A stretch of DNA of 43,641 nt from Pseudoflavonifractor sp. 60 (GTDB lineage: Bacteria > Bacillota > Clostridia > Oscillospirales > Oscillospiraceae): the NCBI RefSeq assembly GCF_009911645.1, contig NZ_QWKI01000035.1, positions 1 to 43,641 of the forward strand, given 5' to 3'. A program made the position numbers and the translations under genes. The notes under the pieces were generated by a model. That model was not told the DNA's origin. It did no database searches and saw only the letters and a list, made by a program, of their open reading frames with translations. This document shows positions 1 to 43,641 of the stretch, one piece after another. Each line of letters starts with the position of its first letter. Within the stretch, counting starts at the first letter, position 1.

Positions 1-14
1 GTGCCTACACAAAG

Positions 15-46
15 CGGAACAGTTCTAGTGACTGTTCCGTTTTTTT
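15..46 (+). terminator. Rho-independent terminator of an upstream gene
   Basis: A perfect 9-bp stem (15-23 with 31-39, CGGAACAGT/ACTGTTCCG, 7-nt loop) is followed by seven T residues (40-46). It ends a plus-strand gene lying before the window and isolates the next gene at 84. Confidence 0.85.
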
Positions 47-83
47 ATATCATAATTGCGCCACAACAATAGGAGGGCTGTAT

Positions 84-749
84 ATGAATCACCTGGAATC
101 CCTGCGTCGATCTAAGGACGAAATTGACACCGGAATCAGGAAGCGCCACGATTTGAAAATTCCAAGCACGGACGAAAAAGCGCGCCCAGAGCAGGTGGGA
201 CAACTCCTCTATGTCTATCCAATCGAGTGTGGTACGCATCTGGCCATGCGTAAATATCTCGACCAGCACTATGACAAAGAGGACTTGCTCTGGGAACCGC
301 CCTTTTTGGAGTGCATCTATTCGGACCATGCAAAAATTGCAGCGGACACACAAAAGAGCGGTGAGGCTCGGGGAGCGATCCCGCTGTCCCCACTGTTGGC
401 GGAGTCCATTCGTCTTTCCACTGGCAAACTGCCCCAGATACCAGATGATTTGTTTCAGATCAAGACCTTAGTGGTAAACAGCCCCAATTATTACCATTCC
501 CCCTATCTTGGGACACATATTCTATGGCGTGGGAAATATCTCCTGACGGATTTGGATGCTCTGCCTGTATTGTCCTCGCATTTCTATTATAGCCCCGGAG
601 ATTGGACTGCGTTGGGACGGATGAAGCGGCTTCACTCCTTGACCGTTTGTAATGTTCATATTGAAGATTATAAGGTGCTGTCCGGTCTGACGGCTTTGAA
701 GAAGTTGAATTTGCAAGGTGCGAATTTCACAGCGGATATGCTGAAATGA
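84..749 (+). CDS. Hypothetical protein with LRR-like C-terminus
   Basis: This is a 221-residue soluble protein of unknown function. An AGGAGG ribosome binding site at about 71-76 supports the ATG at 84. The N-terminal 110 residues are charged and unrecognised. From about residue 120 there are leucine-spaced segments such as IPDDLFQIKTLVV, LGRMKRLHSLTVCNV and LSGLTALKKLNLQGANF, which resemble irregular leucine-rich repeats and suggest a protein-binding surface. There is no signal peptide or membrane segment. The stop codon overlaps an ATG of the next frame (ATGA at 746-749), so the following membrane protein is probably co-transcribed. Small LRR-like proteins of this sort are sometimes immunity or adaptor proteins, but no toxin is visible nearby, so no role is assigned. 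Confidence 0.6.
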   Translation: MNHLESLRRSKDEIDTGIRKRHDLKIPSTDEKARPEQVGQLLYVYPIECGTHLAMRKYLDQHYDKEDLLWEPPFLECIYSDHAKIAADTQKSGEARGAIPLSPLLAESIRLSTGKLPQIPDDLFQIKTLVVNSPNYYHSPYLGTHILWRGKYLLTDLDALPVLSSHFYYSPGDWTALGRMKRLHSLTVCNVHIEDYKVLSGLTALKKLNLQGANFTADMLK

Positions 750-781
750 GATCTTTGCTGGGCGTGAGAGGAGGCCGCGAC

Positions 782-1795
782 GTGACTCGACGGGAAATGT
801 ATTGTGCTGCCAGAGCATCCTTTACGTTCCTGCATTGGTATTTCATTCTGCTGTTTTTCGTCCTTATAGTAGGGCTTGCGGCAGGGCCGGAGGGCAGAGA
901 ATTGACCCCGCTGCTGATATTTTTTGCGGCGGCGGCAATGGCATCGCTGTGGGTCAAGAGGGCGGTGGTCCGTGATCTCCTGGAGGGAAGCACGGAGACC
1001 GTCTGTGGCTCCGTCCTTGGCCGGGAGGTGGCAGACAGCCTGAAGTTTTTATGGGTCGAGTACCTCTCCGTGGATACGGAGGCGGGCATTCTCAAGCTGG
1101 TATTGTTCCAATCTGGTCCTGGAAGGGGGCTGCTGAGCGGCCGTATGACGCTGACCTATTTGCCTCGGAGTAAGATTGTTGTGCAAATGGAGGCGTTGGA
1201 GAAGTCCAGCGGCCCGCCTCACCGCACTAAGGAGTGGTACCGGGAAAGGCCCCAGCGAGAGAGGGAGCTGCTCAAGCCCAGAGCCTCCCGGTGGCATGAG
1301 GGTTACTGGTTCTGGGAGAGGCTGTACTTGCTGGGCGCATCGTATATTGGGTTATCAAAACAATCTGTAATTTTTTATAAAAATTTCCCATCCAAAAGCA
1401 GGATGGGAAATTTAACTTATTCAGATAGACTGCCGGAGCCGCCCATCAGAGCGGTAAGCTTTTCGATGTGCTCCAGAGGGAAGGGCGGCAGGGTGAGGGG
1501 CTTCAGGGCGATGGACATCAGCTTCATGGGGTTGTCGTCGGCGGCGACCCGGTTTGAGTCCAGTTTGCCGCAGCGCCTGCAACGATGGATGACCGCCCAC
1601 TCTCCGCCCTTGCGGACCCAGACCCCGATGGGCTCCATGATGCCGCCGCAGTCAGCGGCACGGTCCCCGGGTTCCTCGTCCACATGGAGGCTGCTCAGAC
1701 AGTTGGGGCAGTGGTTGCGGTGGGCGCTGCCTGCCGCATCGGGGACCACAGGTCGCCCGCACACCTTGCAGAGGAAGCTGTCGCGGCAGGGATGA
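782..1795 (+). CDS. Two-helix membrane protein, 3' end apparently lost
   Basis: The frame is open from an ATG at 746, but the better start is GTG at 782, placed 7 nt after an AGAGGAGG ribosome binding site at 767-774. The N-terminus has two hydrophobic helices separated by a short polar stretch (FLHWYFILLFFVLIVGLAAG and LLIFFAAAAMASLWV). A soluble, probably beta-rich domain follows, and reading is convincing to about position 1345 (near WFWERLYLLGASYIG). After that the frame has no stop: it runs through the terminator hairpin at 1381-1413 and then antisense through the RNHCP gene. The last roughly 130 residues are therefore not a plausible domain. The original 3' end was probably removed by a deletion or rearrangement near 1345. 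The family was not recognised. Confidence 0.4.
   Translation: MTRREMYCAARASFTFLHWYFILLFFVLIVGLAAGPEGRELTPLLIFFAAAAMASLWVKRAVVRDLLEGSTETVCGSVLGREVADSLKFLWVEYLSVDTEAGILKLVLFQSGPGRGLLSGRMTLTYLPRSKIVVQMEALEKSSGPPHRTKEWYRERPQRERELLKPRASRWHEGYWFWERLYLLGASYIGLSKQSVIFYKNFPSKSRMGNLTYSDRLPEPPIRAVSFSMCSRGKGGRVRGFRAMDISFMGLSSAATRFESSLPQRLQRWMTAHSPPLRTQTPMGSMMPPQSAARSPGSSSTWRLLRQLGQWLRWALPAASGTTGRPHTLQRKLSRQG
1372..1413 (-). terminator. Terminator of the RNHCP gene
   Basis: A 13-bp perfect inverted repeat (1381-1393 with 1401-1413, AAATTTCCCATCC/GGATGGGAAATTT) lies 3 bp beyond the stop codon of the minus-strand RNHCP gene. On the minus strand it is followed by a T-rich tract. The truncated plus-strand ORF reads straight through it. 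Confidence 0.85.
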
Positions 1796-1845
1796 GTTTT
1801 ATAGTAACCCTTTTCGAATGTTTTTCTCTTATTTTCCCGATTCAT
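1417..1845 (-). CDS. RNHCP domain-containing zinc-ribbon protein
   Basis: A 142-residue protein matching the RNHCP family, which is named for the conserved Arg-Asn-His-Cys-Pro motif. That motif is present as HRNHCPNC at residues 42-49, after CKVCG at 26-30. LHVDEEPGDR follows, then a second knuckle with C89 and C92 (CRRCG). The paired cysteines suggest one or two zinc ribbons and a nucleic-acid or protein-binding role. The family function is unknown to me. Length and motif order look complete. A TAGGAGGAAA ribosome binding site at 1851-1860 decides the ATG at 1845. The gene has its own promoter at 1998-2026, a roughly 145-nt leader with a predicted pseudoknot at 1869-1931, and its own terminator, so it is monocistronic and probably regulated through its leader. 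Confidence 0.9.
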   Translation of the reverse strand: MNRENKRKTFEKGYYKTHPCRDSFLCKVCGRPVVPDAAGSAHRNHCPNCLSSLHVDEEPGDRAADCGGIMEPIGVWVRKGGEWAVIHRCRRCGKLDSNRVAADDNPMKLMSIALKPLTLPPFPLEHIEKLTALMGGSGSLSE

Positions 1846-1868
1846 GGGAATTTCCTCCTAAAAGTTAT

Positions 1869-1931
1869 GATTCTTTTGGGAGGTCGGCCTTTGGGTGCAA
1901 ACCTCCCGGTTTAACCCGCAAGCACCGAATC
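1869..1931 (-). promoter_or_regulatory. Predicted pseudoknotted leader RNA
   Basis: On the minus-strand transcript three stems can form. P1 pairs GAUUC (1931-1927) with GAAUC (1873-1869). P2 pairs GGUGC (1926-1922) with GCACC (1898-1894). P3 pairs GGGAGGU (1907-1901) with ACCUCCC (1884-1878). P2 and P3 interleave, giving an H-type pseudoknot closed by P1. The 3' strand of P3 contains CCUCC, which can instead pair with the gene's own ribosome binding site GGAGG (1858-1854). This permits a simple switch between ribosome-site exposure and occlusion. It matches no riboswitch class that I recognise. The structure is inferred by hand pairing only. Confidence 0.45.
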
Positions 1932-1997
1932 AAAATAATTTTTCATGGATGTTCCTCAATTCTAACTGTTATTGTTGTGCCGGCCACAACGTGACGT

Positions 1998-2026
1998 ATT
2001 ATAGCATAACTTCAAATTCTTTGCAA
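1998..2026 (-). promoter_or_regulatory. Promoter of the RNHCP gene
   Basis: On the minus strand TTGCAA (2026-2021) is separated by exactly 17 bp from a consensus TATAAT (2003-1998). The -10 box overlaps the stop codon of the upstream GNAT gene. Transcription would start near 1990, leaving a leader of about 145 nt before the RNHCP ATG. Confidence 0.75.
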
Positions 2027-2568
2027 TACCGTAAATCTGTCAAAAGAGTTTCCGGTGTCAGCGTTACCTCCAGGCTGTGCCCGTCCCAGATGAAGTCCAG
2101 TGTTTCATAGAAGCGTCGGGCGCGGTCATTTTCCCGGAGAACATAGAGAAAACAGCCGGGATAGCCCTGCGTGCGCAGACGGCGGAGGACTTCCTCCATC
2201 ACAATGGAGCCGTACCCCTGCCCCCAACAGCCTGGGTGGGTGTAGAGGGAGACCAGTTCCCCCCAGGCGGCCAGGTCAGGGGAGCTGAAGGAACAGATGG
2301 TGTCGCCGGCGCTCTGGTCGACCCGAGCGGGACCATAGGTGGCGCAGCACAGGGGCCGGCCTGCCGAGTAGAGGAGGAGTCCGTGATAGACGCCCTCCTC
2401 CGCATTGTTCCGAAACACCGGGACCCACCGGTCATCAGTAATTTCCCGGGACATATAGTCCGACGGAATGCTGTCTTGATAGGCGGCGCGCCAGCCCAGG
2501 GCGTGAAGGAGGGACATATCCCGGAAGTGCTCCTCTGTGCAGGCGTCAATCAGCTGAAATTGCTCCAT
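1999..2568 (-). CDS. GNAT family N-acetyltransferase
   Basis: A 189-residue single-domain protein of the Gcn5-related acetyltransferase family, which moves an acetyl group from acetyl-CoA to an amine. The core is at residues 104-121: strand beta-4 ELVSLYTHPG is followed by the acetyl-CoA pyrophosphate loop WGQGYGS. Then come helix IVMEEVLRRLRTQGY, strand CFLYVLREND and motif B RARRFYETLDF. This order is standard for the family. The substrate cannot be predicted. A GAGGTGAT ribosome binding site precedes the ATG at 2568. The P-II-like gene upstream on the same strand is separated by a hairpin terminator, so this gene probably has its own promoter or depends on read-through. Confidence 0.88.
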   Translation of the reverse strand: MEQFQLIDACTEEHFRDMSLLHALGWRAAYQDSIPSDYMSREITDDRWVPVFRNNAEEGVYHGLLLYSAGRPLCCATYGPARVDQSAGDTICSFSSPDLAAWGELVSLYTHPGCWGQGYGSIVMEEVLRRLRTQGYPGCFLYVLRENDRARRFYETLDFIWDGHSLEVTLTPETLLTDLRYCKEFEVML

Positions 2569-2580
2569 AACATCACCTCA

Positions 2581-2608
2581 AAACAAATGGACGGCCGCTG
2601 GCCGTCCA
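2581..2608 (-). terminator. Terminator of the P-II/DUF1538 operon
   Basis: A 9-bp stem (TGGACGGCC at 2588-2596 with GGCCGTCCA at 2600-2608) lies just after the P-II-like stop codon. On the minus strand it is followed by TTTGTTT (2587-2581). Confidence 0.75.
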
Positions 2609-2616
2609 TAATTTTA

Positions 2617-3279
2617 TCACAATCGAACAATTTGTTCAATGGGCAGAGAGCAAAGCGCCGCCTGCGCCTCACTGCGCAGACCGTGTTGGGCGTTGATGGC
2701 CTCCATAATGGGGGCGCGCAGAGCGGTGGGGACCACAATGGCTACAATTTCCCGCTCGGCTTTCAGCTCCACCTCATAGGCCTGCTCCAACTCCTTCCGC
2801 CCAGACAGGCGGCCTTTAATCACCGTTCCTCCCCGGGCACCGTGGGCTTTGGCGGTGGACATGACGTCATCCGTGCAGCCCCGGGCGCATACTACCAAAA
2901 TCAAACTGTTTTCCGTTCGTTCCATCTCAGTTTCCCCCTTTTCTTTCAAATTTTCGGCGTGATAGGCGGCCAGGTTGGCGACCAGACTGTTCAGTCCGGA
3001 TACGGGGATGGATACCACAATGCCGGCTCCGCCGGTATGGCCCCGCAACTCGTTATCCAGGTCATGGAGCAGCTTTCGGGCGGCAGAGGCGGCGGCAAAG
3101 CTGATAAGCACGTCCTTTTCACTGGAGCCCAGGCCCAGGATGTCCATGATCTCCGAGGTGGCGGTGCCTTTTCCGGAGCACTGGATGTGAATGGGCACAT
3201 AGCGCTTTCGGTACAGCCGCAGCATGGCGGCGCCCTGGCCCCGCTCTACAATAGAGAGGATCACTTTCATCTGTTCCAT
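2617..3279 (-). CDS. Tandem P-II-like regulatory protein
   Basis: A 220-residue protein with two P-II/GlnB-like halves, twice the length of a classic P-II monomer (about 112). The first half (residues 4-105) has MKVILSIVERGQG at its start, a GKGTATSEIMDILGLG segment in the position of the P-II effector loop, and EKDVLISFAAA. The second half (about 119-220) begins SLILVVCARGCTDDVM and has GARGGTVIKGR and REIVAIVVPT. P-II folds bind nucleotides and small metabolites and control partner membrane proteins by docking. Here the natural partner is the DUF1538 protein encoded 15 bp upstream on the same strand, and this gene pairing recurs in clostridia. The canonical uridylylated tyrosine loop is not evident. 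An AGGAGG ribosome binding site lies 8 nt before the ATG. Confidence 0.8.
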   Translation of the reverse strand: MEQMKVILSIVERGQGAAMLRLYRKRYVPIHIQCSGKGTATSEIMDILGLGSSEKDVLISFAAASAARKLLHDLDNELRGHTGGAGIVVSIPVSGLNSLVANLAAYHAENLKEKGETEMERTENSLILVVCARGCTDDVMSTAKAHGARGGTVIKGRLSGRKELEQAYEVELKAEREIVAIVVPTALRAPIMEAINAQHGLRSEAQAALCSLPIEQIVRL

Positions 3280-3294
3280 ACAAATTTCCTCCTC

Positions 3295-4815
3295 TCAGTC
3301 AAAATAGAGGATCATATCCTCGACCCGGTCCATGCGGGAGCGCAGGCGGCGGCGGGCCAGCTTGTGGCGCACGATGCTGAGCAGACCCATCACCTGGATG
3401 GTGACCAGGGGGGTCATAGCCACCATTGCCACAATGCCGAAGGCGTCCACCATCATGTTGCCTCCCAGGGCGTGGCAGGCCCCCTGGGCAAAGGGGAGCA
3501 GGAAGGTGGCCGTCATTGGCCCGCTGGCCACGCCGCCCGAGTCGAAGGCAATGCCGGTAAAGATGTTGGGTACCAGGAAGGACAGCCCCAGAGAGATGGC
3601 GTAGCCGGGAATCAGGAGCCAGAAAATATTCAGGCCGGTGAGTACCCGTACCATAGCCAGTCCCACCGAGACGCAGACGCCGATGGACAGAGCCAGTCCC
3701 ATGGCCCGGTGGGAGATGGAGCCGTTGGAGACCTCCTCCACCTGCTTGGTGAGGACGGCCACGGCGGGCTCCGCCTTGACGATGTAGTAGCCGATGAGCA
3801 TACCGATGGGGATCAGAAGCCACTTCTGGCCGCCGGAGGCGATGGTGGCCCCGATGAGCTGGCCGGCGGGCATAAAGCCGGCGTTGACGCCGCACAGGAA
3901 GAGGACCAGGCCCACGTAGGTGTACAGCAGTCCCAGCCCGATACGGAGCAGCTGGCCCCGTCTGAAGCGGCGGGTGAGCAGCTGGAAGACCAGAAACAGC
4001 CCGGCCACCGGGAGCAGAGCCATGGCCACATCCTTCAGGTAGGTGGGGAAGGAGCCTGCGAAGTACTGGGCCGCGTAGGCGGTGGTGGAGATGGTGGGGA
4101 TGTCGTTGAGGGAGGAGGTTGCCGGCTCAGGCAGGTAGATGATGCCCAGCAGCAGTACGCACAGGATGGGGCCAATGGAGCACAGGGAGATCAGGCCAAA
4201 GCTGTCGCTGGCGGAGTTGCTGTCGCTGCGGGTCGAGGCGATGCCCAGACCCAGAGACATGATAAAGGGGACGGTAATGGGGCCGGTGGTGACGCCGCCG
4301 GAGTCGAAGGAGACCGGGATGAAGTTGCCCGGCGCCAGGAAGGCCAGGAGGAAGACCAGGCCGTAGAAGAACAGCAGCAGCCGCCGCAGAGGAAAGCCCC
4401 AGCGGATGCGCAGGGTTGCTGTCACCAGGAACAGGCCGACGCCCACCGCCACGGTGAGGATCAGAACCCGGCTGGGGATGGCGGACACCTGCTTGGCCAG
4501 CACCTGGAGGTCGGGCTCCGCCATGGTGGTAAGTACGCCCAGGAGGAAGAAGACCAGAATGGGCAGGAACAGTCCCTTTCGCTTGCTGAGGACAATGCCG
4601 ACCCCCTCCCCCATGGGGATCATGGACATATCCACGCCCAGGGTAAACAGCCCCATGCCGCCCACCAGCAGGATAGCGCCAAAGAGGAACAGTACCAGCG
4701 TCCCCGGGTCCAGAGGGGCGATAGAGATGGACAGCAGAAAGACGATGGCGGTGATGGGGAGCACCGAGGACATGGACTCCTGGATCTTTTCCATCAGTTG
4801 TTTGTTGAGGTGCAA
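3295..4815 (-). CDS. DUF1538 polytopic membrane protein
   Basis: A 506-residue, highly hydrophobic protein with at least 12 predicted transmembrane segments, matching the DUF1538 family, which is a presumed transporter or channel of unknown substrate. It is an internal duplication. FDSGGV occurs at residues 170-175 and 425-430, each followed by a (T/S)GP(I/M)T motif. AEPxxxVLxKQV occurs at about 99-110 and again at about 348-359. Paired glycine-rich re-entrant motifs of this kind suggest an inverted-repeat or pseudo-dimeric transporter. The start appears to be TTG at 4815, preceded by a G-rich segment (GGGGGCGGAG); the internal ATG at residue 8 has no ribosome binding site. A TATAAT-like -10 box at 4852-4857 (minus strand) lies upstream without a clear -35. 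The P-II-like gene follows 15 bp downstream. Confidence 0.85.
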   Translation of the reverse strand: MHLNKQLMEKIQESMSSVLPITAIVFLLSISIAPLDPGTLVLFLFGAILLVGGMGLFTLGVDMSMIPMGEGVGIVLSKRKGLFLPILVFFLLGVLTTMAEPDLQVLAKQVSAIPSRVLILTVAVGVGLFLVTATLRIRWGFPLRRLLLFFYGLVFLLAFLAPGNFIPVSFDSGGVTTGPITVPFIMSLGLGIASTRSDSNSASDSFGLISLCSIGPILCVLLLGIIYLPEPATSSLNDIPTISTTAYAAQYFAGSFPTYLKDVAMALLPVAGLFLVFQLLTRRFRRGQLLRIGLGLLYTYVGLVLFLCGVNAGFMPAGQLIGATIASGGQKWLLIPIGMLIGYYIVKAEPAVAVLTKQVEEVSNGSISHRAMGLALSIGVCVSVGLAMVRVLTGLNIFWLLIPGYAISLGLSFLVPNIFTGIAFDSGGVASGPMTATFLLPFAQGACHALGGNMMVDAFGIVAMVAMTPLVTIQVMGLLSIVRHKLARRRLRSRMDRVEDMILYFD

Positions 4816-4955
4816 GGGCTCCGCCCCCTTTTCAAAATAAATTTCCAGTCTATTATACTGGAGAAAAGAGGATGTTCCCAGAAACTTTATGGCATCTTAA
4901 CACCCAGAAGAGAGATTTTAACAGGATAAATCTTTTTCAGGCATAAAATTGAGGA

Positions 4956-4984
4956 TTGTATTTTGGAGAAGAAAGCAATATAAT
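4956..4984 (+). promoter_or_regulatory. Promoter of the comFB gene
   Basis: TTGTAT (4956-4961) is followed after 17 bp by a perfect TATAAT (4979-4984). It lies about 40 bp before the AGAAGGAGG ribosome binding site and ATG at 5025, in the intergenic region shared divergently with the DUF1538 operon. Confidence 0.75.
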
Positions 4985-5024
4985 GGGTTAGACCCTATGG
5001 GATACAGAGAAGGAGGATAAAACT

Positions 5025-5300
5025 ATGGCCGTGGAATACCGAAACCTGATGGAAGATTTTGTCATACAGAATTTGAACGCGGTGATGACAGGAGCGGGCT
5101 GCTGCACCTGTGACGCCTGCAAATCCGATGTGGCGGCCTACGCACTGAACCACCTGACGCCCCACTATGTCGCAACCCGCCAGGGCCGGCTGATGGTGAA
5201 GCTGCAGAGCTATGAGATGCAGTCCCGGGCTGACGTGGTGGCCGCCATCAGCGAGGCGGCGATGGTGGTGGGCAAGAGCCCCCGGCACGGACGGGACTAA
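5025..5300 (+). CDS. ComFB family (late competence) protein
   Basis: A 91-residue protein that fits the whole ComFB domain: YRNLMEDFVIQNLNAVM at the start, a cysteine cluster CCTCDACKSDVAAYALNHL, and PHYVATRQG. In Bacillus subtilis comFB sits in the comF competence operon, and ComFB-domain proteins elsewhere have been reported to bind cyclic dinucleotides. The cysteines suggest a metal site. Here it is monocistronic, with its own promoter (4956-4984), a strong ribosome binding site and a terminator (5313-5352), and no other competence gene is nearby. A second-messenger or regulatory role is as likely as a role in DNA uptake. Confidence 0.85.
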   Translation: MAVEYRNLMEDFVIQNLNAVMTGAGCCTCDACKSDVAAYALNHLTPHYVATRQGRLMVKLQSYEMQSRADVVAAISEAAMVVGKSPRHGRD

Positions 5301-5312
5301 AGCAATACAGAG

Positions 5313-5352
5313 ACGGCAGGGAGCGGCGAAGGGGCTGTGCCCTGCCGTTTTC
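5313..5352 (+). terminator. Terminator of the comFB gene
   Basis: ACGGCAGGG (5313-5321) pairs with CCCTGCCGT (5340-5348) and is followed by TTT. It lies 12 bp after the comFB stop codon. Confidence 0.7.
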
Positions 5353-5439
5353 AATGTCTGGAAAAATCCAGCGGCAGAGGAAACTTTTTCCCAGAAGAAG
5401 CGTCTGTAGTATCAGAGGAAAAAGAAAGGAGAATTTCTG

Positions 5440-6879
5440 ATGAAACGAATGCTCTCTACGCTTCTGGCTGTCCTGCTGCTGACCGGCTGCGCCAGAGCCG
5501 GCGGCCAGAGTATGTCAGGGGACAGCAGCGGTCTGTGCGATCTCCGGCCTGTGGAGGACCCCGCCTTTCTCAGCTACGCCCTGGCCCAGCCTGTCTATCC
5601 GGACTTTCCCCAGCAGCCCCGGTTTCCGGAGGGGGCGGGCACCGAGGAGGAGTGGGACGCCTATCAGGAGGCCTATGACAAGTACATAGACGCCCTGATA
5701 GCCATGCAGAGCGAGGCAGTCAGGCCCACAGAGGAGGAGTGCGCCGCCGTGGTGGACTTTGCCGCCCGCAGCATTGCCCTGGCCCTGGCGGAACAGGAGG
5801 GAAAGAACGCCGTCTATTCCCCGCTGTCCCTGTGGTCTGCCCTGGCAATGGCGGCCCAGTGCGCCCAAGGGGAGAGCCGACGGCAGGTGCTGGACGCCCT
5901 AGGCGTGGACAGCGTGGAGGTCCTCCAGGAACAGGTGTCCCACCTCTGGCAGACCCTGTACACCGACGACGGCCTGAGCGCCCTGATTTTGGGCAATTCC
6001 ATCTGGCTCAACGACGGGATGGAGGAGAGCTATGTTCAGGACACGCTGGACGCTCTGGCGCAGAAGTACTATGCCGGGGTCTATTCTGTGCCCATGGGGA
6101 CGTCAGAGGCCGACCAGGCGGTGAGCGATTGGGTCCGGGAGCAGACCCGGGGGCTGATCGGCGGGGAGGGCCCAATCGTCCAGCTCCAGCCGGGTACCCT
6201 GGCTCTGCTGGTCTCCTCTCTGTACTACAGGGCCGGGTGGACAGATGAGTTCCACGATGACCAGACAGAGATGGACACTTTCACCGGCGCAGACGGCCAG
6301 GAGGTGCGGGTTGACTTCATGCACCAGACCCAGGACGCCCATTTTATCCGCAGGGAGAGCTATCAGGCCGCCCAGCTGGGGACCGAGCTGGGGGAGATGG
6401 TCTTCGTCCTGCCCGCGGAGGGGGGCGCGCCGGAAACGCTGCTCCAGGACCCGGAATTTCTGCCCGACCTGGATTTTTCGCTGGACTTTCCCAGCGAGGA
6501 GGACGCCGCCAAGGCCCCCATTTATGGCGAGGTGCAGTGGTCGGTGCCCAAGTTCGATGTGGACTCCAGCCTGGATTTGAAAAGTGCGCTGGCCGCCCTG
6601 GGTGTGACCGATTTGCTGGAGCCGGAAAAGGCCGACCTGTCCGCCCTCACCAATATAGAGGCATTCCTTAGCCAGGTCCGGCAGCTGGCCCGGGTGAAGG
6701 TGGACGAGGAGGGGATTGAGGCCGCCGCCGTCACCATTATGATGGTGGAGCCGACCTCCGCCATGCCGGAGCCGGACCCGGAGGTCTGCGTCATGGATTT
6801 GGACCGGCCCTTCCTGTTTGTCATCCGCAGCTGGCAGGGCGTCCCCCTGTTTGTGGGCGTTGTGAATCAGCTGGCATAG
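5440..6879 (+). CDS. Serpin-family protease inhibitor, lipoprotein
   Basis: A 479-residue serpin with a lipoprotein signal peptide (lipobox LTGC, lipidated Cys at about residue 17). Roughly 90 acidic, proline-rich linker residues follow before the serpin fold begins near AARSIALALAEQEGKNAVYSP. Family signatures are visible: SPLSLWSALAMAAQCAQGES, LILGNSIWL, LLVSSLYYRAGW (breach region), and the C-terminal DRPFLFVIRS followed by PLFVGVV. The reactive-loop hinge VDEEGIEAAAVT (421-432) has the small residues that inhibitory serpins need for loop insertion. Counting P15 from Gly425 puts P1-P1' at Thr439-Ser440, which would suit an elastase-like or papain-like target; this is inference. It would act outside the cell, anchored to the membrane, against host or community proteases. 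An AAAGGAG ribosome binding site precedes the ATG. Confidence 0.92.
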   Translation: MKRMLSTLLAVLLLTGCARAGGQSMSGDSSGLCDLRPVEDPAFLSYALAQPVYPDFPQQPRFPEGAGTEEEWDAYQEAYDKYIDALIAMQSEAVRPTEEECAAVVDFAARSIALALAEQEGKNAVYSPLSLWSALAMAAQCAQGESRRQVLDALGVDSVEVLQEQVSHLWQTLYTDDGLSALILGNSIWLNDGMEESYVQDTLDALAQKYYAGVYSVPMGTSEADQAVSDWVREQTRGLIGGEGPIVQLQPGTLALLVSSLYYRAGWTDEFHDDQTEMDTFTGADGQEVRVDFMHQTQDAHFIRRESYQAAQLGTELGEMVFVLPAEGGAPETLLQDPEFLPDLDFSLDFPSEEDAAKAPIYGEVQWSVPKFDVDSSLDLKSALAALGVTDLLEPEKADLSALTNIEAFLSQVRQLARVKVDEEGIEAAAVTIMMVEPTSAMPEPDPEVCVMDLDRPFLFVIRSWQGVPLFVGVVNQLA

Positions 6880-6882
6880 TGT

Positions 6883-6919
6883 AAAAATCCCTCCCGACAG
6901 GCGTCAGGAGGGATTTTTT
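6883..6919. terminator. Bidirectional terminator between serpin and groEL
   Basis: AAAAATCCCTCC (6883-6894) pairs with GGAGGGATTTTTT (6907-6919). T runs on both strands make it serve the converging serpin (+) and groEL (-) genes. Confidence 0.88.
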
Positions 6920-6945
6920 GTGTGAATAGGGGGAATATCCGCTGC

Positions 6946-8577
<1,632 letters not shown>

Positions 8578-8656
8578 TTACCTCCAATATCAATTACAAA
8601 TCAAGATGTTTTGCCGTCCAGCCGCACTGCTCACGACGGCTCGGACGCTTCCTTGT

Positions 8657-8959
<303 letters not shown>

Positions 8960-8991
8960 TCACTTAATTTTTTGGATCAACAAAATTGGAT

Positions 8992-9018
8992 TTAGCACTT
9001 GAATCTTTTGAGTGCTAA
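8992..9018 (-). promoter_or_regulatory. CIRCE operator of groESL (HrcA site)
   Basis: An inverted repeat TTAGCACTT-N9-GAGTGCTAA (8992-9000 and 9010-9018) matches the CIRCE consensus TTAGCACTC-N9-GAGTGCTAA with one changed base. It lies at the expected transcription start between the -10 box and groES. HrcA binds CIRCE and represses until heat or unfolded-protein stress. Confidence 0.93.
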
Positions 9019-9029
9019 CTTCATCTAAG

Positions 9030-9058
9030 ATAATAACCGCTTCCGGCAAAAAAATCAA
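9030..9058 (-). promoter_or_regulatory. Sigma-A type promoter of groESL
   Basis: On the minus strand TTGATT (9058-9053), a 17-bp spacer, and TATTAT (9035-9030) lie directly upstream of the CIRCE element. The -35 region overlaps the tail of the rtcB terminator. Confidence 0.7.
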
Positions 9059-9082
9059 CCCCTAAATTCAAAAAAATAGGGG
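9046..9082 (-). terminator. Probable rtcB terminator
   Basis: CCCCTA (9059-9064) pairs with TAGGGG (9077-9082) around an A/T-rich loop. On the minus strand it is followed by TTGATTTTTTT. It lies about 70 bp beyond the rtcB stop and abuts the groESL -35 box. Confidence 0.55.
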
Positions 9083-9125
9083 TCGGTTTGAAAGGATTTA
9101 CATTTCGTTCACAAAAAGACTTCTT

Positions 9126-9134
9126 GAGTGCTAA
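9126..9134. promoter_or_regulatory. Isolated CIRCE half-site
   Basis: GAGTGCTAA, identical to a CIRCE half, occurs 108 bp upstream of the full element and next to the rtcB stop codon. No partner half TTAGCACTC is present 9 bp to the left. It may be a relic or an auxiliary HrcA contact. Confidence 0.3.
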
Positions 9135-9151
9135 AAAATAGGGGCTTTTCC

Positions 9152-10360
9152 TCAATCTCCGTCCCCGGCCTTGAAGTTGTACACCGGGCGGATGATCTCC
9201 TCCACGCGGACGGTGGGGGAGATGTTGTCCAGAATGGCCTCCATAGGCTTGTAGGCCATGGGGCACTCGTCCAGGGTTGCGGCCCCCACAGAGGTGCTGT
9301 AGACGCCGTCCATCTCCTTCTTAAAGGCGGAGACGGTGAAGGAGGCCTTGGCGTCTGCGCGGCTCATCAGCCGTCCCGCCCCGTGGGGAGCGGAACAGTT
9401 CCAATCTTCGTTGCCCAGGCCGGTGCAGATCAGGGACCCGTCCCGCATGTTGATGGGAATCAGCAGCGTTTCCCCCGCCTTGGCGGACACTGCCCCCTTG
9501 CGCAGCACCATCTCCCGGGTGTCGATGTAGTTGTGGATGGTGGTGAACTCCTCCTCCGGGTGGAGCTTCATCCCCTTCACAATCTCGTCCGCCATCGCCT
9601 GCCGGTTCAAGGCGGCAAAGCGCTGGACGATCTCCATGTCGTGGAGGTAGTCGTCAAACAGCTCCCCCGAGACGTAGGCCAGCACCTTGGGCACCGGGGT
9701 CCGCTTGGTGGAGCGCAGCTTTTTCAGTTCCTTCTGGATGGATTTCTCTTTGCCCTGGGCCTTCAGCGCCGCAATCAGCTCCTGCTCCGTCTGGGGGTCG
9801 GAGCGGTTGAGCACCTGATAGCCCGCGTTCTGATACCAGTTGGCCACCTGAAGCCCCAGATGCCGGCTGCCTGAGTGGATAATCAAATACAGCCGCCCCT
9901 GACTGTCCCGGTCCACCTCGATAAAGTGGTTGCCGCCCCCCAGGGTCCCCACGCTCTTCTCGGCCCGGAGCAGGTCCATATGCCGGGCGCAGCGCAGCTC
10001 CTCCAGGTCGATTTTCCCGGCGTACCGGTGGGGCTTCTCCCGAATGGCAAAGCCGGAGGGAATCCTCTCCCGGATCACCTTGTCCAGCTTTTGCAGTTCC
10101 AGACGCTCCTCCCGCAGGCGGACCGTCTCCATGCCGCAGCCGATGTCAACCCCCACCAGGTTGGGGACCACCTTGTCGGTGATGGTCATGGTGGTGCCCA
10201 CGGTACAGCCCGCGCCGGCGTGAATGTCGGGCATCAGGCGGATGCGGCTGCCCTGGACAAACTCCTGATTGCACAGGGCGATGACCTGACCAATTGAGGC
10301 CTGGTCCACTACGTCTGTGAATATTTTTGCGGTATTATACTGTCCGGATACTTCCAGCAC
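9152..10360 (-). CDS. rtcB: RNA-splicing ligase RtcB
   Basis: About 402 residues of the RtcB family, a GTP- and Mn2+-dependent ligase that joins 2',3'-cyclic phosphate or 3'-phosphate RNA ends to 5'-OH ends and acts in tRNA and rRNA repair. Metal-binding and active-site segments are visible: MPDIHAGAGCTVG, GVDIGCGM, GTLGGGNHFIEV, IHSGSRHLG, and the guanylylated-histidine region SAPHGAGRLMSR. The frame extends to an ATG at 10375, but a GGAGGG ribosome binding site lies inside that extension and is well spaced for the GTG at 10360 (VLEVSGQYNTAKIF), where family members usually begin. There is no archease or RtcA in the window. It lies upstream of groES on the same strand and may be co-transcribed with the secreted protein gene before it. 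Confidence 0.93.
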   Translation of the reverse strand: MLEVSGQYNTAKIFTDVVDQASIGQVIALCNQEFVQGSRIRLMPDIHAGAGCTVGTTMTITDKVVPNLVGVDIGCGMETVRLREERLELQKLDKVIRERIPSGFAIREKPHRYAGKIDLEELRCARHMDLLRAEKSVGTLGGGNHFIEVDRDSQGRLYLIIHSGSRHLGLQVANWYQNAGYQVLNRSDPQTEQELIAALKAQGKEKSIQKELKKLRSTKRTPVPKVLAYVSGELFDDYLHDMEIVQRFAALNRQAMADEIVKGMKLHPEEEFTTIHNYIDTREMVLRKGAVSAKAGETLLIPINMRDGSLICTGLGNEDWNCSAPHGAGRLMSRADAKASFTVSAFKKEMDGVYSTSVGAATLDECPMAYKPMEAILDNISPTVRVEEIIRPVYNFKAGDGD

Positions 10361-10397
10361 CGGTTTTCCCTCCATTTCCTTGGGGTCTTGCCGGCAA

Positions 10398-10937
10398 TTA
10401 TCCTGTCTGCATCACGGAATAGCTGCCCCGGACCAGCAGCCTTACCGCGCCGGAGGCGGTGAGAGTCCGGTCGGCAATGGTAGCCATATACAGGTGATTT
10501 TTGGTGAGAGCGGTCCCGGCGATTACCGTTCCGCCAGAGGTCAGGTCGATGAGGGCGGGGCTGCTGTCGGCCTGGACGGTGACGCCCCCGACTCGGAGAA
10601 GGACCTCACAGCCCACGCCCAGGCCCATCACCTGGCCGTCGTTCAGCGACACCAGAGTGTAGCCCGCTGAGCTGACGCTTCCGCTGTTCCCCGCCTGCTG
10701 CTGGTACTGGCTGATCAGACTGGCAAAGGTCTGCTCCAGCTCCTTCTGGCGGGCAGCGGTCTTCTCCTCCACCTGCTTGACGATCTGGGGCATAGCGGTT
10801 TGATTTAAGTAGCTCAAGGTCACCAGCGGGTCATTCTGATCTCCGCCCTCCGCCAGTGCCGCCCCTGTGCCCAGCAGCACGGCGGACAGGGCCAGCGCCC
10901 CCAGGCGGATGGTCCAACGCTTGTCCAGCTTTTTCAT
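10398..10937 (-). CDS. Secreted hypothetical protein
   Basis: About 179 residues with an N-terminal signal peptide (KKLDKRWTIR, hydrophobic LGALALSAVLLGTGAALA, AxA-type cleavage). A helical, glutamine-rich segment follows (KQVEEKTAARQKELEQTFASLISQYQQQ, probable coiled coil). The C-terminal domain is glycine/valine-rich beta structure (GLGVGCEVLLRVGGVTV, LIDLTSGGTVIAGTAL). No family was recognised. The open frame begins at 10949, but a GGAGG site lies within the first codons and points to the ATG at 10937. It is 23 bp from the rtcB reading frame and could be co-transcribed with it. Export across the membrane is the only firm prediction. Confidence 0.7.
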   Translation of the reverse strand: MKKLDKRWTIRLGALALSAVLLGTGAALAEGGDQNDPLVTLSYLNQTAMPQIVKQVEEKTAARQKELEQTFASLISQYQQQAGNSGSVSSAGYTLVSLNDGQVMGLGVGCEVLLRVGGVTVQADSSPALIDLTSGGTVIAGTALTKNHLYMATIADRTLTASGAVRLLVRGSYSVMQTG

Positions 10938-10982
10938 GAAATCCTCCATTTCTTATGTAATATGTGGTATGCCAGGGACAGT

Positions 10983-11014
10983 AAAGAAGCCGGGGACGGC
11001 CCGCAGGCCGTCCC
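10983..11014 (-). terminator. Probable terminator after the mazF-like gene
   Basis: GGGACGGCC (10993-11001) pairs perfectly with GGCCGTCCC (11006-11014) around a 4-nt loop. On the minus strand it is followed by CGGCTTCTTTA, a weak T tract. It lies just after the toxin stop codon. Confidence 0.55.
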
Positions 11015-11021
11015 TGCATAT

Positions 11022-11393
11022 TCACACCATGGTCTCCGGGTGGAGGCCAAAGCTCACCGCAATGGCGGCGTCCACCTGCTTCATCACACTGTCGTCCAGA
11101 CGTCCCATCTTCTCCCGCAGGCGGCGTTTATCCAAAGTGCGCACCTGCTCCAGAAGGATGACCGACTCCTTGGGCAGGCCGCAGCTCAGGGGAGCCACCG
11201 AGATATGGGTCGGCAGCCGGGCCTTTCCCGTTTGGGAGGTAATAGCCGCGGCAATGACGGTGGGGCTGTGGCGGTTTCCGGTGTCGTTCTGCACGATGAG
11301 GACAGGGCGCACACCCCCCTGCTCACTGCCCACCACGGGGCTCAAATCGGCGTAGAAGATGTCGCCTCGTTTTACGCTGTTATCCAAGTACAC
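11022..11393 (-). CDS. ndoA: MazF/NdoA (PemK-like) endoribonuclease toxin
   Basis: A 123-residue PemK/MazF-fold protein, the sequence-specific mRNA interferase of type II toxin-antitoxin systems. Conserved elements are [30 protein letters not shown] (catalytic Arg region), PTVIAAAIT(S) with the catalytic Thr/Ser, LPTHISV, and [15 protein letters not shown]. Length and order match Bacillus NdoA (EndoA). The start is GTG at 11393 behind GGAG. In Bacillus the order is acpS-ydcC-alr-ndoAI-ndoA; here alr lies upstream on the same strand, but no antitoxin gene is visible in the 314-bp gap. An inverted repeat at 11420-11452 lies just upstream. The antitoxin could be lost, diverged or encoded elsewhere. 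Confidence 0.92.
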
Positions 11394-11707
11394 TCACACT
11401 CCGCTGGAAGATAGCACCGCGTTACAGCCGGGCGGAACGCCTTTATGTAACGCTGTACTATGATTCTCCCACGGGGCGGCGGGCTTTATACCAGAAAGCA
11501 CGGAGTTTTTCTGGATTTCCATCTTCATCCAGCTGCCCATAACAGGCGGGGATCAAGGTGGGGTCGCTTCCGGAACGAAAATTTGAGCCGTCACATGACC
11601 ATCTGGCCCCGGCCCACTCCAACGCCCGCCGCGCCCTGCTGCCCAGGGACTGGCCGCCCCTCGCTCCAACTCATTCTATGTCGGGACAGGCCGGGCGGTC
11701 ACGGGAT
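11394..11707. other. Gap between alr and mazF, no gene found
   Basis: Both strands were read. The longest minus-strand frame starting at ATG here gives only about 48 residues with no ribbon-helix-helix character. No MazE/NdoAI-like sequence was found. The gap holds the inverted repeat at 11420-11452 and otherwise nothing recognised. Confidence 0.6.
11420..11452. promoter_or_regulatory. Inverted repeat upstream of the mazF-like gene
   Basis: CGTTACA (11420-11426) and TGTAACG (11446-11452) form a perfect 7-bp dyad with a 19-bp spacer, centred about 43 bp before the GTG start. It could be an operator for autoregulation or a leader hairpin. This is inference from position only. Confidence 0.35.
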
Positions 11708-12838
11708 TCAGCGTTCCGAATCTGGGGCCTCTTTTTCCAAATAAATACGGGGGACCCGGGGGGAGACGCGGCAGAGCAGTTCGTAGACGATGGTGCCGTC
11801 CAGCGCCGCCGCCCGCTCAGTGAGGCCGGGACCGTAGACGTTGGCCGTGTCGCCGGGCTGTACGCTGTCCAGATGGGTCACGTCCACCATGCACATGTCC
11901 ATGCACACCCGCCCCAGGATGGGACAGGGGGTATTGTGAATGAGCACGTCCATCCGATTGGACAGGGAGCGGGGGAAGCCGTCCCCGTAGCCGATGGGCA
12001 GTACGGCGATTTTGGAGTCCCGCTCCAGGGCAGCGGTGCAGCCGTAGCTGATGCAGGACCCGGCGGGCAGGTCCCGGACAGCGGCGATCCGGCTCTTCAC
12101 CGACATCACCGGCTTGAGGCCGATGTTCTCCATAGAGGGGTCTGGCATCCAGCCGTACAGGGCAATGCCGGGGCGTATCATGCCCAGATGGGTACAGGGA
12201 TAGTTTAACACGGCGGCGCTGGCGGCGCAATGGTTAATTTTAAAAGCCAGGCCTTCCTCGTGATACAGCTCATTGATGGTACACACGAAGGCGTCATCCT
12301 GTTGTCTGGTATATACCGGGTCGCCGTCCGCGTTGGCGAAGTGGGTAAAAATGCCCTCCGCCTCCAGGCCGGGCAGGGCGCACAGGGTTTTGATCTCCTC
12401 CTTGAGGGCAGGGCCCACAAAGCCCAGCCGGCCCATGCCGGTGTCCAGCTTTACGTGGATCTTCAGCCTCTTTCCGGCGGCCACGGCGGCGGCGGACAGG
12501 GCTCTGCCCGTCTCCAGGTCGCCCACCGTCTGGGTCACGTCGTAAGCCAGCAGCTCCCCCGCCAGCTCCACCGGGGTCTGGCCCAGGCACAAAATGGGCA
12601 GAGAGATGCCCGCCTGGCGCAGCTCCACCGCCTCGTCCAGACAGGCCACCGCCAGCATATCCGCCCCCAGGCGCTCCAGCTTCCGCCCTACCTGCACCGC
12701 CCCGTGGCCGTAGGCGTTAGATTTTACGACCCCCAGGAATTTTGCCCCGGGAGCCAGGGAGCGCAGCAGGCGGTAGTTGTGGGCCAGGGCGTCCAGGTCG
12801 ATCTCCGCCCAGGTGCGGACCATTCTTCTGTCTGTCAT
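11708..12838 (-). CDS. alr: Alanine racemase
   Basis: A 376-residue PLP-dependent alanine racemase that interconverts L- and D-alanine for peptidoglycan and, in spore formers, for control of germination by alanine. The PLP lysine is K39 in VVKSNAYGHG (usually KANAYGHG). The second catalytic base lies near the C-terminal-domain segment ISYGCTAALERDSKIAVL, with PIGYGDGFPR following. The substrate-site segment ILGRVCMDMCMVDVT is intact. The length is normal. An ATG with a GAGG site lies at 12838. It is 42 bp downstream of a LolA-like lipoprotein gene, which is the YdcC-Alr arrangement of Bacillus and the GerS-Alr2 arrangement of Clostridioides difficile. Confidence 0.97.
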   Translation of the reverse strand: MTDRRMVRTWAEIDLDALAHNYRLLRSLAPGAKFLGVVKSNAYGHGAVQVGRKLERLGADMLAVACLDEAVELRQAGISLPILCLGQTPVELAGELLAYDVTQTVGDLETGRALSAAAVAAGKRLKIHVKLDTGMGRLGFVGPALKEEIKTLCALPGLEAEGIFTHFANADGDPVYTRQQDDAFVCTINELYHEEGLAFKINHCAASAAVLNYPCTHLGMIRPGIALYGWMPDPSMENIGLKPVMSVKSRIAAVRDLPAGSCISYGCTAALERDSKIAVLPIGYGDGFPRSLSNRMDVLIHNTPCPILGRVCMDMCMVDVTHLDSVQPGDTANVYGPGLTERAAALDGTIVYELLCRVSPRVPRIYLEKEAPDSER

Positions 12839-12880
12839 AGGTATTGCCTCTTTTGCATTCGATTTTGTGCAGGGGAGCCC

Positions 12881-13462
12881 CTACGAAATGGTAAAATTGG
12901 AAAATTCACACAGGATGGCCCGGAAGCCGTCCACGCTAATTTCACCCCGGACCAGAGTGTGGGCGGCGGCGTCGAACCACAGCGCCGTCTCGGTGCCCTG
13001 GCCGGGAGAGCCGGTGGGGTCGCCGCAGTCAACCCGGAGCAGAGCGCCCTCCTCCTCCAGAGCGCAGGCGGTGATGTAGCCGGAGCGGGCGGCCTCCAGC
13101 AGGGCAGGGAGGGCGGACACCGGGGTTAAGCCGCTGCTGTCCAAGGCGCCGGTCTCCACCGCTGTGCCGTCAAACTCCAGAAAGCTGTCCTCCCCGGTGA
13201 TTCGGCCGGTGAGCCCCGCCACCGTCTCCGGTGCGGAGAGAGTCAGCACCGTATCCTCCCCGCTGACCGAGACCTCCATCTCATATTGATACACCCGCTG
13301 GCCGTAGTCGGCGGTAATCGCGGCGTGGGCGGCGCAGTTTTCCATAGCCAGGTATTCCCCGCGGATGGTCAGGGCCAGCTCCTCTCCCTCGCTCACTCCC
13401 GCCTCGCCGCAGCCGGTGAGGAGAAGGGTCATCATTAGTACGCAAAACAGCCGTCTGCGCAC
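12881..13462 (-). CDS. YdcC/GerS-like LolA-fold lipoprotein
   Basis: A 193-residue lipoprotein (RRRLFCVLMMTLLLTGC, lipidated Cys at about residue 18). The mature part is beta-rich and fits a LolA/LolB-type fold: LALTIRGEYLAMENC, YQYEMEVSVSGEDTVLTL, GRITGEDSFLEFDG, then TALWFDAAAHTLVRGEISVDGF. The assignment rests mainly on context. In Bacillus the sporulation lipoprotein YdcC, and in C. difficile the germination lipoprotein GerS (which works with the amidase CwlD on cortex), are both encoded next to an alanine racemase gene. The start is GTG at 13462 behind CTGGAGG, 19 bp after nnr. It is probably co-transcribed with nnr and alr. A sporulation or germination role is likely but not proven. Confidence 0.65.
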   Translation of the reverse strand: MRRRLFCVLMMTLLLTGCGEAGVSEGEELALTIRGEYLAMENCAAHAAITADYGQRVYQYEMEVSVSGEDTVLTLSAPETVAGLTGRITGEDSFLEFDGTAVETGALDSSGLTPVSALPALLEAARSGYITACALEEEGALLRVDCGDPTGSPGQGTETALWFDAAAHTLVRGEISVDGFRAILCEFSNFTIS

Positions 13463-13481
13463 AGTGTTACCTCCAGTTGAT

Positions 13482-15188
13482 TTAGTCCGACCACTGCCCC
13501 AGGGTGTTCGGCAGCGCCTCGATCAGGTCGGTGGGCAGCATGGCGTACTCCCCCAGCGTTTGGGCGCACAGGTCCCCCGCCGCCCCGTGGTAAAAGACGG
13601 CGTCCGCCATCAGCTCCAGGGCGTTGTCCCCCTTCCAGCGCAGGTGCTTCTGCCCCAGCAGGGCGGCGATCATTCCCGCCAGCACGTCCCCGGAACCCCC
13701 CTTGGCCATACCGGGGTTGCCGGTGGTGTTGATATAGGCGGAGCCGTCGGGGGCGGCGGTGACCGTCCCCGGACCCTTGAGCACCAGGACACAGCCGTGT
13801 TCCCTGGCAAAGTCCCGGGCAGCGGTGAGGCGGTCCTGGATGGGCAGGGGACAGCCGGTTAGCCGGGAAAACTCCCCCTCGTGGGGGGTGAGCACCGTCA
13901 GCGCCCTCCGCCTGTCCAGTACATCTATATGCCCCGACAGAGCGTTTATGCCATCGGCGTCCAGCACCACGGGGATGTCCAGCTCCTCCAGCAGGGACAG
14001 CACCAGTGCCTGCGTCTCCGGGGCTCTCCCAAGGCCGGGACCGATTACCGCAATATCGCAGCTCTTTGCCTTCTCCAGAATCAGGGAAGCATCCTCCGGC
14101 AGGGGGAAGGGCATGGCCTCGTCGCATTTTACCGCGATAATGGGGTAGATGTCTCGGGGGACCCCTAAGTACACCAGCCCCGCGCCGGTGCGCAGAGCGG
14201 CCCTTGCCGCCAGAACAGGGGCGCCGGTGAAGCCCTCGCTTCCGGCTAAAATGAAAAGTTTTCCAAAATCCCCCTTGTGGGCGCTGCGGGGGCGGCGGAG
14301 CAGGCCGATGTTGGGATGGTCCATCGTCTCCAGCCGCTGGCCCTCCCGGTACAGCCAGTGCATCGCCTCACCGGGGATGCCGATGTCCGCCGTGCGCACC
14401 TCCCCGGCCCGGGCGGCCCCCTCTCCCACGAACAGCCCCGGCTTGGGCAGGGTGAAGGTGACGGTCATTTTGGCCTGGACCGCCTCCCCCAGGATCTCCC
14501 CCGTGTCGGCGTTGACCCCGGAGGGGATATCGCAGGAGACCACCGGGCAGCGATGGCCGCTCTGCATCTGAAGAACGGCGGTGCGGAAGACCCCCTCCAC
14601 CGGACGCCTCAGCCCAATGCCGAAGAGGGCGTCCACCATACAGTCGCAGGTGGACAGCCACATCAGGAGCTTCTGCTGCTCAAAATCCATGGTGGCCTCC
14701 AGGGTCTTGCGGCTGGTCATGTCCACCAGGAAGTCCTCCAGACGGCCCCCGGCGGCCAGCAGCTTTTCCTCCATGGCCCGCTCGTCGGGGGTCATTTTAG
14801 TCCGGTCCCCTACGAAGAATGCCCGGACATAACAGCCCCCCTTTTCCATCAGCAGGCGGGCGCAGGCTACCCCGTCCCCGCCGTTGTTGCCCGGGCCGCA
14901 GAAGACGGCAACCCGGGGAGTTGGGTCGGTGTTTTTGGACTCCACAATCTCCCGTATCTCGTCCACCTGACGCTGTTCCTCACCGGTGGGCGGTGTGCCG
15001 TCTTTTTTATGATGGATGATTACGCCGAAGGAGGAGGCGCAGATTGACTTGTCCGGCTGAATCAGCTCCCAGACCGCGTCCGCAACGGCCTGGGCGGCGT
15101 GTTCCATCAGTTCCAGGGAGGGCACGCCACAGTCCTCAATGGCCCGGCGGTCCAGCTCCTTCATCTGCGCGGCGGTGGCTAACTGCAT
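13482..15188 (-). CDS. nnr: Bifunctional NAD(P)H-hydrate repair enzyme Nnr
   Basis: A 568-residue fusion of the YjeF_N epimerase and the C-terminal ADP/ATP-dependent dehydratase. Together they restore R- and S-hydrated NADH and NADPH. The epimerase part has the FCGPGNNGGDG loop and SCDIPSGVNADTG. The dehydratase part has HKGDFGKLFILAGS, the ribokinase-like VVLDADGINAL, LTPHEGEFSRL, and the Walker-like NPGMAKGGSGDVLAG. A charged insertion of about 45 residues (roughly 45-90) separates the first helix from the first nucleotide-binding strand, which is longer than usual. A TTG at 15191 is in frame, but the ATG at 15188 has an AGGAGG site 7 nt upstream. In Bacillus acpS takes the place next to ydcC-alr; many clostridia have nnr here. 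Confidence 0.95.
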   Translation of the reverse strand: MQLATAAQMKELDRRAIEDCGVPSLELMEHAAQAVADAVWELIQPDKSICASSFGVIIHHKKDGTPPTGEEQRQVDEIREIVESKNTDPTPRVAVFCGPGNNGGDGVACARLLMEKGGCYVRAFFVGDRTKMTPDERAMEEKLLAAGGRLEDFLVDMTSRKTLEATMDFEQQKLLMWLSTCDCMVDALFGIGLRRPVEGVFRTAVLQMQSGHRCPVVSCDIPSGVNADTGEILGEAVQAKMTVTFTLPKPGLFVGEGAARAGEVRTADIGIPGEAMHWLYREGQRLETMDHPNIGLLRRPRSAHKGDFGKLFILAGSEGFTGAPVLAARAALRTGAGLVYLGVPRDIYPIIAVKCDEAMPFPLPEDASLILEKAKSCDIAVIGPGLGRAPETQALVLSLLEELDIPVVLDADGINALSGHIDVLDRRRALTVLTPHEGEFSRLTGCPLPIQDRLTAARDFAREHGCVLVLKGPGTVTAAPDGSAYINTTGNPGMAKGGSGDVLAGMIAALLGQKHLRWKGDNALELMADAVFYHGAAGDLCAQTLGEYAMLPTDLIEALPNTLGQWSD

Positions 15189-15200
15189 CAAAATTCCTCC

Positions 15201-15647
15201 TTACTCCGGCATATGGCGGTAACGGCCCAACCCCAAGGCGTCGAACTCGTCCTCTCCCGGCCGGTGCCAGACACCGATTGCCCGCAGCAGACAGTTCACG
15301 GTCCCTTCGCCCTCCACTGGTCCCTGGATGATAAGGCCTCGTTCCAACAGAACCCCGGCCTGGGTCCCATAGCCCCCGGCGTAGTCAGTCTCAATGTAGG
15401 CAAGCGGTCCGGGCCAAGCGCTCCCCTCCAACGCCCAGCGGATGGCGGAGGTAAACAGCGTCAGGGGTGACGGCTCCTCCCGGTCGGGCTCGTCAAAGAG
15501 CTCAGTAATGTCGTCAAAGAGGGCGTCGGTGAGAAAAACCAGCCCGCAGTCCTGGGGCAGGTCCACAATCTCCGCCCGCACCCAGCAGTCCGCAAAGACC
15601 TGGACGGCCTCCCGCTTGCCAATAACGGCCTGAATCTGGTGGCCCAT
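15201..15647 (-). CDS. Hypothetical protein coupled to SufB
   Basis: A 148-residue soluble protein. The open frame extends further upstream, but that part is a shadow of the SufB gene. The real start is the ATG at 15647, which overlaps the sufB stop codon (TAATG), so translation is coupled. It is acidic, with segments LPQDCGLVFLTDALFDDI, LAYIETDYAGGYGTQAGVL and a C-terminal DEFDALGLGRYRHMPE. I recall unnamed conserved proteins with that ending but know no function. There is no signal peptide or membrane helix. It ends 13 bp before nnr begins, so it may also be co-transcribed with nnr. A role connected with Fe-S assembly is suggested only by the overlap. Confidence 0.7.
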   Translation of the reverse strand: MGHQIQAVIGKREAVQVFADCWVRAEIVDLPQDCGLVFLTDALFDDITELFDEPDREEPSPLTLFTSAIRWALEGSAWPGPLAYIETDYAGGYGTQAGVLLERGLIIQGPVEGEGTVNCLLRAIGVWHRPGEDEFDALGLGRYRHMPE

Positions 15648-16564
15648 TACTTCAAAAATCCGTTGACGATCTGCTCCTCGGCCTCCTTCTCGGTGAGGCC
15701 CAGGGTCATCAGCTTGGTGAGCTGCTCCCCGGCGATTTTGCCGATGGCGGCCTCGTGGACCAGCTGGGCGTCCAGGCAGTTGGCGGTGACCTCGGGGATG
15801 GCGGAGACCACACCCTCGTCCATAATGATGGCGTCGCACTCGGAGTGGCCGTAGCAGGCGGCGTTGCCGTTGATGCGGGCCAGGAAGATCTGTTTGGACT
15901 GGTCCCGGGCCACCGAGCGGGAGATGACGTTGGTGTGACAGCCCTCCCCGTCCAGGTCCACGGTGAAGTCAGACTTGGCCAGCTGCTTCCCATGGGTCAT
16001 CACCTTCTCCTTGATAATCAAGGTGGAGTTGGGGCCCAGTTTGGCGGTAGTGGTGCGGACGGTTGAGTCAACCCCCTTGATCTGGGTCGTCTCCATCTCC
16101 ATATAGCTGCCCTCGTCCAGCTCCACCACGGTGGTGGGATTCATAATATTCTCGCCGGAGCCGTCCCCCTCGCCGTAGTGCTTTTCCACATAGCGGACCC
16201 GGGCGTTTCTGCCCACGTGGAAGGTGTGGATGCCCGAGTGCTCCGAGTCCTGGACCCCGCAGTTGTGAATGCCGCAGCCGGCCACAATGGTCACGTCGCT
16301 GTCCTCGCCGATGAAAAAGTCGTTGTACACCATATCGTGCAGGCCGCTCATACTCAGCACAACCGGGATGTGGACCGACTCGTTCCGGGTCCCCGGCTTG
16401 ATGATAATGTCAATGCCGTCCTTGTCGGTTTTGGTGATAATGTCGATGTTGGCGGTGGTGTTCCGGCCCGCCTTCTGGCCGTTGGCCCGAATGTTGTAGG
16501 CCCCTTCGGGGACCTGATGGAGTCCGGCCACCTGCTCCAGTAAGCTCTTCTGAATTGCGTCCAT
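15647..16564 (-). CDS. sufB: SufB/SufD family Fe-S scaffold (SmsB-type)
   Basis: A 305-residue member of the SufB/SufD family, shorter than Escherichia coli SufB (about 495) because it lacks the long N-terminal region. It keeps the right-handed beta-helix core (HNCGVQDSEHSGIHTFHVG, VRYVEKHYGEGDGSGENIMNP, MEMETTQIKGVDST) and the C-terminal helical part that binds SufC (HEAAIGKIAGEQLTKLMTLGLTEKEAEEQIVNGFLK). This compact form, paired only with SufC, is the minimal SufBC (SmsCB) Fe-S assembly system found in archaea and anaerobic clostridia. An AAAGGAG site precedes the ATG. The sufC gene lies 262 bp upstream on the same strand. No cysteine desulfurase or SufU/IscU gene is in the window. Confidence 0.9.
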   Translation of the reverse strand: MDAIQKSLLEQVAGLHQVPEGAYNIRANGQKAGRNTTANIDIITKTDKDGIDIIIKPGTRNESVHIPVVLSMSGLHDMVYNDFFIGEDSDVTIVAGCGIHNCGVQDSEHSGIHTFHVGRNARVRYVEKHYGEGDGSGENIMNPTTVVELDEGSYMEMETTQIKGVDSTVRTTTAKLGPNSTLIIKEKVMTHGKQLAKSDFTVDLDGEGCHTNVISRSVARDQSKQIFLARINGNAACYGHSECDAIIMDEGVVSAIPEVTANCLDAQLVHEAAIGKIAGEQLTKLMTLGLTEKEAEEQIVNGFLK

Positions 16565-16780
16565 CTGTATATTCTCCTTTATTTTTCTTCTCCTTCTTGT
16601 GAAAAAGAGAAGCAGAAAGAACTTCCCCTGGGCCGCGCCAGCCGCCAGAGACCTCCGGCACTCCGCACGGTTACGGGGACTTGCTGATTACACATATGTT
16701 AAAACAATACCAATCTCCGTTACCGGGTGGAGCACCTGCGAAATTGCAAATCTGTCAGAGCGAGGAAAAAGTTTCTTTTG

Positions 16781-16806
16781 CTTCTTTTCTTTTCAAAGAA
16801 AAGAAG
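16781..16806. repeat. A/T-rich perfect hairpin after sufC
   Basis: CTTCTTTTCTTT (16781-16792) pairs with AAAGAAAAGAAG (16795-16806) as a 12-bp near-loopless palindrome inside the 262-bp sufC-sufB gap. On the minus strand it is followed by a T-containing tract, so it may attenuate transcription between sufC and sufB. Its pyrimidine-rich make-up differs from its surroundings and it may be a dispersed intergenic element. The rest of the gap holds nothing recognised. Confidence 0.45.
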
Positions 16807-16826
16807 GCCCGCCCGGCGAGGGCAGA

Positions 16827-17555
16827 TCACCGCACCTTGTCCGTCAGAGCAGAGCAAACCCCCGGCGCACCCCCCAGCAGAGTAGGCAGGATGTCCTTGC
16901 GGGGGCCGTCGTTCTGGACCCGGCCCTCGGCCAGGACGATGATCCGGTCCGCAATATTCAAAATCCGCTCCTGGTGGGAGATGATCAGAATTGAGCCGTT
17001 GATCTTCTCGTGGAGATGCTCAAAGACCTGGATCAGGTTGGAGAAGGACCACAGGTCGATGCCCGCCTCCGGCTCGTCAAAGACGGACAGGGCGGTGGAG
17101 CGGGCCATAATGGTGGCGATTTCGATGCGCTTCAGCTCGCCGCCGGACAGGGAGGCGTCCACCTCCCGGTCGATATAGTCCTTGGCGCACAGCCCGACCT
17201 CGGAAAGATAGTTGCAGGCCTCGGGCACGCCGATGTTTTTGCCGCTGGCCAGGGTTATCAGGTCCTTCACCGTCAGGCCCTTAAAGCGCACCGGCTGCTG
17301 GAACGCAAAGCTGATGCCCTTCCGGGCCCGTTCGGTGATGGACAGCCCGGTGATGTCCTCTCCGTTGAAGAGGATGCGGCCCTGAGTCGGGGTGAAGATT
17401 CCGGCAATCACCTTGGCCAGGGTTGATTTGCCGCCGCCGTTGGGCCCGGTGATGGCCACGAACCGCTCGCTGATGGTGAGATTGATATCGTGCAGGATGC
17501 CCTTATTGTTGCCGTCCTGCTCTACGTTGTAGCTGATGTGCTGTAGCTCCAGCAT
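16827..17555 (-). CDS. sufC: Fe-S assembly ATPase SufC
   Basis: A 242-residue ABC ATPase that energises the SufB scaffold. Walker A is GPNGGGKST (37-45), the signature is SLSGGELKRIEIA, and Walker B is ALSVFDEPEAGIDL. The segment FAFQQPVRFKGLTVKDL after the Q-loop, and the helical-domain sequence up to the signature, are typical of SufC rather than of transporters. A GGGAGG site lies before the ATG at 17555, and a good promoter is at 17582-17610. The gene is the first of a sufC-sufB-(hypothetical) group. Confidence 0.95.
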   Translation of the reverse strand: MLELQHISYNVEQDGNNKGILHDINLTISERFVAITGPNGGGKSTLAKVIAGIFTPTQGRILFNGEDITGLSITERARKGISFAFQQPVRFKGLTVKDLITLASGKNIGVPEACNYLSEVGLCAKDYIDREVDASLSGGELKRIEIATIMARSTALSVFDEPEAGIDLWSFSNLIQVFEHLHEKINGSILIISHQERILNIADRIIVLAEGRVQNDGPRKDILPTLLGGAPGVCSALTDKVR

Positions 17556-17581
17556 GGGGATACCTCCCTGTTTTTTTCTCC

Positions 17582-17610
17582 ATTATACTATAGAGCACTA
17601 ATTCTGTCTA
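17582..17610 (-). promoter_or_regulatory. Promoter of sufC
   Basis: On the minus strand TAGACA (17610-17605), a 17-bp spacer and a perfect TATAAT (17587-17582) precede the sufC ribosome binding site. No IscR-type box was recognised. Confidence 0.75.
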
Positions 17611-17656
17611 CAATATTCGTCATAGACTATTTTCAGAAATTATACCCCTTTTCCTC

Positions 17657-17685
17657 TTGCATTACAAGATGATTTGTGATATAAA
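17657..17685 (+). promoter_or_regulatory. Promoter of the T-box leader
   Basis: TTGCAT (17657-17662), a 17-bp spacer and TATAAA (17680-17685) lie directly before the T-box leader, giving a transcription start near 17692. Confidence 0.75.
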
Positions 17686-17691
17686 TCTTAT

Positions 17692-17956
17692 TTGTAAGAG
17701 GCCGCCGGTGTTGGCGGTCTCCTGGAAAATGCGTGGAGCGGGAAAATAGGGAATGATTCTCTGGCAGAGAGGACGGGCCGCCGGCTGAAAGCCCGTCTGA
17801 GAGAAGCCCCCTTGGTTCGCCCGGGAGCGGCCCCTGAGAGGGGGACGGCTGCCCTCCGTTATCGGGGCTTGAAGCGCCCGTGTCTATGCGGGAATGCGGG
17901 TGGTACCGCGGAGGGTTTGCCTTTCGTCCCGGCGTTGGGGACGGGGGCTTTTTTTA
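17692..17956 (+). promoter_or_regulatory. T-box leader, phenylalanine-specific
   Basis: The hallmark T-box segment GGGTGGTACCGCG lies at 17898-17910, inside the antiterminator, followed by a terminator hairpin and T run. Upstream is the expected long Stem I region, whose upper part pairs TTCTCT with AGAGAA and GACGGGC with GCCCGTC. The 3' side of its internal loop carries TTC at 17816-17818, the phenylalanine codon, as the likely specifier. The UGGN tetrad is UGGU (17901-17904), which demands an A at tRNA position 73, as in tRNA-Phe. This agrees with pheS and pheT downstream. Uncharged tRNA-Phe should stabilise the antiterminator and switch on the genes behind it. Confidence 0.9.
17920..17956 (+). 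terminator. T-box attenuator terminator
   Basis: CGTCCC (17925-17930) pairs with GGGACG (17938-17943), with further G-U extension of the stem, and is followed by seven T residues (17949-17955). It is the regulated terminator of the T-box leader. Confidence 0.85.
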
Positions 17957-17992
17957 TTGTTCCAAATCTCAATGAAAAAAGAGGTCTTAGCA

Positions 17993-19042
17993 ATGAAAAA
18001 AATAGAAAAACTGCTGATCCTGCTGTCCCTTGCACTGTGTCTGACCGCCTGTCATACCGGCGGCGCTGGCTCAGCCAGCGCCACTGCGGATGGCTCCGCA
18101 GTGGCTGATCCCCTTCCGGCACAAACTTTAGGGAGTCAGTTTGAAGCCGCGGTCGACCCGGAGGAGCCCGCAGATGTGTCCTCCTCCGCTGACGCATCCC
18201 TGTCTGCGCCCCAGCCCGACGCTTCCCAGCCTGACTCCTCTCAGTCTGCGCCCCAGCCCGACGCCTCTCAGCCTGTCTCCCAGCCCGACGCCTCTCAGTC
18301 CGCGCTCCAGACGGATTCCGAGCCTCAGCCCGTCCAGCCTCAGGAGCCGGCGAAGAAGAACTACAAGCTGTACGTGCTCATGTACCACCACTTTGTGGAG
18401 GAGGGGGCGAAGTGCAACCCCTGGATCCTCACCGACGTGCGCTTTCGGGAGGACCTGCAGTGGCTGGCCGACCACAACTATACCACCGTCCTGCCCAGCG
18501 AGCTGGCGGCGGGCCAGCCTCTGCCGGCGCGGGCGGTGATGATTACCATGGACGACGGCTATGCCAGCAACTACCGGCTGGCCTTCCCGCTGCTCCAGGA
18601 GTTCCAGGCCAAAGCGGTGATCTCCCTCATAACCCAGTACACGCAGGACGAGGATCCCCTCTATCTCACCTGGGATATGTGCCGGGAGATGGCCGATTCC
18701 GGCTTGGTGGAGTTCGGCTCCCACACCCACGCCTCTCACGGCGAGGGTGAGTGCGGGATCAAACGGCACAAGGGGGAGAGCCGGGAGGAGTATGAGGCGC
18801 GGATCCTTCCGGATATCCAAACCAGCATCGACCTGATAACGGAACACCTGGGGACGGCTCCCCAGCTCTTCACCTATCCCAACGGCATCAAGGACTCCTG
18901 GGCCGCCGGATTTATTCAGGAACACTTTGCCATCACCCTCACGACCGTATGGGGACACTGTGACATCTCCAAGGGATTGTACAGTATGCAGAGGTACAAC
19001 GTGTCCATGGACGGTTCCCTCAGCGATATCCTGCCGGCTTAA
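17993..19042 (+). CDS. Polysaccharide deacetylase family lipoprotein
   Basis: A 349-residue lipoprotein. The signal peptide KKIEKLLILLSLALCLTAC gives a lipidated Cys at about residue 19. A low-complexity linker (about 20-120) is built from Ser-Gln-Pro-Asp-Ala repeats and reaches into the wall. The C-terminal NodB/CE4 domain starts near YKLYVLMYHHF. Motif 1 is ITMDDGY (usually TFDDG), motif 2 is SHTHASH (HxxxH metal ligands), and YPNG is motif 3. It should remove N-acetyl groups from a surface polysaccharide or peptidoglycan using a metal ion. An ATG at 17972 lies in the terminator; the ATG at 17993 with GAGG 9 nt upstream is preferred. It is the first gene behind the Phe T-box, which is unexpected for a wall enzyme. 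Confidence 0.88.
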   Translation: MKKIEKLLILLSLALCLTACHTGGAGSASATADGSAVADPLPAQTLGSQFEAAVDPEEPADVSSSADASLSAPQPDASQPDSSQSAPQPDASQPVSQPDASQSALQTDSEPQPVQPQEPAKKNYKLYVLMYHHFVEEGAKCNPWILTDVRFREDLQWLADHNYTTVLPSELAAGQPLPARAVMITMDDGYASNYRLAFPLLQEFQAKAVISLITQYTQDEDPLYLTWDMCREMADSGLVEFGSHTHASHGEGECGIKRHKGESREEYEARILPDIQTSIDLITEHLGTAPQLFTYPNGIKDSWAAGFIQEHFAITLTTVWGHCDISKGLYSMQRYNVSMDGSLSDILPA

Positions 19043-19055
19043 AGGAGTGTTTGCC

Positions 19056-19667
19056 ATGCAGCTGGATACCAGTCTTCTCAAGTGGACCCGGCAGCCCCGG
19101 AGCTGTACCATAAACCCCGACAAAATAGAAATCGTTACCGCCCCTCACACCGACCTGTGGCAGCGGACCTACTACCACTTCCGCAACGACAGCGCCCCGG
19201 TGCTCCAGATGACGACCCGGGAGAAATTTTTCTCCTTTGTGGTGCGGACCCAATTTGACGGCAGGCGCCGCTTCGACCAGTGCGGCGTGGTGGTCTACCT
19301 GGACAGTGAGAACTGGCTGAAGGCCTCCGTGGAGTACGAAAACGAGACCTTCCAGCACCTGGGCAGCGTGGTCACCAACGGCGGCTGGTCCGACTGGGCC
19401 ACCACCGAGATCAACGCCTCCGTCCGGTCCATGTGGTACCGGCTGAGCCGCAGAGAGGACGATTTCTGCATTGAGTGCTCCCGGGACGGGACCGTCTTTC
19501 AGCAGATGCGGGTCTGTCACCTCCAGGCCGCCCAGGGGGAGATATCCTTCGGCGTCTACGCCTGCAGTCCGGAGGACTCCTCCTTCACCGCCGTCCTGAC
19601 CCATATGGCCCTGCTCCCCTGCCAGTGGGGGGCCCACGACGGCCAGCCTCCGGACGCGGACCTGTGA
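19056..19667 (+). CDS. DUF1349 domain-containing protein
   Basis: A 203-residue cytoplasmic protein matching the DUF1349 family (beta-sandwich, concanavalin-like). Typical segments are TDLWQRTYYHFRNDSAPVL, FSFVVRTQFDGRRRFDQCGVVVYLDSENWLKASVEYEN, LGSVVTNGGWSDWAT, and FGVYACSPEDSSFTAVLTHMAL. The fold resembles carbohydrate-binding lectins and may bind a sugar or polysaccharide, but no catalytic residues are known to me. An AAAGGAG site at 19041-19047 precedes the ATG, only 13 bp after the deacetylase stop. The end overlaps a GTG of the next small frame. Confidence 0.88.
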   Translation: MQLDTSLLKWTRQPRSCTINPDKIEIVTAPHTDLWQRTYYHFRNDSAPVLQMTTREKFFSFVVRTQFDGRRRFDQCGVVVYLDSENWLKASVEYENETFQHLGSVVTNGGWSDWATTEINASVRSMWYRLSRREDDFCIECSRDGTVFQQMRVCHLQAAQGEISFGVYACSPEDSSFTAVLTHMALLPCQWGAHDGQPPDADL

Positions 19668-19879
19668 GAGGAGAGGACGATGGAACAAAAACAGAACGCC
19701 CACTGCGGGGAACGGAGCTGGCCAAGGCAAAGAATGCGGCCAGCTACGGCAGGCTCTGCCGCTATGACAGCCTTTTTGCCAACGGCAGGCCCGTGTTTTA
19801 CCTGATCTGCCTGCGCTGCGGCACGGTGGTCCGCTCCTTTGTGGAGGACCCCGCATATTTCAAATCCAAAATCAAATAA
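19664..19879 (+). CDS. Small CxxC protein, start uncertain or frameshifted
   Basis: The convincing part is the C-terminal 50 or so residues: LAKAKNAASYGRLCRYDSLF, then FYLICLRCGTVVRSFVEDP. ICLRC forms a metal-binding or redox knuckle. In this frame the only nearby start is GTG at 19664, overlapping the stop of the DUF1349 gene (GTGA) and lacking a clear ribosome binding site. A far better site (AGAGGAGAGG) points to ATG at 19680, but that is in another frame. Adding one A to the A5 tract at 19686-19690 would join the ATG to this frame and give a 65-residue protein starting MEQKTERPL. So this is either a GTG-started gene, a frameshifted gene or a sequencing indel. Function unknown. Confidence 0.5.
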   Translation: MRGEDDGTKTERPLRGTELAKAKNAASYGRLCRYDSLFANGRPVFYLICLRCGTVVRSFVEDPAYFKSKIK

Positions 19880-19891
19880 GGAGTTTTACCA

Positions 19892-20917
19892 ATGAAAGAA
19901 CAGCTGGCAAAAATCAAAAGTGAGGCCCTGGCCGCATTTGACCAGGTGGCCGCCCCTGCCGCCCTGGATGAGCTGCGGGTGAAATACCTGGGCAAGAAGG
20001 GGGAGCTTACCGCCGTCTTGAAGCAGATGGGCCGCCTGTCCGCCGAGGAGCGCCCCGCCATGGGACAGCTGGCCAACGAGGTCCGCGCCGCCCTGGAGAG
20101 CGCCATCGAGTCCGCCTCCCAGAAGCTGGAGGCCGCCGCTCTGGAGGCCCGGCTGAAGGCGGAGGCCCTGGACGTCACCGTCCCCGGCAAAGCCCCCAAG
20201 CTGGGGCACAAGCACCCCATGTATATCGCTCTGGACGAGATCAAGAACATCTTTGTGGGCATGGGCTTCACTGTGCTGGACGGCCCTGAGATCGAGCTGG
20301 CCGAGCTTAACTTCGACCGCCTCAACGCCGAGGAGGGCCACCCCAGCCGGGACTGGTCGGACACCTTCTACTTCGACCAGGACAGCCGGGTGATGCTCCG
20401 CAGCCAGACCTCTCCCATGCAGGTGCGGGCTATGGACTCCATGCCCCTGGCCATCCGCATTATCGCCCCCGGACGGGTGTACCGCAAGGACGAGGTGGAC
20501 GCCACCCACTCCCCCATGTTCCACCAGGTGGAGGGAATGGTCATTGACAAGAACGTCACCATGGCCGACTTGAAGGGGACCCTGAACCTGCTGGCCGAGG
20601 AGCTGTTTGGCAAGGGCACCGTGACCCGCTTCCGCCCCCACCACTTCCCCTTCACCGAGCCCTCCTGTGAGATGGACGTGCAGTGCCACAAGTGCGGCGG
20701 CGCGGGCTGCCCCACCTGTAAGGGCGAGGGCTGGATCGAGCTGCTGGGCGCGGGGATGATTCACCCCAATGTGCTGCGCATGGCCAACATCGACCCGGAG
20801 GAGTGGTCCGGCTGGGCCTTCGGCATGGGCCTGGAGCGCACCGCTATGCGCCGGTTCAAGATCGCCGACCTGCGTCTGATCTTCGAGAACGATGTGCGGT
20901 TTTTGGAGCAGTTTTGA
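19892..20917 (+). CDS. pheS: Phenylalanyl-tRNA synthetase alpha subunit
   Basis: A 341-residue class II synthetase catalytic subunit that charges tRNA-Phe as an alpha2-beta2 enzyme with PheT. The N-terminal helical tRNA-contacting arm spans about 1-85. Motif 1 is in HPMYIALDEIKNIFVGMGF. DWSDTFYF and LRSQTSPMQVRAM follow, then motif 2 (PGRVYRKDEVDATHSPMFHQ), and FRPHHFPFTEPSCEMDV. Motif 3 is WAFGMGLERTAMRRF. The CHKCGGAGCPTCKGEGWIE zinc-like loop is normal for clostridial PheS. An AAGGAG site precedes the ATG. It lies 12 bp after the small CxxC gene and is controlled from the upstream Phe T-box. Confidence 0.97.
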   Translation: MKEQLAKIKSEALAAFDQVAAPAALDELRVKYLGKKGELTAVLKQMGRLSAEERPAMGQLANEVRAALESAIESASQKLEAAALEARLKAEALDVTVPGKAPKLGHKHPMYIALDEIKNIFVGMGFTVLDGPEIELAELNFDRLNAEEGHPSRDWSDTFYFDQDSRVMLRSQTSPMQVRAMDSMPLAIRIIAPGRVYRKDEVDATHSPMFHQVEGMVIDKNVTMADLKGTLNLLAEELFGKGTVTRFRPHHFPFTEPSCEMDVQCHKCGGAGCPTCKGEGWIELLGAGMIHPNVLRMANIDPEEWSGWAFGMGLERTAMRRFKIADLRLIFENDVRFLEQF

Positions 20918-20931
20918 TAGAGGCACGGCAC

Positions 20932-21291
20932 ATGGCAGACTATGTTCAGTGCTTCCCCCTTGAGGAAAAAATAGAGGTCCTCTTAGGTGTTGAGCATGAG
21001 AAAATCCTTGCCCTCGGTGAAAAAATGAACGCCGTATGTGAGGATGCCTATATGAACGGCTACAACTGGGAGGCTCTTTTTCAGTATTATCTGGAGCAGA
21101 ATGATCCAGACATCCTGACAGACATGGAGACGGACCCGGAGGCAGGGATGTATGTGGCCTATTGGCCTCTGACAGCAGAAAACGAAGCTAGGGCGAAGCG
21201 CTTCGAGGATATCATCCGCGCCCTGGCGGAAGACGAAGAAGCCCTCTGCCGCCTGGTCCGGGAACACGGCGGCGAGATTGAGTGGGACTGA
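20932..21291 (+). CDS. Imm51-family immunity-like protein
   Basis: A 119-residue acidic protein. The frame stays open back to 20803 inside pheS, but the natural start is the ATG at 20932 (MADYVQCFPLEEKIEVLL) with GAGG 8 nt upstream. Residues in MNGYNWEALFQYYLEQNDPDIL, DPEAGMYVAYWPLTAENEARAKRFEDII and the C-terminal GGEIEWD match the Imm51 family as I know it. These are small immunity proteins of polymorphic toxin systems. No toxin gene is nearby. The gene sits between pheS and pheT, 14 bp after pheS and 35 bp before pheT, in the same direction, so it would rise and fall with PheST. Confidence 0.75.
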   Translation: MADYVQCFPLEEKIEVLLGVEHEKILALGEKMNAVCEDAYMNGYNWEALFQYYLEQNDPDILTDMETDPEAGMYVAYWPLTAENEARAKRFEDIIRALAEDEEALCRLVREHGGEIEWD

Positions 21292-21326
21292 CGCTCACTT
21301 TCACTATAAAACGAGGAGTTTTGAAT

Positions 21327-24035
21327 ATGAATCTATCCAGAAAATGGCTCAACGAGTTTGTCGAGATTGACGCCGGCGACCGGGAGTTCGCCGAAGCTAT
21401 GACCCTCTCCGGCTCCAAGGTGGAGCTGACCCACGACATGGGCGGGGAAATTTCCAACGTCGTCGTAGGACGCATTGAGAAGATGGAGCGCCACCCCGAC
21501 TCCGACCATATGTGGGTGTGCCAGCTGGACGTGGGCAGGGAGGAGCCCGTCCAGATTGTCACCGGGGCCTGGAACATCCACGCAGGCGACCTGGTGCCCG
21601 TGGCCCTGCACAAGTCCACTCTGCCCGGGGGCAAGAAGATTGAGAAGGGCAAGCTGCGGGGGGTGCTGTCCAACGGGATGCTGTGCTCCCTGAAGGAGCT
21701 GGGCCTGGACGAGCGGGACTTCCCCTACGGCGTCATCACCGCCGCCGCCCTGCTCAACGACTACCACCCCATCGACCCGGACAAGCCCTCCATCCCGGCG
21801 GAGCTTGAGCTGGGACACAAAATTTTCGGCTCCGTGGTGGCCGCCGGAGCGGGTGAGGTGAAATCCCTGGGGGACGGCCGCTGGTCGGTGGCCCTGGTCT
21901 GGGCGGAGGACGGACAGCCTGTGGGCACCACTGTGGAAACCCAGTGCCAAAACATCCACGCCATGGACCTGGTGGCCTTCAACACCAAGACCCGGACCAT
22001 CTGCACCCTGGCCGACCTCCACGCCGAGCAGAAGGAGTTCCCCCACTGCATCCCCGACGGCATCTTCGTCCTCCAGGAGGACTGCAAGCCGGGGGACGAC
22101 ATTAAGACGGTCACCGGCCTGGATGACCACGTGGTGGAGTTTGAAATCACACCCAACCGCCCCGACTGCCTTAGCGTCATCGGTCTGGCCCGGGAGGCGG
22201 CGGCCACCTTCAACAAGCCCTGCCGCTTCCACCAGCCGGTGGTCAAGGGCGGGGCGGAGGGTGTCCTCCCCGAGCTGCTGGATGTGGAGACCCCCGACCC
22301 CGAGCTGTGCCCCCGGTACACCGCCCGGATGGTGCGCAATGTAAAAATCGGCCCCTCTCCCAAGTGGATGCGGGAGCGGCTTCGGGCTATGGGAGTGCGG
22401 CCCATCAACAACATTGTGGATATCACCAACTACGTCATGCTGGAGTACGGTCAGCCCATGCACGCCTTTGACTACCGCTATGTGAAGGGCGGAAAGATCA
22501 TTGTCCGCCGGGCCCAGGACGGGGAGGAGCTTACGACTCTGGATGGAAACGTCCGCAAGCTCAACTCCAATATGCTGGTTATCGCCGATGACACCCGGGC
22601 GGTGGGTCTGGCCGGTATTATGGGCGGTCTGAACTCCGAGATTGTAGAGGACACGGTGGACGTGGTCTTTGAATCCGCCAACTTCGACGGCACCACCATC
22701 CGCAAGACCGCCCTGGCCCTGGGAATGCGTACCGAGGCCAGCGCCAAGTTTGAAAAGGGGCTAGATATCCTCAACACCCTCCCCGCTGTGAACCGGGCCT
22801 GTGAGCTGGTGGAGCTGCTGGGGGCCGGTGAGGTGCTGGACGGGGTCATCGACATTCTCAACTACGTCCCCCAGCCCACCGTTTTGAAGCTGGAGCCGGA
22901 CAAGATCAACGCCCTGCTGGGTACCGACGTGTCGGAGAATGTGATGTACACAACCCTCCAGAAGCTGGGCTTTGAGACCACCAAAACCCGGGGCATGATG
23001 AAGGTCCCCTCCTGGCGGGGGGACGTGAAGGAGATGGCCGACCTGGCCGAGGAGGTGGCCCGGTTCTTCGGCTACAACAACATCCCAACAACCCTCATGC
23101 GGGGCCAGACCACTCTGGGGGGCTACAGCGAGGAACAGAAGCTGGAGCAGAAGCTGGGGGAGGTCTGCCGGGCCTACGGCTACGACGAGATCATCACCTA
23201 CTCCTTTATCTCCCCCACCTGGTACGACAAGATCGGCTGGCCTGCGGACGACTTCCACCGCAAATCCTTCAAAATCCTGAACCCCCTGGGGGAGGACACC
23301 TCCATCATGCGCACCACCACCCTGCCCTCCATGCTGGACATTCTGGCCCGGAATTACAACTACCGGAACAAGGACGTGCGCCTGTACGAGCTGGGCCGCA
23401 TCTACCTGCCCGGCGGGGAGGACGGCCTGGCGGTTGAAAACAAGGTGCTCACCCTGGGGGCTTACGGCGAGGGCTTCGACTTCTACGACCTGAAAGGGGC
23501 CGTGGAGGCCATCCTGAGAGAGATCCGGGCAGAGGATGTCGGATTTAAGGGTTGGCGCATTGGCGGCAACGCCTACCACTCCGGCCGCTTCGCCACCGTG
23601 TGGGTGGGCGGCACGGAGGTGGGCCGCATGGGCCAGATTCACCCCAACGTGGCCAAGAACTTCGGCGTGGACACCGAACTGTACTGCGCCGAGCTGGACT
23701 TCGACGAGCTGATGAACGCCAAAGGGACTGACCCGGAGTATGTCCCCCTGCCCAAGTTCCCCTCGGTAACCCGGGACATCGCCGTGGTGTGCGGCGAGGC
23801 GGTCACAGTGGGGGCCCTGGAGAAAGCTATCCGCAAGGGGGCCCAGGGGCTGCTCAAGGAGGTTTCCCTCTTCGATATCTACCGGGGCAAGGGCATTGAC
23901 GAGGGCAAAAAGTCGGTGGCCTTCAACCTGGTCCTCCGGGCGGAGGACCGCTCCCTCACCTCCGAAGAGGCAGACGAGGATGTGAAGTCCATTCTGGCCG
24001 CCCTGGAGCGGGAGTGCGGAGCCAAGCTGCGGTAA
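21327..24035 (+). CDS. pheT: Phenylalanyl-tRNA synthetase beta subunit
   Basis: A 902-residue beta subunit, about 100 residues longer than usual. Order: the N-terminal helix and EMAP/OB tRNA-binding domain (about 40-135), B3/B4 editing domain, B5 (KLEPDKINALLGTDV), the catalytic-like core, and the C-terminal anticodon-binding FDX-ACB domain (LPKFPSVTRDIAVVC). The ITPNRPDCLSVIGLAREAAATF motif is intact. An insertion of about 100 residues (roughly 135-235) splits the end of the EMAP domain between RDFPYG and KEFPHCIPDGIF. The frame is open back to 21282, but the ATG at 21327 has a GAGGAG site and the family's MNLSRKWLNEFV start. It partners PheS and is under T-box control. Confidence 0.97.
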   Translation: MNLSRKWLNEFVEIDAGDREFAEAMTLSGSKVELTHDMGGEISNVVVGRIEKMERHPDSDHMWVCQLDVGREEPVQIVTGAWNIHAGDLVPVALHKSTLPGGKKIEKGKLRGVLSNGMLCSLKELGLDERDFPYGVITAAALLNDYHPIDPDKPSIPAELELGHKIFGSVVAAGAGEVKSLGDGRWSVALVWAEDGQPVGTTVETQCQNIHAMDLVAFNTKTRTICTLADLHAEQKEFPHCIPDGIFVLQEDCKPGDDIKTVTGLDDHVVEFEITPNRPDCLSVIGLAREAAATFNKPCRFHQPVVKGGAEGVLPELLDVETPDPELCPRYTARMVRNVKIGPSPKWMRERLRAMGVRPINNIVDITNYVMLEYGQPMHAFDYRYVKGGKIIVRRAQDGEELTTLDGNVRKLNSNMLVIADDTRAVGLAGIMGGLNSEIVEDTVDVVFESANFDGTTIRKTALALGMRTEASAKFEKGLDILNTLPAVNRACELVELLGAGEVLDGVIDILNYVPQPTVLKLEPDKINALLGTDVSENVMYTTLQKLGFETTKTRGMMKVPSWRGDVKEMADLAEEVARFFGYNNIPTTLMRGQTTLGGYSEEQKLEQKLGEVCRAYGYDEIITYSFISPTWYDKIGWPADDFHRKSFKILNPLGEDTSIMRTTTLPSMLDILARNYNYRNKDVRLYELGRIYLPGGEDGLAVENKVLTLGAYGEGFDFYDLKGAVEAILREIRAEDVGFKGWRIGGNAYHSGRFATVWVGGTEVGRMGQIHPNVAKNFGVDTELYCAELDFDELMNAKGTDPEYVPLPKFPSVTRDIAVVCGEAVTVGALEKAIRKGAQGLLKEVSLFDIYRGKGIDEGKKSVAFNLVLRAEDRSLTSEEADEDVKSILAALERECGAKLR

Positions 24036-24047
24036 GGAGGATGGTTT

Positions 24048-25076
24048 ATGATCCGATTTGAATGCGACTATACCACCGGGGCCCACCCCAAAATTCTGGA
24101 GGCCCTGGTGAACACCAACGGTGAGGCAACCCCCGGCTATGGGGTTGATCTCCACTGCGAGCGGGCCAGGGCCATGCTTCGGGAGCTGTGTCAGGCTCCG
24201 GAGGCGGGGGTCCACTTCCTGGTGGGGGGCACCCAGGCCAACACCACCATCATCGCCGCCGCCCTCCGCCCTCACCAGGGGGTGCTGTGCGCCGGGACCG
24301 GCCATATCAACGTCCATGAGACCGGAGCCATCGAGTCCACCGGACATAAGGTGCTGGCCCTGCCCTCCAGCGACGGCAAAATCACCGCCGGACAGATTGA
24401 CAAATACTGTCAGGCCCACTATGACGACCCCGCCTGGGAGCACATGGTCCAGCCGGGGATGGTCTACCTGTCCCTGCCCACCGAGGTAGGGACGGTGTAC
24501 ACCCTGGCTGAGCTGGAGGAGATCGCGGAAAACTGCCGCCGGTGGAAGCTGCCCCTCTTTGTGGACGGGGCCAGGCTGGCGGCCGGTTTGGCGGCGTCCG
24601 ACGTGACCCTGCCCGACCTGGCCCGGCTGTGCGACGTGTTCTACCTGGGGGGCACCAAGGCGGGCCTCCTCTTCGGCGAGGCGGTGGTCATTCCCAACCC
24701 CAACCTGAACCACGACTTTCGCTACCTCATCAAGCAGCACGGCGGGATGCTGGCCAAGGGGCGGCTGCTGGGGGTCCAGTTTGAGGCCTTCCTCCAGGAC
24801 GGGCTGTTTCTGGAGATCGGCAGGCAGGAGGTGGCCCAGGCCCTGCGCATTCGGGATGCCTTCCTGGCCCGGGGCTGCGCCCTGTTTATGGACTCACCCA
24901 CCAACCAGCAGTTCCCCATTCTGTCCAACGGCGCGGTGTCTGTGCTGGGGACCAAGTACTCCTTTGAGGTCTGGGAAAAGATCGACCAGGCCCACACCGC
25001 CGTCCGCTTCTGCACCTCCTGGTCCACCACCGACGCCGACGTGGATGCGCTGATTGCCGATATTCAGCGGTTGTAA
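24048..25076 (+). CDS. ltaE: Low-specificity L-threonine aldolase (LtaE type)
   Basis: A 342-residue PLP enzyme of the threonine aldolase/beta-eliminating lyase family, which splits L-threonine or allo-threonine to glycine and acetaldehyde. FECDYTTGAHPKILEAL is the start. The cofactor region is HFLVGGTQANTTIIAA, the carboxylate-binding region is LFVDGARLAAGLAAS, and the PLP lysine lies in YLGGTKAG. The length is normal for the family (about 340). A TAAGGAGG site precedes the ATG, 12 bp after pheT, so it probably shares the pheST transcript. A strong hairpin ends the unit. Exact substrate preference cannot be told from sequence. Confidence 0.9.
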   Translation: MIRFECDYTTGAHPKILEALVNTNGEATPGYGVDLHCERARAMLRELCQAPEAGVHFLVGGTQANTTIIAAALRPHQGVLCAGTGHINVHETGAIESTGHKVLALPSSDGKITAGQIDKYCQAHYDDPAWEHMVQPGMVYLSLPTEVGTVYTLAELEEIAENCRRWKLPLFVDGARLAAGLAASDVTLPDLARLCDVFYLGGTKAGLLFGEAVVIPNPNLNHDFRYLIKQHGGMLAKGRLLGVQFEAFLQDGLFLEIGRQEVAQALRIRDAFLARGCALFMDSPTNQQFPILSNGAVSVLGTKYSFEVWEKIDQAHTAVRFCTSWSTTDADVDALIADIQRL

Positions 25077-25077
25077 T

Positions 25078-25110
25078 GACAGGGGCGGCCTACGGCCGCC
25101 CCTGTCTTCA
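25078..25110 (+). terminator. Terminator of the pheST-ltaE unit
   Basis: A 13-bp perfect stem (25078-25090 with 25094-25106, GACAGGGGCGGCC/GGCCGCCCCTGTC) lies just after the ltaE stop. The T tract is weak. Confidence 0.7.
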
Positions 25111-25152
25111 TAAAAATTTAAGGATTTTGTCCTGCTTTTTGTAAGAAATCCC

Positions 25153-25161
25153 TGCTATACT
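25153..25161 (+). promoter_or_regulatory. Extended -10 promoter candidate
   Basis: TGCTATACT is an extended -10 (TGn-TATACT) placed about 57 bp before the next ATG. No good -35 box is found at the proper distance. Confidence 0.4.
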
Positions 25162-25217
25162 GGGATACGGCGGGTCAGAATCGTCCCGCGTTACATAATC
25201 CACGGGAGGTCATACCC

Positions 25218-26459
25218 ATGAAAAAATTTTTCTCTCTGCTGCTGGCCCTGATTCTGCTGCTGCCCGGGTGCGCCGGAAAACAGAATGAGACCACCACACA
25301 GCCCTGCGAGGTCATAGCCCGGGTCATGTGGTTCGGTGCGCCCGAGGCCGCTGAGGGCATCGACCTCTTTCGCTGGTATCTCTATGACGGGATGAAGCAA
25401 CAGGGCTTTGGCGAGGAAGATGAGTACTACAGTGACGAGGAGATGAATGCTCTTCTCTCCGACCTCTACGGCCTGGAGGACCTGAAGTGGTTCGACGCCG
25501 CCTTTGTCCGCATGGAGGGGGCCCGAGCCTTTGAGCTGGCCGTCCTCTCGGTGCCCAGGGAGGAGCAAAAGACCGTTGTGACCGCCTTTCAGGAGCACCT
25601 GCTGGACCGGCAGGGGGACTTCACCGGCTACGAGCCCGAACAGGCCGCTCTGGTGGAGAACGGCAAGGTCCTCACCTGCGGTCAGGAGGTGGCCTTGATC
25701 ATCTGCGAGGACGTACGAAACGTCCGACAGGCCTTTGAACGCTGCTATGGCGACGGCATCTTCGCCGAGGGGGTCCCGGAGTTTCTCCGCCCTGAGCCAG
25801 AACAGCGTCCCGACGGGCGCTATGTCTATACAGACCCCAAGAGCGACGACATGACCCTCTTTGACAGCTCCGCCATCCTGGACGCCTGGGAGAGCGGGGA
25901 CGACTCCCGGCTGTCCAGGGAGGACAAACGGGTACTGGACGCCGCCGCCCGGGTACTGGAGGAGTGGACCCGGCCGGGCATGAGCGATTATGACAAGGAG
26001 CTGGCCCTCTACGCCTGGCTGACAACCCACGTCAGCTACGACCAGACCCACTACGAGAAAAAAGGGGTGCCCCGCACCTCCTATGAGCCCTACGGCCCGC
26101 TGGTAAACGGCAAGGGGGTCTGCCTGGGTTACGCCGAGACCTTCCGCCTGCTGATGGATATGGCGGGCATCGAGTGCATTACCGTCACCGGGGCGGCCTT
26201 CCGGAACCGGGAAAATCACGCCTGGAACATGGTGCGCCTCAACGGGGAGTGGTACTGCACGGACCCCACCTGGGACCACAACGACTTTGACGGCGGATTC
26301 CAGGAGTACCAGGAGCTGGGATTGGACCAATTTCTCTCCTATTTCAACGTCACCAGTGACCTTATGGCCCACACCGACCACCAGTGGGACTACGACAGCG
26401 TCCCCGAGGCCACGGCGGAGGACGGCGGACAGATATTGACAACTGAGGCGGGAAATTGA
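25218..26459 (+). CDS. Transglutaminase-like domain lipoprotein
   Basis: A 413-residue lipoprotein (KKFFSLLLALILLLPGC, lipidated Cys at about residue 17). The N-terminal 240 residues are acidic and unrecognised. The C-terminal transglutaminase-like/papain-type domain starts near SDYDKELALYAWLTTHVSYD. Its catalytic triad is intact: Cys near 301 in GKGVCLGYAETFRLLMDMAG, His near 333 in NRENHAWNMV, and Asp near 348 in WYCTDPTWD. Bacterial proteins of this type may cross-link or hydrolyse surface proteins or wall peptides. The ATG has GGGAGG upstream. A terminator before and a separate promoter for the next gene make it probably monocistronic. Confidence 0.88.
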   Translation: MKKFFSLLLALILLLPGCAGKQNETTTQPCEVIARVMWFGAPEAAEGIDLFRWYLYDGMKQQGFGEEDEYYSDEEMNALLSDLYGLEDLKWFDAAFVRMEGARAFELAVLSVPREEQKTVVTAFQEHLLDRQGDFTGYEPEQAALVENGKVLTCGQEVALIICEDVRNVRQAFERCYGDGIFAEGVPEFLRPEPEQRPDGRYVYTDPKSDDMTLFDSSAILDAWESGDDSRLSREDKRVLDAAARVLEEWTRPGMSDYDKELALYAWLTTHVSYDQTHYEKKGVPRTSYEPYGPLVNGKGVCLGYAETFRLLMDMAGIECITVTGAAFRNRENHAWNMVRLNGEWYCTDPTWDHNDFDGGFQEYQELGLDQFLSYFNVTSDLMAHTDHQWDYDSVPEATAEDGGQILTTEAGN

Positions 26460-26465
26460 TACAAT
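26436..26465 (+). promoter_or_regulatory. Promoter of the ion channel gene
   Basis: A consensus TTGACA (26436-26441), an 18-bp spacer and TACAAT (26460-26465) lie across the stop codon of the transglutaminase gene and 40 bp before the channel ATG. Confidence 0.75.
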
Positions 26466-26505
26466 ACTCCCAGCCCCCGGCTTTGGGGCCGTCAGGAGTG
26501 TGGAT

Positions 26506-27717
26506 ATGTCCAAACAGGAAAAGCTGCTCAGCCGCAAAAAACGGCTGCTGGAGATTATAGAGGTGGGGGCCGCAGAGGACCTGACCAGCCGTCTGTATGA
26601 CATTTTGAATTCCCTAGCCATTGTGGTCAACCTGACGGTAAGCATCCTCTATACCTTTGTGGAGCTGCGGGGGCAGTATGGCTCTTGGCTGACCGCCGTG
26701 GAGGGAGTCACAGTGGCCTTCTTCGCCGTGGACTACTGCCTGCGGCTGTGGACCTCCCCCTGCCTGCACCCCAAGCTGGCCCCCGGCAAGGCGGCGGTGA
26801 AGTATATCTGTTCCTTCAGCGGCATTGTGGACCTTCTCTCCTTCCTGCCCTACTACCTGCCTGTGTTTTTTCCCTCGGGGACGGTGGCCTTCCGGATGTT
26901 CCGGGTCATGCGTATTTTCCGGCTGTTCCGCATCAACGCCTACTATGACTCCCTGAATGTGATCACGGAGGTCATTGCTAGCAAGCGCCAGCAACTCATG
27001 TCCTCAGTGTTTATTATCCTGATCCTGATGCTGGCCTCCAGCCTGTGTATGTACAGTCTGGAGCATGAGGCCCAGCCGGAGGTGTTTACCAACGCCTTTT
27101 CCGGTATCTGGTGGTCCATGTCAACCCTGCTCACGGTGGGCTATGGGGATATCTACCCCATTACGACCCTGGGAAAGCTCTTTGGCATCGGCATCGCCTT
27201 TCTAGGCGTAGGGATCGTGGCCATTCCCACCGGCATTATCTCCGCCGGCTTCGTAGACCAGTACTCCCGCATCAAGCGCATCAGCGAGTACGCCCACGAG
27301 GCCGATATCCACTTCATCAAGGTCCATCTCTCCTCCAAGGACCCCTGGGCCCGGCAGACCATCCAGGAGCTGGGTCTGCCCGCCGGCATTATTGTGGCCG
27401 CCATCCAGCGGGACGAGGGGATCATTGTCCCCAGAGGGGGCGTGGCGCTCCTCCCCGGCGACACCCTGGTGCTGGGGGCCGAGTCCATGGGGGACGACCG
27501 GCATATCGACCTGAAGGAGGTGGTCCTGCGCAGGCAGCATCCCTGGAACGGCCTGCGCATTCGGGACCTGGATATCTCCCGGCAGACCATTATCATTATG
27601 GTCAAGCGCAGAGGAAGGGTTCTGATCCCCAACGGCGATTTGACGCTGAAGGAGGGGGACCGGATCATCCTCTACTCCCAGAGCTACATCCGTGCCGACA
27701 GTACAATTGAGGTGTGA
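26506..27717 (+). CDS. Voltage-gated-type K+ channel with tandem RCK_C
   Basis: A 403-residue six-helix channel subunit. S1-S4 occupy about 30-145, and S4 has basic residues at regular spacing (RMFRVMRIFRLFRI). The pore is S5-filter-S6 with the potassium filter TVGYGD at 210-215. After S6 there is no Rossmann RCK_N domain. Two RCK_C/TrkA_C-like modules follow directly: about 270-335 (HFIKVHLSSKDPWARQTIQEL to LLPGDTLVLGAE) and about 345-403 (VVLRRQHPWNGLRIRDL to LKEGDRIILYSQ). RCK_C domains of Firmicutes can bind cyclic di-AMP, which is a possible ligand here. A GTG at 26500 is in frame, but the ATG at 26506 is 7 nt from AGGAG. Confidence 0.92.
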   Translation: MSKQEKLLSRKKRLLEIIEVGAAEDLTSRLYDILNSLAIVVNLTVSILYTFVELRGQYGSWLTAVEGVTVAFFAVDYCLRLWTSPCLHPKLAPGKAAVKYICSFSGIVDLLSFLPYYLPVFFPSGTVAFRMFRVMRIFRLFRINAYYDSLNVITEVIASKRQQLMSSVFIILILMLASSLCMYSLEHEAQPEVFTNAFSGIWWSMSTLLTVGYGDIYPITTLGKLFGIGIAFLGVGIVAIPTGIISAGFVDQYSRIKRISEYAHEADIHFIKVHLSSKDPWARQTIQELGLPAGIIVAAIQRDEGIIVPRGGVALLPGDTLVLGAESMGDDRHIDLKEVVLRRQHPWNGLRIRDLDISRQTIIIMVKRRGRVLIPNGDLTLKEGDRIILYSQSYIRADSTIEV

Positions 27718-27720
27718 AAA

Positions 27721-27746
27721 AAAGGGGCTGTTACCAGCTCCTTTTT
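27721..27746 (+). terminator. Terminator of the ion channel gene
   Basis: GGGGCTG (27724-27730) pairs with CAGCTCC (27735-27741, one G-U pair) around TTAC and is followed by TTTTT. It begins 4 bp after the channel stop. Confidence 0.8.
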
Positions 27747-27791
27747 CATATTTTTGCAGTTGTTATCATAGTGTGGGCCGGAGGTGATTTG

Positions 27792-27983
27792 ATGAAGAAA
27801 ATAACGCTGGTGTTAGAGAGGGGCGAGCCCATCCCTCCTGCGAGACGATCCGCCGGACTGTCACAGCCTGGCTCACAAAAGAACTCCGAAAATAATGCCT
27901 TTGCTGTTTTGCCGGCAAAGGCATTGTCATGTTCATTCTCGCGGCTGTGCCTTGAGGGAGGCGCCGCAACGATACACAACTGA
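27792..27983 (+). CDS. Doubtful small ORF (63 aa)
   Basis: An ATG at 27792 lies behind a textbook ribosome binding site (GGAGGTGATTTG), giving MKKITLVLERGEPIPP and about 50 further residues rich in Ser, Ala and Pro with no recognised pattern. The frame runs through a perfect 11-bp hairpin (27894-27925) that looks like the terminator of the opposite-strand HAD gene. A real short leader or peptide is possible, but the coding pattern is poor. The rest of this 289-bp gap holds only the two terminators. Confidence 0.2.
   Translation: MKKITLVLERGEPIPPARRSAGLSQPGSQKNSENNAFAVLPAKALSCSFSRLCLEGGAATIHN
27884..27925 (-). terminator. Probable terminator of the HAD phosphatase gene
   Basis: AATGCCTTTGC (27894-27904) pairs perfectly with GCAAAGGCATT (27915-27925). 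On the minus strand it is followed by ATTTTC. It lies about 80 bp beyond the stop at 28007. Confidence 0.55.
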
Positions 27984-28006
27984 GCAAGGAGGACCAGCGG
28001 GCGCAG

Positions 28007-28813
28007 TCAGGCGTCCGAACTGTCTCCCCGGGCCGTGCGGACAATCTCCCCAACTCCGCTCAGGATCATGGAGGGGCGGTAGGAGAAGGTTTTCAGCGTC
28101 TCCGGCGTGGAGATGCCCGAAAGGACCAGCACGGTTGACATACCGCTCTCCAGGCCGGAGATCACATCGGTGTCCATCCGGTCGCCCACCATCACCGCGT
28201 CCTCGGAGTGACATTTCAGCAGACGCAGGCCGGTGCGCATCATCAGCGGATTGGGCTTGCCGCAGAAATAGGCCCTGGTGCCGGTGGCCATCTCAATGGG
28301 AGCCACCAGAGCGCCGCAGGCCGGAATGGTGGTGTGCTCCCCCGGGGCTGAAACGTCCGAGTTGGCCCCAATCAGCTTGGCCCCACCCAGAACCAGGTTA
28401 ATGGCCTTAGTCACCGTCTCCAGAGAGTAGGACTTGCTCTCACCCACCACCACATAGTCCGGGTCCACATCGTTCATGGTGATGCCCACATCGTAAAGGG
28501 CGTTGAGCAGTCCGGCCTCTCCAATCACATAGGCGGAGCAGCCCGGCGCCTGCGCCTTCAGAAAGGCCGCTGTGGCCAGGGCGCTGGTGTAAAAGTGCTC
28601 CTCCGGGACGTCCAGCCCCATGCGGCCCAGCTTCTGCTGGAGTTCCCGGGGAGTGGAGCCGCTGTTGTTGGTCAAAAAAAGGTAGGACTTTTTCTCCTCG
28701 TGGAGCCACCGGAGAAACTCCGGAACGCCGGGCAGAAGTTGATTGCCGTGGTAGATAACACCGTCCATGTCGCAGATAAAGCCCTTTTTCTTCTGAAAGT
28801 CAATGGAATACAT
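28007..28813 (-). CDS. NagD-type HAD hydrolase (AraL/NagD subfamily)
   Basis: A 268-residue HAD phosphatase of the class IIA (NagD/AraL/4-nitrophenylphosphatase) group, dephosphorylating sugar phosphates or nucleotides. The nucleophile motif is CDMDGVIYHG, motif II is LFLTNNSGSTPREL, the lysine of motif III is in FCGKPNPLMM, and motif IV is VMVGDRMDTDVISG. The cap between motifs II and III has the usual size for NagD. Two in-frame ATGs (28819 and 28813) exist; GGGGA is better spaced for 28813. The physiological substrate cannot be given. It is the last gene of a minus-strand series after cca. Confidence 0.92.
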   Translation of the reverse strand: MYSIDFQKKKGFICDMDGVIYHGNQLLPGVPEFLRWLHEEKKSYLFLTNNSGSTPRELQQKLGRMGLDVPEEHFYTSALATAAFLKAQAPGCSAYVIGEAGLLNALYDVGITMNDVDPDYVVVGESKSYSLETVTKAINLVLGGAKLIGANSDVSAPGEHTTIPACGALVAPIEMATGTRAYFCGKPNPLMMRTGLRLLKCHSEDAVMVGDRMDTDVISGLESGMSTVLVLSGISTPETLKTFSYRPSMILSGVGEIVRTARGDSSDA

Positions 28814-28858
28814 AATCATTTCCCCATTTCTGTCCCGCTGTTCCCAGTGGGCATTGTA

Positions 28859-28939
28859 TTCCCCGCCAGTATATCAAATTGCGGGGAACTGTGCAAGCGG
28901 CATGAGGATCCAAGGCGCTCCAGTGGGCACACTGGGGGC
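28859..28939. repeat. Two hairpins between cca and the HAD gene
   Basis: TTCCCCGC (28859-28866) pairs with GCGGGGAA (28881-28888), and CCAGTG (28920-28925) pairs with CACTGG (28930-28935). The second hairpin, with its CTCCAGTG...CACTGGGG borders, is nearly the same as one at 43510-43529 at the far end of the window, suggesting a dispersed intergenic repeat. Neither has a good T run. Confidence 0.4.
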
Positions 28940-30268
28940 TCACAGGTCCCTCAGCAGCGCCAGCAGCCTTTCCCGCTGGTTGGGCAGTTCCCCGCTGACC
29001 ACCCGCTCCAGCAGTCCGCTGAGTACCCGGCCCACCTCCGGCCCTGGAGCAATCCCTGCCGCAATCACATCCCGGCCGTTTACCGCCAGGTCCTTTAGAG
29101 AGAAGCACTGCCCCTGGGCTACAATCTTCTCCGCCAGCGCCCTCATCTCCTCCAGCTCCGCCAGACGGCCCTGCACCTTTTCATAGGCCTGCCCCATGGC
29201 GTCCGCCCGCTTCACCGCCAGCAGCTGAAAAAACCGCTCCGGGCCCAGGCGGCCCAGCCACCTGCGGATGGAGCTCTCCCGAAGAGGGATCTGCACGTCG
29301 TGGTATTCCACCAGCGTGACCACCTGTTTTCGGGTCTCGTTGTCGAATTTCAGCGCCCGGAGCATCCCCTTTGCCAGCTCCGCGCTGACAGCCGGGTGGC
29401 CGTAGAAGTGGTCGATCCCATTCTCATCGGTCGTCTTGCAGCCGGGCTTGCCAATGTCGTGAAGGAGCACAGCCAGCCGCAGCACGGTCTGCGCCGGGAC
29501 CGCCTCCACCGCATGAATGGTGTGCTCCCAGCCGCCCCAGCAGTGCCAAGGGGTGTTCTGCTCCAGTGCCACCAGAGGCTCCAGCTCCGGCCAGAAGACA
29601 CACAGCACATCGGGGTATTGCCGCAAAATCTCCCCCGCCTGCTCCCCCTCCAGCAGTCTGCACAGCTCCACATTGATCCGCTCCGCCGCCACGTGCTCCA
29701 GTACGTGGCGGTTTTCATGGATGGCTCTGGCCGTTTTCTCCTCCACCTGGCAGCCGAACACCGCTCCAAAGCGCAGCGCCCGCATGACGCGCAGGCCGTC
29801 CTCCTGGAAGCGCTGAGCAGGGTCGCCCACGCAGCGGAGCAGGCCGGCCCGGATATCCTTCTCTCCGCCGAAGGGGTCCCGGATATCCCCGTCCAGCCCC
29901 AGGGCGATGGCGTTCATGGTGAAATCCCGTCGGGCCAGGTCGGCCTCCAGGCTGGCGACAAAGCGCACATAGTCCGGGCGGCGGCTGTCGGAGTAGGGGC
30001 CTTCGGTGCGGTAGGTGGTGACCTCGTAGGCCTCGCCCCCCTCCAAAATGGTGACGGTGCCGTGCTGGAGGCCGGCTTCAATGATCCGCCGGCCGGCAAA
30101 ACAGGCCTCCGTCTCCTCCGGGCGGGCGGAGGTGCAGATGTCCCAGTCGTGGGGCGGCACACCTCGGAGCAGGTCCCGAACACAGCCCCCCACCAGCCAG
30201 GCCTCATAGCCCGCGCCGGTGAGGGTTTTCAAAATATACTCTGCCCCAGAGGGAATCTCAAAATTCAT
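28940..30268 (-). CDS. cca: CCA tRNA nucleotidyltransferase with HD domain
   Basis: A 442-residue enzyme that builds and repairs the 3'-CCA end of tRNAs from CTP and ATP. The class II nucleotidyltransferase head has WLVGGCVRDLLRG and the catalytic PHDWDICTSA. Then come VRFVASLEADLARRDFTMNAIAL and the nucleobase-selecting region ERINVELCRLL. An HD domain follows (LAVLLHDIGKPGCK, with the second His in YGHPAVSAEL). The open frame extends upstream to 30388 across the lysozyme 3' end, but the ATG at 30268 with AGGAGG and MNFEIPSGAEYIL is the family start. Only 17 nt separate it from the lysozyme terminator, leaving no room for a separate promoter there. Confidence 0.95.
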   Translation of the reverse strand: MNFEIPSGAEYILKTLTGAGYEAWLVGGCVRDLLRGVPPHDWDICTSARPEETEACFAGRRIIEAGLQHGTVTILEGGEAYEVTTYRTEGPYSDSRRPDYVRFVASLEADLARRDFTMNAIALGLDGDIRDPFGGEKDIRAGLLRCVGDPAQRFQEDGLRVMRALRFGAVFGCQVEEKTARAIHENRHVLEHVAAERINVELCRLLEGEQAGEILRQYPDVLCVFWPELEPLVALEQNTPWHCWGGWEHTIHAVEAVPAQTVLRLAVLLHDIGKPGCKTTDENGIDHFYGHPAVSAELAKGMLRALKFDNETRKQVVTLVEYHDVQIPLRESSIRRWLGRLGPERFFQLLAVKRADAMGQAYEKVQGRLAELEEMRALAEKIVAQGQCFSLKDLAVNGRDVIAAGIAPGPEVGRVLSGLLERVVSGELPNQRERLLALLRDL

Positions 30269-30285
30269 CCAACTGCCTCCTGATG

Positions 30286-30310
30286 AAAAAGCGGGCCTTC
30301 GAAAGCCCGC
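30286..30310 (-). terminator. Terminator after the GH25 gene
   Basis: GCGGGC (30291-30296) pairs with GCCCGC (30305-30310), and the stem is followed on the minus strand by TTTTT (30290-30286). It lies between the GH25 stop and the cca start, so cca must depend on read-through or on a promoter within the GH25 gene. Confidence 0.75.
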
Positions 30311-30315
30311 TGGTG

Positions 30316-31284
30316 TTATCGCAGATCCAGGTCCAGATCCACATTTCCTTCGATACCGTCCACCTGGCCGGTGTGGGTGTACTGCCACAGGTCAAAGTGG
30401 TAGTAGAAATCCGGTTTGGTGTCGTACTCCGCCAGCCACAGGTTATACTCCGTCAGCTCCCGCAGGTCGTAGCGCAGATAGCCCAGGCTCTGGTTGAAGT
30501 AGACCGCCGGCTGAAGTCCCGCGTCCCGCACCCGCTCGCAGAAGGCGGCGGCACACTGGGTCAGCGTATCGTTATCCAGGCCGTCGGTGCGGGCGTTGCT
30601 GCCGGCGGAGATGGGTTCCCAGTCGAAAGCCAGGGGCCAGGTAATCTCATAGCCCTCTATCGCGCTGAGTACATAGTCCGCCTCCTGCCGGGCCTCCTGG
30701 GGAGTGATGGCCTGGGAGAAGAAATAGACGCCCACATCCAATCCGGCGCTGGTGGCCCCCCGCAGGTTCTGCTCAAAGGTCTGGTCCAGGAAGAGCCCGC
30801 CCTCGGTATAGCCCCGGTAGCCCACCCGGAGGATGGCAAAGTCAATGCCGTCTGCGGCTACGGCGGCCCAGTCGATCTCCTGCTGATAGGCGGACACATC
30901 AATCCCCGTTTTTGCCCGCTTCCCGTCCTTCTCGTAGGTGACCCGTCCCTTTTCATCCAGGGAGAAGGCGTTCCGGTCGTAGGGGTTCAGGGGCATTCCG
31001 TCCAGCGGGGTCATCACCCGGTCGCCAAACTGGAAGGTGACGGGTTCCTCCGGCGGGGCAGGGGGCTCCTCCGGCTCCGTCCGCAGGGTGAAAAACAGCG
31101 CCGCGCAGGCCACAATCAGTGCCGCAGCGGAAATCACCAGGGACAGTATACTCAGGCCGTTTCCGCCCCTGCGGGCAGACTGCCGCGGTCTGTGGGGCAG
31201 CGCCTCCTGGTGGCGGCGGGGCCGGGGTTCGACGGGGGGCGGGGTCTCCTCCTGGGGTTTCCTTTCTTCGGGATACTCGTTCAT
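30316..31284 (-). CDS. Membrane-anchored GH25 lysozyme (muramidase)
   Basis: A 322-residue type II membrane protein. A cytoplasmic Pro/Glu/Arg-rich tail (1-43) is followed by one transmembrane helix (about 44-67) and a Pro/Glu spacer. The external GH25 barrel starts at TGIDVSAYQQEIDW. The catalytic-type acids are visible: D129 in GIDVSAY, and D221/E223 in FDWEP, with ILRVGYRGYTEGG and VGVYFFSQAI between. GH25 enzymes cut the N-acetylmuramic acid to N-acetylglucosamine bond. Anchoring suggests housekeeping wall remodelling rather than a secreted bacteriocin or phage endolysin. The ATG has an AGGGAGG site. It has its own promoter (31327-31355) and terminator. Confidence 0.93.
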   Translation of the reverse strand: MNEYPEERKPQEETPPPVEPRPRRHQEALPHRPRQSARRGGNGLSILSLVISAAALIVACAALFFTLRTEPEEPPAPPEEPVTFQFGDRVMTPLDGMPLNPYDRNAFSLDEKGRVTYEKDGKRAKTGIDVSAYQQEIDWAAVAADGIDFAILRVGYRGYTEGGLFLDQTFEQNLRGATSAGLDVGVYFFSQAITPQEARQEADYVLSAIEGYEITWPLAFDWEPISAGSNARTDGLDNDTLTQCAAAFCERVRDAGLQPAVYFNQSLGYLRYDLRELTEYNLWLAEYDTKPDFYYHFDLWQYTHTGQVDGIEGNVDLDLDLR

Positions 31285-31326
31285 AGGCGGCGTCCTCCCT
31301 GTTTCGACAGTTTTCTTGTGTCCTCT

Positions 31327-31355
31327 ATTGTACCATAGGAGACGAGACGCCGCAA
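31327..31355 (-). promoter_or_regulatory. Promoter of the GH25 gene
   Basis: On the minus strand TTGCGG (31355-31350), a 17-bp spacer and TACAAT (31332-31327) lie 43 bp before the ATG. Confidence 0.6.
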
Positions 31356-31356
31356 G

Positions 31357-31387
31357 AGAAAACCCACACCAAAATGCTCGGTGCGGG
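31357..31387 (-). terminator. Terminator of the XRE regulator gene
   Basis: On the minus strand CCCGCACC (31387-31380) pairs with GGTGTGGG (31370-31363, one G-U pair), followed by TTTTCTC. It lies 7 bp past the regulator stop codon. Confidence 0.75.
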
Positions 31388-31393
31388 CCGTTT

Positions 31394-31714
31394 TTATCTT
31401 CTCTTCAAGTCCCTCGCTATGGCAATCAGGTGGTCCAGCTGTTCGCTGTCCAGTCCCCGCGCCGCCTCCAGCAGACGGTTGACCCGCCTGGGGTCCTTCT
31501 GCTGGGTATCAAAGAACTCGACCGGTGTGATTTTCAGAAAGTCGCAGATATAGAAGAAGGCCTCCATGGAGGGGTAGTTGTGCCCGTTTTCAATACTGCT
31601 GATATACCCTTCGCTCTGCCCAATGGACAGACTCATATCTCTTGCAGAAATTTGTTCATCCTGGCTTAACCGAAGCTGGGCTACCCGCATTCCAAATTCT
31701 GGCTTCTCAAACAC
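31394..31714 (-). CDS. XRE-family helix-turn-helix regulator
   Basis: About 106 residues. The N-terminal Cro/C1-type HTH is typical: FGMRVAQLRLSQDEQISARDMSLSIGQSEGYISSIENGHNYPSMEAFFYICDFLKITPVEFF. The C-terminal 35 residues (RRVNRLLEAARGLDSEQLDHLIAIARDLKRR) form a helix pair, probably for dimerisation. The frame opens with GTG at 31723, but a GAGGTGG site overlaps that codon and better serves the GTG at 31714. It is divergent from the SLOG gene, and the shared 140-bp region carries an operator-like site (31758-31786), so it probably represses itself and its neighbour. Confidence 0.88.
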   Translation of the reverse strand: MFEKPEFGMRVAQLRLSQDEQISARDMSLSIGQSEGYISSIENGHNYPSMEAFFYICDFLKITPVEFFDTQQKDPRRVNRLLEAARGLDSEQLDHLIAIARDLKRR

Positions 31715-31757
31715 GAAAACCACCTCGCTTATGTACCATTCTACCGTGCAGCAAAGC

Positions 31758-31786
31758 AGTTCCCTATTCTTAGAATATAGTTCCCT
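31758..31786. promoter_or_regulatory. Operator-like site between XRE and SLOG genes
   Basis: Two direct copies of AGTTCCCT (31758-31765 and 31779-31786) are spaced exactly 21 bp apart, two helical turns. They flank a perfect palindrome TATTCT-T-AGAATA (31765-31777). The site ends right against the -35 box of the SLOG promoter. It is a good candidate target of the XRE protein. Confidence 0.55.
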
Positions 31787-31787
31787 C

Positions 31788-31816
31788 TTGATATCTATAT
31801 TTAAAATAAGTATAAC
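31788..31816 (+). promoter_or_regulatory. Promoter of the SLOG-family gene
   Basis: TTGATA (31788-31793), a 17-bp A/T-rich spacer and TATAAC (31811-31816) lie 38 bp before the ATG, next to the operator-like site. Confidence 0.7.
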
Positions 31817-31854
31817 ACGAGAAATATCTACTTCAACTAGTCGCGAGGTGCGTT

Positions 31855-32334
31855 ATGCGAGAAAAAACCTGCTGCTTCACCGGACACCGCCAGATCCCGG
31901 CGCGGGAGGCAGAAGTCATTCAAAAAAGACTGGAGACAACCGTCACCAGCCTGTATCAAAGAGGTGTATGCTATTATGGAGCGGGGGGCGTGCGGGGCTT
32001 CGACACCCTGGCCGCGCTGACAGTCCTGCGCCTGCGGAAGACCTGCCCAGGCATGAAGCTGATCCTGGTCCTGCCCTGCCTGTCCCAGGCCCGGGGCTGG
32101 TTAAACAGGGATATTGACCTGTATGAATCCATCAAGACTCAGGCGAATAAAGTCGTCTATACCTCCAGAGAGTATTTCTCCGGCTGTATGCACAAACGCA
32201 ACCGCCACCTGGTAGACCACAGCAGTGTCTGTGTCTGCTATCTGACCCAGCAGACCGGCGGTACCGCCTATACTGTGGACTACGCAAAAGCCTGCGGGCT
32301 GAACATCATCAACCTGGCAGGGGCGAACCGATAA
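31855..32334 (+). CDS. SLOG family protein (YpsA/DUF1273-like)
   Basis: A 159-residue Rossmann-like protein of the SLOG superfamily (YpsA/DUF1273 and DprA relatives), which are thought to bind nucleotides or nucleotide-derived signals. The N-terminus KTCCFTGHRQIP is the family's first strand and ligand loop. YYGAGGVRGFDTLAALTVLRLR is the second glycine-rich loop and helix. LILVLPCLSQARGW, the HKRNRHLVDHSSVCVCYL strand and TGGTAYTVDYAKACGLNIINL complete the fold. A CGAGGTG site lies 5 nt before the ATG. It is transcribed alone, divergent from the XRE regulator. Its biological role is unknown; SLOG proteins occur in stress and conflict systems. Confidence 0.88.
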   Translation: MREKTCCFTGHRQIPAREAEVIQKRLETTVTSLYQRGVCYYGAGGVRGFDTLAALTVLRLRKTCPGMKLILVLPCLSQARGWLNRDIDLYESIKTQANKVVYTSREYFSGCMHKRNRHLVDHSSVCVCYLTQQTGGTAYTVDYAKACGLNIINLAGANR

Positions 32335-32357
32335 AGTACCGGTTCGCCCCTGTTTTA
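32320..32357 (+). terminator. Terminator overlapping the SLOG gene end
   Basis: GGGGCGAACCG (32320-32330) pairs perfectly with CGGTTCGCCCC (32340-32350), followed by TGTTTTA. The left arm encodes the last residues and the stop codon lies in the loop. It may also stop the converging metH transcript. Confidence 0.85.
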
Positions 32358-32359
32358 TA

Positions 32360-34750
32360 TCACCCAATTACCTGCCGGGCCACATCCACAGACTCCTTAG
32401 CGTCCTTGGCGTAGAAGTCGGCCCCGATTTTTTGGGCATAGTCCGCTGTGAGCACCGCGCCGCCTACCACCACCTTGCAGGGCAGATCGGCCTGGCGCAG
32501 CTGACGAATGGTCTCCTCCATGCTGCCCAGGGTCGTGGTCATCAGCGCGGACAGGCCCACCAGGGGAGCGGCGTGCTTTTTCACCGCCTCCACCACGGCG
32601 GCGGGGTCCACGTCCCGGCCCAGGTCGATGACCGGATAGCCATAGTTCTCCAATAACACCTTGACGATGTTCTTGCCAATGTCGTGGATATCCCCCTTGA
32701 CGGTGGCCAGCACTATCGTCCCCTTGGGCTGGGTCTGCCCTCCCGGCTGGGCGGACAGGTGTTCCCGGATGACCTCGAAGGCGGCCTGAGCGGCTCCGGC
32801 AGCCTGGATGAGCTGGGGCAGAAAGACCCGCCCCGCCTCAAAATCCGCCCCCACCTTGTCCAGGGCGGGGATGAGGACGCCGTCCACCACCTCCATAGGG
32901 GCGGTGGTCTCCAGCAGCGTTCGGGCTGCCCCACCGGCCTCCCCCTTCAGACCAGCCAGCACAATCTGCTCCAGCGTCCGCTCCCCCTGGAGGGCCGCGG
33001 CGGACTGGGCGGCGCCGCCGGTGATAGAGGTGGATACGGTGGCATTGCCGTAGGCGGCGATGTACTCCCGGGCGTCGGTGTCCAGGTTCATCAGCAGATG
33101 GTAGCACCGCACCGCCGCCATCATGGCCTCCAGATTGGGGTTGATGATGGGCAGGTCCAGCCCCTGGGTCATGGCCATCATGAGAAAATTCTGGTTCACC
33201 AGGGGCCGGGCGGGCAGGCCGAAGGAGATGTTGGACACCCCCAGCACCGTTTTCAGCCCCAGCTCCGTCTTGACCCGGTGGAGGGCCTCCAGCGTCTGGG
33301 AGGCCGCCGCCTGCTCCGCCGACACGGTGAGGGTGAGGCAGTCGATATAAACGTCCTCCCGCCGGATGCCGTAGGAAAGGGCCTTGTCAAGGATCCGCCT
33401 GGCAATGTCAAACCGGGCCTGGGAGGTCTTGGGGATACCGTTCTGGTCCAGAGTCAGCCCCACCACCGCCGCGCCGTACTTCTTCACCAGGGGGAGAATG
33501 GCGTCCAGGACGGCCTCCTCTCCGTTTACCGAGTTGACAATGGCCTTGCCGCAGTAGACCCGCAGAGCCCCCTCCAGCACCTCGGGCCGGGTGGAGTCCA
33601 GTTGGAGGGGGGCGTCGGTGACCCCCTGGAGGGCCTTTACCACCTTGACCATCATGGCCCTCTCGTCAATCTCGGGCAGCCCCACGTTCACGTCCAGAAT
33701 GTCCGCCCCGGCCTGAGTCTGTTCCAGGGCTTGGCCCAGCATATAGTCGATGTCCTCCCGGACCAGGGCCTCCTTCATCCGCTTTTTGCCAGTGGGGTTG
33801 ATGCGCTCGCCGATGACCCGGACCCGGTCGATGGGCACGGCGCACACCGGACTGCACACGGCGGCGGGGACCTGCCTGGGGATCTCCCGGATGGTCCGCC
33901 CCTCCAGGGCCCTGCACAGCTTGGCAATGTACTCCGGCGTGGTGCCGCAGCAGCCGCCGTAGCACTTCACCCCCAACTCTGTCAGCTGGGCCATAGCGTC
34001 GGCAAACTGGTCCGCTGTAATGTCGTAGCCCGCCCCGCTGGGGTCAGGCAGGCCGGCGTTGGGCTTCACCAAGATGGGCAGTGTGGTCCAGCGGGTCAGC
34101 TCCTCCACCAGGCCGGGCATCTCCCGGGGGCCCAGGGAGCAGTTAATGCCAATGGCGTCCGCCCCCATGCCCTCCAACGTCAGAGCGGCGCAGGCGGGGG
34201 CGTGGCCCAGGAAGGTACGGCCCCGCTCCTCGTAGGTGAGGGAGACCAGTACGGGCAAATCGCTGTTCTCCTTCACCGCCAGCAGGGCGGCCCGGCACTC
34301 CTGGAGGTCGGTCATGGTCTCGATCATCACCAGGTCGGCCCCGGCGGAGACGGCACAGCGCACCTCCTGGGCGAAAATATCCACCGCCGCCTCAAAGTCC
34401 AGGGTCCCGGTGGGCTCCAGCAGCTGCCCTGTGGGACCCAGGTCCAGGGCCACCAGCGCCTTTCCTCCCGCCGCCTGCCTGGCAATGGCGATGGAGGGAG
34501 GGATCACCTCCTCCACCGTTTTGCCGGTACGTCTCAGCTTCTCCCGGTTGGCCCCGAAGGTGTTGGCGCAAAGGATCTGCGTCCCCGCCTCCACATAGGC
34601 CCGGTGAATGTCCAGCAGCCAATCCGGGTGCTCCAGGGCGGCCAGCTCAGGGTGTCCCCCCAGCTTGAGTCCCTTGGCCTGGAGCATGGTCCCCATGCCG
34701 CCGTCCAGAATAACTGGGCCGGAGGCCCTTAACAGTTCACGAAATTCCAC
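32360..34750 (-). CDS. metH: B12-dependent methionine synthase, split form
   Basis: A 796-residue methionine synthase lacking the C-terminal reactivation domain. It has the homocysteine domain (LDGGMGTMLQAKGL, zinc ligands in GINCSLGP and YGGCCGTTPEYI), the methyltetrahydrofolate/pterin domain (IGERINPTGKKRMKEAL, ILDVNVGLPEIDE, LQLDSTRPEVLE), and the B12 cap and binding domain (KGDIHDIGKNIVKVLL with the cobalt-ligand His; VVGGAVLTADYAQKIGADFYAKDA). The missing domain is encoded by the gene immediately upstream. The frame is open to 34825, but the GTG at 34750 (VEFRELLRASGPVILDGGMG) is the likely start; it overlaps the preceding stop by 14 bp. It methylates homocysteine to methionine. Confidence 0.95.
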   Translation of the reverse strand: MEFRELLRASGPVILDGGMGTMLQAKGLKLGGHPELAALEHPDWLLDIHRAYVEAGTQILCANTFGANREKLRRTGKTVEEVIPPSIAIARQAAGGKALVALDLGPTGQLLEPTGTLDFEAAVDIFAQEVRCAVSAGADLVMIETMTDLQECRAALLAVKENSDLPVLVSLTYEERGRTFLGHAPACAALTLEGMGADAIGINCSLGPREMPGLVEELTRWTTLPILVKPNAGLPDPSGAGYDITADQFADAMAQLTELGVKCYGGCCGTTPEYIAKLCRALEGRTIREIPRQVPAAVCSPVCAVPIDRVRVIGERINPTGKKRMKEALVREDIDYMLGQALEQTQAGADILDVNVGLPEIDERAMMVKVVKALQGVTDAPLQLDSTRPEVLEGALRVYCGKAIVNSVNGEEAVLDAILPLVKKYGAAVVGLTLDQNGIPKTSQARFDIARRILDKALSYGIRREDVYIDCLTLTVSAEQAAASQTLEALHRVKTELGLKTVLGVSNISFGLPARPLVNQNFLMMAMTQGLDLPIINPNLEAMMAAVRCYHLLMNLDTDAREYIAAYGNATVSTSITGGAAQSAAALQGERTLEQIVLAGLKGEAGGAARTLLETTAPMEVVDGVLIPALDKVGADFEAGRVFLPQLIQAAGAAQAAFEVIREHLSAQPGGQTQPKGTIVLATVKGDIHDIGKNIVKVLLENYGYPVIDLGRDVDPAAVVEAVKKHAAPLVGLSALMTTTLGSMEETIRQLRQADLPCKVVVGGAVLTADYAQKIGADFYAKDAKESVDVARQVIG

Positions 34751-35411
34751 AGTGTCCGCCCGCCTTTCGGTATTGACAGCTCTCCTGAGCGGGACAGCCC
34801 AGGCAGCTTTTTTGGCTTTGTTCAATCTCCCCGCTGGCCACCCCCAAAATGGCGGTCACCGACTTGCGGGGGGTCAGCAGATGATTTGCCGTGGCGCACA
34901 GCCCAACCCGCCGGGGGGCGTCCAGCAGCTCCAGCAGGCCGCTCTGGACATCCAGAGGCAGGTCGCCGTAGCCGGGGCTGTAGCGGAAGGGGAAGGAGCA
35001 GCCGGGAAACTTCCCCTGGAGCTGGAGCTCGATCTGATCGCACACCCCCTCCACCGCCGCCGAGGCGCAGCAGTCCAGCGCCAGAGCCCGGACCATGTCC
35101 AGCTGCTCCGCCCGGCGGATGAGGGCGTCGGTCTCCGCCCCCAGGGTCGCGCAGAACACCGCCGCCCGCTCACAGCCCCCCAGATGGGCCCTCAGGTCCG
35201 CCCCGGGCAGGAGCAGACCGCCCTCCAGCCGGACCCCCTCCGCCTCCAGAGTTATGGACAGCGCCCGCCAGCTCCACCGGGGCCGGATGACCGCCAGCAC
35301 CTCCCGGGCGCAGGCCTCCGCCTGCCCCCGCAGGGCCTCGTCCGCCTTGTCCGGGGGACAGCCCATGTAACGGAGGACCTCGTCGATGTTCAGTCGGGTT
35401 ATCGTTATCAC
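34737..35411 (-). CDS. MetH reactivation (AdoMet-binding) subunit
   Basis: A 224-residue stand-alone homologue of the MetH activation domain, which remethylates oxidised cob(II)alamin using AdoMet and a flavodoxin-type reductant. The AdoMet-binding motif is FPFRYSPGYGDLPLDVQ, and the LTPRKSVTAILGVAS segment follows. The C-terminal CLGCPAQESCQYRK adds a cysteine motif seen in clostridial versions. The frame extends upstream, but the GTG at 35411 overlaps the asnA stop (GTGA), giving MITITRLNIDEVLRYMG. The 3' end overlaps metH, so asnA, this gene and metH are translationally chained. Confidence 0.9.
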   Translation of the reverse strand: MITITRLNIDEVLRYMGCPPDKADEALRGQAEACAREVLAVIRPRWSWRALSITLEAEGVRLEGGLLLPGADLRAHLGGCERAAVFCATLGAETDALIRRAEQLDMVRALALDCCASAAVEGVCDQIELQLQGKFPGCSFPFRYSPGYGDLPLDVQSGLLELLDAPRRVGLCATANHLLTPRKSVTAILGVASGEIEQSQKSCLGCPAQESCQYRKAGGHCGIS

Positions 35412-36421
35412 AGCAGCGTGATCCCCGCCGCCTCGGCGGCCCTGATGTTGTCCTCGTCCCACAGGGAGGACTGGACCTCGCCGATGTGGGCCTTGCCCAG
35501 CAGCAGCATGGAGACCCGGCTCTGGCCGATGCCGCCGCCCATGGTCAGGGGCAGCTCGCCGTTGAGGAGCATTTTGTGGAAGGGCAGCTCCCGCCGCTCC
35601 TCACAGCCGGCCAGCTGGAGCTGACGGGCCAGACTCTCCTCATCGACCCGGATACCCATGGAGGACACCTCGAAGGAGCGCTGTCCCACGCTGTCCCACA
35701 CCAGCAGGTCGCCGTTCAGGTCCCAGTCGTCGTAGTCGGGGGCCCGGCCGTCGTGGGGCTTCCCGGAGCGCAGCTTTTTGCCAATGCCTATCAGAAATGT
35801 GGTGGGATGGTCCTTCACAAAGGCGTTTTCCCGCTCCTTGGGGGTCTTGTCAGGAAACAGGTCCTCCAGCTCCTGGGCGGTGAGAAAGGCGATGTCGGTG
35901 GACACCTGAGGCAGCACGTTCAGCTGAGGGAAGACGGTGCGCAGGAAGGACTGGGTCTCAAACAGGGCGTTGACAATGGAACACACCGTCTGCTTCAGAT
36001 AGTCCACATTGCGCTGCTCCCGGGTTATGATCTTCTCCCAGTCCCACTGGTCCACATAGGCGGAGTGGAGAGAGTCCAGTTCCTCGTCCCGGCGGATGGC
36101 GTTCATGTTGGCGTACAGCCCCTCGCCCACGTGGAACTGGTAGCGCTTCAGGGCGAACCGCTTCCACTTGGCCAAAGAGTGGACCACCGCCGCCTGGCTC
36201 TCAACCCCGTTGACGTCAAAGTCCACCGCCCGTTCCACGCCGTTCAGGTCGTCGTTCAGGCCGGACTCCACCGAAACAAACAGCGGGGCGGACACCCGGT
36301 GCAGCCGCAGAGCGCCAGACAGCTTGTCGGCAAAGAGGCGGTTGCCCAGGTCGATGGCCTTCTGGGTCTCGTAAATGGAAAGCAGGGGCTTGTATCCCTG
36401 GGGTAGCTTCATATCTTTCAT
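35408..36421 (-). CDS. asnA: Aspartate-ammonia ligase (asparagine synthetase A)
   Basis: A 337-residue ammonia-using asparagine synthetase of the class II aminoacyl-tRNA-synthetase fold; it makes asparagine from aspartate, ammonia and ATP. Family segments are APLFVSVESGLNDDLNGVERAVDFD, AVVHSLAKWKRFALKRYQF, GLYANMNAIRRDEELDSLHSAYVDQWDWEKI, APDYDDWDLNGDLLVWD and the final LPLTMGGGIGQSRVSMLLLGKAHIGEVQSS. Length and order are complete. An AAAAGGAG site precedes the ATG, and a near-perfect promoter lies at 36452-36480. It leads an operon with the split methionine synthase, an unusual metabolic pairing. Confidence 0.97.
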   Translation of the reverse strand: MKDMKLPQGYKPLLSIYETQKAIDLGNRLFADKLSGALRLHRVSAPLFVSVESGLNDDLNGVERAVDFDVNGVESQAAVVHSLAKWKRFALKRYQFHVGEGLYANMNAIRRDEELDSLHSAYVDQWDWEKIITREQRNVDYLKQTVCSIVNALFETQSFLRTVFPQLNVLPQVSTDIAFLTAQELEDLFPDKTPKERENAFVKDHPTTFLIGIGKKLRSGKPHDGRAPDYDDWDLNGDLLVWDSVGQRSFEVSSMGIRVDEESLARQLQLAGCEERRELPFHKMLLNGELPLTMGGGIGQSRVSMLLLGKAHIGEVQSSLWDEDNIRAAEAAGITLL

Positions 36422-36451
36422 AGAAAAAACTCCTTTTCCTCGGATTTTCCT

Positions 36452-36480
36452 ATTATACTCGTTAGCTCATTCAATTGCAA
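36452..36480 (-). promoter_or_regulatory. Promoter of the asnA-metH operon
   Basis: On the minus strand TTGCAA (36480-36475), a 17-bp spacer and TATAAT (36457-36452) lie 31 bp before the asnA ATG. No riboswitch fits between promoter and gene. Confidence 0.8.
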
Positions 36481-36481
36481 T

Positions 36482-36510
36482 AAAAAATCCCCTCGACCGG
36501 GAGGGGATTT
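36482..36510 (-). terminator. Terminator of the walK-to-lipid-kinase series
   Basis: AATCCCCTC (36486-36494) pairs with GAGGGGATT (36501-36509), followed on the minus strand by a T run. It directly abuts the asnA -35 box. Confidence 0.85.
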
Positions 36511-36538
36511 CATACTGTGGCGCGCTGCTCAGGCTGCC

Positions 36539-37465
36539 TCAAGAGGTCCTGTCCGCGCCGGCGGGCCGGTAGCTGGTCCCGGCGGGGTAGAAGAAGTTTA
36601 CCTTTTTCTCCGACAGCCGGACGGTGAAGGCGGTGTCCTCCATGACCTCCCCGTCCACCACCACGGTGATGGGCGTCTGCGCGGAGAAGGAGACCTCCTG
36701 GCCGTGGTAGTCAAAAATCAGCTCTGGGTAATCCCTGTACCGCCCCTTGGCGTACCGGCCCACCAGCCGCAGGAAGGTAAGCAGTCCAACCCGGCGCACC
36801 AGAAGCATATCCAGCACGCCGTCGTCGGGCATGGCCTCGGGCACGGGCATAAAGCCGCCGCCGTAGTGTCGCCCATTGCAGATGCACAGCAGTGAGGTCT
36901 CGTCCGCCCAGTTTAGCCCGCCCATATGGACCTCCATGGGCCGGCTGATGCCCCCAAACAGCAGGGTTTCTCCCAGGGAGAGGAGGTAGGCGCCCATCCC
37001 CGACACCAGAGGCAGGTCCTTGTACCGGTGTACCCCGGCGGCGACCCGGGCGTCAACTCCGGCACATACCACGTCAATCCCCAAATGGCCGTTGCAGTCC
37101 ATCAGGTCGAAGGGGGTCTGAGGGCCCGCCGCCAGAGCCTCCAGGTCGAAAAAACGCTCCCGGTAGTTGGGCCCGAACAGCTTTAGAAAGTCGTTCCCCG
37201 TCCCCTTGGGTACATTGGTAATGGCCGCCTGGGGAAAGCCAGCCGCCCCGTTGACCACCTCGTTCAGGGTCCCATCGCCCCCGCAGGCGTAGATGCGGAC
37301 GGGCTCCCCTTGGCGGACCGCCTCCTCCGCAAACCGCCGGGCGTCTCCCGCCTGGCTGGTGTAGACCCGCTCGCAGGGAAAGGACAGCTTGCCCAGCAGC
37401 TCCTCCAGCCGGGCGCTGCTCCTCCGCTTCCCGGCGGCGGGGTTGATGATGAACAGATGCCTCAT
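36539..37465 (-). CDS. Diacylglycerol kinase family lipid kinase (YegS/DgkB type)
   Basis: A 308-residue soluble lipid kinase that phosphorylates diacylglycerol or a related lipid alcohol. The N-terminal ATP-binding part has LFIINPAAGKRRSS, YACGGDGTLNEVVNG with the catalytic GGDGT, and VPKGTGNDF. The C-terminal beta-sandwich includes GIDVVCAGVDARVA, ICNGRHYGGGFMPVPEA and DDGVLDMLLV. The frame opens at 37486, but the ATG at 37465 overlaps the stop of the upstream methyltransferase (ATGA) and begins at the family N-terminus. DgkB-type enzymes recycle diacylglycerol left over from lipoteichoic acid synthesis, which suits the wall-related neighbourhood. Confidence 0.92.
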   Translation of the reverse strand: MRHLFIINPAAGKRRSSARLEELLGKLSFPCERVYTSQAGDARRFAEEAVRQGEPVRIYACGGDGTLNEVVNGAAGFPQAAITNVPKGTGNDFLKLFGPNYRERFFDLEALAAGPQTPFDLMDCNGHLGIDVVCAGVDARVAAGVHRYKDLPLVSGMGAYLLSLGETLLFGGISRPMEVHMGGLNWADETSLLCICNGRHYGGGFMPVPEAMPDDGVLDMLLVRRVGLLTFLRLVGRYAKGRYRDYPELIFDYHGQEVSFSAQTPITVVVDGEVMEDTAFTVRLSEKKVNFFYPAGTSYRPAGADRTS

Positions 37466-38577
37466 AGGTACATAAACAGGTCGCACTTCAGCATTCCGTT
37501 ATACAGCTTCCGTTTCTTGTCCGCACGCCTGCCAAAGGTGCGCTCAAACTCGGTGTGGGAGGAGAGCAGATACAGCTTCCAGCCCTCCGGCAGCTTGTTC
37601 CAGGCCCCTCCGAAGGCCCGGTACAGCTCCTCCGCCTCCTTTCGCTCCATGACCCGCTCGCCATAGGGGGGATTGGTCACAACTCGCCCGTACAGCCCGC
37701 CCCAGTGGAAGCGGGTCGCGTCGTCCGCCTCGAAGCGGACCAGGTCGTCCACCTCGGCCAGCTGGGCGTTGTGCCGGGCCAGCGCCACCGCCTCGGGGTC
37801 GATATCGCCGCCCCAGATCTCGTAGTCCCCGTCAAATTCCTTGTCCATCGCCTCGTCGGCGGCGGACATCCACAGCTTTTTGTCCAGCCAGCCCCATTTC
37901 TGGGCGGAGAAGGACCGGTTCAGCCCCGGGGCCCGGTTGCGCGCCACCAGGGCGGCCTCAATGGGGATGGTCCCGGAGCCGCAGAAGGGGTCGCACAGCG
38001 GGTCCCGGCCCCTGTATCGGGACAGCAGCACCATGCCGGCGGCCAGAGTCTCCCGCAGCGGAGCGGCGACCCCCTGGGCCCGGTAGCCCCGCTTGTGGAG
38101 GCCGGGACCGGAGGTGTCCAGCATCAGCGCCGCCTCATCTCCCATGATGGAGAACTGCACCTGGTACAGCGCCCCCGTCTCGGGCAGAGTGTTCAGGCCG
38201 TACTTGCTCCCCAGCCGGGCGGCAATGGCCTTTTTGACAATGGACTGGCAGGCGGGCACCGAGTGGAGGGCGGAATTTAGACTGTGGCCCTTCACCGGAA
38301 ACTGGCCCTCCCGGGGGATGAACCGCTCCCAGGGCAGGGCCCGGGTCCCCTCAAACAGGGCGTCGAAGTCCCGGGCCGGGAAGGTCCCCAGCACCAGCAG
38401 GACCCGCTCTCCGGTGCGCAGGTTTAAATTGAGCCGGGGCAGGTCCTTGGCCTGACCGCTGCACAGTACCCGGCCGTTTTCCGCCTTGACCTGGGGCAGC
38501 TCCAGCCTCCGGGCCTCGTCGGCACAGATCCCCTCCAGTCCAAAGAGGGTTGGAATGGCAAATTGTAATGTCTCCAC
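37462..38577 (-). CDS. THUMP-domain RNA methyltransferase (RlmL/YpsC type)
   Basis: A 371-residue class I AdoMet methyltransferase. The N-terminal THUMP/ferredoxin-like RNA-binding region (FAIPTLFGLEGICADEARRL, NLNLRTGERVLLVLG) is followed by the Rossmann catalytic domain: LLSRYRGRDPLCDPFCGSGTIPIEAAL (AdoMet loop), WGGDIDPEAVALARHNAQ, and the catalytic motif VTNPPYGER. This is the N2-guanine methyltransferase type that modifies 23S rRNA in the RlmL family. The frame starts with ATG at 38598, but a GAGGTG site inside it favours GTG at 38577 (VETLQFAIPTLFG). It sits 37 bp after murI and overlaps the lipid kinase by 4 bp. Confidence 0.93.
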   Translation of the reverse strand: METLQFAIPTLFGLEGICADEARRLELPQVKAENGRVLCSGQAKDLPRLNLNLRTGERVLLVLGTFPARDFDALFEGTRALPWERFIPREGQFPVKGHSLNSALHSVPACQSIVKKAIAARLGSKYGLNTLPETGALYQVQFSIMGDEAALMLDTSGPGLHKRGYRAQGVAAPLRETLAAGMVLLSRYRGRDPLCDPFCGSGTIPIEAALVARNRAPGLNRSFSAQKWGWLDKKLWMSAADEAMDKEFDGDYEIWGGDIDPEAVALARHNAQLAEVDDLVRFEADDATRFHWGGLYGRVVTNPPYGERVMERKEAEELYRAFGGAWNKLPEGWKLYLLSSHTEFERTFGRRADKKRKLYNGMLKCDLFMYL

Positions 38578-38614
38578 AGGAAACACCTCGCATTTCATGG
38601 TACATCATGGGGAC

Positions 38615-39436
38615 TTACCCCCCGGAGCGAAGTTCCATGGGCGGATGAAATTCCACCGCCGCAACCCGCTCCAGTCCCACCTGTCTGGCCCGGAGGGTAT
38701 ACTCCGCCACATCTCCGGTGGTGTATATGGTCAGGGTCCCGGCCTTCTCCTGGGGATTTTCCAGCCCTGCCCGCTCCAGGTATGTTTTCAGCGTCCGGGC
38801 TATTTCCTCCGCCGGGTCCACCAGGGCCAGGCGGGGGTATAGCTTGTGGATGCGGTCCGCCGCCAGAGGGTAGTGGGTACAGCCCAGCACACAGCAGTCC
38901 ACCCCCTCCTGTACCAGGGGGGCCAGTTCCCGGCGCAGCTCCCCCTCCACCCGGTCCATCCCCGCCGGGTCCCCCAGGCTGTGCTCCACCATCCGGGCCA
39001 GGTCGGGACAGCCGCAGCTGAGCACCACTCTGGTCTGAGGGCTCTGGGCCAGGATTTTTTCCGGGTAAATGCGGCTGTTGTGGGTCAGCACAGTGGAGAT
39101 GACCCCCACCTTGGCCGCCCCCAGCCGGGCCGCACCGTCCGCCCCCGCCTGAACGGCGCTGAACACGGGGCAGGAGGCGGGGCACTGGTCTACCACACAG
39201 GAGATGGTGTTGCAGGCCGCTAGGATGGCCTTCACCTGCCGCCGTTCTAAAAAGTCAAACATATACCGGGCCAGGGCCGCCACGGTCTCCCGGGTGTGGT
39301 TGCCGTAGGGGATGTGGGCCCCGTCGCCGAAGTAGAGCAGATCTTCCCGGGGCAGCAGCTTCTGTACCTGTCTCGCCACGGTGAAGCCCCCGATCCCGGA
39401 GTCCAGGATGCCAATGGGGCGGTTTCGTTCTGACAT
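38615..39436 (-). CDS. murI: Glutamate racemase
   Basis: A 273-residue cofactor-independent racemase that makes D-glutamate for peptidoglycan. The start PIGILDSGIGGFTVARQVQKLLP carries the catalytic Asp/Ser of the first loop. The first catalytic Cys is C75 in LAACNTIS, and the second lies in VLGCTHYPL with the partner His. DLLYFGDGAHIPYGNHT is the conserved substrate loop. An AAGGAGG site precedes the ATG. It follows yycI by 80 bp and so lies just downstream of the WalK cluster, consistent with wall-synthesis control, although a separate promoter cannot be excluded. Confidence 0.97.
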   Translation of the reverse strand: MSERNRPIGILDSGIGGFTVARQVQKLLPREDLLYFGDGAHIPYGNHTRETVAALARYMFDFLERRQVKAILAACNTISCVVDQCPASCPVFSAVQAGADGAARLGAAKVGVISTVLTHNSRIYPEKILAQSPQTRVVLSCGCPDLARMVEHSLGDPAGMDRVEGELRRELAPLVQEGVDCCVLGCTHYPLAADRIHKLYPRLALVDPAEEIARTLKTYLERAGLENPQEKAGTLTIYTTGDVAEYTLRARQVGLERVAAVEFHPPMELRSGG

Positions 39437-39516
39437 GAGCGGTCCTCCTTGCCGGCGGCGCCTCTGGGACGCCGCACCCTACAGGATATGCCGCCCGGGG
39501 TTTCATTATGGCGGAT

Positions 39517-40332
39517 TCAGGCGGCCCGGCTCACTCCGCCGGTGACCAGGTCCAGCTGATAGGCGCCGGTGTCGGTGGTCATCCGCCACACCGGCGTCAG
39601 TACAGTGGGCCCGGTGAGGGAGACGGCGGTGACATAGCCCGGTTCAATGGCGTCAATGCGGTTGCACACGTCTCCCAGGGTGCTGACCCCGTTGAGGAAG
39701 TCAATGAGAGCGGTAGCCACCGAAATGGTCTGGCGTCCGGCGTCCTCCTGGGGACGGCCCACCAGCAAGCGGCCCGCGGTGATGGCGGACAGGCTGCCCT
39801 GCCTGCACACCAGCACCACCTGTTGGGTAAACAGAGGCCAGTCCTGCCAGGTCTGGCGAAAGACCAGGTCGTCCCCCTTCTCCTCTAAAATCGTCCCGGT
39901 GAAACCCACCTTCCCCATCAGCTCCAGACAGCCCGCCGCCCGGTCCGCGCCCAGGGGGAAGGCGCTGGGGTCCAGCTGGGCGGAGAAGGTGCCGTCGCTG
40001 TGGAACTGGACGGCCCCGGACTGATTATAGTAGCGGTACACCTCGCCCCCCCGGGACTCGGCAGTCACCGCACCTCCCAGCAGGGCGGAGGCGGTGCGCT
40101 CCTCCCCCTCCAGATCCCGCTCCACCGTCAGCGGCGGCAGGTTCATCTTCTGGGGGATCATGCTCTCATCTACCTCGACCCCCCGGTTCCGCAAAAAGAG
40201 AATGGCGTTCTCCCGGGCCTGCTCCCGCATTCGACCGCTCCGCAGGGCCTGGCCGGCCACCAGCACCAGCAGACACAGGTTGGTCACCGCCAGAATGGCC
40301 AGAATGATATTTTTCAGCTTGCTCCAAGGCAT
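39517..40332 (-). CDS. yycI: YycI-like regulator of WalK
   Basis: A 271-residue protein with one N-terminal transmembrane helix (LKNIILAILAVTNLCLLVLVAGQAL) and an extracytoplasmic part. This includes FLRNRGVEVDESMIPQ, VYRYYNQSGAVQFHSDGTFSAQLDP and GYVTAVSLTGPTVLTPVWRMTTDTGAYQLDLVTG, as in the YycI/YycH fold. In Bacillus and relatives YycI and YycH form a membrane complex with the sensor kinase WalK and restrain its activity. Sequence similarity is modest and the call relies on the walK-yycH-yycI order. It begins 4 bp after the yycH stop with an AGGGAGG site. Confidence 0.82.
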   Translation of the reverse strand: MPWSKLKNIILAILAVTNLCLLVLVAGQALRSGRMREQARENAILFLRNRGVEVDESMIPQKMNLPPLTVERDLEGEERTASALLGGAVTAESRGGEVYRYYNQSGAVQFHSDGTFSAQLDPSAFPLGADRAAGCLELMGKVGFTGTILEEKGDDLVFRQTWQDWPLFTQQVVLVCRQGSLSAITAGRLLVGRPQEDAGRQTISVATALIDFLNGVSTLGDVCNRIDAIEPGYVTAVSLTGPTVLTPVWRMTTDTGAYQLDLVTGGVSRAA

Positions 40333-40336
40333 GGCG

Positions 40337-41659
40337 TCAGTCCTCCCTGTCCCGGGCCGACCAGCCGGCGGTCACCGTGTCCTCGCCGCTGTCGTCGTAG
40401 GTGAGCAGCAGCTCCTCCCCCTCCAGTCCCTGGGCCACCAGCGCCGCCGCCGCCTGCCGGGGGGGAAGCACCAGGGAGGTGGTCCCGCTGGCGGCGTAGC
40501 TGCGCAGGCAGATGACAAACTGGACAATCTGTCCCCGCTCCACCAGAAAGCGGGCGGCACAGTTTCCCTCCAGCTGGACCGGAACGCCGTTCAGACTGTA
40601 TCCAAACTCGATCTCCCAGCCCTCGGGCCGCTCCGACACCGACAGCAGATAGAGCCGGGCCTCCCCGCAGCGACTGGCCGTCACCGACAGGGCCAGCTGG
40701 CGGCAGGTCTCCACGCTGTTGAACAAAGCGCCGCTCTCCCCCTGGCTTATTACAGGGAATAGGCCGCTCTCGCTCCGGCCCTCGTACAGGTACTGGGCCA
40801 CGCCCCGGTCGGACAGACGGACGCTGTCGTCCCCGCTGCGGGCCACCTGCTCGTCGGTGGAGTAGAAGCTGGTGGAGTTCAGGGAGAAGCCCAGATCTTG
40901 GACCAGGGACTGGAGGGCCCCCTGTCCCGCCACGGGGTTAGAGGCGGTGTAGATCATGGGGGCCGGGGCCTGGGGCAGCAGCAGGGTATCCGGGTCCAGC
41001 TCCTGGTAGAGCTCCGACTCAAAGGCGTAGAAGGCCCCGTTGCCGGTCACGCCAGACAGAGCCTCAGCCAGGGAGAAGGGGTCGGCCACCTCGGACCGGC
41101 AGCGGTAATACCGCCCGTCCCCCACGTCCTGGTAGTACAGGTCGACCCCGTCCTCCCACACCGTGAGCACAATGCGGCGGACGCTGGCGGTCAGGCCGGT
41201 CTCGCTCCCCGACAGCCAGCCCAGCAGCACGGGCAGAGGGACCTCCCCCTGAAAGTCCATATACACGCTCTGCATTTCAGTCAGGGCCCGCTCCCAATGC
41301 CCCCGGCTGACGGCCTCGGGGGCTCCCGCGCTGGACAGCGCCTCTACCAGAGGGCCGGCCACCTGCTGGAACAGCTCCTGGCAGGTCCCCTGGTCGTAGC
41401 GGATCCCCCAGCGCACCTCTCCGGACTCCAGCTCAGAGCTGGCCGGCAGATTTACCGCCATTGCCAGCGGTACCGCGCCGGTGCCCCGGCTGACGCTCTG
41501 GCTCTGGCCTGGGGCGGCCTGAATCCCCTCCTCCCGGAACAGCCCGCTCAGGGGTCCTACCAGGGGGGTCTGGGCCACCAGCCACAGGGCGGAGCAGGTG
41601 AGCAGCACAATGAGTACGTCCTTGGCCAGCTCAATGGCCCGGCGTTTCCTATTGTCCAT
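40337..41659 (-). CDS. yycH: YycH-like regulator of WalK
   Basis: A 440-residue protein with a short basic cytoplasmic tail, one transmembrane helix (about 12-32, DVLIVLLTCSALWLVAQTP), and a large external domain with a SATLxx-like YycH layout (TASVRRIVLTVWEDGVDLYYQDVGDGRYYRC, FSLNSTSFYSTDEQVARSGDDSVRLSDRGVAQY). It should form the periplasm-side WalK regulatory complex with YycI. The frame opens at a TTG at 41674, but the ATG at 41659 inside the end of walK (11-bp overlap), with GAGGGA upstream, is the better start. The overlap means coupled translation with the kinase. Confidence 0.85.
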   Translation of the reverse strand: MDNRKRRAIELAKDVLIVLLTCSALWLVAQTPLVGPLSGLFREEGIQAAPGQSQSVSRGTGAVPLAMAVNLPASSELESGEVRWGIRYDQGTCQELFQQVAGPLVEALSSAGAPEAVSRGHWERALTEMQSVYMDFQGEVPLPVLLGWLSGSETGLTASVRRIVLTVWEDGVDLYYQDVGDGRYYRCRSEVADPFSLAEALSGVTGNGAFYAFESELYQELDPDTLLLPQAPAPMIYTASNPVAGQGALQSLVQDLGFSLNSTSFYSTDEQVARSGDDSVRLSDRGVAQYLYEGRSESGLFPVISQGESGALFNSVETCRQLALSVTASRCGEARLYLLSVSERPEGWEIEFGYSLNGVPVQLEGNCAARFLVERGQIVQFVICLRSYAASGTTSLVLPPRQAAAALVAQGLEGEELLLTYDDSGEDTVTAGWSARDRED

Positions 41660-43427
41660 AGCCCGGTCCCTCAATATTCAGCTCCAGCCGGATGGCCAGC
41701 CCCGGCTGCTCTTTGTCCAGCAGGGTGATCTGGCCGCGGTGGCGCTCCACAATCTCTTTGGCGATGGACAGCCCCAGACCGGTGCCCCCCGACTGGCGGG
41801 AGCGGGCCTTGTCAACCCGGTAAAACCGCTCAAAAATGCGGGGGCGGTCCTCCTCGGGGATGCCGATGCCGTCATCGTCCACAATCATCCAGACCCGGTT
41901 CCGCTTCCGTCCGGCGTAAATGTCAATGTGTCCCCCGTTAGGAGTATATTTGATGGAGTTTGAGACAATATTCATCATCACCTGAAGGATACGCTCCCGG
42001 TCGGCCAGAATCTCGGGCAGGTCGGGCTCGATATCCAGAGTCAGAGTGTGGTCGTGCTTCTGGGACTCCATATAGACGGCGTTGTAGATATCCCGCACCG
42101 CCTCGCCGAAGGGGAAGCGGGCCAGCTTCAGCTCGCTGCGCTCCGAGTCGAACCGGGACAGGGTCAGCAGGTCCTGGACGATGTGGGTCATGCGGTCGCT
42201 CTCGTTGAGGATGACCCCCAGAAACTTCTTCTCCATATCCGGCGGCAGCTCTCCTGCGTTGTCGGTGAGGGTCTCGGCGTAGGAGCGGATGTTGGTCAGG
42301 GGGGTTCGCAGCTCGTGGGAGACGTTGGCCACAAACTCCCGGCGCATCTCCTCGTTCTTCCGCTGCTCGGTGACGTCGTGGAGGACCACCAGAGCGCCTC
42401 CGCCTGCCCGGCCCCGGTCAAAGGGGGCCATCAGCAGCTGGAAAAAGCTGTCCCGCACCTGCCGCTCCTCCTCCAGGTGGTCGTCGGCGGTGAGGACCTG
42501 GTCCAGGGTCGCCCCCCCGGTAAACAGCTCCTCAAAGGTGGTCTCGGGCCCGATGGTGCGGCGGAGCATCCGGGAGGCGGCGGGGTTGGAGTGGATCACC
42601 GTCCCCTCCCGGGAAAAGGCCACAACCCCGTCGGTCATGTGGAGAAACAGGGTGTCCAGCTTGTTGCGCTCGTTCTCCACCTGGCGCAGGGTGTCCTGGA
42701 GCTGGCCGGCCATATCGTTGAAGGTATCGGTGAGTACGCCGATCTCGTCCTGGGACAGCACCTCGATTTTCCGGGAAAAGTCCCGCTCCGCAACCCGCAT
42801 GGCCCCCTCGGTCAGCTTCTGAATGGGGGTCACCATGGTCTTAGACAGCAGGAAGGAGAGGAGGATGGAGATGACCAGTCCAAAGGCCAGCGCCTCAATA
42901 ATCAGCACCAGCATCTGGTTGGTCAGGTCGTTGGAGGTGGCCTTGTTGTCCAGGATGTAGATGATATAGCTCTCCCCGCCCCGGTGGATGGGGATGGCCA
43001 CGTCCATGAAGTCCTGGGTCAGACTGCTCTCGTCCCCCGCCTCCCCCGTCTCCAGGCCGGTGGTCAGCGCAAAGACCAGATTTTCCGTGTAGTCCAGCTG
43101 CGCCTCCTCCCCGTCGGGGGAGACCAGGCACAGACCGCTGCCGTCAAGGATGTACAGCTTCCGGTTGCGGTTGTCAACCCCCAGCTCGCCGGCGTAGGCC
43201 TCCAGCACCTGGAACATCTGCCGCGCCCCGTCCTCCTCCTCGCCGGAGGGGGTTGTCAGGTCGTGGTAGAGCAGCGGGTCTTGGAATACATCGGACATTT
43301 GACTGTAAAAGTCCTCCAGATAAAAGGCGGTCACCGAGTTGATGAGGAAGGCCCCCACTATCATCATCAGGGACATAATCAGCAGGACCATAATCATAAC
43401 CAGCTTCATATGCAGACTGCGGAGCAT
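41649..43427 (-). CDS. walK: WalK sensor histidine kinase
   Basis: A 592-residue membrane kinase for wall metabolism, partner of the response regulator WalR. Two transmembrane helices (about 8-31 and 172-195) flank an external sensor of about 140 residues. HAMP is about 196-248 and PAS about 252-345. The HisKA domain has phospho-acceptor H371 in FVANVSHELRTPL. The ATPase has the N box around NIVSNSIKYTPNG, G1 in DDDGIGIP (about 517-524) and G2 in GGTGLGLSIA (about 547-556). The ATG at 43427 has a GGGAGGG site. Normally walR lies directly upstream, but the 214 bp visible upstream hold only hairpin repeats, so walR is further away or elsewhere. Confidence 0.95.
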   Translation of the reverse strand: MLRSLHMKLVMIMVLLIMSLMMIVGAFLINSVTAFYLEDFYSQMSDVFQDPLLYHDLTTPSGEEEDGARQMFQVLEAYAGELGVDNRNRKLYILDGSGLCLVSPDGEEAQLDYTENLVFALTTGLETGEAGDESSLTQDFMDVAIPIHRGGESYIIYILDNKATSNDLTNQMLVLIIEALAFGLVISILLSFLLSKTMVTPIQKLTEGAMRVAERDFSRKIEVLSQDEIGVLTDTFNDMAGQLQDTLRQVENERNKLDTLFLHMTDGVVAFSREGTVIHSNPAASRMLRRTIGPETTFEELFTGGATLDQVLTADDHLEEERQVRDSFFQLLMAPFDRGRAGGGALVVLHDVTEQRKNEEMRREFVANVSHELRTPLTNIRSYAETLTDNAGELPPDMEKKFLGVILNESDRMTHIVQDLLTLSRFDSERSELKLARFPFGEAVRDIYNAVYMESQKHDHTLTLDIEPDLPEILADRERILQVMMNIVSNSIKYTPNGGHIDIYAGRKRNRVWMIVDDDGIGIPEEDRPRIFERFYRVDKARSRQSGGTGLGLSIAKEIVERHRGQITLLDKEQPGLAIRLELNIEGPGYGQ

Positions 43428-43511
43428 TCGGGACCCTCCCCTCTGTTATTTTTCGTGCAAAAAATACGCTGCGGCATCAGCTGCTCAGCACCATTTGGCA
43501 ACGGGGGCTCT
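43428..43511. other. Upstream region of walK, nothing recognised
   Basis: No gene, clear promoter or coding frame was found between walK and the hairpin cluster. Apart from the ribosome binding site of walK, the segment shows only an A/T-rich patch near 43447-43470. Confidence 0.4.
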
Positions 43512-43603
43512 CCAGTGCGTACACTGGGGCGGGACGAGGGATGGGCCCTGCTTCGCAGGGCCCCCAAGCGGCGAAGCCGCTTGCCCCCTTTGGCAAAGGG
43601 GGC
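43512..43603. repeat. Cluster of four hairpin palindromes
   Basis: Four consecutive inverted repeats occur in 92 bp. CCAGTG/CACTGG is at 43512-43527. GGGCCCTGC/GCAGGGCCC is at 43543-43563. AAGCGGC/GCCGCTT is at 43566-43582. GCCCCCTTTG/CAAAGGGGGC is at 43583-43603. They carry no T runs and no coding frame. The first unit resembles one at 28920-28935. This looks like a REP/MITE-type dispersed intergenic element that continues toward the window end. Confidence 0.6.
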
Positions 43604-43641
43604 CCCTGAGCGAAGCGAAGGCGGGGGATTGTCAACGGCAG

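Follow-up and report, generated by a model that had tools for sequence, protein, structure and literature searches.

The ermC attenuator has a four-segment arrangement. A ribosome stalled on the short leader ORF (ErmCL) rearranges the mRNA and exposes the next Shine-Dalgarno (SD) sequence, the control is translational, and the controlled gene encodes an rRNA methyltransferase (PMC10219788). In Listeria hflXr/rli80 and in uORFC-6-1 before hflX, a structured leader ORF with an RLR motif precedes a gene for ribosome splitting or rescue; the uORFC-6-1 motif is placed mostly in Bacillales, the hflXr attenuator is induced by lincomycin and erythromycin, and rli80 controls transcription via a terminator (PMC6310831, PMC8632094). 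The account of toiL, from E. coli topAI-yjhQ, describes an SD that is masked by the leader ORF and unmasked by the stalling caused by several drug classes, and proposes a response to stalling anywhere within the ORF, including the start codon (PMC12121999). Tetracycline exposure of Streptomyces is reported to act through the WblC/WhiB7 transcription-factor regulon, in which one RsgA paralogue out of two is activated along with several GNATs and further factors of the ribosome (PMC7157823).

The window analyzed here (the whole stretch of 43,641 nt) carries, at 1417-1845 on the minus strand, a gene for a 142-aa protein of the RNHCP family (Pfam PF12647, E 4.3e-40; 136 bits against a cut-off of 24). 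We interpret the leader of this gene as a leader-ORF translational attenuator with ribosome pausing as the sensor, at a probability of about 0.82. It would resemble ermC in its short leader ORF and in the exposure of the next SD by a stalled ribosome, the Listeria leaders in the structured leader ORF, and toiL in the masking of the SD and its release by stalling. The kind of mechanism is already known, and the leader family is in neither Rfam nor the open-access literature searched. In our best reading, ribosome-stress genes are controlled by a new family of translational attenuators that work through a leader ORF. From anatomy and covariation the leaders probably form a widespread attenuator family, one absent from Rfam release 15, and a ligand riboswitch is improbable.

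A consensus scan placed the promoter at 1998-2026 on the minus strand (TTGCAA at 2026-2021, 17-bp spacer, TATAAT at 2003-1998 with an extended -10; 10/12), and a comparable arrangement is readable in eight relatives (L001-L008). If transcription starts about 7 nt past the -10 box, the RNA 5' of the RNHCP start codon would measure about 146 nt, in agreement with the consensus promoter and the leader of about 145 nt proposed in an earlier reading of the letters alone (hereafter the sequence-only reading). Where the RNA should begin, the fold of the window leader has a small hairpin, GUUGUG-GCCGG-CACAAC (1974-1990, minus strand), and a like hairpin was seen by eye at the equal place in L001-L005 and L008; it may protect the mRNA. 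The SD of RNHCP is GGAGG at 1854-1858 (minus strand). No terminator-like site was found within 1400-2100, so the switch is most likely translational, unlike rli80. Immediately upstream of the RNHCP promoter lies a GNAT acetyltransferase gene (1999-2568, minus strand; Pfam), and the part that codes for its C-terminus can be recognised in several of the relatives L001-L008; by eye it is of another type than the leader-carrying GNATs described below. Further upstream, at 2617-4815 (minus strand), the gene for a DUF1538 membrane protein adjoins an ORF without Pfam match at E 0.001, which by eye resembles two repeated halves.

Reading of the minus strand revealed a leader ORF at 1911-1946, MKNYFDSVLAG-stop, with its own SD GAGG at 1957-1954 and with equivalent ORFs in relatives. 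Three helices, supported by covariation, can form around its end. Hairpin P1 (elements 1:2; 1884-1928, minus strand), also seen in the minimum free energy (MFE) fold, takes in the end of the leader ORF including the stop codon, a GGGA loop at 1907-1904 and a 3' arm. Hairpin P3 (elements 3:4; 1854-1883, minus strand) pairs CCUCCCAAAAG (1883-1873) with CUUUUAGGAGG (1864-1854) and locks the RNHCP SD. P1 and P3 belong to the OFF state. Helix P2 of the ON state (elements 2:3; 1878-1907, minus strand) pairs GGGAGGU (1907-1901) with ACCUCCC (1884-1878) and is incompatible with both P1 and P3. ACCUCCC can thus pair either with GGGAGGU or with the GGAGG of the RNHCP SD (1858-1854), the competition that the sequence-only reading had noticed; its proposal of a cis-regulatory RNA acting on translation through this competition is supported, while the leader ORF (1946-1911), the hairpin at 1928-1884 and the SD-locking hairpin at 1883-1854 had escaped it. 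The MFE fold of the window leader is the OFF fold (-42.5 kcal/mol, z -1.95), an energy equalled by 8 of 200 shuffles and hence only modestly above chance, so that the case rests on conservation.

In the proposed mechanism, P1 would form when no ribosome is present, CCUCCC would pair with the RNHCP SD in P3, and RNHCP would be off. Once a ribosome had moved to the last codons of the leader ORF, it would cover element 2 (GGGAGG), P3 would form, and RNHCP would again be off. Only a ribosome held at D6-L9 of MKNYFDSVLAG would keep P1 open and GGGAGG free; the free GGGAGG would capture CCUCCC in P2, P3 would be blocked, and RNHCP would be translated.

RNHCP loci were collected by a tblastn-confirmed scan, and the best 80 of 558 kept candidates together with the window gave 81 leaders. 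The layout of leader ORF, GGGAG, CCUCC, GGAGG and start was found in 53 of them and the element was absent from the other 28; the count of 53 was reached from 54 motif rows after removal of L028, which has its GGGAG 268 nt upstream and no ORF. All 53 motif-bearing leaders contain a leader ORF of 10-20 codons, with a scored SD in 49 of 53, that is, a short ORF with its own SD, as in attenuators, whose translation is predicted. An alignment of 52 leaders (A1) was built without L078, which has a large insert between P1 and P3 and was omitted from the ribosome models too. Its invariant letters fall within CGGGAG, CCUCC, the start codon and the SD, whereas the segments that join these differ in length; the leaders were picked for containing GGAGG, the RNHCP SD that is invariant across all 52. 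Among the window and its eight close relatives, at least 8 of 9 pairs are kept in the P1 core and 10 of 10 in P3.

The pairing of each leader's own arms was better than that of shuffled arms among the 53 leaders (P1 z -12.4, P2 inner -5.5, P3 inner -7.2; 0/5000 shuffles each). A non-redundant test was also performed, for which 12 of 126 leaders without exact CCTCC and GGAGG were excluded and then 54 of 114 as too alike (at least 80%), leaving 60 (RNHCP 39, RsgA 14, GNAT 4, other 3). Shuffling within families gave a similar result (P1 z -11.0, outer P1 -6.6, P2 inner -6.2, P3 inner -7.1; 0/3000 each). On A1, 87.5% of the P1 cells and 96.5% of the P3 cells are paired, with changes on both sides in 3 of 10 P3 pairs. 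For the whole OFF structure the proportion is 92.8%, compared with 88.9% in shuffled alignments (0/500), which remove the relatedness among leaders only partly, and with 38-57% when the structure is slid. Cells changed on both sides number 34 in the OFF structure (0/500 shuffles), and the number of OFF pairs so changed is 7, a value reached by 56/500 shuffles and therefore not beyond them. The nine P2 pairs are paired in 87.8% of cells (2/500), with 16 cells changed on both sides (4/500) and 3 such pairs (reached by 387/500); the six core pairs of P2 hardly vary because they are tied to the SD sequence. P1, P2 and P3 all co-vary, and as in attenuators the helices exclude one another and the SD is sequestered in one of them.

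Covariance models were then used to search five genome sets, which overlap and three of which include the genome of the window. With model R1, 29 of 391 class genomes had a match at E <= 0.01, and 21 of the 40 genomes in one family had one at E <= 0.001. With model R2, which was built from 83 matches, the yield was 37 of 391 class genomes at E <= 0.01 and, at E <= 0.001, 30 of 67 in one order and 20 of 398 across the phylum. Two match places (G410:C16 and G306) were left out of the fetched loci. The gene that follows the leader was sorted by simple protein motifs in 128 leaders (L108, L110, L113, L116 and L117 left out), and it is RNHCP in 72, of which 53 come from the targeted set. An RsgA-like GTPase follows in 32 and a GNAT in 15; the remaining 9 are other, broken or unsorted and include a SAM methyltransferase (L149) and an RsgA missed by the motif (L148). 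Three RsgA leaders (L175-L177) and one GNAT leader (L183, E 0.0095) were added later by reading. Pfam confirmed RsgA_GTPase and GNAT in one full-length example each. The RsgA-like and GNAT leaders occur in the phylum of the window, and for RsgA additionally on a plasmid of Cetobacterium somerae (L187, Fusobacteriota; E 7.5e-5). The rsgA leader of Peptoclostridium acidaminophilum DSM 3953 (L184) reached only E 0.057, yet its sequence shows a leader ORF as well as a compensatory GGGAGA:UCUCCC. Reading led us to reject the weak matches L113, L116, L117 and L178-L182 as members of the leader family, L182 being a weak second match in the window's own genome, and a weak match beside RNHCP (L172) was dropped as well.

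All six genomes checked with an RsgA leader (G090, G226, G263, G385, G485 and G737) have a canonical RsgA and a weaker-scoring second copy behind the leader, which identifies the regulated RsgA as a paralogue; two genomes with the leader before RNHCP (G000 and G152) have one RsgA copy over the cut-off each. The set of genes recalls the WblC/WhiB7 regulon, although that is a transcription-factor regulon, whereas here a shared cis leader is found. It also differs from ermC, whose gene product is an rRNA methyltransferase rather than RNHCP, an RsgA-like protein or a GNAT. A further difference from ermC is that the stop codon of the leader ORF precedes element 2 in 53 of 72 RNHCP leaders and in 15 of 15 GNAT leaders; the ORF reads through element 2, often as REVC, in the remaining 19 of 72 RNHCP leaders and in 31 of 31 RsgA leaders. 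In both layouts, GGGAGG lies under the ribosome, or just behind it, when translation of the ORF comes to its end.

The effect of ribosome position was modeled by folding the RNA downstream of a ribosome, with free RNA from P-site +15. In the window, the predicted probability that the SD is open is 1e-5 for ribosome-free RNA. It rises to 0.35-0.74 when D6, S7, V8 or L9 occupies the P-site and is about 0 at A10-G11, so the positions predicted to open the SD are D6-L9; the open zone moves by about one codon for ribosome edges from +12 to +16. This restriction to codons 6-9 in the model contrasts with toiL, for which a response to stalling at any position of the ORF is proposed. The model was run over 122 leaders (RNHCP 71, RsgA 31, GNAT 15, other 5), 4 of 126 having been left out for want of a recognised SD. 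The median predicted probability is 0.0016 without a ribosome, 0.08-0.18 with the P-site at -24 to -15 nt from GGGAGG, and at most 0.0003 from -12 on. When element 2 was blocked in the model, opening was abolished, with medians of at most 0.0001 at every ribosome position. GNAT and RsgA leaders are predicted to open from about -30, with higher medians in the absence of a ribosome (0.005 and 0.018, respectively). The predicted opening is partial. It exceeds the ribosome-free state more than 10-fold in only 79 of 122 leaders, with reclosing predicted in 118 of 122 after the ribosome has advanced, and both in 77.

The leader peptides were compared over 127 leaders; L147, whose leader ORF was mis-picked, was excluded here and from the motif, ribosome-model and non-redundant counts. 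An acidic codon at -20 to -15 is present in 93 of 127; I/S/L comes after it in 88 and V/A in 91, and E/D-I/S/L-V is the commonest peptide pattern; the window is among the 34 leaders without the acidic-codon pattern. The acidic codons are GAG (60), GAT (32), GAA (1) and GAC (0). Inspection of the leaders by eye shows CUC opposite GAG and AUC opposite GAT. This codon bias and the pairing indicate that RNA pairing accounts for much of the acidic pattern. The idea of E/D-I/S/L-V as a conserved arrest peptide was therefore set aside, as the codons look constrained by the RNA and not by the peptide. None of the 127 leaders contains the arrest motifs RLR, IFVI or IAVV, in contrast to the hflXr/uORFC-6-1 and ermC-type leaders; 23 of 127 have the less strict R/K-x-R/K, in one of them within the switch zone. 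Upstream of P1, third positions account for 56 of the 98 differences counted among close RNHCP leaders and for 63, 43, 69, 46 and 36% in five other groups, and nonsynonymous changes exceed synonymous ones in 4 of 6 groups (pairwise counts, which are not independent). The third-position excess supports translation of the leader ORF, not a fixed arrest peptide, as judged from these substitutions.

The sequence-only reading had combined three stems into a closed H-type pseudoknot and suspected a ligand switch of a new class. All three stems are possible in the window sequence, and stem 3 is identical to P2; as a functional fold the pseudoknot is doubtful, since stems 1 and 2, whose 5' strands lie inside the leader ORF (1946-1911), are poorly kept. 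Among the eight close relatives stem 1 is complete in one, stem 2 in one and stem 3 in all eight, and over 51 distinct leaders the paired cells amount to 47% and 69% for the halves of stem 1, 55% for stem 2 and 96% for stem 3. Covariation was found for stem 3 (P2), together with P1 and P3. A translational riboswitch, in which a bound metabolite would favour P2 or the pseudoknot and so release the SD, would be served by alternative helices that include the SD, and the three stems taken jointly do beat shuffles (73.4% of cells against 69.8%, 0/500, and likewise 0/500 for the covariation score; 34-57% when slid), although related sequences can do so without structure and stem 3 contributes much of the excess. 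As the sequence-only reading had stated, no known class is recognised: Rfam gave no match to the window at the gathering score (the best sub-threshold hit, E 1.1, was a microRNA on the other strand), and the sole match in 12 related loci was a tRNA, which would leave room for a new class. On the other hand, no conserved unpaired core suggestive of a ligand pocket was seen outside the helices in the leader alignment, all 53 of the 53 leaders in the set have a leader ORF whose end serves as one arm of the switch, and three unrelated protein families stand behind one leader type. That the leader-ORF end is a switch arm points to the ribosome, not a metabolite, as what is sensed. With stems 1 and 2 poorly kept and Rfam without a match, the riboswitch was set aside as the main reading, and we consider it very improbable.

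The leader ORF might report whether translation takes place at all (the initiation rate) and not a stalled ribosome, which would suit switch-arm codons constrained by the RNA; two RsgA leaders, L105 (0.44) and L148 (0.56), are predicted to be about half open without a ribosome, so that absent translation could also switch the gene on in some RsgA leaders. However, the window (1e-5) and the median RNHCP leader (0.0002 to 0.0004) are predicted to be closed in that state, and loss of translation would not switch them on, which makes this reading unlikely. The same RNA anatomy would equally fit an attenuator that responds to amino-acid starvation, with the ribosome stalled by uncharged tRNA. But no amino acid dominates the predicted open zone (DSEL, TLEI, NKMDS, NKAES, DSVS and many others), and to judge by their families none of RsgA, GNAT and RNHCP is a biosynthetic gene, so we give starvation very little weight. 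Finally, a regulatory protein might bind the leader, or the gene might be autoregulated in the way of ribosomal proteins, with the leader ORF secondary. A shared binding factor is conceivable, given the fusion of RsgA and RNHCP in two genomes and the match of the RsgA-like protein to RsgA of 30S biogenesis, yet the leader precedes three unrelated protein families and the third-position excess upstream of P1 is that of translated sequence; the chance of such a protein-based control appears slender. Under the leader-ORF attenuator, we infer that ribosome stalling is the signal. Its cause would be a ribosome-targeting drug or similar stress, with ribosome-targeting antibiotics the likeliest; such a drug as the inducing cause has slightly better than an even chance. 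The switch would be a ready-made reporter, since the stress could be identified from a compound that activates it.

No biological paper under the name RNHCP was found in the open-access literature, where the only two matches to the name were in chemistry. A 22-row alignment of RNHCP has 27 invariant positions, seven of them Cys. A first structure model was poor (pLDDT 58), and the second (pLDDT 78) had no match in the PDB at E <= 0.001, so the fold yields no function; the sequence, too, has no convincing solved relative. The RsgA-like protein matches solved RsgA chains of 30S biogenesis. In two genomes, an RsgA GTPase with a C-terminal RNHCP domain is encoded in one ORF (L168:1420-2973 and L169:1423-2760, both minus strand); the leader model found nothing at these two loci. 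Among the 28 RNHCP genes without the leader (window plus best 80 of 558), reading of the loci places 14 behind a gene of MarR type and 6 behind one of Mor type, with two of each confirmed by Pfam. A Streptomyces plasmid has two RNHCP genes followed by an FBP_C protein, which we take to be the zinc-finger part of FusB-type proteins. The presence of the switch before a ribosome-linked GTPase as well suggests that RNHCP helps cells cope with blocked ribosomes, and the shared ribosome-sensing switch and the RsgA-RNHCP fusion give a concrete hypothesis, in which RNHCP would be a ribosome-stress factor acting with RsgA. Tentatively, and at somewhat less than even odds, one attenuator family may wire scattered ribosome-stress genes (the cysteine-conserved RNHCP, a second RsgA and GNAT) across the phylum of the window and, in the case of RsgA, on a plasmid of Fusobacteriota, with RNHCP and the RsgA paralogue rescuing or re-maturing drug-blocked 30S subunits, as HflXr and FusB protect their targets.

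Several further loci were recorded during reading. When the window leader DNA was searched against plasmids, one 36-base match to a Lactococcus plasmid was obtained (E 0.3); the L149 leader had no match among plasmids, and viral contigs contained no exact match to one leader pattern. In two genomes (L179 and L180), a weak covariance match outside the family has a hairpin of the SD-locking type before a transposase-like ORF, as judged by eye. RsgA-type leaders without a full gene directly behind them (L160, L163 and L164) are perhaps decayed loci or have a misplaced start. The two RsgA leaders of one genome (L108 and L110) are devoid of P1 and element 2 and keep TAEIV and an SD-locking hairpin, a simpler, cat-like layout; their predicted opening at I9-V10 is small, up to 0.11. 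The RsgA-like gene of Acetoanaerobium noterae (L186:1400-1500) has a different leader ORF, MKKFTNNLVVFV, and other inverted repeats before the SD by eye, and is perhaps preceded by an unrelated attenuator on the same gene.
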